From assembly GCF_034377285.1 (NCBI RefSeq), contig NZ_CP139715.1, positions 3,208,001 to 3,272,000 on the forward strand: DNA of 64,000 nucleotides. Direction: 5' to 3'. The notes beneath the pieces are model-generated. The model did no database searches. It was given only the letters and a program-made list of their open reading frames with translations, and had not been told where the DNA came from. Source of the DNA: Thalassobaculum sp. OXR-137 (GTDB taxonomy: Bacteria; Pseudomonadota; Alphaproteobacteria; Thalassobaculales; Thalassobaculaceae). Positions 1 to 64,000 of the stretch are shown here, piece after piece. Both the position numbers and the translations under genes were made by a program. How positions within the stretch are numbered: position 1 is the first letter of the stretch; each line of letters starts with the position of its first letter.

Positions 1-806
1 ACCATGTCCTTGCCGTAGTGGTTCAGGATCAGCACGTCGGCGCCGGAGTTCAGCACCGGCGTGATGTACTGCGAGAAGTCACCGGCGCCGAGCGGCGTGC
101 GGACCTTCTCGACGGTCTGCCAGCCGAGAGCCTCGGTGGCGTCGGCGATCGACTCTTCCTGGGTCCAGCCCCAGGTGTAGTCGGCCGTCAGGTGGTAGGC
201 CTTGCGGTCCTTGCCGTAGTTTTCCTCAAGCACCGGCGCCAGCGCCTGGCCGGACTGATAGGCGTTGAAGAAGTGGCGGAAGCCGTTGGCCCGGCGGTCC
301 TTGCCGGTGGTGTCGTTGGAGTGCGTCAGACCGGCCATGAAGATGATGCCGGCTTCCTGGCACAGCGACTGCACCGCGATGGCCACGCCGGAGGACGAGC
401 CGCCGGTCACCATCACCACGCCGTCCTTTTCAATCATCCGCTTGGCGGATGCGCGGGCGGCGTCGGACTTGGTCTGGGTGTCGCCCGTGACGTACTCGAC
501 CTTCTTGCCGAGGATGCCGTTGCCCTTCAGGGCCTTGGACGAGAAGGTGTTCAGCATGCCGCCGTCACCTTCGCCGTTGATGTGCTTCACGGCGAGCTGG
601 TAGGCGCGCAGTTCGTCCGCGCCCTCGTCGGCATACGCGCCGGTCTGCGGCACGTTGAAGCCGAGGGTGACGGTGCCGCCCTTCGGCTCGTTCAGATAGG
701 CATAGGCGCTCTTGGTGAAGAAATGCGGGGCGGCGAGGCCGGCGGTCAGCGCGACACCCCCCTTCATCAGCGAGCGGCGTGAGACGCCCTTATCGAAGAC
801 GGTCAT
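1..806 (-). CDS. ABC transporter substrate-binding protein, branched-chain amino acid/amide type (3' part outside window)
   Basis: This is the N-terminal 268 residues of a periplasmic binding protein; the rest lies beyond base 1. The start at 806 follows a GGGAGGA ribosome site. A twin-arginine signal (SRRSLMKGG, residues 9-17) and an alanine-rich stretch precede the mature protein, so Tat export is likely. The body reads as a Peripla_BP_6 protein of the Leu/Ile/Val or amide/urea type: it has an early GFNVPQTGAYADEG segment and later MVTGGSSSGVAIAVQSLCQE. The permease and ATPase genes would be expected beyond the left edge. It is divergent from the ScfR-type regulator, and the 265-bp gap holds that regulator's candidate sites. 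The substrate cannot be told from sequence. Confidence 0.88.
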   Translation of the reverse strand, partial: MTVFDKGVSRRSLMKGGVALTAGLAAPHFFTKSAYAYLNEPKGGTVTLGFNVPQTGAYADEGADELRAYQLAVKHINGEGDGGMLNTFSSKALKGNGILGKKVEYVTGDTQTKSDAARASAKRMIEKDGVVMVTGGSSSGVAIAVQSLCQEAGIIFMAGLTHSNDTTGKDRRANGFRHFFNAYQSGQALAPVLEENYGKDRKAYHLTADYTWGWTQEESIADATEALGWQTVEKVRTPLGAGDFSQYITPVLNSGADVLILNHYGKDM

Positions 807-941
807 TGGTTCCTCCCGTTCGGTCTTCGTCCGTGCCGCGTCGCGGTCGATCACAGGTCGATCTTGATGGTGGTTCCCGATGGCGCGGAGGCCGTCGCGA
901 GCCTGGACTGCGGCAATACGACTGTAGAGGGTATCTGAAAA

Positions 942-1008
942 TTTGCAAACTAAGTTATTGTTTTGAATTGACTATTTTGTCAAAATGAGACACAACGCAC
1001 CTGCAAAA
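942..1008. promoter_or_regulatory. Candidate ScfR boxes (TTTGCAAA type)
   Basis: A perfect TTTGCAAA lies at 942-949 and a second half-like CCTGCAAAAC at 1000-1009, inside an AT-rich stretch that stands out from the GC-rich surroundings. TTTGCAAA-type half sites are known for short-chain acyl-CoA regulators such as PccR and RamB. The stretch lies directly upstream of an ScfR-family gene and between two divergent genes, so autoregulation and control of the binding-protein gene are both possible. The assignment is inference from motif and position. Confidence 0.5.
974..986. promoter_or_regulatory. Perfect 6-1-6 palindrome ATTTTGTCAAAAT
   Basis: ATTTTG and CAAAAT are exact reverse complements around one central T. 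The site lies between the two TGCAAA-like boxes and just downstream of a TTGACT (968-973) that could serve as a -35 element. It may be part of the operator of the regulator that starts at 1072, or a site for another factor. Confidence 0.35.
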
Positions 1009-1071
1009 CTGTAAATATGTGACAAAAGCGGGTTTAACCGCGCGCAGACTTGGGAAAAGGGAGAGTGCAGG

Positions 1072-2658
1072 ATGGCCTTGGAACTTGCCGGTTTCCGCAT
1101 TCGCGAGCGCCGCAAGCAGCTCGACCTGACCCAGTCGGGGCTGGCCCAGGCCGTGGGGATCTCGCCGTCCTATCTGAACCTGATCGAATCCGGGAAGCGC
1201 AACATCGCCGGCGGCCTGCTGAACCGGCTCGCCGCGGCCCTGGACCTGGATGCCGAGACCCTGGCCGGCACCACCGAGCGCCGGGTAATCGACGACCTGC
1301 GCGAGATGGCCGCCGACCCCCGGCTCAAGGCGGCGCGGATGCCGGAGGAGGGGGCGCAGGACCTGGTCGCCCGGCACCTGGATTGGGCGCAGTCGATGCT
1401 GGCCCTGTACCGTGCCTATATCGACCAGGCGGAGACCGTGTCGGCGCTGTCCGACCGGCTCAGCCGCGACCCGTTCCTGGGCGACCTGATCCACCAGGTG
1501 CTGACCCATATCACCGCCCTGCGCTCGGTCTCCGAGATCCTGGAGAATGTCGACGACATGCCGCCGGAACAGAAGCGGCGGTTCCAGGGGATGATGACCG
1601 AGGAGAGCGCCAAGCTCAGCGACGTGGCCCAGGCGCTGACCGACGTGTTCCAGGTGCCGGAGGCCGACACCCGCTCGGTCACCCCGGCCGAGGAGGTCGA
1701 CGACTTTCTCATCGAGCGGCGCAACCATTTCCCCGAGCTGGAGGCCGCCGCCGCCCGGATGCGCCGCGACGTGGAGCGCCAGGGCGAGACGATGATGAGC
1801 GCGCTGATCGACTATCTCGACCGGCGCCACGGCATCTCGGTGGTCAACCGCGGGCGCACCGCCGCCGAGGCGCCGAGCGGCGAACGCTTCCGCAACCATT
1901 GCCGCTTCGATGCCGAGACCAAGACCCTGATGTTCCTCGACAACGCCTCGATCTCCACCCGGCGATTCCAACTCGCCCGGGTCGCGGCGGAGCTGGAGCT
2001 GGGGGACGTCCTCGCCCGGGAGATCGACGATCCGCGCCTCTCCAGCGACGCCGCCCGCAGCCAGGCGTTCCGGGCGCTGGCCTCCTATGCCGCCAGCGCC
2101 GCCCTGCTGCCCTACGAGAGTTTTCTGGAGGATGCGGTCGCCTGCCGCTACGACATCGAGGTGCTGCGCCAGCGCTATGCCGCCAGCTTCGAGCAGGTGG
2201 CGCATCGGCTTATCACCCTGCGGCGGCGGGGGATGGAGGGCATCCCGTTCGCCTTCCTGCGCTCCAACCCCGCCGGCCACGCCACCAAACGCTTCCCCTT
2301 GCCGGGCCTGCCGCTGCCGCGTTATGGCCATGCCTGTCCGCTCTGGGCAATCTACCAGTCGTTCCAGACGCCGGACCGGGTGGTGCGGCAGCTCGCGGAG
2401 TTTCCCGACCGGGGGCGCTTTCTGTTCGTCGCCCGCACCGTGACCAAGCAGCCGGCCACTTTCCACGAGCCGCCGGTGCTGCATTCGGTCATGCTGGCCT
2501 GCGAGGCGGTGCATGCGGACGCCACGGTCTATGCCGACGGTCTGGACCTGTCGGCGCGCGAGATGGCGGCGCGGGTGGGAGCGAGCTGTCGGCTCTGCCC
2601 GCGGATCGAATGTCTGCACCGCGAAGAGGAATCGATTGTCCGGAATCCGGCGCTGTGA
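1072..2658 (+). CDS. XRE-family short-chain fatty acyl-CoA regulator (ScfR type)
   Basis: The 528-residue protein starts after a GGGAGAG ribosome site. Residues about 7-60 form an XRE helix-turn-helix (RERRKQLDLTQSGLAQAVG, then SPSYLNLIESGKRNI). The middle and C-terminal parts match the layout of the ScfR/PccR/RamB family, with an IrrE/ImmA-like region followed by an acyl-CoA-sensing domain. A cysteine cluster (C506, C509, C514) lies near the C-terminus, as is usual in this family. Such proteins sense propionyl-CoA or other short acyl-CoAs and control assimilation genes. The next genes encode a receiver and a transporter-kinase, so this regulator may belong to a carbon-source sensing unit. 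Family assignment is firm; the ligand is unknown. Confidence 0.87.
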   Translation: MALELAGFRIRERRKQLDLTQSGLAQAVGISPSYLNLIESGKRNIAGGLLNRLAAALDLDAETLAGTTERRVIDDLREMAADPRLKAARMPEEGAQDLVARHLDWAQSMLALYRAYIDQAETVSALSDRLSRDPFLGDLIHQVLTHITALRSVSEILENVDDMPPEQKRRFQGMMTEESAKLSDVAQALTDVFQVPEADTRSVTPAEEVDDFLIERRNHFPELEAAAARMRRDVERQGETMMSALIDYLDRRHGISVVNRGRTAAEAPSGERFRNHCRFDAETKTLMFLDNASISTRRFQLARVAAELELGDVLAREIDDPRLSSDAARSQAFRALASYAASAALLPYESFLEDAVACRYDIEVLRQRYAASFEQVAHRLITLRRRGMEGIPFAFLRSNPAGHATKRFPLPGLPLPRYGHACPLWAIYQSFQTPDRVVRQLAEFPDRGRFLFVARTVTKQPATFHEPPVLHSVMLACEAVHADATVYADGLDLSAREMAARVGASCRLCPRIECLHREEESIVRNPAL

Positions 2659-2776
2659 CAGCCAGAACTGTCGTCGGAAGACGTCCGATGCTGAACCGTT
2701 CCGTGCGGACAGGTTCAGCGCTACACTATTCAAAAGGTCGCCGGGCCAACCGGTGAATTCGGGGGAGGACCACACC

Positions 2777-3145
2777 GTGCCGGCACATGTGCTGATCGCC
2801 GAGGACGAACCGAACATCGTCGAATCCCTGAGTTTTATTCTGAGTCGGGAGGGCTGCGAGGTGACGGCCGTCTTCGATGGCCGCGCGGTGATCGACAAGA
2901 TCGGGACCATGCGGCCCAACCTGGTGATCCTCGACGTGATGCTGCCGAAGATGAACGGGTTCGAGGTCCTGAAATGGATCAAGAGCAATCCGGACCTGAA
3001 GGGCGTGCCGGTGATGATCCTGACCGCCAAGGGCCAGGAAAAGGACCGCAAGACGGCCGAGGAACTGGGGGCGGACGCCTTCGTGACCAAACCGTTCTCC
3101 AACCGCGAAGTGGTGGAGCGGGTCATGACCCTGGCGTCGGCCTGA
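2777..3145 (+). CDS. Stand-alone response regulator receiver domain
   Basis: A 122-residue CheY-like protein begins at a GTG preceded by GGGGGAGGAC. The acidic pair E9-D10, phosphoacceptor D53, T83 and K105 are all in the expected places, and no output domain follows. It lies between the ScfR-type regulator and the gene pair encoding the small membrane protein and the symporter-kinase. It is therefore the obvious candidate phosphorylation partner of that kinase, acting through protein contacts rather than DNA binding. The partner assignment rests on gene order only. Confidence 0.85.
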   Translation: MPAHVLIAEDEPNIVESLSFILSREGCEVTAVFDGRAVIDKIGTMRPNLVILDVMLPKMNGFEVLKWIKSNPDLKGVPVMILTAKGQEKDRKTAEELGADAFVTKPFSNREVVERVMTLASA

Positions 3146-3165
3146 AGCCGGATTCCGCAGTGCCG

Positions 3166-3423
3166 ATGGCGTCCCGTCCCACCCGCACCAAGGTCCGTGA
3201 CGCGGTGGCGCTGATGGTGCTGCTCGGCACCTGGCTGGTGATGCCGCCGATGCTGAGTGTGGTCAACCAGCCGACCTCCGTGTTCGGGATCCCGACCATC
3301 GTCGTCTATGTCTTCGCGGTCTGGGCCGGGCTGATCGTCGTCACCCGGATCGTCGCCCGGCGGGCCGGCCGCGCCTACGAGCGCGAGGACCGGCATCTCG
3401 ATCCGGAGGGGGAGGGCGGCTGA
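3166..3423 (+). CDS. Small two-helix membrane protein upstream of symporter-kinase
   Basis: An 85-residue protein has two hydrophobic segments (about residues 14-33 and 42-62) with a basic end after the second helix and an acidic tail. Its stop overlaps the ATG of the next gene (TGATG at 3421-3425), which indicates translational coupling. A small membrane protein coupled to the front of a symporter-kinase gene resembles the cbrX-cbrA arrangement of Pseudomonas and the small subunits (DUF485/DUF4212-like) of some sodium/solute symporters. It may stabilise or assist the transporter part. An in-frame GTG two codons upstream is a possible alternative start. Confidence 0.7.
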   Translation: MASRPTRTKVRDAVALMVLLGTWLVMPPMLSVVNQPTSVFGIPTIVVYVFAVWAGLIVVTRIVARRAGRAYEREDRHLDPEGEGG

Positions 3424-6146
3424 TGCTCTCCGCCAATGTCGTCCTGGTCACCGCACTCGCCTATGTGGCGCTGCTGTTCATCGTGGCCTTCGTCAGCGAC
3501 CGCCGGGCCCGCGCCGGCCGGGTGGGTCTCGCCCATTCGCCGCTGATCTACACCCTGTCGATCTCGGTCTACTGCACGTCCTGGACCTTCTACGGCGCTG
3601 TCGGCTCGGCCGCCCGCGACGGGCTGGAGTTCGTGACGATCTATCTGGGGCCGACCCTGGTCTTCGTCGGCTGGTGGTTCGTGCTGCGCAAGCTGGTGCG
3701 GATCGGCCGGGTGCACCGGATCTCCTCGGTGGCGGACCTGGTCTCCTCGCGCTACGGCAAGAGCACCACCCTGGCGGTGCTGGTCACCGTCATCGCCGTG
3801 ATCGCCAGCACCCCCTACATCGCGCTCCAGCTCAAGGCGGTGACCATCAGCTTCTCGGTGGTCGGCAGCGCCGGCAACGAGGCGGTGATCGACGTCTCGA
3901 CCGCCTTCTGGGTGGCCGCCGGCATGGCCGCCTTCACCATCCTGTTCGGCACCCGCAACATCGACGCCAACGAGCGCCACCACGGGGTGGTCGCCGCCAT
4001 CGCGCTGGAGGCGCTGGTCAAGCTGATCGCCCTGCTGGCGGTCGGCATCTTCGTGGTCTTCGGCGTGGCCGGCGGGCTCGGCGAGGTCTTCGCCATGCCG
4101 GGGGCGAGCATCGTCATCGACCCGGACACGGTCTACGGCCCGCGCTGGGTGGCGATGACCTTCCTTGCCGGCACCGCCATCCTGTGCCTGCCGCGCCAGT
4201 TCCAGGTGACGGTGGTGGAGAACGCCGACGAGGCGCAGCTCCGCACCGCCTCCTGGCTGTTCCCGCTGTATCTCTTCCTGATGTGCTGCTCGATCCTGCC
4301 GATCGCCATCGCCGGGCTGACCCTGCTGCCGCCGGGGGCCAATCCGGACATGTTCGTGCTGACCCTGCCCATGGCCCAGGGCCAGGACGCGCTGGCGCTG
4401 CTCGCCTTCATCGGTGGCTTCTCCTCGGCGACGTCCATGGTGATCGTCGCCTGCATCGCCCTGTCGATCATGGTCTCCAACCACATCGTGATCCCGGTGG
4501 TGCTGCGCCTGCCGGTGCTCAGCCAGGCGGTCAGCGGCGACATGAAGCGGCTGCTGCTGGTCAGCCGGCGGGTCAGCATCGGCCTGCTGCTGCTGCTGGG
4601 CTTCGGCTATTTCGTCGCCAGCGCCCAGTCCGACGCGCTCGCCGCCATGGGCCTGATCGCCTTCGCCGGCGCCGCCCAGATCCTGCCGGCGATGGTCGGC
4701 GGCCTGTACTGGCGCTCGGCCTCCAAGGCCGGGGCGGCGGCCGGCATGTTCGCTGGCTTCGTTGTGTGGATCTACACGCTGGTGCTGCCGAATTTCGAGG
4801 GCGTCTGGTTCGTCACCCAGACCCTGATGGTCGAAGGCCCCTGGGGCCTCGGCTGGCTGCGGCCGCATGCGCTGTTCGGTGTCCAGGGCGAGGACCCCAT
4901 GGTCCATTCGGTGTTCTGGAGCATGACCGTCAACGTGGTCCTGTTCGTGGTCGTGTCGCTGATCCGCGAGCAGAACCCGCTGGAGCGGCTGCAGGGCACC
5001 CTGTTCGTCGACGTGTTCCGCAATCCGGCGGAGAGCGAGGGGCGGTTCATCACCCGCTCGGCGACGGTGGACGACCTCTACATCATGACCCAGCGGATCC
5101 TCGGCGCGGAGGAGGCGCAGCGGGTCTTCGCCGAGTTCGCCCAGCGCCAGGGGGCGGTCGGCGACATGCCGCGCCCGGACGCGGCCTTCATCTCCCATCT
5201 GGAACGGCTGCTCGCCGGCGGCATCGGCGCCGCCTCGGCCCGGGTGATGATCAGCCAGGTGGTGACCGGCGAGACCATCAGCCTGGACGAACTGATCCGG
5301 CTGGTCGATGAGACCCAGCAGGTGATCGAGTACTCCCAGCGCCTGGAGGCGAAGTCCCAGGAACTGCAGGACACCGCCAAGGCCCTGCAGGACGCCAACG
5401 AGCGGCTGCGGATGCTGGATGCCCAGAAGGACGATTTCCTCAGTCAGGTGAGCCACGAGGTGCGCACGCCGATGGCGTCGATCCGGTCGTTCTCGGAGAT
5501 CCTGCTCGACAACCCGGACCTGGAATCCGAACGCTCGCGCAAATACCTGAAGATCATCCAGGACGAGACCCTGCGCCTGTCGCGGCTGCTGGACGAGATC
5601 CTCGACGTCTCGCATCTGGACAGCGGTCAGTTCGCCCTGCGCCTGGAGGAGGTCGACGCGGCCCGCATCCTGGAACACGCGGTGGAGACCTGCCGCGGCA
5701 TGGCGGCCAGCGCCGGGGTGACCATCGACTACGGCGCCTGCGTCGCCGAGGCGCCGATCCGCGCCGACGGCGACCGGCTGGCCCAGGTCTTCATGAACAT
5801 CCTGTCGAACGCCATCAAGTACAACACCAGCGAGGAGCCGCGGGTGACCGTCAGCAGCCGGGTCGATGGCGGCACCTATTTCGCCTATGTGGACGACAAT
5901 GGGCCGGGCATCCCGGCGGAGGACCGGGAGCGGATCTTCGCCAAGTTCGCCCGCGGCCGGGAGCTGACCCCGGGCCACCGCACCGGGGCCGGGCTCGGCC
6001 TGTCGATCAGCCGCAGCATCGCCCGCATGCTCGGCGGCGACCTGGAACTGCTGCCGGAGCCCGGTCGGGGTATGGGGCGCGGCGGGGCGCGCTTCCGGCT
6101 GCGGCTGCCGTTGCGGCGGGAAACCGCAGCCGCGGCGGGTGAATAA
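3423..6146 (+). CDS. Sodium:solute symporter-histidine kinase hybrid (CbrA/CrbS-like)
   Basis: The 907-residue protein has about 13 membrane helices in an SSS (SLC5) transporter fold up to residue 515. A STAC-like segment follows (about 535-616) and then a short coiled coil (630-670). The HisKA domain carries the phosphorylated histidine H678 in SQVSHEVRTP. The HATPase has the N box NILSNAIKYN and the glycine boxes DDNGPGIP and TGAGLGLSIS near residue 855. No PAS domain is evident between STAC and HisKA, unlike CbrA. Relatives sense or import acetate, histidine and similar carbon sources. No DNA-binding partner is adjacent; the only receiver nearby is the stand-alone one upstream. The substrate is unknown. 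Confidence 0.9.
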   Translation: MLSANVVLVTALAYVALLFIVAFVSDRRARAGRVGLAHSPLIYTLSISVYCTSWTFYGAVGSAARDGLEFVTIYLGPTLVFVGWWFVLRKLVRIGRVHRISSVADLVSSRYGKSTTLAVLVTVIAVIASTPYIALQLKAVTISFSVVGSAGNEAVIDVSTAFWVAAGMAAFTILFGTRNIDANERHHGVVAAIALEALVKLIALLAVGIFVVFGVAGGLGEVFAMPGASIVIDPDTVYGPRWVAMTFLAGTAILCLPRQFQVTVVENADEAQLRTASWLFPLYLFLMCCSILPIAIAGLTLLPPGANPDMFVLTLPMAQGQDALALLAFIGGFSSATSMVIVACIALSIMVSNHIVIPVVLRLPVLSQAVSGDMKRLLLVSRRVSIGLLLLLGFGYFVASAQSDALAAMGLIAFAGAAQILPAMVGGLYWRSASKAGAAAGMFAGFVVWIYTLVLPNFEGVWFVTQTLMVEGPWGLGWLRPHALFGVQGEDPMVHSVFWSMTVNVVLFVVVSLIREQNPLERLQGTLFVDVFRNPAESEGRFITRSATVDDLYIMTQRILGAEEAQRVFAEFAQRQGAVGDMPRPDAAFISHLERLLAGGIGAASARVMISQVVTGETISLDELIRLVDETQQVIEYSQRLEAKSQELQDTAKALQDANERLRMLDAQKDDFLSQVSHEVRTPMASIRSFSEILLDNPDLESERSRKYLKIIQDETLRLSRLLDEILDVSHLDSGQFALRLEEVDAARILEHAVETCRGMAASAGVTIDYGACVAEAPIRADGDRLAQVFMNILSNAIKYNTSEEPRVTVSSRVDGGTYFAYVDDNGPGIPAEDRERIFAKFARGRELTPGHRTGAGLGLSISRSIARMLGGDLELLPEPGRGMGRGGARFRLRLPLRRETAAAAGE

Positions 6147-6205
6147 ATCGGCCGGAATGCTATGTAGGGGGTTCAGCCCCTTCCGGCCCCCGCATTCCGA
6201 GCCCC

Positions 6206-6799
6206 ATGACCCAGCCCGACCTTCCCGACCGCCCCGCCCTCGACCCGGACCTGCGCCTGGACGCCCGCACGGCCCTGCCGGAGGCGCTGCGCGTGCTGGT
6301 GCAGGCGATGCCGCAGGCCTCCTGGGCGGCGCATCCGAATTTCGGCGGCATGACCCAGTTCTGGCTGGAGCGCCACGCCGCCTTCCGCCAGTTGCTCGAC
6401 CGCATCGCCGCTGATGCCGGTGCGTCGGCGGCCGGCGACATGGCGGCGGAGGACTTCGCCCCGCGCCTGTACCGGCTGGCCAGTACCCTGCTGGGCGAGC
6501 TGCACGGGCATCATTCGGTCGAGGATGCCCATTACTTTCCGCAGTTGCGCCGGCTCGAGCCGTCGGTGGCCCGGGGCTTCGACCTGCTGGATGCCGACCA
6601 CAAGGACCTGGACGCCCGGCTGCACGGCTTTGCCGGCGAGGTGAACGGGCTGCTCCAGGCGGCCCAGGCGGGAACCCTCGGGGCGGCGCAGATGGAGCCG
6701 TTCGTGGGATCCGTCGCGGAGTTTCAGCGGGTGCTCGACCGCCACCTGGTGGACGAGGAGGAGCTCGTCATTCCGGCCCTGCTGAAGCTCGGGGGGTAA
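6206..6799 (+). CDS. Hemerythrin (HHE) domain protein
   Basis: The 197-residue soluble protein carries the spaced histidines and acids of a non-heme di-iron hemerythrin bundle: WLERHAAF, ELHGHHSVEDAHYF, LDADHKDLD and LDRHLVDEEEL. Such domains bind oxygen, nitric oxide or iron. It follows the symporter-kinase in the same direction by 59 bp, so it may be co-transcribed. No strong ribosome site is seen before the ATG at 6206. A role in sensing or buffering oxygen for this gene group is inference. Confidence 0.82.
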   Translation: MTQPDLPDRPALDPDLRLDARTALPEALRVLVQAMPQASWAAHPNFGGMTQFWLERHAAFRQLLDRIAADAGASAAGDMAAEDFAPRLYRLASTLLGELHGHHSVEDAHYFPQLRRLEPSVARGFDLLDADHKDLDARLHGFAGEVNGLLQAAQAGTLGAAQMEPFVGSVAEFQRVLDRHLVDEEELVIPALLKLGG

Positions 6800-6804
6800 G
6801 GCCC

Positions 6805-7005
6805 TTACTGACCCGCGACCGGGTCGCCCCACACCCCGGCGAATTTCATCGCCATCAGCAGCACCACGCCCCACAGGCCGAGATTCACCGCGATCAGGAT
6901 CCCGATCTGCAGAAGGGCCGCGCCCAGATGCCCATGCCCGGCCCAGCGCATCGGCGCCCGGGCGGGCGCGGGCGGCTCGGTATCGGGGCGAGGGGTCGGA
7001 TCCAT
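6805..7005 (-). CDS. Small single-helix membrane protein, unknown function
   Basis: The reading frame encodes 66 residues with a proline-rich N-terminus and one long hydrophobic helix (about residues 28-56), ending in VWGDPVAGQ. It converges on the hemerythrin gene with 5 bp between the stops and is divergent from the exported protein that starts at 7159. No family is recognised. The frame stays open upstream of the chosen ATG, so the start is uncertain. Confidence 0.5.
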   Translation of the reverse strand: MDPTPRPDTEPPAPARAPMRWAGHGHLGAALLQIGILIAVNLGLWGVVLLMAMKFAGVWGDPVAGQ

Positions 7006-7158
7006 GGCGGCACCGGCTGTTGATCGCTCACGGTAGCAGAGCGCGGACCCCCCGTCGCGCCGGATCGCGGGGGGATTGCCGGCGGCTCCCTTGAACGGCG
7101 GGCGCCGCTGCCCAGATCCCAGGACATCCGATTCGCGAAACCCGGCGGGAGAACGCCC

Positions 7159-7566
7159 ATGCGATCCACCATAGCTCCCCTGGCGCTGGCCGCATTTCTG
7201 CTGGGCGCCCTCGGCGGCGGGGCCCTGGCGCAGAATTCCGCCAAATCGCCCGGTGCGGAAGCCCCCGGCGCGGAGGCCTATGTCGACGGCATGACCGAGA
7301 CCATGAAGGACTGGGCCGACCGGGTCGGCGACTGGACCGCCCGCCAGGTCGACGCCGCCGGCGACGCCACCGCCCGGGTCGGCGACCGCACTGGCGAGGC
7401 GCTCGACGACGCCTGGGAGGCGGTCAAGCAGGACTGGCGTCATCTCCAGGACGCCAGTGCCGACGGCTACGTGGCTGCACAGCGGAAATTCGAGGACTCC
7501 CTGGACTCCCTGCAGCGGGCCTGGGAGGACCGCGAAGACGCGACCACCTCGAAGAAGATTCAGTAG
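7159..7566 (+). CDS. Exported helical protein, unknown function
   Basis: The 135-residue product begins with a clear Sec signal peptide (MRSTIAPLALAAFLLGALGG, then GALAQ as cleavage region). The mature part is charged, rich in Asp, Trp and Ala, and predicted to be helical, with repeated DWADRVGDWTARQVD-like segments that suggest an amphipathic coil. A GGGAGAA ribosome site precedes the ATG. No known family is recognised. It is followed by the tandem foldback array. Confidence 0.6.
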   Translation: MRSTIAPLALAAFLLGALGGGALAQNSAKSPGAEAPGAEAYVDGMTETMKDWADRVGDWTARQVDAAGDATARVGDRTGEALDDAWEAVKQDWRHLQDASADGYVAAQRKFEDSLDSLQRAWEDREDATTSKKIQ

Positions 7567-7591
7567 GACGCTTCCCGACCTCCTCATCTTT

Positions 7592-8096
7592 CACTCCCCG
7601 GATTTATTCCGGGGTAATCGGCGCCGCTGGGACGGGCGCCGGGAGAAACTGTCGAACGGGGACAATGCCCCTCGGGATTGCCCCGGAATAAATCCGGGGA
7701 GTGCGTGGAGGAGGCAGGGGAGAGCGAATTGCCTGCGGGCCTTCGCTTCGCCGGGCGAGGTGGCGCCTGATATCCCCCACCCATCTTTCACTCCCCGGAT
7801 TTATTCCGGGGTGATCGGCGCCGCTGGGACGGGCGTCGGGGAAAGCTGTCGAACGGGGACACCGCCCCTCGGGATTGCCCCGGAATGAATCCGGGGAGTG
7901 CGTGGAGGAGGTCGGGGAGCGCGATTTGCCTGCGGGCCTTTGCATCGCCGGGCGAGGTGACGCCCGATATCCCCACTCATCTTTCACTCCCCGGATTTAT
8001 TCCGGGGTAATCGGCGCCGCTGGGACGGGCGCCGGGCGAAACTGTCGAACGGGGACACCGCCCCTCGGGATTGCCCCGGAATGAATCCGGGGAGTG
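7592..8096. repeat. Three tandem copies of family-A foldback element (197-bp period)
   Basis: The 550 bp between the exported protein and dctM hold no gene but three near-identical 112-bp elements at 7592-7703, 7789-7900 and 7985-8096. Each starts CACTCCCCGGATTTATTCC and ends with the reverse complement, giving 23-bp terminal inverted repeats. These are perfect in copy 1; copies 2 and 3 carry one change (GGAATGAATCC). The 84-85-bp spacers between copies are also alike, so the real duplicated unit is about 197 bp. Apparent reading frames across the array are spurious. Further single copies lie at 22314, 25264 and 39272. Confidence 0.93.
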
Positions 8097-8116
8097 TGCG
8101 AAGACTGAAAACCCTC

Positions 8117-9433
8117 CTACAGCCCCACCAGGAACAGCGTGATCGCCGGGAACAGCACCAGCAGCACCACCCGCACCACGTCGCTCATCAGGAACGGCAG
8201 TGTGCCGCGATAGGTCTGCGCCATCGGCACGTCGCGCGCCATCGAGTTGATCACGAACAGGTTCATCCCCACCGGCGGGGTGATCAGCCCGACCTCCACC
8301 ACCACCAGCACCAGAATGCCGAACCACAGGGCGAAGGCCTCCGGCTCCATGCCGAAATCCAGCTCGCTGACCACCGGGAAGAAGATCGGCACCGTCAGCA
8401 GGATCATCGACAGCGAATCCATGAAACAGCCGAGCACCAGATACAGCAGCAGGATCGCCGCCAGCACCGTGTAGGGGGCGAAGCCCTGGTCGGTGACCCA
8501 CTGGGCCGCCTCCTGGGGCAGCTGGGCGAAGGCAAGGAAGCTGTTGAAGATCGCCGCCCCCAGGACGATGAAAAAGATCATCGCCGTCGACGTCGCGGTC
8601 TGCAGCAGCGAGGTCTTCAGCTTCGCCAGCGTCAGGCCGCGGTTGGCCAGCGCGATCAATCCGGTGCCTGCCGCCCCGAAGGCGGCACCCTCGGTCGGGG
8701 TGAACAGGCCGAGATAGATGCCGCCCACCACGACGGCGAAGACCACCAGCACCGGCCAGATCCGCCACAGGGCGCGGAACCGTTCGGCCATCGGGGCCGG
8801 GTCGCGGTGGCCGGCACTGTCCGGCTTCAGGCGGACGTAGATCGCGATCGCGGCCATGTAGCCGAGCGCAGCCAGGATGCCCGGCACCACGGCGGCGACG
8901 AACAGCTTGGCGATGTTCTGCTCGGTCAGCAGGGCGTAGATCACCAGCACCACCGAGGGCGGGATCAGAATGCCGAGCGTGCCGCCGGCCGCGAGCGCGC
9001 CGGTCGACAGCGAGCCGGAATAGCCGAAGCGCTTCAGCTCGGGCAGGGCGACCTGGGCCATGGTCGCCGCCGTGGCGAGCGAGGAACCGCAGATCGCGCC
9101 GAACCCGCCGCAGGCGCCGACGGCGGCCATCGCCACGCCGCCCTTGCGGTGGCCGAGCCACGACTCCGCCGCGTCGAACAGCGCCTTGGACAGGCCGCCA
9201 TGGGTGGCGAACTGGCCCATCAGCAGGAACAGCGGGATGATGCCGAGCGAGTAGTTGGAGAAGGTGTCGTAGGCCATCGACTTCATCTGCGACATCACCG
9301 GCAGCCAGCTGCCGTTGACCAGCACCGAGCCGCCGATGCCGAGCAGCAGCATGGCGAGGCCGATGGGCATCCGCAGGCCGATCAGCAGCAGCAGCAGCGG
9401 GAACGACCAGAGCGCGATCTCGAGCTTGTCCAT
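8117..9433 (-). CDS. dctM: TRAP transporter large permease subunit DctM
   Basis: The 438-residue integral membrane protein has the usual DctM length and about 12 helices, with typical segments such as GGTLGILIPPSVVLVIYALL, FTPTEGAAFGA and ITPPVGMNLFV. Together with DctQ and the periplasmic DctP it imports an organic acid or similar solute using a sodium or proton gradient. Its ATG overlaps the stop of dctQ (ATGG within TGATGG). The start at 9433 was chosen because the frame upstream of it runs through dctQ. Confidence 0.93.
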   Translation of the reverse strand: MDKLEIALWSFPLLLLLIGLRMPIGLAMLLLGIGGSVLVNGSWLPVMSQMKSMAYDTFSNYSLGIIPLFLLMGQFATHGGLSKALFDAAESWLGHRKGGVAMAAVGACGGFGAICGSSLATAATMAQVALPELKRFGYSGSLSTGALAAGGTLGILIPPSVVLVIYALLTEQNIAKLFVAAVVPGILAALGYMAAIAIYVRLKPDSAGHRDPAPMAERFRALWRIWPVLVVFAVVVGGIYLGLFTPTEGAAFGAAGTGLIALANRGLTLAKLKTSLLQTATSTAMIFFIVLGAAIFNSFLAFAQLPQEAAQWVTDQGFAPYTVLAAILLLYLVLGCFMDSLSMILLTVPIFFPVVSELDFGMEPEAFALWFGILVLVVVEVGLITPPVGMNLFVINSMARDVPMAQTYRGTLPFLMSDVVRVVLLVLFPAITLFLVGL

Positions 9434-9951
9434 CAGCCCGTCCTCGGTTCCATCACGTCGCGCACCGCCGACCAGGCACAGGCCGCCACGAAGACCGCGC
9501 CGACCGGCACGCAGGCGGCGTAGCCCCACCAGACCGGAAACTGCAGGATGTAGGTGGTCTCGTTGTACTGCATCTTGTCCTGCATCCCGGCCCACAGGCG
9601 CCACAGGATGAAGCCGGCCACCGCCGTCATCGCCAGGTCGAACAGCACCGCCAGAGCGGCGTTCAGGCGCGGGCCGAGCCGGTCGGCGAAGACGTCGACC
9701 GAGACATGGCCGCGCTCCAGCTGGCACCAGGGCAGGAAGCAGAACACGGCGAGCGCGGTGCCGGCCTCGACCAGCTCGAAATCGCCGGGGATCGGCGCGA
9801 GTCCGGCCCAGATCAGGGCCCGGCCGCTGACGCTGAGCACCACCAGGGCGGTGATCGCCAGCAGAAGCGCGCCGCCCAGCATCGCCAGCAGCCGCGACAG
9901 GCGGGTCAGGAACCCGGAAATCGTCGAATACACGCACGCCCCCTCGGCCAA
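9433..9951 (-). CDS. dctQ: TRAP transporter small permease subunit DctQ
   Basis: A 172-residue protein with four hydrophobic segments has the DctQ signature ELVEAGTALAVFCFLPWCQLERGHVSVDV. It partners DctM and overlaps its start. It lies 84 bp downstream of dctP, with a strong hairpin in that gap. The N-terminal residues before the first helix could be shorter than annotated. Confidence 0.9.
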   Translation of the reverse strand: MAEGACVYSTISGFLTRLSRLLAMLGGALLLAITALVVLSVSGRALIWAGLAPIPGDFELVEAGTALAVFCFLPWCQLERGHVSVDVFADRLGPRLNAALAVLFDLAMTAVAGFILWRLWAGMQDKMQYNETTYILQFPVWWGYAACVPVGAVFVAACAWSAVRDVMEPRTG

Positions 9952-9986
9952 GTCTGTACCTCTGCGGCCATCGGCACCTAAGGAAA

Positions 9987-10013
9987 GAGGCAGGCGGACG
10001 GGCCGCCTGCCTC
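9987..10013 (-). terminator. Hairpin between dctP and dctQ (attenuator-like)
   Basis: GAGGCAGGCGG (9987-9997) and CCGCCTGCCTC (10003-10013) form a perfect 11-bp stem with a 5-base loop, followed on the minus strand by TTTCC. Its position after the binding-protein gene fits partial termination or mRNA stabilisation, giving more DctP than DctQM. The short T tract makes full termination unlikely. Confidence 0.6.
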
Positions 10014-10035
10014 GTCATCGTCCCGTGACCGGGCG

Positions 10036-11079
10036 TTACTTGGTCTCGGCGGCCACCAGGGCCTGGGCGTCGGCGACCATGCCCTTGCCGTCCATGCCCT
10101 TGCCGTCCATCTCGGCGATCCAGTTCTCGACCACCGGACCGGCGGCCTCCTTCCAGCGGGCGGTCTCGGCCGCGTCGAGGGTGATGACGGTGTTGCCGGC
10201 CTTCTGCGCCTTGGCCAGGCCGATCTTGTCCACCTCGTCCATCGCCCGGCCGGCCAGACGGGCGGCCTCGACGCCGGAATTGTCGTCGATCACCTTCTTC
10301 AGGTCGTCGGGCAGCGAGTCGTATTTCGCCTTGTTCATGGCGAACAGGAAGGTCGCGGTGTAGAGGCCGCGGTCGCCGGCGAAGCCGGTGTGGTTATGCA
10401 CCAGCTCGGCCATCTTCAGCGGCAGGGTGACCTCCCAGGGGATCACCGCCCCGTCGATCACGCCCTTGGACACCGCCTCGGGCACCGCCGGCACCGGCAT
10501 GCCGATCGCCACCGCGCCGAGTTGCTCCAGCATACCGGTGATCACCCGGGTCGGACCGCGTAGCTTCATGCCCTTCAGGTCCTCCAGCGTGTTCACCGGA
10601 TCCTTGGAGTGGATCAGGCCGGGACCGTGGGTGTGGACCGCGATCACGTGCATGCCGGGGAAGTCGTCCTGCATGTGCTTGTCGGCGTATTTCTGGAAGG
10701 CGACCGAGGTCTCCTCGGCGGTGGCGACCATGAACGGCAGCTCGAAGGCCTCGGCGCGCGGGAAGCGGCCCGGGGTGTAGCCCATCACCGTCCAGACGAT
10801 GTCGACCGCGCCGTCGGTGACCTGCTGGACCAGCTCCGGCGGCTTGCCGCCGAGCTGCATGGAGGGATAGTGCTCGACCTTGATGCGGCCGCCGGACTGG
10901 GTCTGCACCCGCTCGATCCACGGATTGATGAACTTGTCGGGGATGGCGGCCTTGAGCGGCAGAAGCTGGTGCAGCTTCAAAGTGACGTCCTGGGCGCCCG
11001 CCGGAGCGGCGGCGGCCAGAAGGCCGGCGGCGACGACCCCCGCCGAAAGCAGATGGGCCGAGAGCAGTTTCTTCAGCAT
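10036..11079 (-). CDS. dctP: TRAP transporter substrate-binding protein DctP
   Basis: The 347-residue protein starts with a Sec signal peptide ending AAAAPAGAQD. It shows typical DctP features: ITGMLEQLGAVAIGMPVPAV, PEAVSKGVIDGAVIPWE and a conserved lysine/arginine-rich segment (LKGMKLRGPTR). It captures the solute in the periplasm for DctQM. A short tandem DGKGM repeat lies near residues 324-333. The neighbouring GntR gene suggests solute-dependent induction, and the MetE-like enzyme encoded divergently may act on the same compound, but the ligand is not known. Confidence 0.92.
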   Translation of the reverse strand: MLKKLLSAHLLSAGVVAAGLLAAAAPAGAQDVTLKLHQLLPLKAAIPDKFINPWIERVQTQSGGRIKVEHYPSMQLGGKPPELVQQVTDGAVDIVWTVMGYTPGRFPRAEAFELPFMVATAEETSVAFQKYADKHMQDDFPGMHVIAVHTHGPGLIHSKDPVNTLEDLKGMKLRGPTRVITGMLEQLGAVAIGMPVPAVPEAVSKGVIDGAVIPWEVTLPLKMAELVHNHTGFAGDRGLYTATFLFAMNKAKYDSLPDDLKKVIDDNSGVEAARLAGRAMDEVDKIGLAKAQKAGNTVITLDAAETARWKEAAGPVVENWIAEMDGKGMDGKGMVADAQALVAAETK

Positions 11080-11219
11080 TGCGTTGTCCTCCCTACAGGC
11101 TGGTTCCGTTTATTGGCTGGGTCGAGCCCGGCTCGGCGAAGGTCATCATATCGCCGCGTCCCTGTATATCTTCGCGGGGTACATCCTTGCGGTCCGGCGA
11201 TATCCGGGCCGGCGCGCTC

Positions 11220-11960
11220 CTATCCGTTGATCAGCGACAGGCCCGGGACGGTGGTCATCCGTTTCCGGTCCTCGATCATGGCATCCAGATTGGCCCGGGC
11301 AAGCCGGGCGTGCTCGCGGGCGAGGGCTTCGGCCCGGGCCCCCTCGCGCAGCTCGATGGCGTTGACGATGGCCCGGTGCTGCGCCTGCGCCACCACCAGG
11401 GAGGCCCGCACCTCCGGCATCTCCTCTTGGGCCGAGATGAAGGCGTTCGGTCCGGCGAAGGGCAGGCGCATGGCGCGCTCCAGCTCCCTGCGGATGGTCT
11501 CGCTGCCGGAGAGCGCGTGCAGATGCTCGTGGAACTCTCCGTTGCGGGCGATATAGGCCTGGAAATCGGTCTGCGCCGGGTCGGCTACCAGGGCATCCAG
11601 CTCCGCCAGCAGGGTGTGCATCGCCTGCAGCCGGGCCGGGGGGACACCGCGTTCCGCGGCCAGCCGGGCGGCCATGCCTTCCAGCGCGCCGCGCAGCTCG
11701 ATGGCGTCGGCCACGTCGGCGGGCGTGAAGCCTCGCACCGTGTAGCCGCCGGAGGGAATCGTCTCCACCACCCCTTCCTGGTCGAGCTGGGCCAGGGCGG
11801 CGCGGATCGGGGTGCGGGAGATGCCGAGACGGCCGGACAGGGTCACCTCCGACAGGCGCACACCGGGGCCGACCTCGCCGGAGAACACCAGCTCACGGAT
11901 GCCGAGCAGGGCCTTCAGGCTCTGGGAACTGCCGCGCTCGCGGCGGGCGGTGCCCACCAT
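11220..11960 (-). CDS. GntR-family transcriptional regulator, FCD (FadR/VanR) subfamily
   Basis: The 246-residue protein has a winged helix-turn-helix at residues about 15-80 (LSEVTLSGRLGISRTPIRAA, then LEGVVETIPSGGYTVRG-like wing). An all-helical FCD domain follows with the metal-binding type histidines in RNGEFHEHLH and AQHRAIVNAI. It lies upstream of dctPQM in the same direction and opposite the MetE-like gene. Palindromic TGTATACA-type sites in the divergent promoter region are the likely operator. It probably represses both units until a ligand binds. Confidence 0.9.
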   Translation of the reverse strand: MVGTARRERGSSQSLKALLGIRELVFSGEVGPGVRLSEVTLSGRLGISRTPIRAALAQLDQEGVVETIPSGGYTVRGFTPADVADAIELRGALEGMAARLAAERGVPPARLQAMHTLLAELDALVADPAQTDFQAYIARNGEFHEHLHALSGSETIRRELERAMRLPFAGPNAFISAQEEMPEVRASLVVAQAQHRAIVNAIELREGARAEALAREHARLARANLDAMIEDRKRMTTVPGLSLING

Positions 11961-11963
11961 GGC

Positions 11964-12185
11964 TCAGGCCGCTCCCGCCGGGCGGGACGGCCGGGCCGCC
12001 CGCTCCCGGCGCCGCCGTGTCCCGGGCGCATGCGATTGTATTCCGTCGCCGCGATCCACCGGCAGAAGCCCCCGCATGCGGCCGGCCAGGCCGGCTCCGG
12101 AGCTTGGGTGGATGGGGCCGGACAGTCCCGCACCAGAAGGCAGCGCGGGGGCCGGACCCAGGTCCGGTTCCCTGCGGTTTGGCAT
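11964..12185 (-). CDS. Possible 73-residue leader ORF ahead of the GntR gene
   Basis: An ATG at 12185 is preceded by GGAGGAAACGCG, the strongest ribosome site in this region. Its frame ends 3 bp before the GntR start. The product is rich in Pro, Arg, Gly and Ala and matches no family known to me, which is also what random high-GC sequence would give. It may be a leader peptide that couples translation to the regulator, or the ribosome site may be fortuitous. Without this ORF, the 338 bp between GntR and the MetE-like gene would hold only the operator. Confidence 0.35.
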   Translation of the reverse strand: MPNRREPDLGPAPALPSGAGLSGPIHPSSGAGLAGRMRGLLPVDRGDGIQSHAPGTRRRRERAARPSRPAGAA

Positions 12186-12214
12186 CGCGTTTCCTCCCGA
12201 TCGTCTCTTGCAAT

Positions 12215-12233
12215 CGTATACGTCATGTATACA
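12215..12233. promoter_or_regulatory. Double palindromic GntR operator
   Basis: Two 8-bp palindromes, CGTATACG (12215-12222) and TGTATACA (12226-12233), have centres 11 bp apart, one helical turn. TGTATACA-like sites are typical for FCD-type GntR regulators, whose gene is encoded beside them. The pair lies between the divergent GntR/dct and MetE-like units and could control both. Confidence 0.62.
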
Positions 12234-12298
12234 ACTTATGGGAAAGACAAGGCAATCGGACTTGTCGCAAACAATCAGACCGACCCGGAGGAAGCCCC

Positions 12299-13408
12299 AT
12301 GACAGCCTCGACCCCGCCGTTTCGAGCCGACGAGGTCGGCAGCCTGCTGCGCCCGGCCGAACTGAAAGCGGCCCGGGCCGATTTCGCGGCGGGAAAGCTG
12401 GACGCCGCCGGCCTGCGGAAGGTCGAGGACGACTGCATCCGCCACGTGGTCGCCAAGCAGGAAGAGGTCGGGCTCCAGGCCGTGACCGACGGCGAATTCC
12501 GCCGCTCATGGTGGCATTTCGATTTCCTCGCCGGCCTCGACGGCGTGGAGATGGTGCAGGGTGCCAAGGCGATCCAGTTTTCCGGCGTGCAGACCAAGTC
12601 GGAGAGCATCGGCGTCACCGGCAAGGTCGGCTTCTCCGACCATCCGATGCTGGATCATTTCCGGTTCCTGAAGAGCGTCACCAAGGTCACCCCGAAGATG
12701 ACGATCCCGTCGCCTTCGGTCCTGCATTTCCGCGGTGGCCGCGACGCGATCTCCAAGGATGTCTATCCGGACATGGATGCCTTCTACGCCGACACCGCGG
12801 AGGCCTATGCCCAGGCGGTGCGCAGCTTCTACGACGCCGGCTGCCGCTACCTGCAGTTCGACGACACGGTCTGGGCCTATCTGTGCTCGGAGAAGGAGCG
12901 CCAGGCGGTCCGCGACCGGGGCGAGGATCCCGACGCGCTGAAGGCCGCCTATGCCGGGATGATCGCCCACGCGCTCAAGGCCAAGCCGGCCGATATGGCG
13001 ATCACCACCCATGTCTGCCGCGGCAATTTCCGCTCGAGCTGGATCTCCGAAGGCGGCTACGAGCCGGTCGCCGAGATGCTGCTGGGCGAGCTGGACTACG
13101 ACGGCTACTTCCTGGAATACGACACCGAGCGGGCCGGCGGGTTCGAGCCGCTGCGCTTCCTGCCCAAGGGTAAGAAGAAGGTCGTGCTCGGCCTGGTGAC
13201 CTCGAAATTCGGCGAGCTGGAGAACCGGGACGGCGTTCATGCCCGGATCGAGGAGGCCTCGAAATTCGCTCCGATCGACCAGTTCTGCCTCAGCCCGCAA
13301 TGCGGCTTCGCCTCGACCGAGGAGGGCAACATCCTGTCCGAGGAGGAGCAGTGGCGGAAGCTCGGCTTCATCGTCGAGGTCGCCAAGGACGTCTGGGGCC
13401 AGGCGTGA
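12299..13408 (+). CDS. Cobalamin-independent methionine synthase-like methyltransferase (MetE C-terminal domain only)
   Basis: The 369-residue protein corresponds to the catalytic (C-terminal) barrel of MetE and lacks the N-terminal half. The start follows GGAGGAAG at 12287-12294. Likely zinc ligands are visible as H-x-C in THVCRGNF and a late cysteine in LSPQCGFAS. Homologues such as YxjG/YxjH or MtxE-like enzymes transfer methyl groups to homocysteine or thiols from diverse donors. Control by an adjacent GntR regulator next to a TRAP importer suggests a catabolic or salvage role with an imported methylated compound rather than housekeeping methionine synthesis; this is inference. Confidence 0.82.
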   Translation: MTASTPPFRADEVGSLLRPAELKAARADFAAGKLDAAGLRKVEDDCIRHVVAKQEEVGLQAVTDGEFRRSWWHFDFLAGLDGVEMVQGAKAIQFSGVQTKSESIGVTGKVGFSDHPMLDHFRFLKSVTKVTPKMTIPSPSVLHFRGGRDAISKDVYPDMDAFYADTAEAYAQAVRSFYDAGCRYLQFDDTVWAYLCSEKERQAVRDRGEDPDALKAAYAGMIAHALKAKPADMAITTHVCRGNFRSSWISEGGYEPVAEMLLGELDYDGYFLEYDTERAGGFEPLRFLPKGKKKVVLGLVTSKFGELENRDGVHARIEEASKFAPIDQFCLSPQCGFASTEEGNILSEEEQWRKLGFIVEVAKDVWGQA

Positions 13409-13458
13409 TTTGGAGCCGGGCCTGACCTGCATACGCCACGACACGCATCCGATTTGAG

Positions 13459-13474
13459 TTAACCGGTTCTTTAC
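13459..13474 (+). promoter_or_regulatory. CtrA-like box upstream of chemotaxis module 1
   Basis: TTAACCGGTTCTTTAC matches TTAA-N7-TTTA, one base away from the Caulobacter CtrA consensus TTAA-N7-TTAA, with the preferred C after the first half. It lies 40 bp before the ATG of the first gene of the module. The same TTAACC...YCTTT form recurs before cheW (14583), chpT (32777) and between ctrA and fliI. Confidence 0.5.
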
Positions 13475-13513
13475 AGTGTCGGCCTAGAGTTCTCCGCAAT
13501 CCTGGAGGACATT

Positions 13514-14557
13514 ATGGCCGATGCTGTGAAGATGGACGCGAGCGCTCCCAAGACATACGATTTCGGTGCCTCGGAAGCCGCGGTCGACCGACTTTACGCC
13601 CTGCCGCTGCATGACGTCCCGCTTCAGACCCTCGGGCTGAAGAAGGCGACGATGATCAAGAACGCCCATCTGGAGAGCGTTCTGGAGCTGTTCCGCGGCG
13701 ACGGCATCGGCAGCGGCCAGATCCGCATCGACGAGATTCCCCAGTTCTTCACCCAGGATCCCAAGGCGCTCGAAGAGGATGTGGAGATCCTGCGCCGGTT
13801 GGCGGAGCTGGAGAGCTTCGACGTCTTCTCCCTGCGCATCGAGCTGCGCCGCATCAATGTCGACTTCACCGGCACCGAGGCCCTGAACCTGTCGCCGGAG
13901 AAGCGCGCCGAGCTGTCCGAGTACATGGCTTCCTTCACCCGGCCGCTGATCATGAAGATCTACGGCCAGCAGCAGGACGCCTCGGAGGCCAGCGAGCTGA
14001 TCGACCTGGTCCGCAAGCCGAATCGCGAGGACGCGATGCGCGCGCTGAAGGAACTGGCCGATACCCTGAAGATCGAGTTGGAAGACGTGCCGAAGTTCCT
14101 GGAGGAGTGCGGCGATGTGTTCCTCAGCCTGAGCTATTTCCGCGACGCGCTGGACGAGGTGACCGGCGCGATCCCTGACATGATCGACTGGATGAACGAC
14201 CTGAAGGACAACTTCCAGGTCCGCTCCGATCCGGCCAACCAGCGGGTGATCGCCGAGATCGCCAGCGACCTCACCGACATCTCCACCAGCCTGGTCGGCC
14301 GCTTCGACATGTTCGACCAGCGCTCCCAGAAGCTGTGGGACGATATCGACCCGCATGCCTTCGAGAACTTCCGCGACTTCGTGCGCGACCACCACGTGTC
14401 CCTGGCCGCCGTGCTGTGCGGTCTGACCGTGAAAATGAAGCTTTGGGCGGAGCGGTTCCCGTCGCGCGGCGGCGCGCCGATGAAGCGGATCGAATTCATC
14501 AAGGGCGAAATGCTGCCGGGTCTGGCGCGCATCAAGAAGCGCGAAACCGGACATTGA
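13514..14557 (+). CDS. Conserved-looking helical protein heading chemotaxis module 1, unknown function
   Basis: The 347-residue soluble protein has a CTGGAGGA ribosome site and no signal peptide or membrane segment. It is rich in Asp, Glu and Leu and appears all-helical, with an N-terminal part FGASEAAVDRLYALPLHDVP and a C-terminal part containing LKDNFQVRSDPANQRVIAEI. No family is recognised. It precedes cheW, cheY and cheR in the same direction and has its own CtrA-like box. A role in chemotaxis or motility signalling is suggested only by position. Confidence 0.68.
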   Translation: MADAVKMDASAPKTYDFGASEAAVDRLYALPLHDVPLQTLGLKKATMIKNAHLESVLELFRGDGIGSGQIRIDEIPQFFTQDPKALEEDVEILRRLAELESFDVFSLRIELRRINVDFTGTEALNLSPEKRAELSEYMASFTRPLIMKIYGQQQDASEASELIDLVRKPNREDAMRALKELADTLKIELEDVPKFLEECGDVFLSLSYFRDALDEVTGAIPDMIDWMNDLKDNFQVRSDPANQRVIAEIASDLTDISTSLVGRFDMFDQRSQKLWDDIDPHAFENFRDFVRDHHVSLAAVLCGLTVKMKLWAERFPSRGGAPMKRIEFIKGEMLPGLARIKKRETGH

Positions 14558-14582
14558 CCCTGCAAAGCTAAAATTTTCACTG

Positions 14583-14598
14583 TTAACCTTTCCTTTGG
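14583..14598 (+). promoter_or_regulatory. CtrA-like box upstream of cheW
   Basis: TTAACCTTTCCTTTGG lies in the 104-bp gap before the cheW ATG. It keeps the TTAACC half and the T-rich second half, but the latter is degenerate (TTTG). Taken with the box before the preceding gene, it suggests a second start point inside the module. It is weaker than the other boxes. Confidence 0.42.
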
Positions 14599-14661
14599 GG
14601 TCTCGCCGGTAGAGTCCCTTTCAGAACGAAGCGGCCCGGTCGGCCGAGCAGGAGACAGACG

Positions 14662-15132
14662 ATGAACGCGCTCACCCCGCAAGTCAGTGATTCAGGTAAC
14701 GCCATGACCATGGCGGATGTCGTCCAGTTCGTGACCGTGAAGGTCGGCAAGCAGAGCTTCGGCATCCCGGTCCTCGACGTGGAGGACATCATCGGCCCGC
14801 AGCCGGTGACCCGTGTGCCGCTGTCCCTTCAGGTGATCCGGGGCTCGCTCAACCTGCGCGGCCGCATCGTCACCGCGGTGGACCTGCGCACCCGGCTCTC
14901 GATGCCGAAGTCCGACAGCGACCACCACATGAACGTGGTCGTCGAGTACAAGGGCGACCTGTACAGCTTGGTCGTCGACGAGGTCGGCGACGTTCTGAAC
15001 ATCAACGACGCCGCGATCGATCCGCATCCGGCGACGATGTCCGCCAAACTTCGTGAAGTCTCCAACGGCATCCACAAGCTTGATGGCGAGCTGCTGGTCC
15101 TGCTGGACGTCTCCGAAGTCCTCACTTTCTAA
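14662..15132 (+). CDS. cheW: Chemotaxis coupling protein CheW (copy 1)
   Basis: The 156-residue protein is a single CheW domain after a short Thr/Asp-rich N-terminus; AGGAGAC precedes the ATG. Recognisable segments are FGIPVLDVEDIIGPQPVTRV, IRGSLNLRGRIVTAVDLR and LVVDEVGDVL. CheW bridges receptors to the CheA kinase. A paralogue at 33616 shares this exact layout, including the unusual SLNLRGRIVTAV stretch. No cheA lies in the window. Confidence 0.93.
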   Translation: MNALTPQVSDSGNAMTMADVVQFVTVKVGKQSFGIPVLDVEDIIGPQPVTRVPLSLQVIRGSLNLRGRIVTAVDLRTRLSMPKSDSDHHMNVVVEYKGDLYSLVVDEVGDVLNINDAAIDPHPATMSAKLREVSNGIHKLDGELLVLLDVSEVLTF

Positions 15133-15197
15133 GTGTTTGCCTGGTTCTGAAAGTTTGTCTGGGACCCGTGCGGGCCCCGATTGCCGGAGGTTTGGTC

Positions 15198-15575
15198 ATG
15201 CCTATCTGCCTGATCGTCGATGATTCCTCAGTCGTGCGGAAGGTTGCCCGCCGTATCGTGGAGAAGTTCGGTTACGAGGTCGCCGAGGCGGCCGACGGTA
15301 CCGACGCGCTCGACTACGTGAATGCCAATCCGATGCCGGAAGCGATCCTGCTCGACTGGAACATGCCGAAGATGCAGGGCATCGACTTTCTGGAGAGCCT
15401 CCGCAAAATGCCGAACGGCAAGGATCCGAAGGTGGTGTTCTGCACCACCGAGAACGACCTTTCCAAGATCAGCCGCGCCCTGTGGGCCGGCGCCGACGAA
15501 TACATCATGAAGCCCTTCGACGAGGACATCCTCGCCACGAAGTTCGCGACCGTGGGCCTCCGCTCCGCCGCCTGA
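15198..15575 (+). CDS. cheY: CheY-type single-domain response regulator (copy 1)
   Basis: The 125-residue receiver has D8-D9, phosphoacceptor D53 in LLDWNMPKMQG, and K-P in MKPFDED. The ATG at 15198 follows CCGGAGG. Its closest visible relative is the copy at 34184, with shared CLIVDDS/VVDDSKVVR and VVFCTTENDLS segments. It would carry the chemotaxis signal to the flagellar motor or act as a phosphate sink. Confidence 0.9.
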   Translation: MPICLIVDDSSVVRKVARRIVEKFGYEVAEAADGTDALDYVNANPMPEAILLDWNMPKMQGIDFLESLRKMPNGKDPKVVFCTTENDLSKISRALWAGADEYIMKPFDEDILATKFATVGLRSAA

Positions 15576-15605
15576 TCCGCAACTCCAGCGTCCAGGGGGG
15601 TCGCC

Positions 15606-16439
15606 ATGAACAAAGCTGATTTCGAGCATTTTATCGGGTTTCTCAAAACCAAAGCTGGAATCGTCATTACCGCCGAGAAGGCCTATCTGGTGGAGAACCG
15701 CCTGGCGCCGATCGCCCGCAAGCACGGGATGAACGATGCCAGTGACGTGCTGACCAAGATGCGGCAGATGCCGTCCGCCGCCCTGGTCAGCGACGTGCTG
15801 GATGCGATGACGACGAACGAGACCCTGTTCTTCCGCGATCAGCGGCCGTTCGACCAGTTCCGCGACAACGTCCTGCCGACCCTGATGGAGCGCAACGCCG
15901 CTTCCAAGCGGATCAGGATCTGGTGCGCGGCCTGTTCCAGCGGACAGGAGCCCTATTCGCTGGCCATGCTGTTCAACGAGCTCGGCGCGAAGGTGGCCGG
16001 GTGGCGCCTGGAGATCGTCGGCACCGACATCTCCAAGACCATCCTGGAGCGCGCCCGCAAGGCGGAATACTCCCAGTTCGAGGTGCAGCGCGGTCTGCCG
16101 ATCACCATGCTGGTGAAGTATTTCGAGCAGAAGGGCGAGAGCTGGCACCTGAAGGCCGACATCAAGAACAAGGTGTCGTTCCGCGAGTTCAACCTGCTGG
16201 AGAACCCGCGCGCGCTCGGTCAGTTCGACGTGGTGTTCTGCCGCAACGTGCTGATCTACTTCGATCATCCGACCAAGGCGGAGATCCTGGCGCGCATCGC
16301 CGGCGTGATGCCGGCGGACGGTCACCTGTTCCTCGGCGGTGCCGAGACGGTGCTGGGCGTATCCGACAAGTTCGCGGCCGCGCCGGGTCTGCGGGGCATC
16401 TACGTCCCCACCGACAAGGCCGCCGCCCGCGCGGCGTAA
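15606..16439 (+). CDS. cheR: Chemoreceptor methyltransferase CheR (copy 1)
   Basis: The 277-residue enzyme methylates receptor glutamates using S-adenosylmethionine. It has a helical N-terminal domain and an SAM-binding C-terminal domain with IRIWCAACSSGQEPYSLAM, then EIVGTDIS and VFCRNVLIYFD. Module 1 contains CheR but no CheB methylesterase, so demethylation must come from the cheB of module 2 or elsewhere. It is closely similar along its whole length to the copy at 35721. Confidence 0.93.
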   Translation: MNKADFEHFIGFLKTKAGIVITAEKAYLVENRLAPIARKHGMNDASDVLTKMRQMPSAALVSDVLDAMTTNETLFFRDQRPFDQFRDNVLPTLMERNAASKRIRIWCAACSSGQEPYSLAMLFNELGAKVAGWRLEIVGTDISKTILERARKAEYSQFEVQRGLPITMLVKYFEQKGESWHLKADIKNKVSFREFNLLENPRALGQFDVVFCRNVLIYFDHPTKAEILARIAGVMPADGHLFLGGAETVLGVSDKFAAAPGLRGIYVPTDKAAARAA

Positions 16440-16460
16440 GCCTTCCGAAAGAAAATTCAG

Positions 16461-16584
16461 CGTCATCCCGGACAAGACCGGGCTTGACCCGGGTTTGGGC
16501 CGGGACCGTGCGACAGTGCCGGGTCCCGGACCGCCCCCGGATCAGTCCCGGATTAAATCCGGGACGGGGCCGTCCGGGATGACG
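16461..16584. repeat. Foldback element, family B (CGTCATCCCGGAC ends)
   Basis: A 124-bp element fills the convergent gap between cheR and soxG. CGTCATCCCGGAC at its left end and its exact reverse complement at its right end make 13-bp terminal repeats. The interior holds further nested complementary stretches (GGGTTTGGGCCGGGACCG region, CCCGGATTAAATCCGGG). It may also act as a bidirectional terminator, with TTTTAT just after it. Confidence 0.8.
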
Positions 16585-16593
16585 TTTTATGAG

Positions 16594-17169
16594 TTAAGCC
16601 CCCACCGCCACGCCGTATTGCCGGCCGGTGGCGATCAGGCGTTCGGCCAGGCTGCGGGCATAGCCACGGGGCAGGTGCAGGTCGAAGGTCGCCGTGCCCA
16701 GACGCCGGTCGATCGTCACCGGCACATGGTACAGTGCCGTCGAGACCACCCGGTCCTCGGCGAAGGCCCGCGGATGCAGGTCGATCCCCGTGCCGCCGGC
16801 CAGAACCTCCCGGACCCGCGCGCCGGACACCCGCAGGGTCGCGCGGCCATGGCTCTGGTCGACCAGCGCCGCCCCGGCCCCCGCGCAGCGTTCCCGCAGC
16901 ATCCCCATCAGGTCCTGTGTCCCCGCCGACAGGGCCATCCAGCGCCCCGGCGCCAGGCTGAGCAGCCGCAGCCCGTCCACCGACACCGCCCGTCCGGGCG
17001 CCGGCAGGGGCAGGGCGACGGCGGCCATGCGGTCCGGCCGGCAGTCGATCTGCACCTGGTCCATCACCCGCGCGCCGAGGGTCACGCCGGCCGGCGTATC
17101 GCTGACCGTCCCGGCGAACAGGGCCGCGACCGGCGACAGGCGCGGGGGCAGGGTCACGGTGTCAGCCAC
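16594..17169 (-). CDS. soxG: Sarcosine oxidase gamma subunit
   Basis: The 191-residue protein matches the short SoxG subunit of heterotetrameric sarcosine oxidase, with the GcvT-like segments DQSHGRATLRVSGARVREVL and DLHPRAFAEDRVVSTALYHV. It is the last gene of soxBDAG and overlaps soxA by 8 bp. The complex demethylates sarcosine to glycine and feeds the methyl group into tetrahydrofolate. SoxG has a structural role. Confidence 0.9.
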   Translation of the reverse strand: MADTVTLPPRLSPVAALFAGTVSDTPAGVTLGARVMDQVQIDCRPDRMAAVALPLPAPGRAVSVDGLRLLSLAPGRWMALSAGTQDLMGMLRERCAGAGAALVDQSHGRATLRVSGARVREVLAGGTGIDLHPRAFAEDRVVSTALYHVPVTIDRRLGTATFDLHLPRGYARSLAERLIATGRQYGVAVGA

Positions 17170-20100
17170 GCAGCTTTCCTCCCTTGGGGTCGACGAAGAC
17201 CGGATCTGTGATCCGCACCTCTATCTGCAGCTTCCGCAGCGGGAACACCGCCCACAGCGTCTCGCCCTTGCGCGCCAGACCGCCGGAGACGAAGCCGAGC
17301 GCGATCGGGTGCCCCACGGTCGGCGAGAGATAGGCGCTGGAGGAGACGTGCCCGAGCTTCTCCGGCCCGAGCGCACCCGGTGGCACCGGGGCGGCCGGAT
17401 CCGCCACGAGGATGGACCCAGCCGGGATGCGCGTCTTCCCGTCCACCGGCACCAGCCCGACCAGCTTGGGGCGGGCCGGGTCGGTGAAGGCCGGCTTGTC
17501 CAGCATGGCGCTGCCGACGAACCATTTCTTGCTGCTCGCCATGCGGCCCATGCCGGCATCGTCCAGGGTCACCCGCCCGTCCAGTTCCGCATGGGTGACG
17601 TGGCCCTTCTCGATGCGCAGGATCGCCATCGCCTCGGTGCCGTAGGGGCGGATGCCGTGCGGTTGCCCGGCGGCGATCAGCGCCTCCCAGACCCGCGTGC
17701 CCCAATCGGCCGGCACGTTGATCTCGTAGCTCAGCTCGCCGGAGAAGCTGATCCGGAAGATCCGCACCGGCACCCCGGCGATCCGCGCCGTCGTCACCCC
17801 CATGAAGGGCAGGACGGCGTCGGAGACGTCGGCGCCGTCCGCCACCACGTCGCGCGCGTTCGGTCCGGCCAGCGCCATGGCGGCCCACTGCTCGGTCACC
17901 GAACAGGCGTGGACGTCCAGCTCCGGCCAGACCACCTGCAGGTACCACTCGATCAGCGCCATCACGTCGCCGGCATGGGCGGTGGTGGTGGTCATCAGGT
18001 AGTGGTGTTCGCCCAGCCGGGAGGTGGTGCCGTCGTCGTAGACGATGCCGTCCTCGCGCAGCATCAGCCCGTAGCGCGCCTTGCCGACCGCCAGAGTCTT
18101 GAAGCCGCTGGCATAGAGCCGGTTCAGCAGCTCGCTCGCGTCAGGACCCTGGATGTCGATCTTGCCCAGGGTGGAGACATCCACGAGCCCGACGGCGGTG
18201 CGGACGGCGGTGACCTCCTCGGTGATCGCCCGGTCCATCGCCGCCTTGCCGCCGGCCTCGCCCGGCGCGAGATAGTATTGCGGCCGCATCCAATGACCGG
18301 CCTCCACGAAGGTCGCCCCGTTGGCGGCATGCCAGTCATGCATGGCCGAGCGCCGCTCCGGGGTGTGGTGGCGGCCCCGGTCGCCGCCGGCGAAGGTGCC
18401 CATCGCGACGGGGGTATAGGGCGGTCGGAAGCGGGTGGTGCCGACCTGCGGGATCGGCTCGCCCCGGGCCTGGGCCATCAGCGCATGGCCGATGATGTTG
18501 GAGGTCTTGCCCTGGTCGGTGCCCATGCCGAGCGTCGTGTAGCGCTTGAGGTGCTCGACCGACACGAAGCCTTCCCGGTGGGCCAGGGCGATGTCGTCGG
18601 CGGTGACGTCGTCCTGCAGGTCGACGAAGCGCTTCTTGCCGGAACCCACTGACCAGAACGCCTGGATCGGGCGCTGATCCGGCTCGTCGGTGGCGGGCGT
18701 GTCGGGCAGGGCGCCGGGGGCGAATCCGGCGGCTTCCGCCGCGTCGGCGCCGGCCTTGAACCCGTCGGTCAGGCAGGCGGCGAGGCTGAAGGCGCCGCGG
18801 GCCGCCCCGACCGAGACATGGGCCTGGCGCGCAGCACCCGGCACGAAGGCGGCGAGGCCGTCGTCCCAGTCGATCCCGCCCAGCGCGTGGGTGTGCAGAT
18901 GCACGGCCGGGCTCCAGCCGCCGGACACCGCCAGCAGGTCGCAGGGCTCGAACAGCGGGCGGCCGCTGCCGTCCAGCGGAGCGATGTCGCAGCCGATGAC
19001 GGCGAGCCTTCCATGCACCTTTGTGACGGCGGCATTGTCGATTGTCTCGATCCCGGCGGCGTCGCAGCGCTCCCGCCAGGTACTGTTTCCGGCCGGGCGG
19101 GTGTCGACCACGCGCATGACCTCGACACCGGCGGCGCGCAGGTCCAGCGCGGTGCGGTAGCCGTCGTCGTTATTCGCCACCACCACGGCGCGGCGTCCCG
19201 GCCGCACGGCGAAGCGGTGGAGGTAGCTGCGCACGGCCCCGGCCAGCATCACGCCGGGCCGGTCGTTATGGGGAAAGGCGATGTGCCGCTCGATGGCGCC
19301 GGTCGCCAGCACCACCCGCCCGGCGCGGAGATGCCAGAGCCGCTGGCGCGGCACGTGGGGCGGCGGAACCGGCAGATGGTCGGCGACCCGTTCCACCGCG
19401 CCGATCATGTTGTCGTCGTAATAGCCGAAGGCGGTGGTGCGGGTGAGGATGCGGACCTCGGCCAGGCTCTCCAACTCAGCCCGTGCCTGGGCCACCCAGC
19501 GCATGGCGGCGACACCGCCGATGGTCTCGCGCTCCGAGCGCAGCCGTCCGCCGAGCGCGTCGGTCTCCTCCACCAGGATGACCCGCGCGCCGCTGCGCCC
19601 GGCGGTCAGCGCCGCGGCCAGCCCGCTCGGCCCGCCGCCGACCACCAGCATGTCGCAATGGGCCGACATCCGCTCGTAGCTGTCGGGATCGCGCTCGGTG
19701 GTGGCCCGGCCCATCCCGGCGGCGGCGCGGATGCGCTTCTCGTAGAAGTGCCAGCCGGGGAAGCCCATGAAGGTCTTGTAGTAGAACCCGGCGACCAGGA
19801 AGCGGCCGGCCAGGTCGTTCAGCTCCATCGCGTCGAGGGCCAGCGACGGCCAGCGGTTCTGGCTGGTCGCCTCCAGCCCGTGGAACAGCTCGGCCATGGT
19901 GGCGCGCGTGTTCGGCTCCTGCCGGCCGCCGCGGCGCAGCTCGACCAGGGCGTTCGGCTCCTCCGGACCGGCGGTGAAGATGCCGCGTGGTCGGTGATAC
20001 TTGAAGCTGCGCCCGACCAGGGTCACGCCGTTGGCCAGCAGGGCGGAGGCGAGCGTGTCCCCGGCATATCCCGTGTAGCTCTTGCCGTCGAAGCGGAAGG

Positions 20101-20179
20101 ACAGGGCGCGGCGGCGGTCGATCTCGCCGCCGGTCGGCAGGCGGAAGGCATTCACGTCCTTGAGGCGGCCGAGGATCAT
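17162..20179 (-). CDS. soxA: Sarcosine oxidase alpha subunit
   Basis: The 1005-residue subunit has the family's usual length. Its N-terminal part (about residues 1-100) is the 2Fe-2S-like fold with YTGYAGDTLASALLANG. A pyridine-nucleotide oxidoreductase part follows with GGGPSGLAAALTAGRSG near residue 165. The C-terminal third is an aminomethyltransferase (GcvT)-like domain. I chose the ATG at 20179 because GAGGT lies 9 bases upstream and the MILGRLKDVNAFRLPTGG start is typical of the family; an ATG 10 codons earlier is poorer. It overlaps the stop of soxD by 4 bp. Confidence 0.95.
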   Translation of the reverse strand: MILGRLKDVNAFRLPTGGEIDRRRALSFRFDGKSYTGYAGDTLASALLANGVTLVGRSFKYHRPRGIFTAGPEEPNALVELRRGGRQEPNTRATMAELFHGLEATSQNRWPSLALDAMELNDLAGRFLVAGFYYKTFMGFPGWHFYEKRIRAAAGMGRATTERDPDSYERMSAHCDMLVVGGGPSGLAAALTAGRSGARVILVEETDALGGRLRSERETIGGVAAMRWVAQARAELESLAEVRILTRTTAFGYYDDNMIGAVERVADHLPVPPPHVPRQRLWHLRAGRVVLATGAIERHIAFPHNDRPGVMLAGAVRSYLHRFAVRPGRRAVVVANNDDGYRTALDLRAAGVEVMRVVDTRPAGNSTWRERCDAAGIETIDNAAVTKVHGRLAVIGCDIAPLDGSGRPLFEPCDLLAVSGGWSPAVHLHTHALGGIDWDDGLAAFVPGAARQAHVSVGAARGAFSLAACLTDGFKAGADAAEAAGFAPGALPDTPATDEPDQRPIQAFWSVGSGKKRFVDLQDDVTADDIALAHREGFVSVEHLKRYTTLGMGTDQGKTSNIIGHALMAQARGEPIPQVGTTRFRPPYTPVAMGTFAGGDRGRHHTPERRSAMHDWHAANGATFVEAGHWMRPQYYLAPGEAGGKAAMDRAITEEVTAVRTAVGLVDVSTLGKIDIQGPDASELLNRLYASGFKTLAVGKARYGLMLREDGIVYDDGTTSRLGEHHYLMTTTTAHAGDVMALIEWYLQVVWPELDVHACSVTEQWAAMALAGPNARDVVADGADVSDAVLPFMGVTTARIAGVPVRIFRISFSGELSYEINVPADWGTRVWEALIAAGQPHGIRPYGTEAMAILRIEKGHVTHAELDGRVTLDDAGMGRMASSKKWFVGSAMLDKPAFTDPARPKLVGLVPVDGKTRIPAGSILVADPAAPVPPGALGPEKLGHVSSSAYLSPTVGHPIALGFVSGGLARKGETLWAVFPLRKLQIEVRITDPVFVDPKGGKLRG

Positions 20180-20454
20180 CGCGGTACCTCCAACTCGGCG
20201 TCCGGCCAACCGCAGGCCAGCACCTCATGGGACGTCACGTCGCGCAGCACCTTCACATAGCGCCGGCAGCCGTGGATGTGGTGCCAGAACTCCAGATGCG
20301 GGCCGGGCGGGTTGTCGCGCAGGTAGACGTAGTCGTGCCAGTCGGCCGCGGTCGCCGTGGCGGGATCGGCCCGGCGGGCCCTGGTCGCGTCGCCGGCATA
20401 GGAGAACTCGGCCTGGTCGCGCGGGCCGCAATGGGGGCAGGTGATCCGGATCAT
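20176..20454 (-). CDS. soxD: Sarcosine oxidase delta subunit
   Basis: This 92-residue protein shows the zinc-binding pattern of SoxD: CPHCGPRDQAEF near the N-terminus and a later H and C in WHHIHGCRRYVKVLRD. It lies between soxB and soxA and overlaps soxA by 4 bp, as in many sox operons. The ATG at 20454 begins the standard MIRITCPHCG N-terminus; the frame is open upstream but without a sensible start. Confidence 0.94.
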   Translation of the reverse strand: MIRITCPHCGPRDQAEFSYAGDATRARRADPATATAADWHDYVYLRDNPPGPHLEFWHHIHGCRRYVKVLRDVTSHEVLACGWPDAELEVPR

Positions 20455-20467
20455 GCGCGTGCGCCCC

Positions 20468-21724
20468 TCAATGCAGCTTCGGGGTCGGCCCCTTGCCGCC
20501 CTCGTCCAGCAGGTGCCCGGTCTCGAACCGCTCCAGCCCCATCTCCCGGTTGGTCTCGTGCGGCGCGTCATGGGCGATGGTATGGGCGAAGGCGTAGCCC
20601 GAGCCGGGGGTCGCCTTGAACCCGCCATAGCACCAGCCGGCGTTCAGATAGAGGTTGTCGAACGGCGTCTTGGAGATGATCGGGCTGCCGTCCATCGACA
20701 TGTCCATGATGCCGCCCCAGCTCCGCAGGATCCGCAGCCGCGACAGGTGCGGCATCATCGCCAGCCCGTTGGCCATCACGTCCTCCACCACCGGCAGGTT
20801 GCCGCGCTGGGCGTAGGAATTGTGGAAGTCGATGTCGCCGCCCAGCACCAGCCCGCCCTTGTCCGACTGGCTGATGTAGAAATGCCCGGCCCCGTAGGTG
20901 ACGACCCCGTCGATCAGCGGCTTCAGCGGCTCGGTCACGAAGGCCTGGAGCACATGGGATTCGATCGGCAGCTTCCAGCCCAGCATGGCGGCGACCCGCG
21001 AGGTGTTGCCGGCCACGGCCATGCCGACCCGGCCGCAGCCGATGGTGCCGCGGCTGGTCTTCACCCCGGTGATCCGGTCGCCGTCGCGCTCGAACCCCAC
21101 CACCTCGCAGTTCTGCAGGATGTCGACCCCGCGCCGGTCGGCGCCGCGGGCGAAGCCCCAGGCGACCGCGTCGTGCCGGGCGGTGCCGCCGCGCGCCTGC
21201 AGCAGCCCGCCATAGATCGGCCAGCGGGCATCGGTCGAATAGTCGAGATGCGGATACAGTTTGCGCACGCCGTCGCGGTCCAGCAGCTCGGCATCGATGC
21301 CGTTCAGCCGCATCAGGTTGCCGCGCCGCGCATAGGCGTCCATCTGCCCGTCATTGTGAGCGAGGTTGAGCACGCCGCGCTGGCTGAACATCACGTTGTA
21401 GTTCAGGTCCCGCGACAGGCCCTCCCACAGCTTCAGGGAGTGCTCGTAGAAATGGGCGTTGCCGTCGAGCATGTAGTTGGAGCGCACGATGGTGGTGTTG
21501 CGCCCGACATTGCCGCCGCCGATCCAGCCCTTCTCGACCACCGCCACATTGGTGATGCCGTGATTGCGGGCGAGGTAATAGGCAGTCGCCAGCCCGTGGC
21601 CGCCGCCGCCGATGATGATCACGTCGTAGGATTGTTTCGGCTCCGGATCGCGCCAGGCGCGGATCCAGCCCTTATGCCCCGTGAGCCCCTCGCGGATCAG
21701 CGAGAAGACCGAATATTCCGCCAT
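20468..21724 (-). CDS. soxB: Sarcosine oxidase beta subunit
   Basis: The 418-residue flavoprotein carries the FAD-binding Rossmann motif IIGGGGHGLATAYYLARNHG near residue 38 and the typical RNTTIVRSNYM segment. The start at 21724 follows GGGAGGGAACC. It is the first gene of soxBDAG. The operon lacks glyA and purU neighbours often seen elsewhere. The substrate is probably sarcosine, although related enzymes oxidise other N-methyl amino acids. Confidence 0.95.
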   Translation of the reverse strand: MAEYSVFSLIREGLTGHKGWIRAWRDPEPKQSYDVIIIGGGGHGLATAYYLARNHGITNVAVVEKGWIGGGNVGRNTTIVRSNYMLDGNAHFYEHSLKLWEGLSRDLNYNVMFSQRGVLNLAHNDGQMDAYARRGNLMRLNGIDAELLDRDGVRKLYPHLDYSTDARWPIYGGLLQARGGTARHDAVAWGFARGADRRGVDILQNCEVVGFERDGDRITGVKTSRGTIGCGRVGMAVAGNTSRVAAMLGWKLPIESHVLQAFVTEPLKPLIDGVVTYGAGHFYISQSDKGGLVLGGDIDFHNSYAQRGNLPVVEDVMANGLAMMPHLSRLRILRSWGGIMDMSMDGSPIISKTPFDNLYLNAGWCYGGFKATPGSGYAFAHTIAHDAPHETNREMGLERFETGHLLDEGGKGPTPKLH

Positions 21725-21904
21725 CGCCGGTTCCCTCCCAATGCGGGGAAGTCTGCACCAGGGAAGGGGGTGTGCGAAGCCGGGATCGGACGAATTCTGA
21801 CATGGAGGCGTCACGGCGGCGCCATGGGGACGATTTCCGTCCTTGCTCCATCGATAGCAAAGGGATCTACGATCCGAAACCTTTCCCTGTCCGGAGATCG
21901 AGCG

Positions 21905-22291
21905 ATGATCACAGCGGCCTATGCGGGACTTCTTGGACTGATCTTTCTGATCCTCACGGTGCGGGTCGTCATGCGGCGCGGGGCGGTCAGGGCGACCCTG
22001 GGGACCGGCGGCGACGTCCTGCTCGAGCGCCGCATCCGCGCCCACGGCAACTTCATCGAGTTCGTGCCCCTGGTGCTGATCTTGATGATCCTGCTGGAGA
22101 TGCAGAACGTCTCGATCTGGATCGTGCATGTGGTGGGGGTGTGCCTGGTGATCGGCCGGGTGATCCACGGCGCGAACATCAGCCGCGAGAACGAGAGCCT
22201 GGGGGGCCGCGTCGTCGGCATGGTGCTGACGATGACCGCGCTGGGGGTGGCGTCGATCTTCGCGCTGCTGCGGAGCTTCGGGGTGATGTGA
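21905..22291 (+). CDS. MAPEG family membrane protein
   Basis: The 128-residue protein has four hydrophobic helices and the MAPEG pattern ERRIRAHGNFIEFVPLVLIL in helix 2, followed by GRVIHG. Bacterial MAPEG proteins of this YecN-like type are membrane glutathione transferase or peroxidase-like proteins of uncertain role. It is transcribed away from soxB, and a 181-bp gap lies between them. A family-A foldback element follows it. Confidence 0.85.
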   Translation: MITAAYAGLLGLIFLILTVRVVMRRGAVRATLGTGGDVLLERRIRAHGNFIEFVPLVLILMILLEMQNVSIWIVHVVGVCLVIGRVIHGANISRENESLGGRVVGMVLTMTALGVASIFALLRSFGVM

Positions 22292-22313
22292 GGGGAGTTC
22301 CCCCACCAACGAT

Positions 22314-22422
22314 CACTCCCCGGATTTATTCCGGGGCAAGGTGTCGGCGTGATCGAGAGTCAGTAAGAGCTCTCGATGTCCACGCACGGTCAAGCCTCGC
22401 CCCGGAATAAATCCGGGGAGTG
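22314..22422. repeat. Foldback element, family A, single copy
   Basis: This 109-bp copy has the same CACTCCCCGGATTTATTCC ends as the array at 7592. Its core is unrelated and contains its own hairpin ATCGAGAG...CTCTCGAT. It occupies the convergent gap between the MAPEG gene and the FAD oxidoreductase gene. Confidence 0.9.
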
Positions 22423-22468
22423 AGGTAGGGGAGGGGAGTGAGTGGGAGAATGAGAGGGCGTAGCCGCG

Positions 22469-23647
22469 CTATTTTTTCCCCAGCCCTGGCCGGTCCGGCG
22501 CCAGTTCTGCCTTCGTCAGGCCGAGCGCCGCCATGTCATCCGGGACGTCGCGGCCGAGCGCCATGGCGGCGCTGAAGCGGCCCATGGCGGCACTGGTCTG
22601 GATGCCGTAGCCGCCCTGGCCCGCCACCCAAAGGAAGCCCTCGGCCGCCGGTGCGAAGCCCACCACCGGCGACTTGTCGGCGACGAAGCTGCGCAACCCC
22701 GCCCAGGTCGAGTGCGGGCGATTGATCACGAAGAGCGTGTCGGTCTGGATCCGGTCGATGGCCAGAGCCACGTCCTCGATCTCCGGCTGGGCGTCGGTCG
22801 GGGGCGAGGGGATCTCGTCGGCCGGGCTGCCCATCATCCGCCCGCCTTCCGGCCGCACGTACCAGGATTCGTCGCACAGATCGGTCATCGCCCAGCGCGA
22901 CGGATCGGCGGTGGTGCCGTCGCGCAGGGTCGCGTCGAAGGTGAAGGCGGTGCGCCGCTTGGGGATCAGGCCGATCTTGGCGGCGCCGGCCATCTCGCCG
23001 ACCACGTCGCACCATGCACCGGCGGCGTTCACGACGATCGGGGCGCTGAAGGTGCCGGCCCGGGTCTGCACGGTCCACACGCCCTCGGCGCGGGACAGGC
23101 CCATGACCTCGGCGTCGGTGACCACGCGGCCGCCCTTGGCCCGCAGGCCCCGCAGGAAGCCGTGCAGGATGGCGTTGACGTCCATGTCCATCGCACCCGC
23201 CTCATAGGCGCCGGCGACGATGCGGTCCGGGTCGAGATAGGGGGCGATCTCGAACAGCGTCTTGCCGTCGATCCGCTCCATGCTGGGGGATTGCGCCAGC
23301 TCGTGGGCCAGGGTGTCGAGCAGCTCCTCGGTGGCCACGGCGGCGGCGCCGCGCGGCGTCATCAGCGGCGCGTCGGCGAACCCCTCCGGCGGGCTCTCCA
23401 GGAACGGCCGGGTGATCTTGTTCAGCTTGCGGATGGTCGCGTTGCCGTAGTTCTCGAAGAACAGCGCCGCCGAGCGTCCGGTGGTGTGGTAGCCGGGCTG
23501 GCTCTCGCGCTCCAGCAGGATGACCTTGGCATCGTCGGCCATGAAATACCCGGCCGAAGCCCCGGCCATGCCGCCGCCGATGATCAGGATGTCGGCGGTG
23601 TTCGGGTTGGCCGTATTCGGGTGGGCGGTATTCGTATCGGTGGTCAT
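22469..23647 (-). CDS. FAD-dependent oxidoreductase (DAO family)
   Basis: The 392-residue enzyme has an N-terminal dinucleotide fold [17 protein letters not shown] and a C-terminal FAD-contacting stretch [20 protein letters not shown]. The family (D-amino-acid dehydrogenase/glycerol-3-phosphate oxidase-like) oxidises amines or 2-hydroxy acids; the substrate is not clear. The ATG overlaps the stop of nadK (ATGA, 23644-23647), so the two are co-translated. The first residues contain a five-residue repeat ([15 protein letters not shown]) encoded by a 15-bp tandem repeat. Confidence 0.88.
23594..23638. repeat. 15-bp tandem repeat in the 5' end of the FAD oxidoreductase gene
   Basis: Three 15-bp units (23594-23608, 23609-23623, 23624-23638) of the form GGCGGTRTTCGGGTT, differing at a few bases, encode the N-terminal NTA-x-P repeats. 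The unit length is a multiple of three, so copy changes keep the frame. Confidence 0.75.
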
Positions 23648-24423
23648 GGGGCGAACTGCTCCATCAAAACGCGTTCTTCGAGATTGTGTTCCGGGTCGTA
23701 GAGCACGGTGAGCTCCACGTCGCGGTCCTCGCGGACTTCCACTTCCACCACGTCGTGCACTTCCATCACGTCGGCGACCGCGTTGATCGGGCGCTTCTCC
23801 GGGCGGATGGTCTCGAAATGGATGACCGCGCCGCGCGGCAGCAGCGCACCGCGCCAGCGCCGGGGACGGAAGGCGCTGATCGGCGTCAGGGCCAGCACAT
23901 TGGCGCCGAGCGGGATGATCGGGCCGTGGGCGGACAGGTTGTAGGCCGTCGACCCGGCCGGGGTGGCGACCAGCACGCCGTCGCAGACCAGCTCTTCCAT
24001 GCGCTCGCGGCCGTCGACGGAGATCCGGATCTTCGCCGCCTGGGCCGAGGCGCGGAACAGCGAGACCTCGTTGATCGCCAGTCCCTCGACCCGGGTGCCG
24101 TCGCGGCAGGTGGCGTGCATCCGCAGCGGGTGCAGGATGACCGGCTGGGCCTTCTGCAGCCGCTCGATCAGCCCTTCCTCGTGGAACTCGTTCATCAGGA
24201 AGCCGACGGTGCCCCGATTCATCCCGTAGATCGGCTTGCCGGCGCCGATGGCGGCGCGCAGGGTCTCCAGCATGTAGCCGTCGCCGCCCAGGGCCACGAT
24301 CACGTCGGCCCGGGTCGGCGCCACGCTGCCGTAGCGCCGGCACAGGATCTTCTGGGCCTCGCGCGCTTCGTCCGTGTTGGCGGCCACGAAGGCGAGGGCC
24401 ATACTCTTTGTATCGGCTGTCAC
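23644..24423 (-). CDS. nadK: NAD kinase
   Basis: The 259-residue enzyme phosphorylates NAD to NADP. It shows the [10 protein letters not shown] motif and [12 protein letters not shown], followed by NEVSLFR and [22 protein letters not shown] chose the GTG at 24423 because GGAG lies 7 bases upstream; the ATG at 24402 ([10 protein letters not shown]) is an alternative. It overlaps the FAD oxidoreductase gene downstream. Confidence 0.93.
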
Positions 24424-24576
24424 AGCATTACTCCGTCGCCCGCCCCGTGGTATGCCCACCCTGCGGTCCGGCGGCACCATAGGCGAAACCGGGGAGGCGG
24501 TGCATCCCTCAATCCGCGCGCGCGTTCCCTCATGTCAGGTCCTCCCGGCGGGGCGGCCGCTGTTTTGGAGACCACC

Positions 24577-25065
24577 ATGCGTATCGTGCTTTTCGCCTTC
24601 CTGATCGCGGCCGCCCTGTCCCAGTCCGTCACCGGCGCCAGCGGCGCCTGGGCGGACGAGCGGCACGAGGGCTATTACTATCCGAAGATCACCTCCACCG
24701 AGGTCTACAAGGCGCGCGTCCAGAAGCTGCGCGATTCCGACCGGGTGCGGCGACTGGGATTCGTCACCGGCATGGCCGCGGGCGCGCAGGAGAAGGCCTA
24801 TGCGCCGCAGATGGCGTTCTTCGCCAAGGGCCGCGACGCGGAGAAGGCGATCCTGATCGGGCTGGAGGACGGCCGCATGGCGACGCTCTACCGGGCGCGG
24901 GCGGTGCTGGCCCTGCTGACCGCGACGGCGCGGGCGACCCCGGTGTTCCGGGATCTCGATCCGGACGGCCAGTACACGTTCCTGGATCTGTTGGCGCTGC
25001 TGGGCTTCGAGGAGCTGACGGTCAGCGACGGCCGCAGCTACGCGCACCGGATCGAGATCAAGTAG
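24577..25065 (+). CDS. Exported protein of unknown function
   Basis: The 162-residue product has a Sec signal peptide (MRIVLFAFLIAAALSQSVTG, cleavage probably near GAWA-DE) and a TTGGAG ribosome site. The mature part begins ERHEGYYYPKITSTEVYKAR and ends with a possible beta strand YAHRIEIK. The pattern is seen in alphaproteobacterial exported proteins of undefined function. It is divergent from nadK and shows no catalytic motif that I recognise. Confidence 0.7.
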   Translation: MRIVLFAFLIAAALSQSVTGASGAWADERHEGYYYPKITSTEVYKARVQKLRDSDRVRRLGFVTGMAAGAQEKAYAPQMAFFAKGRDAEKAILIGLEDGRMATLYRARAVLALLTATARATPVFRDLDPDGQYTFLDLLALLGFEELTVSDGRSYAHRIEIK

Positions 25066-25107
25066 GACGGCACCTGGTGTCCCGAGTCAGGCACTCATGC
25101 CTCCCAA

Positions 25108-25206
25108 CGACCTCGCCCTGAGCAGCCCGTGAGGGCGTGTCGAAGGGCCGGGTGCGGGTCGGGCCCTTCGACGCGCCCCTGAAGGGGGCTGCTCAGGGCG
25201 AGGTCG
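25108..25206. repeat. Foldback element, family E (21-bp perfect ends)
   Basis: The left end CGACCTCGCCCTGAGCAGCC(C) and the right end at 25186-25206 are exact 21-bp reverse complements. Inside, GTCGAAGGGCC and GGGCCCTTCGAC form a second arm, so almost the whole 99 bp folds into one long hairpin. It follows the exported protein gene. The 354-bp gap from 25066 to 25419 holds only this and the next element. Confidence 0.88.
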
Positions 25207-25263
25207 GGGGACAAAGGAAAGAATCCCGGAGAGTCGAATAGGCTACTACCTCTACTCCTTACG

Positions 25264-25376
25264 CACTCCCCGGCCTTGTGCCGGGGCAAGAGCAGTGGAA
25301 CACGCGGGCGCCAGGTAAGATGACCACCTGCGCCCGGCCAAGCGGACGCCTTGCCCCGGAATAAATCCGGGGAGTG
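25264..25376. repeat. Foldback element, family A, divergent left arm
   Basis: A 113-bp copy has the standard right end (GGAATAAATCCGGGGAGTG) and a diverged left end (CACTCCCCGGCCTTGTGCC). The core contains an internal hairpin, GGGCGCCAGGT with ACCTGCGCCC. It lies just downstream of moaA on the opposite side from the family-E element. Confidence 0.85.
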
Positions 25377-25419
25377 TGAAAAGGTGGTTGGGGAAGGGGG
25401 CAGGGAAAGAGCCCGTGCC

Positions 25420-26466
25420 TCAGCCGCCCGTCACGCTCATGTGCCGCGAGACCGCCGGGCCGCGGTGGCGGCGGTCGATGATGAAGTCGTGACCCTTGGG
25501 CTTGCGGGTGATCGCCTCGCGGATCGCGTCGTGCAGTGCACCGTCGCTCTCGCTCGCCCGCAGCGGTTCGCGCAGGTCGGCGGCGTCGTCCTGGCCGAGG
25601 CACATGTACAGCGTGCCGGTGCAGGTCAGCCGAACCCGGTTGCAGCTCTCGCAAAAATTATGGGTCAGCGGCGTGATGAAGCCGAGCCGCCCGCCGGTCT
25701 CCGCCACCGACACGTAGCGGGCCGGGCCGCCGGTCTTGTACGGGATGTCGGTCAGGGTGAAGCGCTGGGCCAGCCGCGCGCGCACCGCCGACAGCGGCAG
25801 GTACTGGTCGAGCCGGTCCTCGCCACCGATGTCGCCCATCGGCATGACCTCAATCACGGTCATGTCGTAGCCCCGGTCGCCGCACCATTGCAGCATGTCG
25901 CCGAGTTCGTCGTCGTTCACGCCCTTCAGCGCCACGGCGTTGATCTTGATGGCGATGCCGGCCTTGTCGGCGGCGTCGAGCCCGGCCATGACCTTGCCGA
26001 TGTCGCCCCAGCGGGTGATAGCGCGGAACTTGTCCGGGTCCAGCGTGTCGATCGACACGTTCAACCGCTTCACCCCGCAGGCCGCCAGGTCGTCGGCGAA
26101 GCGCGAGAGCTGGCTGGCATTGGTGGTGATCGTCAGCTCCTCCAGGCCGCCGCCGTCCAGGCGGGCGCCGAGGCGGCGGATCAGCCACATGATGTCGCGC
26201 CGCACCAGGGGCTCGCCGCCGGTCAACCGCAGCTTCTTCACGCCGAGATCGACGAAGGCGCCGCACAGCCGGTCCAGCTCCTCCAGCGACAGCACGTCCT
26301 TCTTCGGCAGGAAGGTCATGTTTTCCGCCATGCAGTAGACGCAGCGGAAGTCGCAGCGGTCGGTCACCGAGACCCGCAGATAGGAGATCGCCCGCTGGAA
26401 CGGATCGATCAGCGGTGCGGGTGCCGGGGTCGACAGGATTGAAGAGGTGGAGGTTTCGGTCATCAT
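25420..26466 (-). CDS. moaA: GTP 3',8-cyclase MoaA (molybdenum cofactor synthesis)
   Basis: The 348-residue radical-SAM enzyme makes the first molybdopterin precursor from GTP. The N-terminal cluster ligands are visible in CDFRCVYC and the C-terminal cluster ligands in [11 protein letters not shown] and the later C of LYMCLGQ. It ends in the conserved Gly-Gly (SVTGG) needed for catalysis. A second ATG one codon downstream could also start it. It is divergent from mobA, which acts later in the same pathway. Confidence 0.96.
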
Positions 26467-26546
26467 CCCCGATATATACGACCAGAATAACGGGATCGAA
26501 AGGGGTGCCGGGGAAATGGACCTATGACGCGCTCGGGATTTTCACC

Positions 26547-27188
26547 ATGACGGATGCCATGGACGCGCGGCCGACACCCCCTCCGGCCTCCGGCGACGCC
26601 GTTCTCGGCGTGATCCTGGCCGGCGGCCTCGCCCGGCGCATGGGCGGCGGCGACAAAGGGCTGGTCGCGCTCGACGGCCGCACCCTGCTGCAGCGGGTGA
26701 TCGACCGGCTGGAGGGGCAGGTCGGCGGGCTGGTGTTGAACGCCAACGGCGATCCGGCGCGGTTCGCGGCCTACGGGCTGCCCGTCGTCGGCGACACGGT
26801 GGCGGACCATCCGGGGCCGCTGGCCGGGATCCTCGCCGGCCTGGAGCATGCCGCGGCGGGCGGCTGGGACTGGATCGCGACGGTGCCGGTCGATACGCCC
26901 TGCCTGCCGGGCGATCTGGTCGACCGGCTTCGGGTGGCGCTGGCGGACGAGGCGGCGGAGATCGCCTGTGCGGCGTCGGGCGGCCGGGTGCATCCGGTGG
27001 TCGGGCTCTGGCCGGTGACGCTGATCGGCCCGCTGCGCGCGGCGTTGGCGGAGGGGACGCGCAAGGTGGAGGCCTTTGCCGGCGCCCGTCGGCGGGCGGT
27101 CGCTGAATGGCCGGCAGCGCCGCACGACCCGTTCGTCAACGTGAACGCGCCGGAGGATCTGCAGCGCATCGCGGACCGAGACAAGTGA
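26547..27188 (+). CDS. mobA: Molybdenum cofactor guanylyltransferase MobA
   Basis: The 213-residue protein has the nucleotidyltransferase start LGVILAGGLARRMGGGDKGL and the metal-binding VPVDTPCLPGDLV motif. It attaches GMP to molybdopterin. The ATG at 26547 lacks a strong ribosome site and a second ATG lies four codons on. It shares an 80-bp divergent promoter region with moaA, consistent with joint control of cofactor synthesis. Confidence 0.92.
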   Translation: MTDAMDARPTPPPASGDAVLGVILAGGLARRMGGGDKGLVALDGRTLLQRVIDRLEGQVGGLVLNANGDPARFAAYGLPVVGDTVADHPGPLAGILAGLEHAAAGGWDWIATVPVDTPCLPGDLVDRLRVALADEAAEIACAASGGRVHPVVGLWPVTLIGPLRAALAEGTRKVEAFAGARRRAVAEWPAAPHDPFVNVNAPEDLQRIADRDK

Positions 27189-27238
27189 TGCAGCGGAAGC
27201 GCTTGCCCTGGGGCGCGGAATACCGCACGGTTTGCGCC

Positions 27239-27574
27239 ATGATGCGCAAACCGATGATTCTGTTGGCCGCCTGTCTCGGGCTGGTCGCGTGCGGCGAGGA
27301 GGAGCCCAAGGGCCCTCCGATGTCGAAAATCTTCGTGCGCAACGACAGCTCCACCGAGGCCAATCTGCGCATCAAGTTCTGGTCGAAGGACTACATGAAG
27401 GTGTCCGCCGGCGACAGCGCGGAGATCGCGTTCGTCAATCAGGACGGCATCAACGCGGTCCAGGTCGAGGCGAAGACCCGCAAGCAGTGGGACGACTGCT
27501 GGGTGACCATGAATGTCGGCGAGACCATCGTGGTGTTCGACGCGGTCGAGCGCATCGGCTGCCGGGTCGAGTAA
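27239..27574 (+). CDS. Small lipoprotein of unknown function
   Basis: The 111-residue product has a short signal with lipobox LVAC followed by GEEEPKG, so the cysteine near residue 18 is probably lipidated. The rest looks like a compact beta domain with two further cysteines (DDCWVTM and RIGCRVE) that could form a disulfide. No family is recognised. An in-frame ATG at 27188, overlapping the mobA stop, is an alternative start, but would bury the signal. Confidence 0.6.
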   Translation: MMRKPMILLAACLGLVACGEEEPKGPPMSKIFVRNDSSTEANLRIKFWSKDYMKVSAGDSAEIAFVNQDGINAVQVEAKTRKQWDDCWVTMNVGETIVVFDAVERIGCRVE

Positions 27575-27607
27575 CGGCACTCCCTCCCTCCTTCCCTCTC
27601 CTCTTTA

Positions 27608-27730
27608 TCCGACTTCCTGGACGATCCCGGCGCGAGCCGGGTCGATCCAGGATCGTGCGGCCGACCGGTCCGCAGCACGATCCTGGACAGCGCCCCGGGT
27701 CAGGCCCGGGGACGCTTCCAGGACGTCGGA
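27608..27730. repeat. Foldback element, family C
   Basis: A 123-bp element has ends TCCGACTTCCTGGA and TCCAGGACGTCGGA, which are complementary with one mismatch. An inner pair, TCCAGGATCGTGC and GCACGATCCTGGA, is also complementary. It starts the 443-bp gene-free stretch after the lipoprotein gene. Confidence 0.8.
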
Positions 27731-27742
27731 TTTGGGGAGTGG

Positions 27743-27806
27743 GGAGGTAGGGAAGTAGGGAAGTAGGGAAGTAGGGAAGTAGGGAAGTAGGGGAGTAGAG
27801 GAGTAG
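27743..27806. repeat. 8-bp tandem repeat (GGAAGTAG), eight units
   Basis: Five exact GGAAGTAG units (27751-27790) are flanked by three variant units: GGAGGTAG before, and GGGAGTAG and AGGAGTAG after. The period is not a multiple of three and the tract is non-coding. It looks like a variable-number repeat between two foldback elements. Confidence 0.88.
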
Positions 27807-27896
27807 AGGGGAAAATGGGGCGGTGGCGGCGGTCACTGCGCGAGGTCGGGCACCTCACCACCTCGACCGCTCACCTCCCCGACATTCCCCCGACAC

Positions 27897-27994
27897 CGTC
27901 ATCCTGATGCAATTCAGGATCTGCGGTGCACCGGCGCCGGGTTCCGCTAAGCTCCGACGCTGGCAGCTTGGTCCTGATTTGCATCAGGACGACG
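27897..27994. repeat. Foldback element, family D
   Basis: The left end CGTCATCCTGATGCAATTCA and the right end (reverse complement CGTCGTCCTGATGCAAATCA) pair with two mismatches over 23 bp. The 98-bp element lies just downstream of the citryl-CoA lyase-like gene and, with family C and the tandem repeat, fills 27575-28017. Confidence 0.8.
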
Positions 27995-28017
27995 GGGGTG
28001 GGGGTATCAGGGTCGCT

Positions 28018-28794
28018 CTAAACCCCCGGGATCGTCCCGTCGTAGGGGATCGCCTCTTCGGCGGTTTCCCAGATCGTGCGCATCGACGGCTTCTCCTGCT
28101 CCTCGCGCACATGGCCGACAAGGCCGGCGCAGCGGGTGATGAGGGCGAAGCCGCGCAGGATCTCCGCCGGCACGCCGCAATCCAGTAGCACCGCCGCGAT
28201 CGCGCCTGTCGCGTTGATCGTGATGTGCTTGCCGTAGACCCGGTCGATGGCCGCACTCAGGGACTTCAGCGCGGCGATATAGGTGCCGGACTGGCCATGC
28301 TCCTCGGCCAGCGCGAACAGTCGAATTGGGCGCGGGTCGTCCGGCTTGTGCAGGTGGTGGCCGAAGCCGGGCAGGGGCTTGCGCGCCGCCCGGTGCTCCT
28401 CCGCCACCCGCTGGGCCGCCGCGTCGATGCCGGCCGGATCCGCCACGATCTCCAGCAGCAGCTTGGCGTTGCCCTCCATGGTGCCGACGAAGACGCTGCC
28501 GACGCCCATCAGCCCGGCCGCCACGCCCGCCTGCATCGCCTCGGGGGCGCTGGCATAGATCAGCCGGGTCGCCAGCGCGCTGGGGGTCAGGCCGTGCTCC
28601 ATCAGGGTGACGAAACAGGCGTCGATCATCGCCGTCTCGGCCGCACTCGGCACCCGCCCCAGCATCTGGAAGACGATCATCTCGGTGAAGGTCAGCTTGC
28701 CGATCAGTTCGCTGCACAGGCTCTTGTCGCGGATGTAGATGTCGTCGTTGGTGTGGGTGGCGATGCTGGTCGTCGGCGCGGCTTTGGCGCTCAT
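28018..28794 (-). CDS. Citrate synthase-like protein, citryl-CoA lyase type
   Basis: The 258-residue protein is a shortened member of the citrate synthase superfamily. The GFGHHLHKPDDPR segment matches the GFGHRVYK histidine motif. By eye, the first catalytic histidine motif (AHGGAN in synthases) is replaced by GTMEGNA, and the aspartate of the VDFYSG motif is replaced in TINATGA. Short family members with such changes are usually called citryl-CoA lyases. It follows an AMP-forming acyl-CoA ligase by 21 bp, so ligation and cleavage of one acid is plausible. The actual substrate is unknown. Confidence 0.78.
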   Translation of the reverse strand: MSAKAAPTTSIATHTNDDIYIRDKSLCSELIGKLTFTEMIVFQMLGRVPSAAETAMIDACFVTLMEHGLTPSALATRLIYASAPEAMQAGVAAGLMGVGSVFVGTMEGNAKLLLEIVADPAGIDAAAQRVAEEHRAARKPLPGFGHHLHKPDDPRPIRLFALAEEHGQSGTYIAALKSLSAAIDRVYGKHITINATGAIAAVLLDCGVPAEILRGFALITRCAGLVGHVREEQEKPSMRTIWETAEEAIPYDGTIPGV

Positions 28795-28815
28795 GCGTTT
28801 CCTCCGAATTGAAGA

Positions 28816-30366
28816 TTAGTCGGCGGCCGGCAGCCGCTTCTCGAGTTCGTGGCGCTGGATCTTGCCCGAGGCGGAGCGCGGGAAGTCCTCCATCGCGATG
28901 AAGTGGATGCCCTTGGGCTGCTTGTAGCCGGCGAGCTCGGCCCGGCAGCGGGCGTAGAGATCGGAATCGGTCAGGCTGTCGTCCTGTTTGGCGACGAAGG
29001 CGATGGGCACCTCGCCCCATTTCGCGTCCGGTCGGCGCACGACAGCGGCGTCGATCACCCGCGGATCGGCCAGGATCACCCGCTCGATCTCGGCCGGGTA
29101 GATGTTCTCGCCCCCCGACTTGATCAGGTATTTGACCCGGTCGACGAAATCGAGGCTGCCGTCCGGGTTGCGGCAGAACACGTCGCCCATGTGGAACCAG
29201 CCGTCGCGGAAATCCGACAGGTTGGTCGCCTCGTTGCGCCAGTAGCCGCTGAACAGGGTCGGGCCGCGCATGGCGAGCTCGCCGGGGGCGCCGTCTGCCA
29301 CCTCGTTGCCGTCCGGATCGACCAGCCGCACCTCGCAGAAGATGCTCTGTTCCTTCGACAGGCTGGTGGGGGCCACGCCCACCGGGATCAGCGAGGAGGA
29401 GCAGGGCGGGCAGCCCGTCTCCGTCGCGCCGAACGTGTTGGCATAAGGGGCGTCGAGCAGGCGGGTGATGCGGGCGATCTCCGCCGGCGGCACCAGATCG
29501 GCCATGACGCCGCAGACCTTGATGCCCTTGGCGGTCACCTGGCGCTGTTCGATCTCGGCCGCGAAGCCGCCGACCATGCCGGGCATCAGCAGCAGCCAGC
29601 CGATCGGCTCCTCTCGCACCACCTCGGCCAGGTGGCCCTGGTCGAAACCGTCGACCACGATGACCTTGCCGCCGGCCATCAGGGTGCCGATGGAATTGTC
29701 GGCCGCGCCCATGTGGTACATCGGCGACCAGGCGACGAAGCTGTCGGCGGCGTCGATGGAGAACTCGGCGCGGGTGACCATGTTGCGGACGATCTGGGCG
29801 CGGTGGCTGATCACCGCCCCCTTGGGCAGGCCGGTGGTGCCCGAGGTATAGAGGATCAGCAGCGGCGCCTCGGGGTCGAGACCCTCCAGCGCGGGTAGGG
29901 GGGACGGGTCGGCCGCGGCCAGCGCCGCCTCATAGGCGTCGCCCAGCACCAGGGTGTTGCCGCTGTAGCCCTCGACCTCCGCCAACTTGCCGGCATGGCG
30001 TTCGGAGACCAGCACCAGCGACGGTTCCACCAGCCCCAGGCAATGGGTCAGCTCGGCGGTCGACAGCCGCCAGTTCTGGCAGGCCAGGATGGCGCCGGTC
30101 ATGGCGGCGGCGAGATAGGCTTCCAGATATTCGCCCCTGTTCTCCGACAGGATGGCGATCCGGTCGCCGGGACCGATGCCCTTGCTCTCCAGCACCGCCG
30201 ATAAGCGCCGGGCGCGGTCGCAGAGCTCCGCATAGGAGAGGGTGGCGTCCCTGGTCTGGACGGCCGGGCGGTCGCCGCCCCGGCGCACCTGCTGCAGGAA
30301 CAGCCCGGCCACGGTGCTCAGGGCACTGCGCGAAATGAGGGTGGAGGCGGAAGGAGCGGGCGTCAT
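28816..30366 (-). CDS. AMP-forming acyl-CoA synthetase (class I adenylate-forming)
   Basis: The 516-residue enzyme has the P-loop motif LLILYTSGTTGLPKGAVISH, the hinge region SGGENIYPAEIERVI and the C-terminal catalytic lysine in SASGKIQRHEL. It activates a carboxylic acid to its CoA thioester through an acyl-adenylate. The family includes cyclohexanecarboxylate, fatty-acid and other CoA ligases, and specificity cannot be read from sequence. It is the first gene of a probable two-gene operon with the citryl-CoA lyase-like gene. Confidence 0.9.
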   Translation of the reverse strand: MTPAPSASTLISRSALSTVAGLFLQQVRRGGDRPAVQTRDATLSYAELCDRARRLSAVLESKGIGPGDRIAILSENRGEYLEAYLAAAMTGAILACQNWRLSTAELTHCLGLVEPSLVLVSERHAGKLAEVEGYSGNTLVLGDAYEAALAAADPSPLPALEGLDPEAPLLILYTSGTTGLPKGAVISHRAQIVRNMVTRAEFSIDAADSFVAWSPMYHMGAADNSIGTLMAGGKVIVVDGFDQGHLAEVVREEPIGWLLLMPGMVGGFAAEIEQRQVTAKGIKVCGVMADLVPPAEIARITRLLDAPYANTFGATETGCPPCSSSLIPVGVAPTSLSKEQSIFCEVRLVDPDGNEVADGAPGELAMRGPTLFSGYWRNEATNLSDFRDGWFHMGDVFCRNPDGSLDFVDRVKYLIKSGGENIYPAEIERVILADPRVIDAAVVRRPDAKWGEVPIAFVAKQDDSLTDSDLYARCRAELAGYKQPKGIHFIAMEDFPRSASGKIQRHELEKRLPAAD

Positions 30367-30426
30367 GATCGAAACCGTAGCGCCTTCCGCCTCCTGATCA
30401 AGCGGTCCTTATCGGGCGGGGTCGGA

Positions 30427-31140
30427 TCAGGCCCCGAAGCCGCCGTCGATCGTGTGCATGGCGCCGGTGACGTAGCCCGCCTCCGGTCCCACCAGATAGG
30501 CGACCATGCCGGCGACCTCCGCCCCGGTGCCGTGGCGCTTGATCGCCAGGAAGCTGTGCATGGCGTCGCGCATCGGGCCGTCGGCCGGGTTCATGTCGGT
30601 GTCGATCGGACCGGGCTGGACCACGTTGACGGTGATCTCCCGGGGTCCCAGTTCCCGCGCGAGGCCGCGGGCCAGGCTCTGCAGCGCCGACTTGGTCATG
30701 CCGTAGGCCGCACCGCCGGCGAAGGGCACGCGGTCGCCGTTGACCGAGCCGATGATCACGATCCGGCCGCCCTCGGGCATGGTCTTCGCCGCTTCGACGG
30801 ACGCGTGATAGGGGCTGCGGATGTTGACGTCGATCATGCGGTCGACCTCGTCCGGATCGAGCCCGATGGCCTCGCCGATCAGTCCGATGCCCGCATTCAC
30901 GACGAGGATGTCGAGCGGGCCGGCCTCGCGGACGGTGCGCTGGGTGGCGTCGCGGCTGGCGCTGTCGGACTGGACGGCCTTGGCGCCGGTTTCCTTCGCG
31001 AGGGTCTGGGCCGCCTCGGCGGAGCCGGCATAGGTGAAGGTCACGTCGGCGCCGTCGCTGGCCAGCCGGCGGACGATAGCGGCCCCGATACCCCGGCTTC
31101 CACCGAGAACGAGGGCGCGCTTGTTGGCGATAATGGACAC
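30427..31140 (-). CDS. bdcA: SDR oxidoreductase closely resembling BdcA
   Basis: The 237-residue short-chain dehydrogenase has GGSRGIGAAIVRR for cofactor binding, NAGIG, IIGSVNGDR and the catalytic AYGMTKSAL. Long stretches match my memory of E. coli BdcA, for example DILVVNAGIG, APYHASVEAA-like SPYHASVEAAKTMPEGGRI, VVQPGPIDTD and VTGAMHTIDGGFGA. BdcA was reported to bind cyclic di-GMP and promote biofilm dispersal, although it may simply be a reductase. The divergent TetR gene mirrors the E. coli bdcA/bdcR arrangement. Confidence 0.85.
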   Translation of the reverse strand: MSIIANKRALVLGGSRGIGAAIVRRLASDGADVTFTYAGSAEAAQTLAKETGAKAVQSDSASRDATQRTVREAGPLDILVVNAGIGLIGEAIGLDPDEVDRMIDVNIRSPYHASVEAAKTMPEGGRIVIIGSVNGDRVPFAGGAAYGMTKSALQSLARGLARELGPREITVNVVQPGPIDTDMNPADGPMRDAMHSFLAIKRHGTGAEVAGMVAYLVGPEAGYVTGAMHTIDGGFGA

Positions 31141-31158
31141 GTGTGGTCTCCTTGAGGA

Positions 31159-31180
31159 AATATGAAGTGACCGCTATATA
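31159..31180. promoter_or_regulatory. Second copy of the BdcR-like operator half (AGTGACCGCTATA)
   Basis: AGTGACCGCTATA at 31166-31178 repeats the centre of the operator at 31208 (AGTGACCGATACA) with two changes. It lies 20-40 bp upstream of the bdcA start, where a repressor would block transcription. The outer arms are less symmetrical than at the main site. Confidence 0.45.
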
Positions 31181-31207
31181 AATACCGGGAGCGGGCAAAC
31201 AAGGGAA

Positions 31208-31229
31208 TTTTGTAGTGACCGATACAAAA
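31208..31229. promoter_or_regulatory. TetR (BdcR-like) operator overlapping the regulator start codon
   Basis: TTTTGTA (31208-31214) and TACAAAA (31223-31229) are exact reverse complements around GTGACCGA, the size expected for a TetR-family site. The central GTG is the probable start codon of the regulator, so binding would directly block its own gene. Confidence 0.62.
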
Positions 31230-31796
31230 AAATCCCGCGGGCGAGGCAGGCCGCGCCGTTTCGATGAGGAGACGGCCGTGGAAACCGCCGAGAAGCTGTT
31301 CCATACGCGCGGCTACGACAGCGTGGGGGTGGCCGAACTGGGGGAGGCCATCGGCATCGCGGCACCCAGCCTCTACGCCGCCTTCGGCAGCAAGCTCGGC
31401 CTGTTCGAGCGGGCGGTGGCGGCCTATGAGGCCCGCTACGGCAGAATCCTGGCCGAGTTCCTGGAGCGGAACGCGCCGGTTGGGGACCTGATGCCCGCCT
31501 ATCTGGAGGAGGCCGCCCGGTTCTATACGCGGCCGGGCCAGCCCTGCGGCTGCATGGTGCTGAGCGGAACCTGGAACAGCGCCGATGCCGAGGCGATCGC
31601 CGTCACCGCCCGGCGCCTGCAGGCCGGACGGGACAGGATCCGCGACCGCATCGCCCGCGAGCGGCCCGACGACGCGGAGCGCCTGGCTGACTACACCCTG
31701 GTCGTCATGGCCGGCCTATCGGCGATGGCGCGCCAGGGGATCGGGCAGGATCGGCTGATCGCCGCCGTCCGGGCGGCGGCGGCCGTCTATGCCTGA
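31215..31796 (+). CDS. bdcR: TetR-family regulator resembling BdcR
   Basis: The 193-residue protein has an N-terminal helix-turn-helix (GRPRRFDEETAVETAEKLFH, then SLYAAFGSKLGLFERAV) and a TetR C-terminal domain with the conserved CGCMVLSG segment. It resembles E. coli BdcR and is divergent from a BdcA-like gene, which supports the name. The GTG start at 31215 has AAGGGA 9 bases upstream and lies inside the palindromic operator. The 3' end overlaps the convergent DUF364 gene by 10 bp. Confidence 0.83.
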   Translation: MTDTKKSRGRGRPRRFDEETAVETAEKLFHTRGYDSVGVAELGEAIGIAAPSLYAAFGSKLGLFERAVAAYEARYGRILAEFLERNAPVGDLMPAYLEEAARFYTRPGQPCGCMVLSGTWNSADAEAIAVTARRLQAGRDRIRDRIARERPDDAERLADYTLVVMAGLSAMARQGIGQDRLIAAVRAAAAVYA

Positions 31797-32524
31797 GGGT
31801 CGGTGAGGGTCACGGCCCGGCCGAACCGCTTGAGAGTCTTGGCACCGGCGCCTTCCATGACGGCGGAGAAAGCGGCGTCCGGCTCGGTGACGACGAACCC
31901 GGCAAGCCGCCGCACGGGACCGGCGATCAGGCCGGGGCAGAGCGGCACCGAGGGGCCGACCAGGGTGATCCGGGTCTCGCCCGCCACGCCGCCGACGATC
32001 GTCTCGGCGGTGCCGTTCACCAGGGTGGAGCCGGTGACGATCACCGACACGGCCGCGACCAGGACGGGGCCGGCATCCGCGTAGGCGACTTCGCCCTCGC
32101 GCGGGTCGAGTTCGACCACGGTGGCGCCGGGGAACTTAACGTCAAGGCCGGGGAACCGGCCGACGATCACCGTGCGCGCCAGCTCTTCGCGGCGGCCGAC
32201 CGGATTGTCCGCCCAGGGGGTCAGGCCGTCGCCCTCGCCAAGGCGCTCGGACGGGCGGTTCCAGAAGGCATTGGCGGCGGCCAGCCCGATCGAGCGCTCG
32301 TAGGGATTGTCGGTCAGGCAGAGCCGGGCGAGGGCGGCCAGCGGACGTCCGGCATAGCGGCCGGTCTCCGCCGTGGTATGGGCCCCGGCCATGCCGCGCG
32401 GCGACCAGGCGAGGCCGATGGCGGCCCCGCACTGAACGGCGGTCCAGTTGAAACCCACGACGATTCGGTCGGCGACGCCGTCGCCGATGCCGTCGAGGGC
32501 CGACGCCAGAAGGCTTGGGGGCAT
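31787..32524 (-). CDS. DUF364/DUF4213 putative heavy-metal chelation protein
   Basis: The 245-residue protein has the two-part layout of this family. The N-terminal DUF4213 fold includes GFNWTAVQCGAAIGLAWSP and NPYERSIGLAAANAFWN. The C-terminal Rossmann-like part includes TVIVGRFPGLD and SVIVTGSTLVNGTAETI. The family is proposed to chelate metals or act near molybdenum or siderophore metabolism, but no function is proven. The ATG at 32524 lies 11 bp after the DUF3553 stop, suggesting co-transcription. Confidence 0.8.
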   Translation of the reverse strand: MPPSLLASALDGIGDGVADRIVVGFNWTAVQCGAAIGLAWSPRGMAGAHTTAETGRYAGRPLAALARLCLTDNPYERSIGLAAANAFWNRPSERLGEGDGLTPWADNPVGRREELARTVIVGRFPGLDVKFPGATVVELDPREGEVAYADAGPVLVAAVSVIVTGSTLVNGTAETIVGGVAGETRITLVGPSVPLCPGLIAGPVRRLAGFVVTEPDAAFSAVMEGAGAKTLKRFGRAVTLTDPQA

Positions 32525-32535
32525 GGGGCGGTCGG

Positions 32536-32718
32536 TCAGTTGGCGGTGCTGGACGCGTCCGCGGACAAGAGCATCGCGCGGTCCGTGTTTATGAGCTGCT
32601 TGCCGGCGTGTTCGAAGTTCACGGTCACGCGGGAGCCCACCACCGACTGGATCTGGCCCAATCCCCAATCGGGACGCCCCTCCAATCGCACATAGCCGCC
32701 CGGACTGAGGAACTGCAT
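32536..32718 (-). CDS. DUF3553 small protein
   Basis: A 60-residue protein carries the DUF3553 pattern GGYVRLEGRPDWGLGQIQS then VTVNFEHAGKQLI. GGAG lies 6 bases before the ATG. This small beta-rich domain occurs alone in alphaproteobacteria and at the C-terminus of UvrD-type helicases in others, so a nucleic-acid-related role is possible. It starts a two-gene unit with the DUF364 gene and is divergent from chpT. Confidence 0.85.
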   Translation of the reverse strand: MQFLSPGGYVRLEGRPDWGLGQIQSVVGSRVTVNFEHAGKQLINTDRAMLLSADASSTAN

Positions 32719-32776
32719 GTCATTCTCCGACGCCCTGACACCGACACTTTAAGGATAACAGAATTCCATGCGGGCA

Positions 32777-32792
32777 TTAACGAATCCTTTAA
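32777..32792. promoter_or_regulatory. CtrA-like box upstream of chpT
   Basis: TTAACGAATCCTTTAA reads as TTAA-N8-TTAA or TTAA-N7-TTTA and is 49 bp before the chpT start. It lies in the 122-bp divergent gap with the DUF3553 gene. It is the most symmetrical box in the set, so it could act in either direction. Confidence 0.55.
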
Positions 32793-32840
32793 GGGCGGTA
32801 TGGTGGTGATACTTTTCGAACGACAACCGAGGAGGCGGTT

Positions 32841-33452
32841 TTGAGCATTTCACCGCGCCATCTGGACCTGCTGCTGTCCCGTCTGTTCCACGATCTGATC
32901 GGTCCCGCGTCGGCGGCGCGCAACGGGTTGGAGCTGGTGCGGGAGTTCGGCGGCGACGATGTCGGCGCCGAGGCGATGGACCTGGTCGCCGGCTCCGTCG
33001 ATCAGGTCGCGGCCCGGCTCACCTTCTTCCGCATGGCGTTCGGCGGTGCCGGCAGCGGCGGGGGAATCGAATTCCTCGATGCCCGGCCCGTGCTGGCCGA
33101 CTACCTCTCCCACCGCAAGCTGGAGCCGCGGATCGCCATCGCCGACGGGCTGGCGCGGCCGGCCCCGGGCGTGATCAAGCTGGTGCTCGGCCTTGCCGTC
33201 GTGGCGGCCGAAAGCCTGCCGCGCGGCGGCGTCGTGTCGGTGTCGGCGACGGCGGAGGAGGTCCGCATCGAGGCCGAGGGCCGGGACGCCGCCCTCTCTG
33301 ACAAGGCGGCCCAGGCCCTGGCCGGCACCCTGGAGCCCGAGGACGAGGTCCTGGTGGTCCCCGCCACCGTCGGCATAACCGCCCGCCGGTTCGAGATCGG
33401 CTACGACGTCGTCTCCGCGGCGCCGCCCCGGTTCGTCGTCCGGCTGGTCTAG
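32841..33452 (+). CDS. chpT: Histidine phosphotransferase ChpT
   Basis: The 203-residue protein begins at TTG after an excellent GAGGAGG site. The phosphorylated histidine H17 lies in SRLFHDLIGPASAARNGLEL, the hallmark of ChpT, and a degenerate ATPase-like domain follows. ChpT passes phosphate from the hybrid kinase CckA to CtrA and CpdR. Here it precedes cheW-cheY-cheB-cheR, and ctrA lies 3.2 kb downstream. CckA is not in the window. Confidence 0.9.
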   Translation: MSISPRHLDLLLSRLFHDLIGPASAARNGLELVREFGGDDVGAEAMDLVAGSVDQVAARLTFFRMAFGGAGSGGGIEFLDARPVLADYLSHRKLEPRIAIADGLARPAPGVIKLVLGLAVVAAESLPRGGVVSVSATAEEVRIEAEGRDAALSDKAAQALAGTLEPEDEVLVVPATVGITARRFEIGYDVVSAAPPRFVVRLV

Positions 33453-33615
33453 GCGCCCGCCGTGATCGCCGTCGGACTCCCCGCGATACGCAGCGACTTT
33501 TCTTGTGTCGCCGCCGCATTCGAGCGAGAAAGTGGGCGGGCGGCTGTGGAGGGTGCTCCACGGCGACATCCACGGATTCTGGCGACCGGACCCGCGGGTC
33601 CAGTGACGGGCGGAA

Positions 33616-34122
33616 ATGGCCAACGAGAACCTTCCTTCGACGGTGCGAAACGCGCGCGTTCCCCAGGCCTTCGTGGGGGAGGACGACACGGCTCAGTTCG
33701 TGTCGATCTCCATCGGCGGCCAGATGTTCGGCATCCCGGTCCTGCTGGTGCACGACGTGCTCGGGCCGCAGCGCATCACCCGGATCCCGCTGGCACCGGC
33801 GGAGATCGCCGGATCGCTGAACCTGCGCGGTCGGATCGTCACCGCCGTGCATGTCCGCCGACGCCTGGGCCTGGAGCCGCTGCCGGCCGACCAGAAGACC
33901 ATGAGCATCGTGGTCGAGCATCATGGCGATCTGTACAGCCTGATCGTCGATTCCGTGGGCGAGGTCCTGATGCTGAATCTGGACAATTTCGAGCCGCACC
34001 CGCCGACCATGCCGTCCCATATCCGCGAGATTTCGGTCGGGATCTACCAGCTCAAGGACAATCTGCTCGTGATCCTCGACGTGTCCAATCTTCTCGACTT
34101 CATCGGGCAGGAACACGCATGA
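33616..34122 (+). CDS. cheW: Chemotaxis coupling protein CheW (copy 2)
   Basis: The 168-residue CheW domain protein includes FGIPVLLVHDVLGPQRITRI, AGSLNLRGRIVTAVHVRRRL and DLYSLIVDSVGEVL. It is clearly paralogous to the protein at 14662. The 163-bp gap after chpT has a small GTGGAG/CTCCAC hairpin but no gene I can support. The start ATG lacks a strong ribosome site (GACGGGCGGA upstream). Confidence 0.92.
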   Translation: MANENLPSTVRNARVPQAFVGEDDTAQFVSISIGGQMFGIPVLLVHDVLGPQRITRIPLAPAEIAGSLNLRGRIVTAVHVRRRLGLEPLPADQKTMSIVVEHHGDLYSLIVDSVGEVLMLNLDNFEPHPPTMPSHIREISVGIYQLKDNLLVILDVSNLLDFIGQEHA

Positions 34123-34183
34123 TGTTTGGCGGATATTTTATAAGAAACGGCAAAGCTCCGACTGGAGCGGCGAGGCGACGCCG

Positions 34184-34549
34184 ATGAAGTCCTGTCTGGT
34201 GGTCGACGATTCGAAAGTCGTCAGGATGGTAGCGCGCCGGATCCTGCAGGGTCTGGAGTTCGAGATCGAAGAGGCCGAGGACGGCCAGAAGGCGCTCGAG
34301 GCCTGCGAGCGGAAGCTCCCCGACGCGGTGCTGCTCGACTGGAACATGCCGGTGATGAACGGGATCGAGTTCCTGCGCGCCCTGCGCAAGATGCCCGGCG
34401 GCGACGGCCCGATCGTCGTGTTCTGCACGACCGAGAACGACCTTTCGCACATCCAGGAGGCGATATCCTCCGGCGCCAACGAGTACATCATGAAGCCATT
34501 CGACAGCGACATCATCGCCACCAAGTTCCAGCAGGTGGGGTTGATCTGA
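34184..34549 (+). CDS. cheY: CheY-type response regulator (copy 2)
   Basis: A 121-residue receiver has D8-D9, phosphoacceptor D52 and the lysine in MKPFDSD. Its TGA overlaps the cheB ATG (TGATG at 34547-34551), so the two are translationally coupled. It is highly similar to the receiver at 15198, for example in ILLDWNMP/VLLDWNMP and FCTTENDLS. Confidence 0.9.
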   Translation: MKSCLVVDDSKVVRMVARRILQGLEFEIEEAEDGQKALEACERKLPDAVLLDWNMPVMNGIEFLRALRKMPGGDGPIVVFCTTENDLSHIQEAISSGANEYIMKPFDSDIIATKFQQVGLI

Positions 34550-35724
34550 TGGTGCTGACAGCTCCCCCCAAGCCGCCGCGTTCCGCCGACCCGTATCGGG
34601 TCATGCTGGTGGACGATTCCGCCGTGATCCGAGGCCTGTTCGCCCGGTCGCTGGAGAGCGACCCGGAAGTCCAGGTCGTCGCCTCGGTCGGCGACGGACA
34701 GATGGCGGTCAACACGCTGGGCAAGGACAAGGGCAAGATCGAGGTCATCGTCCTCGATATCGAGATGCCCCGCATGGACGGTCTGACGGCGCTGCCGGAG
34801 CTGCTGAAGATCGATCCCGACGTGCCCGTCGTCATGGCCTCCACCCTGACCGCGCGCAATGCGGACATCTCGCTGAAGGCGCTGGCGCTGGGGGCGAAGG
34901 ACTACATCCCGAAGCCGAGCAGCATGCGCGAGCTGTCCGCCGCCGAGACGTTCAAGCGCGAGCTGCTAGAGAAGGTGAAGACCCTCGCCGCCGCGCGCCG
35001 CCGCCGGGCCGGCGCAAGCGCTCCGGCGCGGCCCCGTTTCACCGCCGACCGCGCGGCCCCCACGGCGGCCCGTCCGGCGGCCGCGGCCCCTGCCGCCAAG
35101 CCGGCCGCCCCGGCGATCGAACTGCGCCCGGCCGGGCGAAGGCCACCGCAGGTGCTGTGCATCGGCAGCTCGACCGGCGGACCCCAGGCCCTCTTCAAGA
35201 TGCTCGGTGCCCTGCCGAAGACGCTGCGGCTGCCGATCCTGCTGACCCAGCACATGCCGGCGACCTTCACCTCGATCCTGGCGGACCACATCACCCGGTC
35301 CACGGGCTGGGAATGCGTGGAGGCGACCGACGGCATGCCGGTGCAGTCCGGCCGCGTGCACCTCGCTCCCGGCGACTTCCACATGCTGGCCGAGCGCTCC
35401 GGGACCGGCGTGGTGCTGCGGCTGAACAAGGGCGCGCCGGAGAATTTCTGCCGCCCGGCCGTCGACCCGATGCTGCGCAGCGTGGTCGAGGCCTGGGGCG
35501 GACAGGCGCTGACGGTGATCCTGACCGGGATGGGCCATGACGGGCAGAAGGGCTCGGAAGTCCTGGTCAATGCCGGCGGCACCGTGATCGCCCAGGACGA
35601 GGCCTCCAGCGTGGTCTGGGGAATGCCGGGGGCGGTGGCCCGGGCCGGCATCTGCACGGCGGTGCTGCCGCTGGATCAGATCGCCTCTTGGATCGACCGG
35701 CAGACCTCGCGGTGGGCGGCATGA
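34549..35724 (+). CDS. cheB: Chemotaxis response regulator protein-glutamate methylesterase CheB
   Basis: The 391-residue enzyme has an N-terminal receiver with phosphoacceptor D70, an Ala/Pro-rich linker (about residues 150-195) and a methylesterase domain. The catalytic triad is visible as S208 in GSSTGG, H235 in QHMP and D331 in GMGHDG. It removes receptor methyl groups and is activated by phosphorylation from CheA. It overlaps cheY and cheR and is the only cheB in the window, although two cheR genes are present. Confidence 0.95.
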   Translation: MVLTAPPKPPRSADPYRVMLVDDSAVIRGLFARSLESDPEVQVVASVGDGQMAVNTLGKDKGKIEVIVLDIEMPRMDGLTALPELLKIDPDVPVVMASTLTARNADISLKALALGAKDYIPKPSSMRELSAAETFKRELLEKVKTLAAARRRRAGASAPARPRFTADRAAPTAARPAAAAPAAKPAAPAIELRPAGRRPPQVLCIGSSTGGPQALFKMLGALPKTLRLPILLTQHMPATFTSILADHITRSTGWECVEATDGMPVQSGRVHLAPGDFHMLAERSGTGVVLRLNKGAPENFCRPAVDPMLRSVVEAWGGQALTVILTGMGHDGQKGSEVLVNAGGTVIAQDEASSVVWGMPGAVARAGICTAVLPLDQIASWIDRQTSRWAA

Positions 35725-36557
35725 AGGCGGCGGATCTCGAGCATCTCGCCAAGCTGCTCAAGGAGCAGTCCGGCCTCGTTGTCACCGCGGAGAAGGCGTA
35801 TCTGCTGGAGAACCGGCTGCAGCCGGTCGCCCGCAAGTGGGGCATGGATTCCATCGACGCCCTGGTCGGCGCCATGCGGGCCCGCGCCGATCACAAGATG
35901 ATCAAGGACGTGGTCGACGCGATGACCACGAACGAGTCGCTGTTCTTCCGCGACATGAAGCCGTTCGACAACCTGCGCGACATCCTGCTGCCGGAGCTGA
36001 TGAAGACCCGGGCGGCGAGCAAGCGCATCCGGATCTGGAGTGCCGCCTGTTCCAGCGGGCAGGAGCCGTATTCCATCGCCATGCTGCTGACCGAGCTCGG
36101 CGCCAAGGTGGCCGGCTGGCGGTTCGAGATCGTCGCCACCGACCTGTCGACCGAGATCATCACCCGCGCCAAGCAGGGCACCTACTCCCAGTTCGAGGTC
36201 CAGCGCGGCCTGCCGATCACCATGCTGGTGAAGTATTTCGCCCAGGAGGGCGACAAGTGGCGGATCAGCGACAAGATCCGCAACATGGTCCAGTACCGCG
36301 AGTTCAACCTGCTCGACCATCCGCGGATGCTCGGCCAGTTCGACATCGTGTTCTGCCGCAACGTGCTGATCTATTTCGACCAGCCGACCAAGACCAAGGT
36401 CCTGGCCGGCATCGCCGACCAGATGGCGCCGGACGGCGGTCTGTATCTCGGCGGGGCGGAGACGGTGCTCGGCATCACCGACCGGTTCGAGCCGATTCCT
36501 GGCCAGCGCGGCGTCTACCGGATCTCCCAGAAGACGGCGGTCAAGGCGACGGCCTGA
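35721..36557 (+). CDS. cheR: Chemoreceptor methyltransferase CheR (copy 2)
   Basis: The 278-residue SAM-dependent methyltransferase starts at the ATG within the cheB stop (ATGA overlap). It contains IRIWSAACSSGQEPYSIAM, VATDLS and VFCRNVLIYFD. It aligns almost end to end with the copy at 15606, including FEVQRGLPITMLVKYF. It is the last gene of module 2 and converges on ctrA. Confidence 0.94.
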   Translation: MKAADLEHLAKLLKEQSGLVVTAEKAYLLENRLQPVARKWGMDSIDALVGAMRARADHKMIKDVVDAMTTNESLFFRDMKPFDNLRDILLPELMKTRAASKRIRIWSAACSSGQEPYSIAMLLTELGAKVAGWRFEIVATDLSTEIITRAKQGTYSQFEVQRGLPITMLVKYFAQEGDKWRISDKIRNMVQYREFNLLDHPRMLGQFDIVFCRNVLIYFDQPTKTKVLAGIADQMAPDGGLYLGGAETVLGITDRFEPIPGQRGVYRISQKTAVKATA

Positions 36558-36625
36558 CCGAAAGCAAAACGCACCGCCGGGGGCCGGCGATGCGTCTGTA
36601 ACAGAAAGGCGGGACGCGGCAGGGC

Positions 36626-37324
36626 TTACGCCGCGTTGTTCTTCGCCTCGTTCGGGTCGCGCAGCACGTAGCCGCGGCCCCAGACCGTCTCGATGTAGTT
36701 GTCGCCGCCGGTGGCGTTCGACAGCTTCTTGCGCAGCTTGCAGATGAAGACGTCGATGATCTTCAGCTCCGGCTCGTCCATCCCGTTGTAGAGATGGTTC
36801 AGGAACATTTCCTTGGTCAAGGTCGTGCCCTTGCGCAGCGAGAGCAGCTCCAGAATGCCGTATTCCTTGCCGGTCAGGTGCAGGGGCTGGCCCTCCACTT
36901 CGACCGAGCGGCTGTCCAGGTTCACCTGCAGCTTGCCGGTGGCGATGATCGATTCGCTGTGGCCCATGGAGCGGCGGACGATCGCCTGGATGCGGGCGAC
37001 CAACTCGCGGCGGTCGAACGGCTTGGTGACGTAGTCGTCGGCGCCGTAGCCGAGGCCCTTGATCTTGGCATCCAGCTCCGACAGGCCGGAGAGGATCAGA
37101 ATCGGGGTCTTCACCCGCGCCTGCCGCAGCCGCTTGAGGACGTCGTACCCGTCCATGTCCGGCAGCATCAGGTCGAGCAGGATGATGTCGTAGTCGTACA
37201 GCTTCCCGATTTCGAGGCCGTCTTCGCCGGCTTCGGCCCGGTCCACCACCCAGCCTTCGGCGCTGAGCATCAGTTCGATGCTGCGAGCGACCGCGTCTTC
37301 GTCTTCGACCAGCAGGATGCGCAT
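36626..37324 (-). CDS. ctrA: Cell-cycle/motility master regulator CtrA
   Basis: The 232-residue OmpR-type regulator has the acidic pair E7-D8, phosphoacceptor D51 and a winged helix domain containing the near-invariant [33 protein letters not shown] and [11 protein letters not shown]. These match Caulobacter CtrA. The protein ends in Ala-Ala, like the ClpXP degron of Caulobacter CtrA. GGAGAG precedes the ATG at 37324. In Rhodospirillales CtrA mainly controls flagella and chemotaxis, which fits the neighbours chpT, che genes and fliI-fliJ. Confidence 0.96.
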
Positions 37325-37354
37325 GGCTTCTCTCCCTTTGATCCCCACCCGGGA

Positions 37355-37397
37355 TTAACCCAGACGTTTAAGAGACATGGCTTAAAAGAAAGGTTAA
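37355..37397. promoter_or_regulatory. Two CtrA-like boxes between ctrA and fliI
   Basis: TTAACCCAGACGTTTAA (37355-37371) and, read on the minus strand, TTAACCTTTCTTTTAA (37397-37382) lie 10 bp apart in the divergent promoter region. The second has TTAA-N8-TTAA symmetry. They would allow CtrA to regulate itself and the flagellar export genes. The first has a 9-bp spacer to TTAA, so it is less certain. Confidence 0.55.
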
Positions 37398-37470
37398 CGC
37401 CGCAGCGGCGCTCGTGCCTACGAAAAGCTTGTGATAATCTTTGAAAAGTCGGCAGATCAAGGAGTTGGCC

Positions 37471-38811
37471 GTGGCCACCCTGCTCAGGCACCTCGCAAAC
37501 GATATTGAAAAAATACCTGAATTTCGTCTCTATGGCCGGGTAACCGCGGTTTTGGGGATGATGGTGGAGATCGGCGGGGTGGAGCGTGCCCTGTCGATCG
37601 GCGACCGCTGTTTCGTCCAGGCGCGCGGCAACCGCATGGTCGCCTGCGAGGTCGTCGGCTTCCGCGACGGCCGGGCGTTGGCCATGCCGTTCGGCCCGCT
37701 GGAAGGGGTCGGCATCGGCTCGCGGGCGCAGATTTCCGACGCCGAGCCGGTGATCTATCCGGACGACACCTGGCTCGGCCGGGTGGTCGACGCCATGGGC
37801 CAGTCGATCGACGGGCACGGTCCGCTGTCGGAAGGGGTGGAAGCCTATCCCCTGCGCAACAGCCCGCCGCCGGCCCACCGGCGCCGGAGGGTCGGCGCCA
37901 AGCTCGACGTGGGCGTGCGGGCGATCAACCAGTTCATTTCCATTTGCCGCGGCCAGCGCATGGGCATCTTCGCCGGCTCCGGCGTCGGCAAATCGGTGCT
38001 GATGGCGATGCTCGCCCGATTCTCCAATGCCGACGTGTTCGTCATCGGCCTGATCGGCGAGCGCGGCCGCGAGGTGCAGGAGTTCATCCAGGACTATCTG
38101 GGCGAGGAGGGCATGCGGCGCTCCGTCGTGGTGGTCGCCACCTCCGACGAGAGCCCGCTGATGCGCCGTCAGGCGGCCTATCTGACCCTGGCGGTGGCCG
38201 AGTATTTCCGCGACCGGGGTAAGCAGGTGCTGTGCATGATGGACAGCGTCACCCGCTTCGCCATGGCCCAGCGCGAGATCGGCCTGGCGACCGGCGAGCC
38301 GCCGGCCTCCAAGGGCTACACCCCGACGGTGTTCGCCGAGCTGCCGCGGCTGCTGGAGCGGGCCGGGCCCGGGGTGGACGAGGGCTCGATCACCGGGCTG
38401 TTCAGCGTGCTGGTGGAGGGCGACGACCACAACGAACCGATCTCCGACGCGGTGCGCGGCATCCTCGACGGCCACGTGGTGCTGGAGCGCGCCATTGCCG
38501 ACCGCGGCCGCTATCCGGCGATCAACATCCTGCGCTCGGTCAGCCGCATGATGCCGGACTGCAATACCGGCGAGCAGACCGCCCTGGTCCGCCGCGCCCG
38601 GGCGCTGATGTCGACCTACGAGGACATGGCCGACATGATCCGGCTCGGCGCCTACCGCAAGGGCAGCGACCCGCTGGTCGACGAGGCGATCCGCTATCAC
38701 GAGCCGCTGGAGGCCTTCCTGAACCAGGACAAGGACGACAATGCCGACCTGGAAGCGGGGTATGCCGAGCTGGCCGAGATCCTGGGCGTCGCCATGGGCG
38801 ACGCGGAGTAG
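37471..38811 (+). CDS. fliI: Flagellar export ATPase FliI
   Basis: The 446-residue ATPase has Walker A GIFAGSGVGKSV (lysine 174), Walker B VLCMMDSVTRFA and the FliI-typical AMAQREIGLATGEPP and SKGYTPTVFAELPRL. It energises export of flagellar subunits. I start it at GTG 37471, which has AAGGAG 6 bases upstream; the frame extends to a TTG at 37441 without a ribosome site. It is divergent from ctrA and is followed by fliJ. Confidence 0.95.
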   Translation: MATLLRHLANDIEKIPEFRLYGRVTAVLGMMVEIGGVERALSIGDRCFVQARGNRMVACEVVGFRDGRALAMPFGPLEGVGIGSRAQISDAEPVIYPDDTWLGRVVDAMGQSIDGHGPLSEGVEAYPLRNSPPPAHRRRRVGAKLDVGVRAINQFISICRGQRMGIFAGSGVGKSVLMAMLARFSNADVFVIGLIGERGREVQEFIQDYLGEEGMRRSVVVVATSDESPLMRRQAAYLTLAVAEYFRDRGKQVLCMMDSVTRFAMAQREIGLATGEPPASKGYTPTVFAELPRLLERAGPGVDEGSITGLFSVLVEGDDHNEPISDAVRGILDGHVVLERAIADRGRYPAINILRSVSRMMPDCNTGEQTALVRRARALMSTYEDMADMIRLGAYRKGSDPLVDEAIRYHEPLEAFLNQDKDDNADLEAGYAELAEILGVAMGDAE

Positions 38812-38824
38812 GGGCGGCTGAGCC

Positions 38825-39250
38825 ATGCGCCCGTTCGACACCCTGATCGAACTGTCGGAGAACCAGCTCGACGAGAAGCGCAAACGGCTCGCCATGCTGG
38901 AGGAGCGCCTGGCGCATGCGCGCTCTGTGCGCCAGGGGCTGGACGAGGAGCAGGCCCGCGAGCAGCAGGTGGCCTCCCAGGAGACCGGGCTGGTCGGGTT
39001 CGCCTACGGCGCCTATGCCGGGCGGCTGGTCCAGCGCCGCGCGGAGGCCGACAATGTCGTCGCCAAGGCCGAGCAGGCGGTGGAGGAGCAGCGCGAGATC
39101 GTCCGCGAGGCCTTCGCCGAGCTGAAGCGCTACGAGATGGCGCACCAGGCCCGGCTGGAGAAGGCCCGCAAGGAACGCGCGGCCAAGGAGCAGATGGAGA
39201 TCGACGAGATCGCGGGGAATCTGCTGCGCCGCAAGGACGAGCGGCTGTAG
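38825..39250 (+). CDS. fliJ: Flagellar export chaperone FliJ
   Basis: The 141-residue protein is one long charged coiled coil, rich in Glu, Arg, Gln and Ala, as expected for FliJ, the rotor-stalk-like partner of FliI. It lies 13 bp after fliI with the same direction. Sequence alone would be weak, but the position after fliI makes the call firm. A family-A foldback element follows. Confidence 0.87.
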   Translation: MRPFDTLIELSENQLDEKRKRLAMLEERLAHARSVRQGLDEEQAREQQVASQETGLVGFAYGAYAGRLVQRRAEADNVVAKAEQAVEEQREIVREAFAELKRYEMAHQARLEKARKERAAKEQMEIDEIAGNLLRRKDERL

Positions 39251-39271
39251 GGGGCTTCCCCTGAACCGATC

Positions 39272-39381
39272 CACTCCCCGGATTTATTCCGGGGCGAGGC
39301 ATCCGACGCTTCATCGTCCGGAAAGAATCCTTGGACGTCCGGTCTAACCCCGGCCTTGCCCCGGAATAAATCCGGGGAGTG
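39272..39381. repeat. Foldback element, family A, single copy
   Basis: A 110-bp copy has intact CACTCCCCGGATTTATTCC ends on both sides and a core unrelated to the other copies. It occupies the convergent gap between fliJ and the EamA transporter gene, where it may also end transcription from both sides. Confidence 0.9.
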
Positions 39382-39406
39382 AGGTATGAGTGGAAAAGAA
39401 GTACCC

Positions 39407-40282
39407 CTAGCGCCTACGCCGCTCGCCCCAGAGGTTCACCATGTTGCCCGCGAAGATCAGCACGCCGCCGGCCAGCACGTAGGGGTTCCACGGCTCGTCG
39501 TAGAACATGAACCCGATCACCGCGATGATCGGCAGCCGGATGAAGTCCATCGGCGCCACCACCGCCGCGTCCGCGTGGCGCATGGCATGGGCGACGCACC
39601 AGTGCGAGCACAGCCCGCCGAGGCCGATGGCGGCGATCCAGAAGTAGTTCTCCGGCGACGGCGTCACCCACATCGTCATCGCCGGGATCAGGCCGAGCGG
39701 CAACTGGATCAGGTTCATCCAAAAGACGATCGTGAAAGGGCGCTCGGTGGAGGCCATGTGCCGGGTGAACACGAAGGTCGCCGCATAGGCCATGGCCGCC
39801 GCCAGAACGGCGAAGGCGGCCACGTCGATCATCGCCGCGCCCGGCCGCACGACGATCAGGATGCCGACGAACCCCATGGCCACGGAGATCATCCGCCAGC
39901 GGGTGAACGGTTCGCCGAGAAATAGGGCCGCCATGATCGCGGTCCAGATCGGCACCGTGAACTCGATGGAGAACACCGCCGCCAGGGGCAGCAGGCTGAG
40001 CCCGTAGACCCAGCCGAACTGGCCGGCGAAATGGATGACGTTCCGCGACAGATGCAGGCCGATCTTGTCGGTCCGCACGCCCTCGAACCGGTTGAAGGCG
40101 GCGATGGCGGTGAGGACGGCGACGCAGATGATGCTGCGGAAGCTGAGCGCCTGGAACACCGACATCTCATGGGTCAGCTCGCGTGCGGCCAGCGCCATCG
40201 TGGTGAACGAGACCAGCGCGCCCATCATCCACAGCACGGCCTTGAGCACGTTCTTCTGAAGCGGAAGGGACGGGATGGCCAA
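39407..40282 (-). CDS. EamA/DMT-family membrane transporter
   Basis: The 291-residue protein has ten hydrophobic helices arranged as two EamA repeats. The first ends near TVPIWTAIMAALFLGEPFTR and the second near MDFIRLPIIAVIGFMFYDEP, the characteristic segment at the end of each repeat. These exporters or importers move amino acids, nucleosides or metabolites; the substrate is unknown. It stands alone, divergent from the rrf2-suf operon. Confidence 0.87.
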   Translation of the reverse strand: MAIPSLPLQKNVLKAVLWMMGALVSFTTMALAARELTHEMSVFQALSFRSIICVAVLTAIAAFNRFEGVRTDKIGLHLSRNVIHFAGQFGWVYGLSLLPLAAVFSIEFTVPIWTAIMAALFLGEPFTRWRMISVAMGFVGILIVVRPGAAMIDVAAFAVLAAAMAYAATFVFTRHMASTERPFTIVFWMNLIQLPLGLIPAMTMWVTPSPENYFWIAAIGLGGLCSHWCVAHAMRHADAAVVAPMDFIRLPIIAVIGFMFYDEPWNPYVLAGGVLIFAGNMVNLWGERRRR

Positions 40283-40470
40283 GGGAGGGCTCCATCGGTG
40301 GGTCGAGGAGAAGACACCCGCGGGGATGCGCCGTCAAGCCGGCCTCCGGAACCTCTGCGCCGGGCCCGCGATCCGGCAATCTTCCGCTGCCGCTGCAGAC
40401 CCGCCGAGCCAATACTGAACCATTCCGGTCCTCATTCCCGTTGACCCGGCGGGAGGGGCGGCCTATCTAT

Positions 40471-40491
40471 ACCGTACTGGAAAGGTACGGT
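40471..40491. promoter_or_regulatory. Rrf2 operator upstream of the suf operon
   Basis: ACCGTAC (40471-40477) and GTACGGT (40485-40491) are perfect 7-bp inverted arms separated by TGGAAAG. The site ends 5 bp before the ATG of the Rrf2 regulator gene and follows a TATCTATA that could be the -10 region. Binding here would repress the regulator and probably the whole suf operon when clusters are sufficient. Confidence 0.66.
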
Positions 40492-40496
40492 TTGTG

Positions 40497-40967
40497 ATGT
40501 TGCGACTTAATCGCATGACGGATTACGCGATCGTCATCCTGGGCCACATGGCCCATGACGTCGGCCGCGTGCGCACGTCTGCGGCCCTGTCGGAATCGAC
40601 CGGGGTGCCGCTTCCCTCCGTGTCGAAGATCCTCAAGATCATGACCCACGCCTCCCTGGTGACCGCCCATCGCGGGGCCAAGGGCGGCTATTCGCTCGAC
40701 CGGCCGGCTTCGGCGGTGAGCATGACCGAGATTATTCAGGCCCTGGAGGGGCCGATCGCGCTGACCGCCTGCGTCGACGGGGCGGAAGAAAGCTGCGAGG
40801 TGGAGCATTCCTGCTTCATGCGGGGCAACTGGAACCGGGTGAACGCCGCGATCCATGCCGCCCTGGATGCCGTAACGCTTGCAGACATGATGGATCCGGA
40901 AGAGATGTTCCCGGACCGTTCGGCCGAGGGGGCAGCCGCCCCGCAGCCGAGCCTGCAGAACGCCTGA
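40497..40967 (+). CDS. Rrf2-family iron-sulfur regulator of the SUF operon
   Basis: The 156-residue protein has an N-terminal winged helix ([13 protein letters not shown], then [14 protein letters not shown]) and three cysteines in [20 protein letters not shown] that would hold an Fe-S cluster. The family includes IscR and the SUF-linked Rrf2 regulators. It is the first gene of the operon and lies 23 bp before sufB, so it most likely senses cluster status and controls the operon through the palindrome at 40471. GTG at 40494 is an alternative start. Confidence 0.9.
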
Positions 40968-40990
40968 GATCAGGACTGGGAGAGAGAAGG

Positions 40991-42448
<1,458 letters not shown>

Positions 42449-42472
42449 TACGGCGCGTGAGGAAAATACGCT

Positions 42473-43228
42473 ATGGCACTGTTAGATATCAAAAATCTCC
42501 ATGCAACAGTCGATGGTAAGCCAATCCTGAAAGGGATCGACCTGTCGATCGAACCGGGCACGATCCACGCGATCATGGGCCCCAACGGCTCCGGCAAGAG
42601 CACCCTGAGCTACGTGCTGGCCGGCCGCGAAGGCTACGAGGTCACCGACGGCTCCATCCTCTTGGACGGCCAGGATCTTCTGGAGATGGAAGCGGACGAG
42701 CGGGCGGTCGCCGGCGTGTTCCTCGCCATGCAGTATCCGGTGGAGCTTCCGGGCGTGACCGGCATGACCTTCCTGCGCGAGGCGGTGAACGCCCGGCGCA
42801 AGGCAGTCGGCGAGGACGAGATCGACGCCATGGGCTTCCTGAAGATGGTCCGCGCCAAGGCCAAGACCCTCGGCGTGACCGACGACATGCTGAAGCGCGC
42901 CGTCAATGTCGGCTTCTCCGGCGGCGAGAAGAAGCGAAACGAGATCCTGCAAATGGCGGTACTGGAGCCGAAATTCTGCATCCTGGACGAGACCGACAGC
43001 GGCCTCGACATCGACGCGCTGAAGGTCGTCTCGGAGGGGGTGAACGCCCTGCGCGCCGACAACCGCTCGATGCTGGTCATCACCCATTACCAGCGGCTGC
43101 TGAACCATATCGAGCCGGATGTGATCCACGTGCTCGCCCATGGCCGCATCCAGAAGACCGGCGGCAAGGAGCTGGCGTTGGAGCTGGAGCAGAACGGCTA
43201 TGCCGATTTCGTTGAGGCGGCGGCCTGA
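42473..43228 (+). CDS. sufC: Fe-S cluster assembly ATPase SufC
   Basis: The 251-residue ABC-type ATPase has Walker A GPNGSGKST, the signature FSGGEKKRNEILQM and Walker B ILDETDSGLDIDAL, which is specific for SufC. It drives conformational changes in SufB-SufD. It lies 24 bp after sufB and 10 bp before sufD. Confidence 0.96.
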   Translation: MALLDIKNLHATVDGKPILKGIDLSIEPGTIHAIMGPNGSGKSTLSYVLAGREGYEVTDGSILLDGQDLLEMEADERAVAGVFLAMQYPVELPGVTGMTFLREAVNARRKAVGEDEIDAMGFLKMVRAKAKTLGVTDDMLKRAVNVGFSGGEKKRNEILQMAVLEPKFCILDETDSGLDIDALKVVSEGVNALRADNRSMLVITHYQRLLNHIEPDVIHVLAHGRIQKTGGKELALELEQNGYADFVEAAA

Positions 43229-43238
43229 AGGGACCGAT

Positions 43239-44534
43239 ATGGCTGACAAATCAACCCTTGCGCTGCTGACCGCCACGCCCAAGACCGAGGGCGGGTCGCA
43301 GTGGCTGACCAAGCTGCGCCGCAAGGCGGTGGAGAACGCCGAGCGCGCGGGCCTGCCCGGCGTGCGCAGCGAGGCGTGGAAGTTCACCAACCTCAACGCG
43401 CTGAAGGCCCTGGAGCCGGTGGCCGCGACCGGCACCGCCGAGATCGCCCGTCCGGCCGCGTTCGCCGGGCTGGAGGCGGTCGAGCTGCACCTGTCGAACG
43501 GCATGCTGACTCATGCCGGCGACCTGCCGGACGGCGTCGATCTGGTCGGCCTCGCCGATCCGGAAGACGCGCCGGCCTGGGTCTCGCAGACGCTCGGCAC
43601 GGTGGCGGAGGTCGCCGCCCATCCGTTCACCGCGATCAATACCGGTGCCTTTACCGGCGGCGTCGCCCTGCGCATCCGCAAGGGCGCGACGGTCGAGACC
43701 CCGATCCTGCTGTTGGTCGACACCCGCGCCGACGGCGAGACGGTGGCGGCCCATCCGCGCCTGCTGGTGGTGGCGGAAGACGGGGCCATGGCCGATCTGG
43801 TGGAGATCCACACCGGCGGCGGCGCCTATGTGAACAACGCGGTCAGCGAGATCGTGGTCGGCAAGGATGCCCGCCTGGGCCACTACAAACTCCAGGCCGA
43901 GGGCGGCGAGGCCTTCCACATCGCCATGACGGCGGTGCGCTGCGCCGACAGCAGCACCTACGACAATTTCGCTCTGTCCACCGGCGCCCGGCTCGCCCGC
44001 AACGAGATCCGCGCCACCCTGGCCGGCCGGCATATCGAGTACCGGATCAACGGCGGCTACCTCGCCAGCGGCGACCAGCACCTGGATACGACGACCTTCA
44101 TCGACCATGCCGAACCCGATTGCGCCAGCCACGAGCTGTACAAGGGCGTGCTGGCCGAGCGGTCGCATGGCGTGTTCCAGGGCAAGATCCTGGTCCGCCC
44201 GGACGCGCAGAAGACCGACGGCTACCAGATGAACCGGGCGCTGCTGTTGTCCCGCGAGGCGGAGATCAACTCCAAGCCGGAGCTGGAGATCTACGCCGAC
44301 GACGTGAAGTGCAGCCACGGCGCCACGGTCGGCGAGCTGGAGGACGATCAGCTCTTCTACCTGATGGCCCGCGGCATTCCCAAGGAGCGGGCCCGCGCGA
44401 TGCTGGTGGCGGCCTATGTGGACGAGGCGATCGACCAGATCCAGCGCGAGCCGGTGCGCGAGGCGTTCCGGACGGCGGCGGCTGACTGGATGCAGAAGCA
44501 CATTGCCGGCGCGCCGGCCAGCGAAGGGGCGTGA
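43239..44534 (+). CDS. sufD: Fe-S cluster assembly protein SufD
   Basis: The 431-residue protein is related to SufB and shares the C-terminal GELEDDQLFYLMARGI segment and CSHGATVGELE. The ATG at 43239 follows GAAGGGA and gives the normal N-terminus including RSEAWKFTNLNAL. SufD pairs with SufB in the scaffold and is needed for iron entry. Confidence 0.95.
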   Translation: MADKSTLALLTATPKTEGGSQWLTKLRRKAVENAERAGLPGVRSEAWKFTNLNALKALEPVAATGTAEIARPAAFAGLEAVELHLSNGMLTHAGDLPDGVDLVGLADPEDAPAWVSQTLGTVAEVAAHPFTAINTGAFTGGVALRIRKGATVETPILLLVDTRADGETVAAHPRLLVVAEDGAMADLVEIHTGGGAYVNNAVSEIVVGKDARLGHYKLQAEGGEAFHIAMTAVRCADSSTYDNFALSTGARLARNEIRATLAGRHIEYRINGGYLASGDQHLDTTTFIDHAEPDCASHELYKGVLAERSHGVFQGKILVRPDAQKTDGYQMNRALLLSREAEINSKPELEIYADDVKCSHGATVGELEDDQLFYLMARGIPKERARAMLVAAYVDEAIDQIQREPVREAFRTAAADWMQKHIAGAPASEGA

Positions 44535-44536
44535 CC

Positions 44537-45784
<1,248 letters not shown>

Positions 45785-45800
45785 GCCGGACCGCCTGAGG

Positions 45801-46211
45801 ATGGACCTCGTCATGAATCACGAACTCGGCCTGCACGACTTCATGCCCGGCACCGTCGGACCCGACGGCATGGCCCAGGCCGGCGCGCCGCTGGACGATC
45901 CCAAGGGACCGGCCGACGAGCAGGCGGTGATCGAGGCGCTGAAGACCGTGCACGACCCGGAAATCCCGGTGAACCTGTACGATCTGGGACTGATCTACGA
46001 CATCGAGCGGTTCGACGACGGCACGGTGAAGATCGAGATGACCCTGACGGCGCCGGCCTGCCCGGTGGCCGGCGAGATGCCGAAAATGGTGGCCGACGCC
46101 GTCGCCAAGGCCGACGGCGTGGGCGAGGTCCAGGTGATTCTGGTCTGGGATCCGCCCTGGACCAAGGACCGGATGAGCGAAGAGGCTCGACTGCTCCTGG
46201 ACATGTTCTAA
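45801..46211 (+). CDS. sufT: SUF system DUF59 protein SufT
   Basis: The 136-residue protein has a MIP18/DUF59 domain with the conserved LKTVHDPEIPVNLYDLGLIY and the cysteine motif LTAPACPVAG. SufT assists maturation of Fe-S proteins. It follows sufS by 16 bp. The true start may be the ATG at 45813 (MNHELGL), because GAGG touches the first ATG directly. Confidence 0.92.
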   Translation: MDLVMNHELGLHDFMPGTVGPDGMAQAGAPLDDPKGPADEQAVIEALKTVHDPEIPVNLYDLGLIYDIERFDDGTVKIEMTLTAPACPVAGEMPKMVADAVAKADGVGEVQVILVWDPPWTKDRMSEEARLLLDMF

Positions 46212-46288
46212 ACTATCCCCACCTGTACGGTGAGGACGTGAGCGCAGGCTTTGAGCGTCAAAGGCTGCCCAAACCTTAGGTGAGATCG

Positions 46289-46648
46289 ATGTTCCAACCC
46301 GGAAAAGCCCCGATCACCCTGACCGAAGCCGCCGCGGCGCGGGTTCGCAAGCTGATGGAGAATGCCGGCGACGACGGCGTCATCGGCCTGCGCGTCGGCG
46401 TGAAGAACACCGGCTGCTCGGGCCTGTCCTACATCGTCGAGTACGCCAAGGAGCGGAAGCGGATGGAGGATGTGGTCGAGGACAAGGGCGTGAAGATCTT
46501 CATCGACCCGACCGCGATCATGTTCATCCTCGGCTCGGAGATGGACTACACCGAGGACAAGATGTTCTCCGGCTTCGTGTTCAACAATCCGAACGAGACC
46601 GGCCGCTGCGGCTGCGGCGAGAGCTTCAGCGTCGCCGCCGCCCAGTAA
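46289..46648 (+). CDS. sufA: A-type iron-sulfur carrier protein (SufA/IscA)
   Basis: The 119-residue HesB-like protein has the three conserved cysteines in NTGCSGLSY and RCGCGESF. It carries clusters to target proteins. The ATG follows AGGTGAG by five bases. It ends the suf gene group and converges on the GST gene with only 6 bp between stops. Confidence 0.95.
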   Translation: MFQPGKAPITLTEAAAARVRKLMENAGDDGVIGLRVGVKNTGCSGLSYIVEYAKERKRMEDVVEDKGVKIFIDPTAIMFILGSEMDYTEDKMFSGFVFNNPNETGRCGCGESFSVAAAQ

Positions 46649-46654
46649 GGCGTC

Positions 46655-47290
46655 CTACTCCGTCGGCAGGCCGTGCACTGTCAGGGCCTGCTGCATCGAC
46701 GGCATCTGCCACACCGCCTTCTTCATCGCCGCCACCTTCGGGCAGCCTGCCGACAACCTGTCCGGGTGCGGATGCCACAGGGCGAGCATCGCCAGATAGA
46801 CGTCCGCCGCGCTCGGCGTCTCCCCGAACAGGAACGGCCCGTCGGCGCCCAGCGCCTCTTCCACGACGCCCCACCGCGGCGATAGAGCGGAGACCGCCAG
46901 GTCCTTGGCGGCCGGCCGCGCCGCCTCTTCGGGCACCATGTCCTCGATATGGTAGATCCGCTGATAGGTGGGGTAGAGCGTGGCCGACCCGTAGGCGACC
47001 CATTGCAGAAACATCGGCCGATCGGCGGCCCCCGGCGGCGGCGCCAGGGTGGGGACGAGCTCGGCCAGGTACAGCACCATGGCTGCCGATTCCAGGAGCA
47101 CCCTGCCGTCGGGCAGCCGCAGCGCCGGCACCGTGCCGAGCGGGTGGACATTCCGGATATACGCGGCGGCCTTGTGTTCGCGCTCCTTGGTGCGGACCTG
47201 GACCGTGTCGTGCGGCACCCCGCCCTCGATCATCAGGCAGAGCGGCGCCAGGGATCCGGTATGGCTGCCCCAGTAGAGCGTGTGGACCAT
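46655..47290 (-). CDS. Glutathione S-transferase family protein
   Basis: The 211-residue protein has an N-terminal thioredoxin-like part with NVHPLGTVPALRLPDGRVLLES (the glutathione-binding Pro and Glu-Ser are visible) and a helical C-terminal domain containing FLFGETPSAADVYLAML. The exact reaction is unknown. It is divergent from opgH. Confidence 0.88.
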   Translation of the reverse strand: MVHTLYWGSHTGSLAPLCLMIEGGVPHDTVQVRTKEREHKAAAYIRNVHPLGTVPALRLPDGRVLLESAAMVLYLAELVPTLAPPPGAADRPMFLQWVAYGSATLYPTYQRIYHIEDMVPEEAARPAAKDLAVSALSPRWGVVEEALGADGPFLFGETPSAADVYLAMLALWHPHPDRLSAGCPKVAAMKKAVWQMPSMQQALTVHGLPTE

Positions 47291-47481
47291 CGAACAATCC
47301 CTTTCTCGTCATGGAGATGGTGAGGGGAGGGGCGGGACGCGCGGACGGCTCCGGCGGCAAACCGGTCGAGATCCGCTGCCATGGGAATAACACACGCCAT
47401 CCCGGCGTCTGACTAGGGTGTTCCGCTGCCGCGAGACGGCGGCGGGGATGCGCCTGTGTTCGCCACGAGTGACCCTAGTCC

Positions 47482-49254
47482 ATGTCCAACCGACCCCCGC
47501 CAACCCCGCCCGCGACCAAGACCGGCCATGGCCGGGTCCGACCGCTCGTCCTGTCGGTGCTCTGCGCCGCCATGACCTTCGCGCTCACGATCGGCATCAC
47601 GCTGGAATTCCACGACTACATCTCCCAGTCGATCGTCGGGCCGTACCAGTGGCTGCTGGTCGGGCTGTTCGCGATCCTGACCGCCTGGATCTCGGCCAAT
47701 TTCAGTCTCTCGCTGATCGGCGCCGTCTCCCTGGCGATCAGCCGGCGCAGCCGGGCGCCCCACTCGGACCGGGTGGTCGGCCGCCGGCTGGCCGTGGCGA
47801 TCCCGATCTACGAGGAGGACCCCGAGGCGGTGGAAGCGGGGCTCGACCGCATGTTCGCCTCGCTCAGCGCCGAGGCGCGGCTGAACGGGTTCCACCTGTT
47901 CATCCTGAGCGACACCCGCAGCGAGGAGAAGGTCACCGAGGAGATCGCCGTCTGCCGCCGCCTGAGGGCGAAATACGACGCGGCCGACCGGATCTTCTAC
48001 CGCCAGCGCAAGGACAACCACGGGCGCAAGGCCGGCAACATCCAGGACTTCGTGGAGACCTGGGGCGGCGCCTACGAATTCGCCCTGATCCTCGACGCCG
48101 ACAGCCGCATGGACGGACCGACGGTCCAGCGCCTGGCCGACGAGCTTGACGCCGATCCGAAGCTCGCCCTGGTGCAGACCTGGGTGCGCCCGGTGCGCGG
48201 CACCACGCCGTTCGGCCGCATGCAGCAGTTCGCCACTTCGGTCTACGGCCAGGCCTCGGCCGAGGGCGTGCGCCTGCTGATGGGCGACAGCGCCACCTAT
48301 TGGGGGCACAACGCCATGATCCGCATGGCGGCCTTCGCGGAATGCTGCGGCCTGGCGGCACTGCCGGGCAACGCGCCGCTGGGTGGGGAGATCCTGAGCC
48401 ACGATTTCGTCGAGGCGGCGATGCTGCACCGGGGCGGCTGGTCGGTGAAGGTGGTGGCCGACCGCCTGGGCAGCTTCGAGGAGCCGCCGCCCAGCCTACT
48501 GGCCCATGCGGCCCGCGACCGGCGCTGGTGCCAGGGCAACCTGCAGCACATGCAGCTTCTCGTCGCCGACGGCATCGGCTGGACCAACCGGCTGCACTTC
48601 TTCATGGGGGCGCTCGCCTATCTCGCCTCGCCGATCTGGATGCTGTTCCTGATCGCCGGCGCGGTCGGCCTGCTGTCCCGCGCACCGGGCATGGCGGCGC
48701 TGTCCGGCGTGGCGCCGGTCTCGCTGCCCCCGGTGGTGGACGCCAATCCCTGGATTCTGGTGGGGGTGTCCCTGGGCATGCTGTTCCTGCCCAAGATCAT
48801 CGGCACGCTGCTGGTGATGGCTGACGGCGAGTTGCGCCGTGGCCATGGCGGGTTCTTCGCGCTGCTCGGCAGCATGCTGATGGAGATGGTGTTCAGCACC
48901 CTTAGCGCGCCGGTGATGATGCTGCTGCACACCCGCTTCGTCGGCGAGATCCTGGCCGGCGCGTCCAGCGGCTGGAAACCGGGGCAGCGCACCGGCGAGC
49001 AGGCGGCCCTGGGCGAGGTGCTGCGGGCCCACGGCATGCACATGCTGATCGGGGTGATTGCCGCCGTGGCGATCGGCTGGGCGTCGCTGGAGGCGTTGGC
49101 GGTGGCCTCGCCGGTGATCGCCGGACTGGTGCTGTCGGCGCCGCTCACCCTCGCCGGGAGCTCCCCCAGGCTTGGGGCGGCGCTGCGGCGGGCCAGGCTG
49201 TTCCTGATTCCGGAAGAAGTTCACCCGCCGCGGGTCTTGACCGATGGCGGGTAG
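47482..49254 (+). CDS. opgH: Periplasmic glucan glucosyltransferase OpgH (MdoH)
   Basis: The 590-residue membrane enzyme polymerises glucose from UDP-glucose into osmoregulated periplasmic glucan. The catalytic family-2 domain has AIPIYEEDPEAVEAGLDRMF, the D-x-D motif LDADSRMDG, and the RDRRWCQGNLQH motif for product binding. About eight hydrophobic helices flank it. It is shorter than E. coli OpgH (about 850 residues), as is common in alphaproteobacteria. The partner opgD/G gene follows after a 460-bp gap. Confidence 0.92.
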   Translation: MSNRPPPTPPATKTGHGRVRPLVLSVLCAAMTFALTIGITLEFHDYISQSIVGPYQWLLVGLFAILTAWISANFSLSLIGAVSLAISRRSRAPHSDRVVGRRLAVAIPIYEEDPEAVEAGLDRMFASLSAEARLNGFHLFILSDTRSEEKVTEEIAVCRRLRAKYDAADRIFYRQRKDNHGRKAGNIQDFVETWGGAYEFALILDADSRMDGPTVQRLADELDADPKLALVQTWVRPVRGTTPFGRMQQFATSVYGQASAEGVRLLMGDSATYWGHNAMIRMAAFAECCGLAALPGNAPLGGEILSHDFVEAAMLHRGGWSVKVVADRLGSFEEPPPSLLAHAARDRRWCQGNLQHMQLLVADGIGWTNRLHFFMGALAYLASPIWMLFLIAGAVGLLSRAPGMAALSGVAPVSLPPVVDANPWILVGVSLGMLFLPKIIGTLLVMADGELRRGHGGFFALLGSMLMEMVFSTLSAPVMMLLHTRFVGEILAGASSGWKPGQRTGEQAALGEVLRAHGMHMLIGVIAAVAIGWASLEALAVASPVIAGLVLSAPLTLAGSSPRLGAALRRARLFLIPEEVHPPRVLTDGG

Positions 49255-49311
49255 GGCGGTGGCGCGCAACGGCGCCGGGCGCGGGCCGGGGAGGCCGGCG
49301 CCGGGCCGGAC

Positions 49312-49527
49312 TTACCGGCGGGAGGAGGGGGTCTCGACGGCCGTCGCGACCGCATGCTGCGGCAGGGCGGCAGGGGCGAAGGGGCGGAAACCGGACATCG
49401 CCGTGATCATCAGACCGCCGACGGTGCGCACTTCGCGCGCCGGCATCGGCATCGGCGCCGGAGGCGGGGTCAGCGGGTTGGCGGCGTCGTCGAGCGCACT
49501 CAGTAAGTCAACGTCCACGGAAGACAT
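49312..49527 (-). CDS. Possible 71-residue protein between opgH and opgD
   Basis: A minus-strand frame begins MSSVDVDLLSALDDAANPLT and contains a proline/methionine-rich middle (TPPPAPMPMPAREV). AAAGGGCAGG precedes the ATG at 49527. No family is recognised, and GC-rich antisense frames of this length occur by chance, but the region is otherwise a 460-bp gap between two related genes. Confidence 0.35.
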   Translation of the reverse strand: MSSVDVDLLSALDDAANPLTPPPAPMPMPAREVRTVGGLMITAMSGFRPFAPAALPQHAVATAVETPSSRR

Positions 49528-49715
49528 AAAGCCTGCCCTTTCTGGCGGGTGGTGGCGGCACCGAGGCGGGGATCCGTCTCGTGCCTCACTTGACACTGAC
49601 GGTGCACGGCCGAAGGAAATTCCGAATTGCCGTGCCCAATTCCTGAACGCATGACGGGGCATTCGGTTTCCTGTTCCGAATGTTCCCGAGTTTAGAACGA
49701 CTTAACGGAGGCGAT

Positions 49716-51281
49716 ATGAAGATCGACCGTCGAGAACTCCTGGCCCTGGGCGCGTCGTCGCTGGCGGCGGCCCTGCCGATGGGCGGCGCCTGGGCGCAGA
49801 ACGAGGGATTGCGTGAGCGCATGGGACGGGTCGGCTCCTTCGAGGCCCTGCAGGCGCTCGCCCAGGAGGTCGCCAAGACCCCGTTCGAGGCGCCGGCGCG
49901 TGTTCCCGAGCGGTTCAACCAGCTGAACCACGACGCCTACATGTCGATCCGTCTGGCCGAGGGGGCGAAGCTCTGGGCCGAGACCGACCTGCCGTTCCGC
50001 ACGGCGCCGTTCCATACCGGCTGGCTGTTCCCGCATCCGATCGCCCTGTACCGGATCGGCCCGGACGGGACCTCGCCGGTGCCGTTCGACGCCAGCCGCT
50101 TCGCCTATCCCCCGGAGATCCCGGCTCCCGACGCCGGCGAAAGCGAGCGGCTGGGCTATGCCGGCTTCCGGCTGTTCGACCGGTTCGACTTCGAGCGCGA
50201 CATCGCCGCCTTCCTAGGCGCCAGCTATTTCCGCGCGGTCGGCAAGGAGATGCAGTACGGCCTGTCGGCCCGCGGCCTGGCGCTGAACACCGCAAGCTTC
50301 GGCGAGGAGGAGTTCCCGATCTTCCGCGCCTTCTGGTTCGAGCGTCCCGCGCCAGAGAGCAACGCGATCACCGTGCTCGCCCTGCTGGACAGCGCCAGCA
50401 CCGCCGGCGCCTACCGGTTCGTGATCGAGAGCGGGCGATCCACCGTGATGGACGTGACCGCGTCGATCTTCCCGCGCACCGAGCTGGACGGGATCGGCCT
50501 GGCGCCGATCACCTCCATGTATCTGCACGGCGAGAACGACTACCGCAAACGGGACGACTTCCGGCCGGAGGTCCACGATTCCGACGGGCTGGTCATGCGC
50601 ACCGGCGCGGGCGAGTGGATCTGGCGCCCGCTGCGCAACCCGTCGGAGCCGCGGATCAGCACCTTCACCGACACCGCGCCGCGCGGCTTCGGCCTGCAGC
50701 AGCGCGACCGCAGCTTCGCCCATTACCTGGACGACGGCGTCTATTACGACCGCCGGCCCAACCTCTGGATCGAGCCGAACGGCGACTGGGGCAAGGGCCG
50801 GGTCGAGCTGGTCGAGCTGCCCGCCAACGATGAGACGGTGGACAACATGGTCGTCTACTGGCGTCCCGAAGCGACCCCGCAGCCGGACCAGCCGCTGACC
50901 GTCGGCTACCGGATGTATTGGGGCACGGAAATGCCCGACCGGCTGCCGGCCCCGGGCCGCGTCATGGCGACCTGGACCGGGATCGGCGGCATTCCGGGGG
51001 AGGAGCGCGACCCCAAGGTGCGCAAGTTCGTGGTCGACTTCACCGGCGGCGACCTCGCCCGCCTGCGCGAAGGCGACGAGGTCGAGGCGGTGGTCAGCAG
51101 CTCCGGCGGGTCGGTGCGCCGGGTCGCCTGCCGGCCGATCGAGGAGCTGGGCGGCTGGCGCATGAATTTCGACCTGGATCCGGAAGGGACGGAATCGGTC
51201 GACATGCGCGCCTTCCTGCGCTTCCGCGGCGGGGCGCTGACGGAGACCTGGATCTATACCTGGAACCCGAAGGACGACTGA
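49716..51281 (+). CDS. opgD: Periplasmic glucan biosynthesis protein, OpgD/OpgG (MdoD/MdoG) family
   Basis: The 521-residue periplasmic protein starts with a Tat-type signal (DRRELLALGASSLAAALPMG, cleavage near GAWAQ). The twin arginines favour OpgD over Sec-exported OpgG. The family fold is shown by NHDAYMSIRL, the SMYLHGENDYRKRDDFRPEVHDSDG block and YYDRRPNLWIEP. It shapes or branches the glucan chain made by OpgH. CGGAGG lies just before the ATG at 49716. Confidence 0.9.
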   Translation: MKIDRRELLALGASSLAAALPMGGAWAQNEGLRERMGRVGSFEALQALAQEVAKTPFEAPARVPERFNQLNHDAYMSIRLAEGAKLWAETDLPFRTAPFHTGWLFPHPIALYRIGPDGTSPVPFDASRFAYPPEIPAPDAGESERLGYAGFRLFDRFDFERDIAAFLGASYFRAVGKEMQYGLSARGLALNTASFGEEEFPIFRAFWFERPAPESNAITVLALLDSASTAGAYRFVIESGRSTVMDVTASIFPRTELDGIGLAPITSMYLHGENDYRKRDDFRPEVHDSDGLVMRTGAGEWIWRPLRNPSEPRISTFTDTAPRGFGLQQRDRSFAHYLDDGVYYDRRPNLWIEPNGDWGKGRVELVELPANDETVDNMVVYWRPEATPQPDQPLTVGYRMYWGTEMPDRLPAPGRVMATWTGIGGIPGEERDPKVRKFVVDFTGGDLARLREGDEVEAVVSSSGGSVRRVACRPIEELGGWRMNFDLDPEGTESVDMRAFLRFRGGALTETWIYTWNPKDD

Positions 51282-51294
51282 CCGGCCGGACCGG

Positions 51295-51969
51295 TCAGCG
51301 GCCGGCATCCCCGCCGGTTGCGGCCGGATCGGAGGTCTCTTCCGGCTGTTCCGACTGCGGCTCGGCGAGGGTGTCGGGGATGTCGGCCTGGATCAGCGTG
51401 TCGCCCGAGCGCCAGCCGAAGCCGATGAACTCCCAGTCGCGATACCCCGCCACGCCCTGGATCGGCTCGCTGCGGTCGGCCAGGGCGCCGCTCTCCCGCC
51501 AATAGGCGGTATAGGCCACCTTGGCCACGCCGAGTCGCTGCTTGCGCGAGGCGAGGGAGAGTTCCGGCACCGACAGGTCGCCGGCCAGCGGGATCGGCAC
51601 GTCGAAGGACGGGATGCCGACGATGGTCCTGCTGCCGTCGGTCGACAGCGCGCCGGAGCGGATCTCGACGATGACCTGGGCGTCGGCGAGCTGGCTGACC
51701 AGATGGGCGCCGCTCTCCAGGACTCGGTCGCGGAAGGCGCTGATGGCGTAGCTCTTGTCGTAGGCCTCGAACCGCGAGGCGTCGACGAACACCTTGGTCC
51801 CCTTAGGCACGTTCAGGGTCACCCCGTCCACCGCCCGGTCGACGGCGGTCGACAGCAGGAGCTGTTCCTCCGCCGTGCGCTCGGGATCGCTGCGCCGGCT
51901 TTCGGTACAGGCGGTGCACAGGGCGAGAATCGCCAAAGGTATCGCCAGTCGTCCGGTCCTCGATGTCAT
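51295..51969 (-). CDS. Outer-membrane-type lipoprotein, unknown function
   Basis: The 224-residue product has a lipoprotein signal (MTSRTGRLAIPLAILALCTA, lipobox CTAC). The mature part includes EQLLLSTAVDRAVDGV, then KVFVDASRFEAYDKSY and SGALSTDGSRTIVGIPSFD, and ends in an acidic, Thr/Pro-rich tail. The arrangement resembles small uncharacterised lipoproteins (DUF6655-like), but I cannot be sure. It converges on the opgD gene with 13 bp between stops. Confidence 0.72.
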   Translation of the reverse strand: MTSRTGRLAIPLAILALCTACTESRRSDPERTAEEQLLLSTAVDRAVDGVTLNVPKGTKVFVDASRFEAYDKSYAISAFRDRVLESGAHLVSQLADAQVIVEIRSGALSTDGSRTIVGIPSFDVPIPLAGDLSVPELSLASRKQRLGVAKVAYTAYWRESGALADRSEPIQGVAGYRDWEFIGFGWRSGDTLIQADIPDTLAEPQSEQPEETSDPAATGGDAGR

Positions 51970-52199
51970 CGCTGAAATCGTCGTGCTGAGTGGGCGGGGC
52001 GGGTGGATCGTCGGTCGGATCGCGGGCCAGCTCGTTGTCTGAAGCGACCGCCGGAGCGGCGCTTTAATTCCGTTCCGGCATCGGCGCACCCGGCGCGATG
52101 CGGCACCCTGCATACGTCGATGCCTGGACGCCACCCCCCGGCGGTGGATAAAACTAAGGGGACGCGCGTTCGCGCGGATCCACGTCCGAAGGAGACCCC

Positions 52200-52982
52200 A
52201 TGGCCCGGCCCGTGATCGGCATCCAGTGCAACCGCCACGTCGCGGAGGGGGTCATCGAGGCCCAGATGACCGGCAAGCGGACCATCGAGGCGGTCGGCAC
52301 GGTGGCCGACTGCACGCCACTGCTGATCCAGGGCATGCCCGACGCGGTCGACCTGGCCGACCTGCTGGAGGTGCTGGACGGGGTCGTGCTGACCGGCGGG
52401 CGGGCCAACGTGCACCCCCGGCACTACGGCGAGGAGCTGTCCGAGCGTCACGGCCAGATGGACGACGGGCGCGACGCTCTGACCCTGCCGATGGTGCGGG
52501 CCTGCGTGGAGCGGGGCATTCCGATCCTCGGCCTGTGCCGCGGCATCCAGGAGATGAACGTGGCGTTCGGCGGCACCCTGCATCCGGAGATCGGCGAGCT
52601 GCCGGGCAAGCACCGGCACCGCATGCCCAAGGACTGCAAGGACCCGGAGATCATCTTCGCCCTGCGCGAGCATGTGCGGCTGACCCCCGGCGGGCTGATG
52701 GCGACCATGCTCGGCACCGAGGAGATCGTCACCAATTCGCTGCACGGCCAGGCGATCCTGAAGACCGGCGAGCGGGTGGTGGTCGAAGGGCTGGCGGCTG
52801 ACGACACGATCGAGGCGATCTCCATCGCCGACGCCCCGAGCTTCGCCATCGGCGTGCAGTGGCATGCCGAGTACAACGCCGCCGCCGATCCGGTCAGCCG
52901 GGTGCTGTTCGAGCGTCTGGGCGAGGCCGCCCGGGTGCGCCGGACGCGCCGAGAGGCGGGCCGCCTCGCCGGAGCGGCTTGA
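52200..52982 (+). CDS. Gamma-glutamyl-GABA hydrolase-like peptidase C26 (PuuD-like)
   Basis: The 260-residue class I glutamine-amidotransferase-like enzyme has the nucleophile cysteine in LGLCRGIQEMNV and the catalytic histidine in GVQWHAEYN. PuuD-type enzymes release GABA or related amines from gamma-glutamyl conjugates. AAGGAGACCCC precedes the ATG. Only one base separates its stop from the Amdase-like GTG, so the two are coupled and probably serve one pathway. Confidence 0.88.
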   Translation: MARPVIGIQCNRHVAEGVIEAQMTGKRTIEAVGTVADCTPLLIQGMPDAVDLADLLEVLDGVVLTGGRANVHPRHYGEELSERHGQMDDGRDALTLPMVRACVERGIPILGLCRGIQEMNVAFGGTLHPEIGELPGKHRHRMPKDCKDPEIIFALREHVRLTPGGLMATMLGTEEIVTNSLHGQAILKTGERVVVEGLAADDTIEAISIADAPSFAIGVQWHAEYNAAADPVSRVLFERLGEAARVRRTRREAGRLAGAA

Positions 52983-52983
52983 A

Positions 52984-53775
52984 GTGACCTTCTCCCCCGA
53001 TAACTGGGGTTGGCAGGCGCGGATCGGGATGTTCATCGTCTCCAGCGAGGCGGTGCCCGAGGCCGAGTGGTGGGCGATGTGTCCGCCGCATGTCTCCGTC
53101 CATGCCGCGCGGGTCGCCGCCAAGGCCCCCTGGGCCCGCTGGAACGACGACCATACGGCGGTGACGCTGGAGCCGGACCTGCAGCGCGGGGCGGAGCATT
53201 TCGCCGGCATGCGCCTGGACGCGGTGGTGATCGGCCACAGCTCCAGCAGCATTCTGGGCGGGGCCGGCTGGGACGACGCGGTGGTCGAGGCGATCTCGGC
53301 GATCGTGCGGCCGGAGACCAGGGTCACCACCAACGGGCTCGACGGTCAGGCGGCGATGCGGGCCGCCGGGGTGCGCCGTCCGTTCATCGTGCTGCCGCCC
53401 TGGTTCAACGCCGCGACCGCCGAGCAGGCGATGGCCTATTACCGGGGGCTCGGTGTGGAGCCGGTCGGCCCGCTCAGCTACGACCCGGGCCGCGGCTGGC
53501 GCGACGTGCCGCACGGCGAGATGTACCCGCAGGGCCTCGGCTTCGAGCAGCAGGTGGAGCCGCTCTACACCCAGATCCGCAACGCCTGCCCGGCCGAGGC
53601 CGACGGCGTTTTCATCGCCGGCACCGGCTTCCGCTGCGTGGCGATCCTCGACGCGCTGGAGCGCGACCTGCAGCGCCCGGTCCTGTCAGCCAACCAGGTC
53701 AGCCTCTGGCACTGCCTGCGCCTGTCCGGGGTAAGGGCGGAGGTGTCGGGATACGGCGGGCTGTTCAGGTTGTGA
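52984..53775 (+). CDS. Asp/Glu racemase-superfamily protein, maleate isomerase/arylmalonate decarboxylase type
   Basis: The 263-residue protein begins at GTG right after the preceding stop. The superfamily layout is visible, with SSSSILGG in the place of the first active-site loop and a cysteine in GTGFRCVAILDALE in the second. Two-cysteine members racemise or isomerise, whereas arylmalonate decarboxylase keeps only the second cysteine; this protein seems to have only the second. Decarboxylation or isomerisation of a dicarboxylic acid is therefore possible. Substrate unknown. Confidence 0.8.
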   Translation: MTFSPDNWGWQARIGMFIVSSEAVPEAEWWAMCPPHVSVHAARVAAKAPWARWNDDHTAVTLEPDLQRGAEHFAGMRLDAVVIGHSSSSILGGAGWDDAVVEAISAIVRPETRVTTNGLDGQAAMRAAGVRRPFIVLPPWFNAATAEQAMAYYRGLGVEPVGPLSYDPGRGWRDVPHGEMYPQGLGFEQQVEPLYTQIRNACPAEADGVFIAGTGFRCVAILDALERDLQRPVLSANQVSLWHCLRLSGVRAEVSGYGGLFRL

Positions 53776-54051
53776 GCTGAGTGCTGGTCGTGTGACGCGG
53801 CGGGAATAGCGACGGCCGGGTCTTCCGATAACGGACGTTGGCGAAATATTGGCCGATGACTGGATGGCGGGCCTATTCGGACATTCGTGATTGTGTCGCA
53901 GCGTTCTGCTGTCGGCCGAATTTGGACTGTCTAGTTTCGCGATGCAGGTCCACGACAGGGGCTGTTCTGCGACTTTAGAGCGAGCCAAATGAGCGACACC
54001 ATCACGCTTGGCCCGCTGTGCAAGAAAATTTGCCACCCCCAAGATTACCAA
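53776..54051. other. Lower-GC gene-free segment at the left edge of the ParA insert
   Basis: This stretch has a visibly lower GC content than its left neighbour and no frame with coding features that I can support. It is followed directly by the promoter and dyad of the parA-like gene. It may be inserted DNA or a remnant. A 9-bp AATATTGGC at 53845-53853 recurs at 55687-55695 on the other side of the cassette. Confidence 0.5.
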
Positions 54052-54095
54052 TTGACTGTTTACGATGATCACAATAAATGTGTTCATCGTAAACA
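54052..54095 (+). promoter_or_regulatory. Promoter covered by a 39-bp dyad upstream of the parA-like gene
   Basis: TGTTTACGATGA (54057-54068) and TCATCGTAAACA (54084-54095) are perfect 12-bp inverted arms, with inner CACA/TGTG pairing around ATAAA. TTGACT at 54052-54057 and the AT-rich centre (ATAAAT, 54074-54079) form a sigma70-like promoter with a 16-bp spacer, so a bound protein would block it. Such dyads upstream of parA genes are typically autoregulatory operators and sometimes partition sites. Confidence 0.75.
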
Positions 54096-54110
54096 CGAGA
54101 GGTTGAGGCG

Positions 54111-55151
54111 TTGGACGAGCAAGAAGACCTAGTGGGAATTAATGAGATCGCGGCAATGGCAAAGGTCTCAAGGCAGGCGGTCGCCAACTGGCGAACCCGG
54201 TTTCGCGACTTTCCAACTCCGGTCGTTGAACTCGCTGCAGGCCCTGTTTTCAAAACCACCCAAGTCCGATCTTGGCTCAGAAGAAGGAAAGTACCCATGG
54301 CTCGAGTCGTATCTCTCATTAACCTTAAAGGCGGCGTCGCCAAGACGACTACCACTGTCGCACTCGCTGAAACGCTGGCAGCGCATTTTAGCAAGCGGGT
54401 GCTTGTCATCGATTTGGACCCTCAGACCAACGCTACCACGATCCTGATTGGTGAGAAGCGGTGGAAGGAGATCAATGGGATGGGCTGGACGCTGGCAACG
54501 TTGTTCAAGGACGCACTTGATCCGCAAAACAAGTCATTTGACCTGAAGAAGACGCTCCAAAAGGGGGTGTCGGACGTGCAGGGTGCCAAGACCGTCGACC
54601 TGCTACCGTCCAGCCTCGATCTAATCGACGTACAAGACAAACTAGCGAGCGCGCCGACGGGCCAGTTCTATTCGGTCACGCCGATTGACCTGTTGCGCCT
54701 GGCGGTGAAGCCAATTCTGGACGACTACGACATTGTTCTCGTCGACTGCCCGCCTAATCTTGGCATCATCACGTTAAACGGCCTGCGCATCTCCGAAGGC
54801 TACATCATCCCGACTGTGCCCGACGTTCTATCGACTTACGGTATCCCCCAGATCGTCACCCGTGTCGGCAACTTCTCGAAGGAGGTGGGGGAAGACATTG
54901 AGCCGCTGGGCATCGTCATCACCAAATACCAAGAGGCCAGCACCATCCACGTGAACGTATCCCGGGACCTGCGTCGCCGGGATGACCCCCCAGTCTTCGC
55001 CACCGTTGTCAGACAAGCCAACCAGATCGCCGCTGCTGCCGAGTGGCAGTCGGAACGCCGGACGCTTAAGCAGAAGTACGGGTATGGCGACCTCGCAACT
55101 CGCTACATCGACCTAGCGCAGGAACTCCTGACCCGACTGGACATGCAATGA
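54111..55151 (+). CDS. ParA-family ATPase with N-terminal helix-turn-helix
   Basis: The 346-residue protein starts at TTG after GAGAGGTTGAGGCG. Residues about 7-60 look like a MerR/excisionase-type helix-turn-helix (GINEIAAMAKVSRQAVANWR). The ATPase has deviant Walker A LKGGVAKTTT, Walker A' VIDLDPQTNAT and Walker B IVLVDCPPNLG, so it should be an ATP-dependent dimerising, DNA-binding ATPase. An internal AAGGA-ATG at 54297 could yield an ATPase without the DNA-binding part. Base composition is lower in GC than its neighbours. No parB is present; a small partner gene overlaps its stop. Confidence 0.9.
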   Translation: MDEQEDLVGINEIAAMAKVSRQAVANWRTRFRDFPTPVVELAAGPVFKTTQVRSWLRRRKVPMARVVSLINLKGGVAKTTTTVALAETLAAHFSKRVLVIDLDPQTNATTILIGEKRWKEINGMGWTLATLFKDALDPQNKSFDLKKTLQKGVSDVQGAKTVDLLPSSLDLIDVQDKLASAPTGQFYSVTPIDLLRLAVKPILDDYDIVLVDCPPNLGIITLNGLRISEGYIIPTVPDVLSTYGIPQIVTRVGNFSKEVGEDIEPLGIVITKYQEASTIHVNVSRDLRRRDDPPVFATVVRQANQIAAAAEWQSERRTLKQKYGYGDLATRYIDLAQELLTRLDMQ

Positions 55152-55543
55152 CGACCCTCAAGATACGGCTTTCAAGGCTCGCTGCCGCCATCGCCGAACA
55201 GGCGGCTCGCGATCCCGAGTTCGCGAAGAAAATCGAAGAGATCATGGGCGGTGACGGCATGACGAAACCCAAGAGCACGACGAGGAATCAGGGTGCCCGA
55301 AAGGGCGGCCGACGCACACCAGCATTGATCGACCCGGTAGCGATCGCCCAGTCAGGCCCCGAAACGCTTCGCAATGCGCTGCGCCCCCTCAATCTAGAGC
55401 AACTACTCGACATAGTGGCAGATTACGGCATGGATCCGGGAAAACTCGTCATGAAATGGAAAGACAGGGATCGCGTCGTCGACCGCATCGTCGAGGTCTC
55501 GATATCTCGCGCCTCCAAGGGCGACGCATTCAGATCCGAGTAA
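55148..55543 (+). CDS. Small partner protein of the ParA cassette, unknown function
   Basis: The 131-residue basic protein overlaps parA by four bases (ATGA), which indicates translational coupling. The N-terminal third is a helix (LSRLAAAIAEQAARDPEFAK), the middle is basic and disordered (TRNQGARKGGRRTP), and the C-terminal third (LNLEQLLDIVADYGMDPGKL and then MKWKDRDRVVDRIVE) resembles a short SAP/Rho-N-like helical nucleic-acid domain. I recall similar proteins beside ParA genes in alphaproteobacteria, but no function. It may be the centromere-binding or adaptor partner. Confidence 0.75.
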   Translation: MTTLKIRLSRLAAAIAEQAARDPEFAKKIEEIMGGDGMTKPKSTTRNQGARKGGRRTPALIDPVAIAQSGPETLRNALRPLNLEQLLDIVADYGMDPGKLVMKWKDRDRVVDRIVEVSISRASKGDAFRSE

Positions 55544-55568
55544 CAACCTCCCTGAAGAGACGCCCAAA

Positions 55569-55595
55569 CTTTGGAGCGTGGCGGTCGCTCCCAAG
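55569..55595 (+). terminator. Hairpin after the ParA cassette
   Basis: CTTTGGAGCG and CGCTCCCAAG pair over 10 bp with one G-T wobble around a 7-base loop, 25 bp after the stop of the partner gene. No T tract follows, so termination may be weak or Rho-assisted. The 222 bp up to the next gene hold nothing else that I can support. Confidence 0.4.
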
Positions 55596-55765
55596 CATTG
55601 TGGGTTAGTCCTTTGATTGGCCGCTCGACCAAGTCAGATTGCCGATGGGCGTTTTAGCCAACCATTATTGTTGCCTAGAACGACAGAATATTGGCACAGA
55701 GCAGCCATTTCGTGCTCGCCGCTTTATTCGTCACTCTGGGCTCTCAGGAGCCCCCCCCCAGCCCC

Positions 55766-56773
55766 CTACACCGCGTCCCGGATCAGCGGCATGGTGGAGC
55801 AGTGGATGCCGCCGCCGTTCAGCATCATCTTCTCGTAGGCCAGCGTGGTCCACGTCACCCCGGCGGCCGCCAGCTTGTCCAGGGTCTCGTTTGTGCCGCC
55901 CTCCGGCATGATCAGCCGGCCCGGGGCGACGGCCAGCGAGTTGATGATCGCGCGGTTGTCGGCCGGGCTGATCTCGATGGTGCGGATGCCCTTCTCCTTC
56001 AGCGCTTCCAGGAACGAGTAGGGCAGGCGGTCCTGGTCGATCAGGGCGAGGTCCCTGTCGACCATGAGGAACTGGCCGTCGATATGGATGTCGTGGCCGG
56101 GCAGGTCGATCGCCAGCAGCTCCACCCCCTGGGTCGCCAGCACCTCGGCGATCTGGCGCGCGGCCTCGCGGTTCACCCGGATGCCGCAGCCGACCACGGC
56201 GGTCTTGGCATCGATCCAGGCGAAGCTGCCGCCCTCGAACAGCGCCGTGCCGGACAGGGTGCGCAGGATCGGGATGCCGAGCTCGGCCAGGGTTCGGGTG
56301 ATCGCCAGCACCTCGCCCCGGCGGATGCGCGCGCCCATGCGGCTGACGATGGCGCCGCCCTTCACCATGACGAACGGGTCGCGGGTATAGCAGGATTTCA
56401 GCCGGCCGCCGGTCACGCCCTGGACCTCGAACACCTCCACGCCCTCGTCCTTCAGGGTGGCGACGAGGGCGTCGTGCTGGGCCCGCATCTCGTCGAAATC
56501 GGGCACGCTTTCGCTCTGGAAATACCAGCCGTGCGCCACATCGCCGAAGGAACCGGTGGACGCGATGCGCTGGGAGGGGTCGACCACGGCCATCTCCGGA
56601 CCCGGCCGGTGCACCATGACCGCCCGCAGCCGGCCCACATCGTTGTCGACGCCCCAGTTCCGACCCCAGATGGACGTCATCTCGCCCTCGGTGTGGAAGG
56701 CGGGCTCGGCCGGGGCGGCGAACAGGCGGATGGTCTCGTTATAGACCCAGTGGGCGGACGGCTTGGCGGTCAT
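55766..56773 (-). CDS. Arginine deiminase/amidinotransferase-family enzyme
   Basis: The 335-residue protein has the family's active-site elements: the acid in SCYTRDPFV, the histidine in LPGHDIHIDGQF and the C-terminal nucleophile cysteine in NGGGIHCSTMPL. Members hydrolyse or transfer the guanidino group of arginine, methylarginines or related compounds. The start at 56773 follows GAGGGACG. Which substrate is used cannot be told. It stands alone between the ParA cassette and the DUF4347 gene. Confidence 0.87.
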   Translation of the reverse strand: MTAKPSAHWVYNETIRLFAAPAEPAFHTEGEMTSIWGRNWGVDNDVGRLRAVMVHRPGPEMAVVDPSQRIASTGSFGDVAHGWYFQSESVPDFDEMRAQHDALVATLKDEGVEVFEVQGVTGGRLKSCYTRDPFVMVKGGAIVSRMGARIRRGEVLAITRTLAELGIPILRTLSGTALFEGGSFAWIDAKTAVVGCGIRVNREAARQIAEVLATQGVELLAIDLPGHDIHIDGQFLMVDRDLALIDQDRLPYSFLEALKEKGIRTIEISPADNRAIINSLAVAPGRLIMPEGGTNETLDKLAAAGVTWTTLAYEKMMLNGGGIHCSTMPLIRDAV

Positions 56774-56878
56774 GGGACGTCCCTCATCGGCCGGAGCGTG
56801 AGGGACCAATGGTGCAGTGCGGTCGCCGGGGACGCCACCCGCTGATTTCCGGACGGACCGTATGCGGGGGCTCCTTTA

Positions 56879-56918
56879 CCCGGGGTCCGGCGTCCCGAAG
56901 GACGGTCCGGACCCCGGG
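56879..56918. terminator. Strong hairpin between the DUF4347 and arginine-deiminase-like genes
   Basis: CCCGGGGTCCGG (56879-56890) pairs exactly with CCGGACCCCGGG (56907-56918), and CGTCC-CGAA-GGACG extends the stem inside. It lies 15 bp downstream of the minus-strand DUF4347 stop. There is no T tract, so it may be a Rho-independent-like stabiliser or another small foldback element. Confidence 0.6.
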
Positions 56919-56932
56919 CCTCCCCCCGGAGC

Positions 56933-57514
56933 TCAGGCGAACGCGCGTCCCATGCGGCGGCCGTCGGCCAGCAGGGCCGGGTAGCTGACCCGCGCGTTCG
57001 ATGTGAAGATCGGCTCGATCCACTCGCCGTCGATGTTCCGCAGGATCCAGTCGCCGCCCAGCGCCAGACTGCCGACCGGCATCAGCGAGGCGGAGACGTC
57101 GGCGTCGAGCGCCACGCCCAGGAACCTGGTGAAGCTGGAGCCCTTCGGTCCCGCCATCACGGAGCAGCCGTAGAGCACGACGCTGGCGTCGGCACTGAGG
57201 GCGGCGGCGATGGTGTCGAGGGTTTTCTGGCTGAGGACGAGGGAGGCCAGGTCGATCCGGCTGCCGGCCAGGAACAGCGCGCCCGGCTGGCCGTGGCTGA
57301 GAATGTGCAGGGACGGGACGTCGCGCCGGAATTCGAGATAGTCCGCGATCTGACCGAGACCGCTGCGGCCCGGGATCAGCAGCAGGATATCGACCGCATC
57401 GTCCAGATCGTCGATGAGCAGGCCCGCTTCCGCGACTTCGGCGTCGATGACGAGAACCGGCTTTTCCGTGTCGCGTCTGTTGGCCGGAGTCGGTCTGCTT
57501 TCTAGCATGTCCAT
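56933..57514 (-). CDS. Stand-alone DUF4347 domain protein
   Basis: The 193-residue protein consists almost entirely of one DUF4347 domain: PVLVIDAEVAEAGLLIDDL, then LHILSHGQPGALFLAG, SVVLYGCSVMAGPKGSSF and LALGGDWIL. The histidine of SHG and the cysteine of YGC sit where clan CD (caspase/CHAT-like) peptidases have their catalytic pair. DUF4347 is usually the N-terminal part of very large surface adhesins, but nothing follows it here and there is no signal peptide. AAAGGTG precedes the ATG at 57514. It may be a cut-down or independent protease-like protein. Confidence 0.83.
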   Translation of the reverse strand: MDMLESRPTPANRRDTEKPVLVIDAEVAEAGLLIDDLDDAVDILLLIPGRSGLGQIADYLEFRRDVPSLHILSHGQPGALFLAGSRIDLASLVLSQKTLDTIAAALSADASVVLYGCSVMAGPKGSSFTRFLGVALDADVSASLMPVGSLALGGDWILRNIDGEWIEPIFTSNARVSYPALLADGRRMGRAFA

Positions 57515-57752
57515 GTCGAGGTCACCTTTCTGGATCCCACAAGCATTCGAGGCAGGCGGCCGCACCGAGGGTCGTCGGCGGGATAGGCTGATTACCCCAT
57601 TATGGCCCAGTTCAAATTCTCGCGATTGCGCCGGTGTCTCAAAAATCTTGTCTTAGCGTCTCATTTTAACCGTTTCCGTTCGTGTCTGGCCTCCGGGGCG
57701 CAAAGCGTGGTCGGATGGGCGGACCGGAAAGAAACCTGCGAAAGGGACTGGG

Positions 57753-59111
57753 ATGGAGACGCAATGGGCCGCGGCCCGCTCGGGGGACGGGGCGCTGTGC
57801 GCCTTCGCCGCCTCGCTGCGCTGGGAGGATATTCCCGATCGGGTGCGCCACGAGGCCAAGCGCTCGCTGATGAACATCTTCGCCACGGCCCTCGCCGGCT
57901 CGCGCGAGCCGGCGGTGGACATCATGGTGGAGACGACGGCCGCCTATAGCGGGCCGGCGACCAGCACGGTGATCGGCCGCAGCGAGCGGCTGGACGCGCC
58001 GAGTGCCGCCTGCGTCAACGCCATGGCCGCCAACATCTTCGATTTCGACGACACCCACGAGGCGACGATCATCCACCCGGCCTCGGTCGTCTTCGCGCCG
58101 ATCTTCGCCCGGGCCGAGGCGCATCCGTTCGCCGGCATCGACGCCCTGCGGGCCTTCGTGATCGGCGGCGAGGTGCTGTGCCGGATCGGCCTGGCGGTGT
58201 CGCCCTATCACTACAGCCACGGCTGGCACATCACCTCCACCTGCGGCGCGTTCGGCGCGGCGGCGGCGAGCGGGGCGCTGTTCGGCCTGGATGCGGCGCA
58301 GATGAACGGCGCCTTCGCCACGGCGGCGGCGCAGTCGTCGGGCCTGGTCGACACGCTCGGCACCATGGCGAAGAGCGCCAGCGTCGGCGGGGCGGCGCGC
58401 AACGGGCTGATTGCCGCCGACCTGGCCTCGCGCGGCTTCTCCGGCCCGGCGCAGCCGCTGACCGGGGCGCGGGGGTACTTGGCGGTCTATGGCGACAAGG
58501 CCGATGCCGCCGCGCTGAGCGACGATCTCGGCCACCGCTGGGAGATCGCCGACAACGCCTACAAGCCCTATCCGGTGGGCGTGGTGCTGAACCCGGTGCT
58601 GGATGCCTGCCTGGAGCTGTATCTGGAGGAGGAGGTGCGGGCCGGCGACGTGGCCTCGGTCGATCTCATCGGCCATCCCTTGCTGCAGCAGCGCACCGAC
58701 CGACCGGACATCGCCACCGGCCGCGAGGCCCAGGTCAGCGCCCAGCATGCGATCGCCATGGTCCTGACCCATGGCCGTGCCGGTCTGGCCGAGTTCACCG
58801 ACGCCGCCGTGGCGGAGACCGCCGCCACTGGCCGGCCCGAGGTCCGCTTCCGCGACGAGGCCGGGCGCGACGTCGCCTCGGCCGTGATCACCCTGCACCT
58901 GAAGGACGGGCGCAGCCTGACCCGGGAGGTCCAGGCGGCGCGCGGCTCGAAGACCAATCCGCTGACCGACAGCGAGCTGGAGGCGAAGCTCGCCACCCTG
59001 GCCGAGGGGGTCGGGTTCACCGGCGAGGTGGAGGCGCTCATCGAGGCGATCTGGACCCTGGACGACGCGCCCGATGCCGGCGAAGTGGTCCGTCTGGCGG
59101 CGGGAGGCTGA
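57753..59111 (+). CDS. MmgE/PrpD family protein
   Basis: The 452-residue protein shows the family's helical core FDFDDTHEATIIHPASVV, SHGWHITSTCGAFGAAAAS and KPYPVGVVLNPVLDACL. PrpD is 2-methylcitrate dehydratase, but many relatives act on other hydroxy acids or have unknown substrates. It is followed after one base by an SDR gene, suggesting a short catabolic operon. The ATG at 57753 lies close to CTGCGAAAGGGACTGGG as ribosome site. Confidence 0.87.
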   Translation: METQWAAARSGDGALCAFAASLRWEDIPDRVRHEAKRSLMNIFATALAGSREPAVDIMVETTAAYSGPATSTVIGRSERLDAPSAACVNAMAANIFDFDDTHEATIIHPASVVFAPIFARAEAHPFAGIDALRAFVIGGEVLCRIGLAVSPYHYSHGWHITSTCGAFGAAAASGALFGLDAAQMNGAFATAAAQSSGLVDTLGTMAKSASVGGAARNGLIAADLASRGFSGPAQPLTGARGYLAVYGDKADAAALSDDLGHRWEIADNAYKPYPVGVVLNPVLDACLELYLEEEVRAGDVASVDLIGHPLLQQRTDRPDIATGREAQVSAQHAIAMVLTHGRAGLAEFTDAAVAETAATGRPEVRFRDEAGRDVASAVITLHLKDGRSLTREVQAARGSKTNPLTDSELEAKLATLAEGVGFTGEVEALIEAIWTLDDAPDAGEVVRLAAGG

Positions 59112-59112
59112 G

Positions 59113-59895
59113 ATGCTGAACGGACGCACGGCGCTCGTCACCGGGTCGGTGGCGGGGCTCGGCTACGCGCTGGCCGAAGGGCTGGCCGCCGCCGGGGCCA
59201 ATGTGGTGATCAACGGGCTCTGCACCCCAGAGGAGGGGCAAGCCGCCGCCGACCGGCTGGCGCAGGCGCATGGGGTGTCCGCGGCGTTCGACGGGGCGGA
59301 CCTGCGCGACGGCGACCGGATCGCGGCGATGGTCGCCGGTGTCGCCGAGCGTTTCGGCGGGCTCGACATCGTGGTGAACAACGCGGTGATCCGGCATTTC
59401 TCGCCGATCGAGGATTTCGCGACGGCCGATTGGGAGGAGTCCCTCGCCGTGAACCTCACCGCGCCGTTCCACACCGCCCGGCTGGCGCTGCCGGGGATGA
59501 AGGCGCGGGGCTGGGGGCGGATCGTCAACCTGTCCTCCTATTACGGTTTCCGAGGCGCGGAGAACCGCATCGACTACGTCACCACCAAGACCGCGCTGAT
59601 CGGCATGGCCAGGGCCATCGCCATCGAGACGGCGGGGACCGGCGTGACCTGCAACGCGCTGTGCCCCGGCTCGGTGCTGACCCCGGCCATCGAGGACCGG
59701 ATCGCCGGAATCGCGGCCAAGAGCGGGGAGGACGTTGAGACGGTCGCCAAACGCTATGCCGCCGACCGCAGCCCGATGGGCCGGTTCGTCGATCCGGCGA
59801 AGCTGGCGGCGGCCCTGGTCTTCCTGTGCAGCCCGGCGGGCGACGACATCACCGGCACCGCCCTGCCGGTCGATTGCGGCTGGTTCGCCGCCTGA
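59113..59895 (+). CDS. SDR-family oxidoreductase (3-hydroxybutyrate dehydrogenase-like)
   Basis: The 260-residue enzyme has the cofactor motif TGSVAGLGYALAEGL, NNAVIR, the catalytic serine in NLSSYYGFRG and the Y-x3-K in DYVTTKTAL. The pattern is closest to 3-hydroxybutyrate dehydrogenases. GGGAGGCTGAG precedes the ATG, which lies one base after the PrpD-like stop. The two probably act on the same acid, with one dehydrating or isomerising and the other oxidising. Confidence 0.88.
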   Translation: MLNGRTALVTGSVAGLGYALAEGLAAAGANVVINGLCTPEEGQAAADRLAQAHGVSAAFDGADLRDGDRIAAMVAGVAERFGGLDIVVNNAVIRHFSPIEDFATADWEESLAVNLTAPFHTARLALPGMKARGWGRIVNLSSYYGFRGAENRIDYVTTKTALIGMARAIAIETAGTGVTCNALCPGSVLTPAIEDRIAGIAAKSGEDVETVAKRYAADRSPMGRFVDPAKLAAALVFLCSPAGDDITGTALPVDCGWFAA

Positions 59896-59932
59896 GGCGG
59901 TCGGGCGCCGCAGGGATCAAGTGCAGCAAGGA

Positions 59933-60976
59933 TCAGGCGCTGCCGCCGGCCAGGAGCGGCAGCGCGATGGCGACCGCGTAGACGCCCAGCATGGCGGCAC
60001 TCTCCAGGCCGATCCCGCCGGGGCCCTCGCGCTGGCGGTAGAGCTGGCCGAGGGTCAGGATGGCGGTCATGATCAGCCCGACCGCCAGCCAGTACAGGTC
60101 GTCCGGCCCGATGGCGTGATAGAGCGAGCCCTCGCGGTAGCCGACGTCGGAGATCGTCAGGAACAGGGTGTCGAAGGTGTTGCCGCCGATGATGCCGCCG
60201 ACCGCGAGCTGCAGCGCCCCGCGCCGCACGGCGGCCAGTGTCGTCACCAGCTCCGGCAGGGAGGTCACCACCGCCGTCATCAGCGCGCCGACGACCGAGG
60301 CGGAGAGGTCGTAGCGGTCGGTCATGGTCTCGGCGATCTGGGCGATCACCCAGCCGATGGCGCCCATCACCAGCATCAGTGCCACGAACGAGGCGAAGAG
60401 CCAGGGCGTGGACGGGCCCTTGTCGCTTTCCTCTTCCGGCTCGTCCGGGATGGTGTCCCGCGTCTCCACCGGCCGCCACATGGGCTCCTCGCGGATACGC
60501 CTGGTGGCGATGACGCCGGCCACATAGATCGCCACCAGCAGGATCGACACCGGATGCACGCCGAAAATGGCGACGTCCGGTCCGGTCAGGGCGAACAGCG
60601 GCAGCGCCAGCATCAGCATCAGCAGGGCGCCCTGGAACACGTTCGACAGGTCGGCCGCCGCGTGCTCCAGGTTGATCTTGCGGTGCAGGATGTCGGCCAG
60701 CGCCAGGAAGGCGGTCTGCGCCGCGATGCCGCCGATGCCGTTGGAGAAGGCGAGCGACGCCCGGCCGTCCATGGCTGCGGTCAGCGACACGATCGTGCCG
60801 GAGAGCGAGGTCGCGGCTCCCAGCAGCACGCCGCCGACCAGGGCCTCGCCCAGGCCGGTGCGGTCGGCGATCTGGTCGGCCTGGCCGGTCATGCGCAACC
60901 CGCCCAGCAGGATGCCCAAGGCGCAGGCGGCGAAGATGCCGAGCAGCATCGGAGTCGATAAATCTGAGAACATCAT
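59933..60976 (-). CDS. Sodium/calcium exchanger (CaCA) family membrane protein
   Basis: The 347-residue protein has about ten hydrophobic helices in two halves. The second half carries the classical alpha-repeat VVTSLPELVTTLAAVRRGAL with GGIIGGNTFDTLF. The first has a diverged repeat, LLGAATSLSGTIVSLTAAMD with SNGIGGIAAQT, in which the usual Pro-Glu is missing. An acidic loop (DEPEEESDKGP) separates the halves. Cation selectivity is therefore uncertain. Confidence 0.85.
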   Translation of the reverse strand: MMFSDLSTPMLLGIFAACALGILLGGLRMTGQADQIADRTGLGEALVGGVLLGAATSLSGTIVSLTAAMDGRASLAFSNGIGGIAAQTAFLALADILHRKINLEHAAADLSNVFQGALLMLMLALPLFALTGPDVAIFGVHPVSILLVAIYVAGVIATRRIREEPMWRPVETRDTIPDEPEEESDKGPSTPWLFASFVALMLVMGAIGWVIAQIAETMTDRYDLSASVVGALMTAVVTSLPELVTTLAAVRRGALQLAVGGIIGGNTFDTLFLTISDVGYREGSLYHAIGPDDLYWLAVGLIMTAILTLGQLYRQREGPGGIGLESAAMLGVYAVAIALPLLAGGSA

Positions 60977-61018
60977 GGGGCAACGGACCAGAGCGCGGTC
61001 GGTTCGCCGAATGTCGGG

Positions 61019-61786
61019 TCAGCCGGTGGGCGTGCCCGAGACGATGATCTCCAGAACCTCCTGCTCGGTGGTCTCCGCGATCCGGCGCTCGCCGACATTC
61101 TGGCCGCGCTTCAGCACCATCACCCGGTCGCCGACCTCGAAGATGTCGGTCAGCCGGTGGGAGATGATCACCTGGGCCACCCCCAGCCGTTTCAGCTCGG
61201 CCATGGTCTCCAGCAGCTGGTTGGTCGCCATGACCGACAGGTTGGCGGTCGGCTCGTCCAGGACGATCAGGCGGGGCTGGAAGGAGATGGCGCGGGCGAT
61301 GGCGACCGACTGCTGCCGGCCCCCGGACAGGCTTTCCACCCGCTGATAGACCGAGTTCACGTCGACCTTGAGCCGGCGCAGCACGTCGGCGGCATCGGCG
61401 TACATCTTCTTGCGGTCGACGAAGAGGCCTTTGCGCGGCCAGCGGCCGAGGAAGATGTTCTGGCCCACATCCATGTTCCCGCACAGCGCGAAGTCCTGGT
61501 AGATCATCTCGATCCCCCGGTCGCGGCTCTCGTGCGGGCTGCGGAAATCGGTGTGTGCGCCGTCGACGGTGACGCTGCCGGTGTCGCGCTGATAGGCGCC
61601 GGTGAGGATCTTCATCAGGGTCGACTTGCCGGCGGAATTGTCCCCGACCAGCCCCAGGATCTCGCCATGGCCGATGGTGAAGTTCACGTCGGTCAGCGCC
61701 TGGATCGCGCCGAAACTCTTGCAGATCCCGCGCATCTCTATGAAGGGAGCGGGAGCCGGGAACGGGGCGGGGGACGTGTCAGGCAT
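61019..61786 (-). CDS. Sugar-type ABC transporter ATPase, single domain (FrcA-like)
   Basis: The 255-residue ATPase has Walker A GDNSAGKST, the signature LSGGRQQ and Walker B LIVLDEPTANLS. Carbohydrate-type (RbsA) ATPases normally have two fused domains, whereas this has one, as in FrcA of rhizobia. It overlaps the double permease by 8 bp, so the two form one transporter, presumably with a binding protein encoded beyond the right edge. Confidence 0.93.
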   Translation of the reverse strand: MPDTSPAPFPAPAPFIEMRGICKSFGAIQALTDVNFTIGHGEILGLVGDNSAGKSTLMKILTGAYQRDTGSVTVDGAHTDFRSPHESRDRGIEMIYQDFALCGNMDVGQNIFLGRWPRKGLFVDRKKMYADAADVLRRLKVDVNSVYQRVESLSGGRQQSVAIARAISFQPRLIVLDEPTANLSVMATNQLLETMAELKRLGVAQVIISHRLTDIFEVGDRVMVLKRGQNVGERRIAETTEQEVLEIIVSGTPTG

Positions 61787-64000
61787 GGGGTTGCCTCCTG
61801 ATGCGGCGCCGGAGAAGCAGGGCGGTGAGCCGGGCGAGCGGGCGGGACTGGCGCAGCCAGATGTCGGTCAGCACCGAGAAGATCAGGATCAGGCCGATGA
61901 TCACGTTGACCCAGTGCTGCGGCAGCACGATGGACTCGCCCGACGCGGTGACGATGTTGAGCTGCAGGATGGCGCGCACCAGGGTGATGACGGCCGCCCC
62001 GGCCAGCGAGCCGATCAGCGTGCCGTAGCCGCCGAAAATCGAGCCGCCGCCGATGATCACCGCGGCGATGGCGTCGAGCTCGCGGAACTGGCCGGCGACC
62101 GGGTTGAAGCTGCGGAAATAGGCGACGTTGATCACCCCGGCCATGGCGGCGCAGAAGCCGCAGAGCAGCAGCGCCATGATCCGAACCCGGTTGGTGTTGA
62201 TGCCGGCATAGTCGGCCGCCCGCCGATTGCCGCCGGTGGCGTAGACCGCCTGGCCGAGCGGCGTGCGGGCCAGCACGAGGCCGGCGAGGGCGGCGACGAT
62301 GAGCAGCCAGACCGTCTGGACGCTGACCACGTCGGCCACCGACCCCAGCCATCCTCCGGGCGGGGCGATCCCGGCATAGTCCAGGATGTCGCCGACCTTG
62401 CGGCCGATCAGGTTGAAGCCTTCCGACCAGCCGGTGAGCTGCTGGCCCGACACGATCCAGGCGGCCACCCCGCGGGCGATGTAGAACATGCCCAGGGTGG
62501 CGATGAAGGAGGGCAGGCCGAAGCCGACCGTCACCAGCGCGTTGACCGAGGCGGCGAGGAACCCCGCCAGCAGCCCCAGCGCCATGGCCGAGACCGGGTC
62601 GAGCCCCAGCACCTTCAGCCCGTAGGCCGCGGCACTGCCGGCGAGCGCCAGCACCGCGCCGACCGACAGGTCGATGTCGCCGCAGGCGATCACATAGGTC
62701 AGCCCGACGGTGAGCAGGGCGAGCTCGGTATAGTTCAGCAGGATCGCGAAGCTGTTGGACAGGTGCCACCAATAGTCCGGTCGCAGCGCCATCCCGACCA
62801 TCCACAGGGCCACGGTCAGCAGGATCGCCAGGGCGTCGCGCCGCGCCAGGAAACGGACAATCGGATTGGTCGACAGGCTGAGCTCGCCCCCACCGGACGC
62901 CCGGGTCTGTGCCCCGACCAGGGCGATGCCGCCGACATCCGGTTTCGGCGGCGGCGGGCGGTTGCGCAGCCGCGCCCAGAGCCGGGCCAGCAGCCGCCGG
63001 CGAATCACATAGGGCTCGATCAGCACGGCGACGATCAGCAGGGTGCCGATGAAGGCGGGCACAGCACCCGCGGGCAGGGTGGAGACGGCGTTGACCTCGA
63101 TCTTCTGGCCGCCGATCTCAACGACCCGGGTGATCGGCACGCCCTCGCGCAGCACCTTGTTGATCAGCACGATCAGCAGCGCGCCGAGGAAGCTGCCGAT
63201 GACCCGGCCGCGTCCGCCGAGGATGGACGCGCCGCCGACGATCACCGCGGCGATCACCATCAGCTCGGTCAGCAGCCCGGCCTGGGAGGTCACGCCCTTG
63301 TCCTGGGCGACGGTCATAAGCGCCGCCAGGGTGGCGCAGAGCGAGGAAAGCACATAAGCGCGGATGCGCACGAGGTTGGTCGGGATGCCGGCATACTTGG
63401 CGGCCTGCTCGTTGCCGCCGGTGGCCATGGTCTCGTAGCCCCAGCGGGTCTTGCCGAGCACCACCGCGCCGAGCGCCACGCAGATCAGGGCGAGGACGAT
63501 CTGGTTGTTGAAGCCCCAACCGTTGGTCTCGCCGAGCTGGAAGAATGTCTCGTACTCCCGCGCCTTGATCGGATAGAGCACGGAGCGTCCGCTGGTCAGG
63601 CCGAGGACCAGCCCGCGGCCGATGAACAGCATGGTCAGGGTGGCGATGAAGGCCGGCACCCGCAGATAGGTGACCAGCACCCCGTTGATCACGCCGATCA
63701 GGGTCCCCAGCACGACGCAGACGGCGACGGCCGGAACCACGCCCATGTCCATCCGGTTCGGATCGAAGACGATGGAGAAGACCACCGCGACCAGCCCCAG
63801 GGTGGAGCCGACCGAGAGGTCGAGATCCTTGTTGGCGATGACGAAGGTCATGCCGACGGTCATCACCGCCACGCGGGCGCTGTCGCGGAACAGGGCGTGC
63901 AGGGCATCGGTGGTGCCGAAGAACGCGGGGTTGAGCACGGCGCCGGCGACGAACAGCAGGGCCATCATCGCAAGCAGCCCGGCCTCCCAGGCGCCGACAA
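61779..64000 (-). CDS. Fused double sugar-type ABC permease (5' part outside window)
   Basis: More than 740 residues are visible and the frame runs off the right edge, with WEAGLLA before the first visible methionine. Two complete BPD_transp_2 (RbsC-like) permease domains follow each other. The first has MTFVIANKDLDLSVGSTLGL and ATGGNEQAAKYAGI; the second has LTYVIACGDIDLSVGAVLAL and ATGGNRRAADYAGI. A 60-residue basic and proline-rich linker joins them near 62850-63030. Most relatives are single-domain dimers, so this is a natural fusion. Both halves keep the GGxSIxGG loop (GGASILGG and GGGSIFGG). Confidence 0.92.
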   Translation of the reverse strand, partial: VGAWEAGLLAMMALLFVAGAVLNPAFFGTTDALHALFRDSARVAVMTVGMTFVIANKDLDLSVGSTLGLVAVVFSIVFDPNRMDMGVVPAVAVCVVLGTLIGVINGVLVTYLRVPAFIATLTMLFIGRGLVLGLTSGRSVLYPIKAREYETFFQLGETNGWGFNNQIVLALICVALGAVVLGKTRWGYETMATGGNEQAAKYAGIPTNLVRIRAYVLSSLCATLAALMTVAQDKGVTSQAGLLTELMVIAAVIVGGASILGGRGRVIGSFLGALLIVLINKVLREGVPITRVVEIGGQKIEVNAVSTLPAGAVPAFIGTLLIVAVLIEPYVIRRRLLARLWARLRNRPPPPKPDVGGIALVGAQTRASGGGELSLSTNPIVRFLARRDALAILLTVALWMVGMALRPDYWWHLSNSFAILLNYTELALLTVGLTYVIACGDIDLSVGAVLALAGSAAAYGLKVLGLDPVSAMALGLLAGFLAASVNALVTVGFGLPSFIATLGMFYIARGVAAWIVSGQQLTGWSEGFNLIGRKVGDILDYAGIAPPGGWLGSVADVVSVQTVWLLIVAALAGLVLARTPLGQAVYATGGNRRAADYAGINTNRVRIMALLLCGFCAAMAGVINVAYFRSFNPVAGQFRELDAIAAVIIGGGSIFGGYGTLIGSLAGAAVITLVRAILQLNIVTASGESIVLPQHWVNVIIGLILIFSVLTDIWLRQSRPLARLTALLLRRRIRRQPHA

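Follow-up and report, generated by a model that had tools for sequence, protein, structure and literature searches.

The window analysed here is a 64,000-nucleotide stretch of the chromosome of Thalassobaculum sp. OXR-137 (contig NZ_CP139715.1, positions 3,208,001 to 3,272,000), and it contains a compact two-gene cassette within a block of low GC content. The features of the cassette, in window coordinates, are as follows:

53826-55754, no strand: low-GC inserted block containing the cassette, with ends set by alignment with a same-genus relative (G380)
54052-54080, plus strand: putative promoter, TTGACT (54052-54057), 17 bp, TAAATG (54075-54080), overlapped by the operator
54057-54095, no strand: operator dyad, in which 5 bp separate two quasi-palindromes of 17 bp, TGTTTACGATGATCACA and TGTGTTCATCGTAAACA
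54111-55151, plus strand: HTH-ParA ATPase gene, 346 aa, TTG start, with an N-terminal HTH (approximately residues 8-60) and a ParA/Soj P-loop domain (KGGVAKTTTT)
55148-55543, plus strand: partner gene, encoding a small basic protein of 131 aa with N-terminal helices, a variable basic linker and a C-terminal YGMDPGKLVMKWKD..RV.DRI region

Both open reading frames are as the original prediction described them. The TTG start at 54111 is preceded by GAGAGG, and the parA and partner ORFs share the sequence ATGA, giving a 4-bp overlap at 55148-55151. The GC content, which had been noted as lower than in both flanks, is 56.2% across 53826-55754 compared with 70.3% and 69.9% in the 5 kb on either side, making it the lowest among 621 sliding windows.

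Homology with G380 ends at 53825 and restarts at 55755, showing that the window carries a 1.93-kb foreign block. The site is empty in another genome of the same genus (G766), where the two flanking genes, one maleate-isomerase/racemase-like and the other convergent and amidinotransferase-like (both named by eye from their translations), are approximately 10 bp apart. The partner was found in none of the 35 other genomes of the order (36 were searched, including the source) and in four of 385 genomes of the class, one of these being a weak, interrupted match; absence of the cassette from the 35 genomes rules out a fixed syntenic locus of normal GC content. No terminal repeats or target-site duplication were found at the ends of the insert. 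We regard the 1.93-kb block as a recent insertion. At the same junction of convergent genes G380 has an unrelated low-GC insert of about 1.7 kb (L056:3640-5335, contig C27) that contains only small ORFs, and because a different insert sits there the site may be a hot spot for insertions.

The ParA protein matches Pfam family AAA_31 (3e-38), and its AlphaFold model matches Soj in Foldseek (E 3e-18), with McdA also among the matching folds. Its best phage family is PHROG 164, 'ParA-like partition protein' (8e-49), which covers only the ATPase part (profile 217-474) and has no counterpart for the partner. The deviant Walker A motif, KGGVAKTTTT, has lysines that are invariant in 20 homologues and conforms to the KGGxxK[ST] pattern of ParA/Soj P-loop ATPases. 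The HTH gave only a sub-threshold match to YdaS when searched against Pfam and NCBIfam. Because ParA has a dN of 0.06 with saturated dS relative to its nearest relative (L007), the gene pair is judged to be under purifying selection.

Searched against Pfam, NCBIfam, PADLOC and PHROGs, the partner gave no family above cut-off, and it matched no solved structure. Family searches revealed no ParB, RHH or HTH signature and the predicted structure has no RHH fold; there is likewise no toxin or antitoxin domain in Pfam or NCBIfam and no match to HicA_toxin. Searches with the pair gave no toxin, nuclease or membrane domain. Alignment of 21 partner homologues shows that the C-terminal stretch is near-invariant, and in the AlphaFold model (pLDDT 70) this stretch falls within a helical C-terminal region, which follows helices at residues 3-21 and 23-32 and a disordered basic linker. 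The SAP-like C-terminus of the original prediction is plausible but weakly supported: the sole structural lead and best Foldseek match is the SAP-domain protein DEK of humans (1.8 Å rmsd over 49 columns, probability 0.54, E 4.7), and a distant partner (L090) weakly matches SAP_new25 (E 0.049). Weak matches of the partner C-terminus to bacHORMA_2/HORMA (best E 0.0055, about 30 residues) involved members that are all mutually homologous and were rejected as unproven. Among the partner homologues, several gave such hits to the bacterial HORMA_2 profile with E values of 0.005-0.1, spanning about 30 profile residues and possibly arising by chance.

The dyad 5' of parA is real, but its arms, originally given as 12 bp, are 17 bp in length (54057-54073 and 54079-54095), 16/17 complementary and separated by 5 bp. 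The 17-mer motif has a chance expectation of 0.01 per window, and in the entire 5.65-Mb genome there is one double site. Nearly all main-clade loci have two such 17-mers (TGTnnACnnnGTnnACA) 5' of parA, usually 5-6 bp apart (two helical turns). As for conservation of the dyad, which the original prediction had singled out as a check, at least one site scoring 9/10 is present at all 30 HTH-bearing loci, whereas none of nine HTH-less relatives has one (the best there scoring 7/10). Seven held-out loci (L080-L086, ParA 44-62% identical) were not used in deriving the motif, and all seven are positive; two of these (L081 and L082) keep the sites with the spacing changed to about 31 bp centre to centre. 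The site thus appears to be tied to the ParA HTH domain, and because sites lie at the promoter and precede all of the HTH-bearing but none of the HTH-less relatives, autoregulation of the operon by the ParA HTH is very probable.

In most relatives a TTGACA-like -35 box lies 12-13 bp 5' of the left site, whose end gives a TAAACA or TACACA -10 box; in the window and in L007 the register of the -35 box is 5 bp from the left 17-mer. Transcription was originally proposed to start within the dyad, and the TTGACT-17-TAAATG arrangement does overlap the left arm; however, a stricter consensus promoter scan gave no site at the window dyad. No Rfam element was found.

The 17-mer motif alone is not diagnostic, and a motif-first scan of viral contigs re-found known loci together with phages that have no ParA (L061, L062, L063, L065, L066 and L067). 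One of these phages (L062:7542-7622) has four tandem 17-bp palindromes, TGTGAACnnnGTTCACA, spaced at 21-22 bp within the coding region of an HTH protein gene. The HTH protein resembles an O-type replication initiator, the half-site of the palindromes is the same as that of the ParA operator, and the array is possibly an origin. A perfect dyad with 17-bp arms and the same operator pattern lies 3' of a small-terminase-like gene in L063 (4528-4566; also in L061, L065 and L066) with ParA absent nearby, and may be a terminator hairpin or the operator of another protein.

The two genes are consistently found together. A partner-first search recovered 13 relatives in genome contigs and 11 in viral contigs, with ParA immediately 5' of all of them apart from three: the contigs of L019 and L029 stop before ParA would be reached, and L010 has a truncated ParA. 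Wherever both ends are readable, the partner is coupled to ParA, a point that the original prediction had proposed to check. A ParA-first search gave a corresponding result, with a partner of 125-168 aa directly 3' of each relative that is at least 43% identical. ParA and partner distances are correlated (Mantel r 0.90 for 26 loci, falling to 0.58 when only the 19 closest are taken; equalled in 0/5000 permutations), and the two proteins evidently have co-evolved. A neighbourhood comparison of the loci revealed no third gene conserved beside the pair.

The hosts include Rhodobacterales, Sphingomonadales, Hyphomicrobiales, Citrifermentans and one Acidobacteriaceae genome. Because the Citrifermentans and Acidobacteriaceae ParAs are 76-78% identical to the window ParA, horizontal transfer is indicated, and by these comparisons the two genes travel together, through at least three bacterial phyla and between phages, plasmids, islands and chromosomes. 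Order-level searches around the other carriers gave no additional copies, and a search of plasmids and phages for relatives of the Caballeronia and L039 partners returned only the Caballeronia record itself. Three viral contigs (L087, L088 and L090, with ParA at 4001) encode HTH-less ParAs that are 34-43% identical and have unrelated-looking partners of about 125-127 aa directly 3'. Because these ParAs too have small downstream partners, units made of ParA and a small partner may form a wider superfamily in viral contigs.

Several copies are embedded among prophage late genes. The pair follows head-protease fusion and head decoration genes in L030 and lies between the terminase gene and a ParB-methyltransferase gene in L028, and in L034 and L037 it runs antisense to the portal, head and tail genes around it; tyrosine integrases are close to the pair in L027 and L033. 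The copies in L030, L034 and L037 have their own promoter and operator and lie among phage genes, as expected of prophage morons. The window copy lies outside any recognised prophage and is solitary, as is that of L016, which sits between priA and an aconitase-family gene.

Other copies have neighbours of the types found in restriction and defence loci: Z1 and a C5 methylase (L012), Fic (L011), an SNF2/PLD helicase (L025) and an IrrE-like peptidase (L014). The L025 helicase and the DUF1156 and DUF3780 matches are probably one system, and the L014 peptidase is the likely source of the PD-Lambda-5_B, capP and beta matches. Some loci, among them L009, L018 and that of the window, have no obvious defence neighbour. 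Searched with PADLOC at 1e-15, 75 neighbour ORFs from 11 loci match 64 families compared with one family among 52 window control ORFs, with many of the 64 falling on few ORFs and the control being one unmatched region; this defence-gene neighbourhood is suggestive. The matching control ORF, which is outside the cassette, hits the mads_3 model (E 1.1e-22). No member of the pair matches a PADLOC 2.0.0 system model over its full length; there are short matches to PDC-M28B (a candidate whose E of 2e-7 covers only about 50 residues of the P-loop region), PDC-M06B and a type I methyltransferase, and the partner matches nothing.

Plasmid copies are rare, with a close relative in only four of 72,556 plasmid records. 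One is the Methylocystis plasmid pSS37A-Re-4, which has its own complete repABC and on which the pair is beside a T4SS and a multiubiquitin/E2/ThiF operon. This operon (multiubiquitin/E2/ThiF/DUF6527; noted at L024:8469-9142, close to the pair) is a bacterial ubiquitin-like conjugation cluster.

The contexts point to a conflict function, whether defence, superinfection exclusion or growth arrest. Because copies are found in phage late-gene clusters, by integrases, by restriction and defence genes, or alone, we tentatively read the pair as an autoregulated, nucleoid-acting conflict/moron module of mobile elements, an interpretation to which we give not quite an even chance. The ParA HTH head would bind the two 17-bp sites over the operon promoter and repress synthesis of ParA itself, a step strongly supported by sequence comparison. 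As in the ParA family generally, ATP-bound ParA dimers would coat the nucleoid, and the partner, a basic protein that probably binds DNA via its SAP-like C-terminal domain, would control ParA ATPase turnover or recruit a target. Judging from its locations, the pair would not segregate its resident replicon but would act as moron or island cargo in conflicts between mobile elements, and a disturbed ParA-partner balance would stop or penalise a competing phage or plasmid, or arrest the host cell, in the manner of ParA-Shi of ICEclc. It is possible, if doubtful, that the pair is an undescribed form of mobile-element immunity in which the self-repressing ParA and its DNA-binding partner monitor the nucleoid, with a disturbed ParA-partner pattern on foreign DNA that is entering or replicating triggering growth arrest or exclusion. 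The original prediction had left three options, a plasmid-derived partition module, positioning of another cargo and a defence-type module; a defence or conflict role suits the contexts best, and plasmid-derived partition is unsupported. Its description of the unit as self-contained and mobile agrees with these data, and the libraries searched contain no description of the unit.

One rival to the conflict module is a compact system for partition or stability, with the partner as a centromere-binding protein and the dyad serving both as operator and as centromere in the manner of type Ib systems. Such a system would stabilise prophages, islands or plasmids while they are extrachromosomal, leaving the solitary chromosomal copies as relics. 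The ParA fold and signature are indeed those of partition ATPases, the operator with its repeated sites lies 5' of the operon, a few plasmids carry the pair, and a relaxase-like gene has been found next to it. However, the partner lacks the RHH, ParB and HTH signatures expected of a centromere-binding protein, the single operator has two sites and no iterons, and purifying selection on the pair would not be expected of relics. Partition of the resident replicon is doubtful because copies are solitary, are carried as morons in prophage late operons or between chromosomal housekeeping genes where nothing needs partition, are rare on plasmids, and in Methylocystis stand alongside repABC; we therefore consider the partition explanation unlikely.

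Alternatively, the pair could be a functional analogue of ParA-Shi with which an element holds its host cell in growth or division arrest while the element itself transfers or is induced, instead of resisting other elements. Carriage by prophages, plasmids and islands would suit this role, as would a layout like that of ICEclc parA-shi, in which an overlapping small partner acts without ParB (PMC6812849). We think it rather improbable, since the partner is neither Shi-like nor HicA-like (it has no Pfam match, and is 131 rather than about 85 aa), the pair is not attached to one ICE family and has no alpA or parB alongside, and the solitary copies have no element to serve. Positioning of a non-DNA cargo, as by McdAB, would make the partner an adaptor to a protein encoded elsewhere, and would agree with the small partner, its variable linker and the ParA fold match to McdA; but with no conserved third gene, a patchy distribution in the class and contexts that are mobile elements, this seems very improbable.

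ParA genes are routinely annotated as encoding partition proteins, yet the ParA branch described here, which has its own operator and a partner without a name, is hardly ever found on plasmids needing partition. If the pair is a conflict module, it would add a nucleoid-reading ATPase to the immune or moron repertoire, and searches with the partner family could bring many more copies to light. Having an operator and a coupled two-gene unit, the system can be tested directly.

We found no description of this pair in openly licensed papers on ParA morons or ParA defence, and comparison with known systems shows partial resemblances. As in type Ia systems (P1 ParA, F SopA and RepABC RepA), an N-terminal HTH is present on the ParA ATPase, and the type Ia HTH binds an operator in its own promoter. 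However, the HTH arm here is much shorter (about 60 aa), there is no ParB/RepB, parS or replication gene, and the pair is not associated with replicons; the partner has no ParB match, and the window copy is chromosomal and without a rep gene. Type Ib systems (ParF-ParG and delta-omega) share the small downstream partner gene and the operator 5' of parA, but in the pair described here ParA carries an HTH and the partner is not a ribbon-helix-helix protein. A distant relative (L091, 26% identity) is a likely type Ib unit, with a 91-aa RHH-like partner and repeated TACACATA elements.

In ICEclc, ParA and the small partner Shi arrest division from the nucleoid and membrane without ParB (PMC6812849). 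Shi is encoded by 258 bp (about 85 aa) and is HicA-like; its gene is flanked by parA and parB, in a conserved ICE operon that begins with alpA (PMC6812849). The pair in the window differs in that an HTH is fused to ParA, the 131-aa partner is unrelated to Shi, and there is neither a parB nor a fixed element. Nonetheless, in both the gene for a ParA-family ATPase overlaps that of a small downstream partner without any database domain, and like ParA-Shi the pair is carried by mobile elements, would act without ParB and has diverged from plasmid and chromosome ParAs (PMC6812849). By analogy, ParA-Shi of ICEclc is the closest studied counterpart of the pair.
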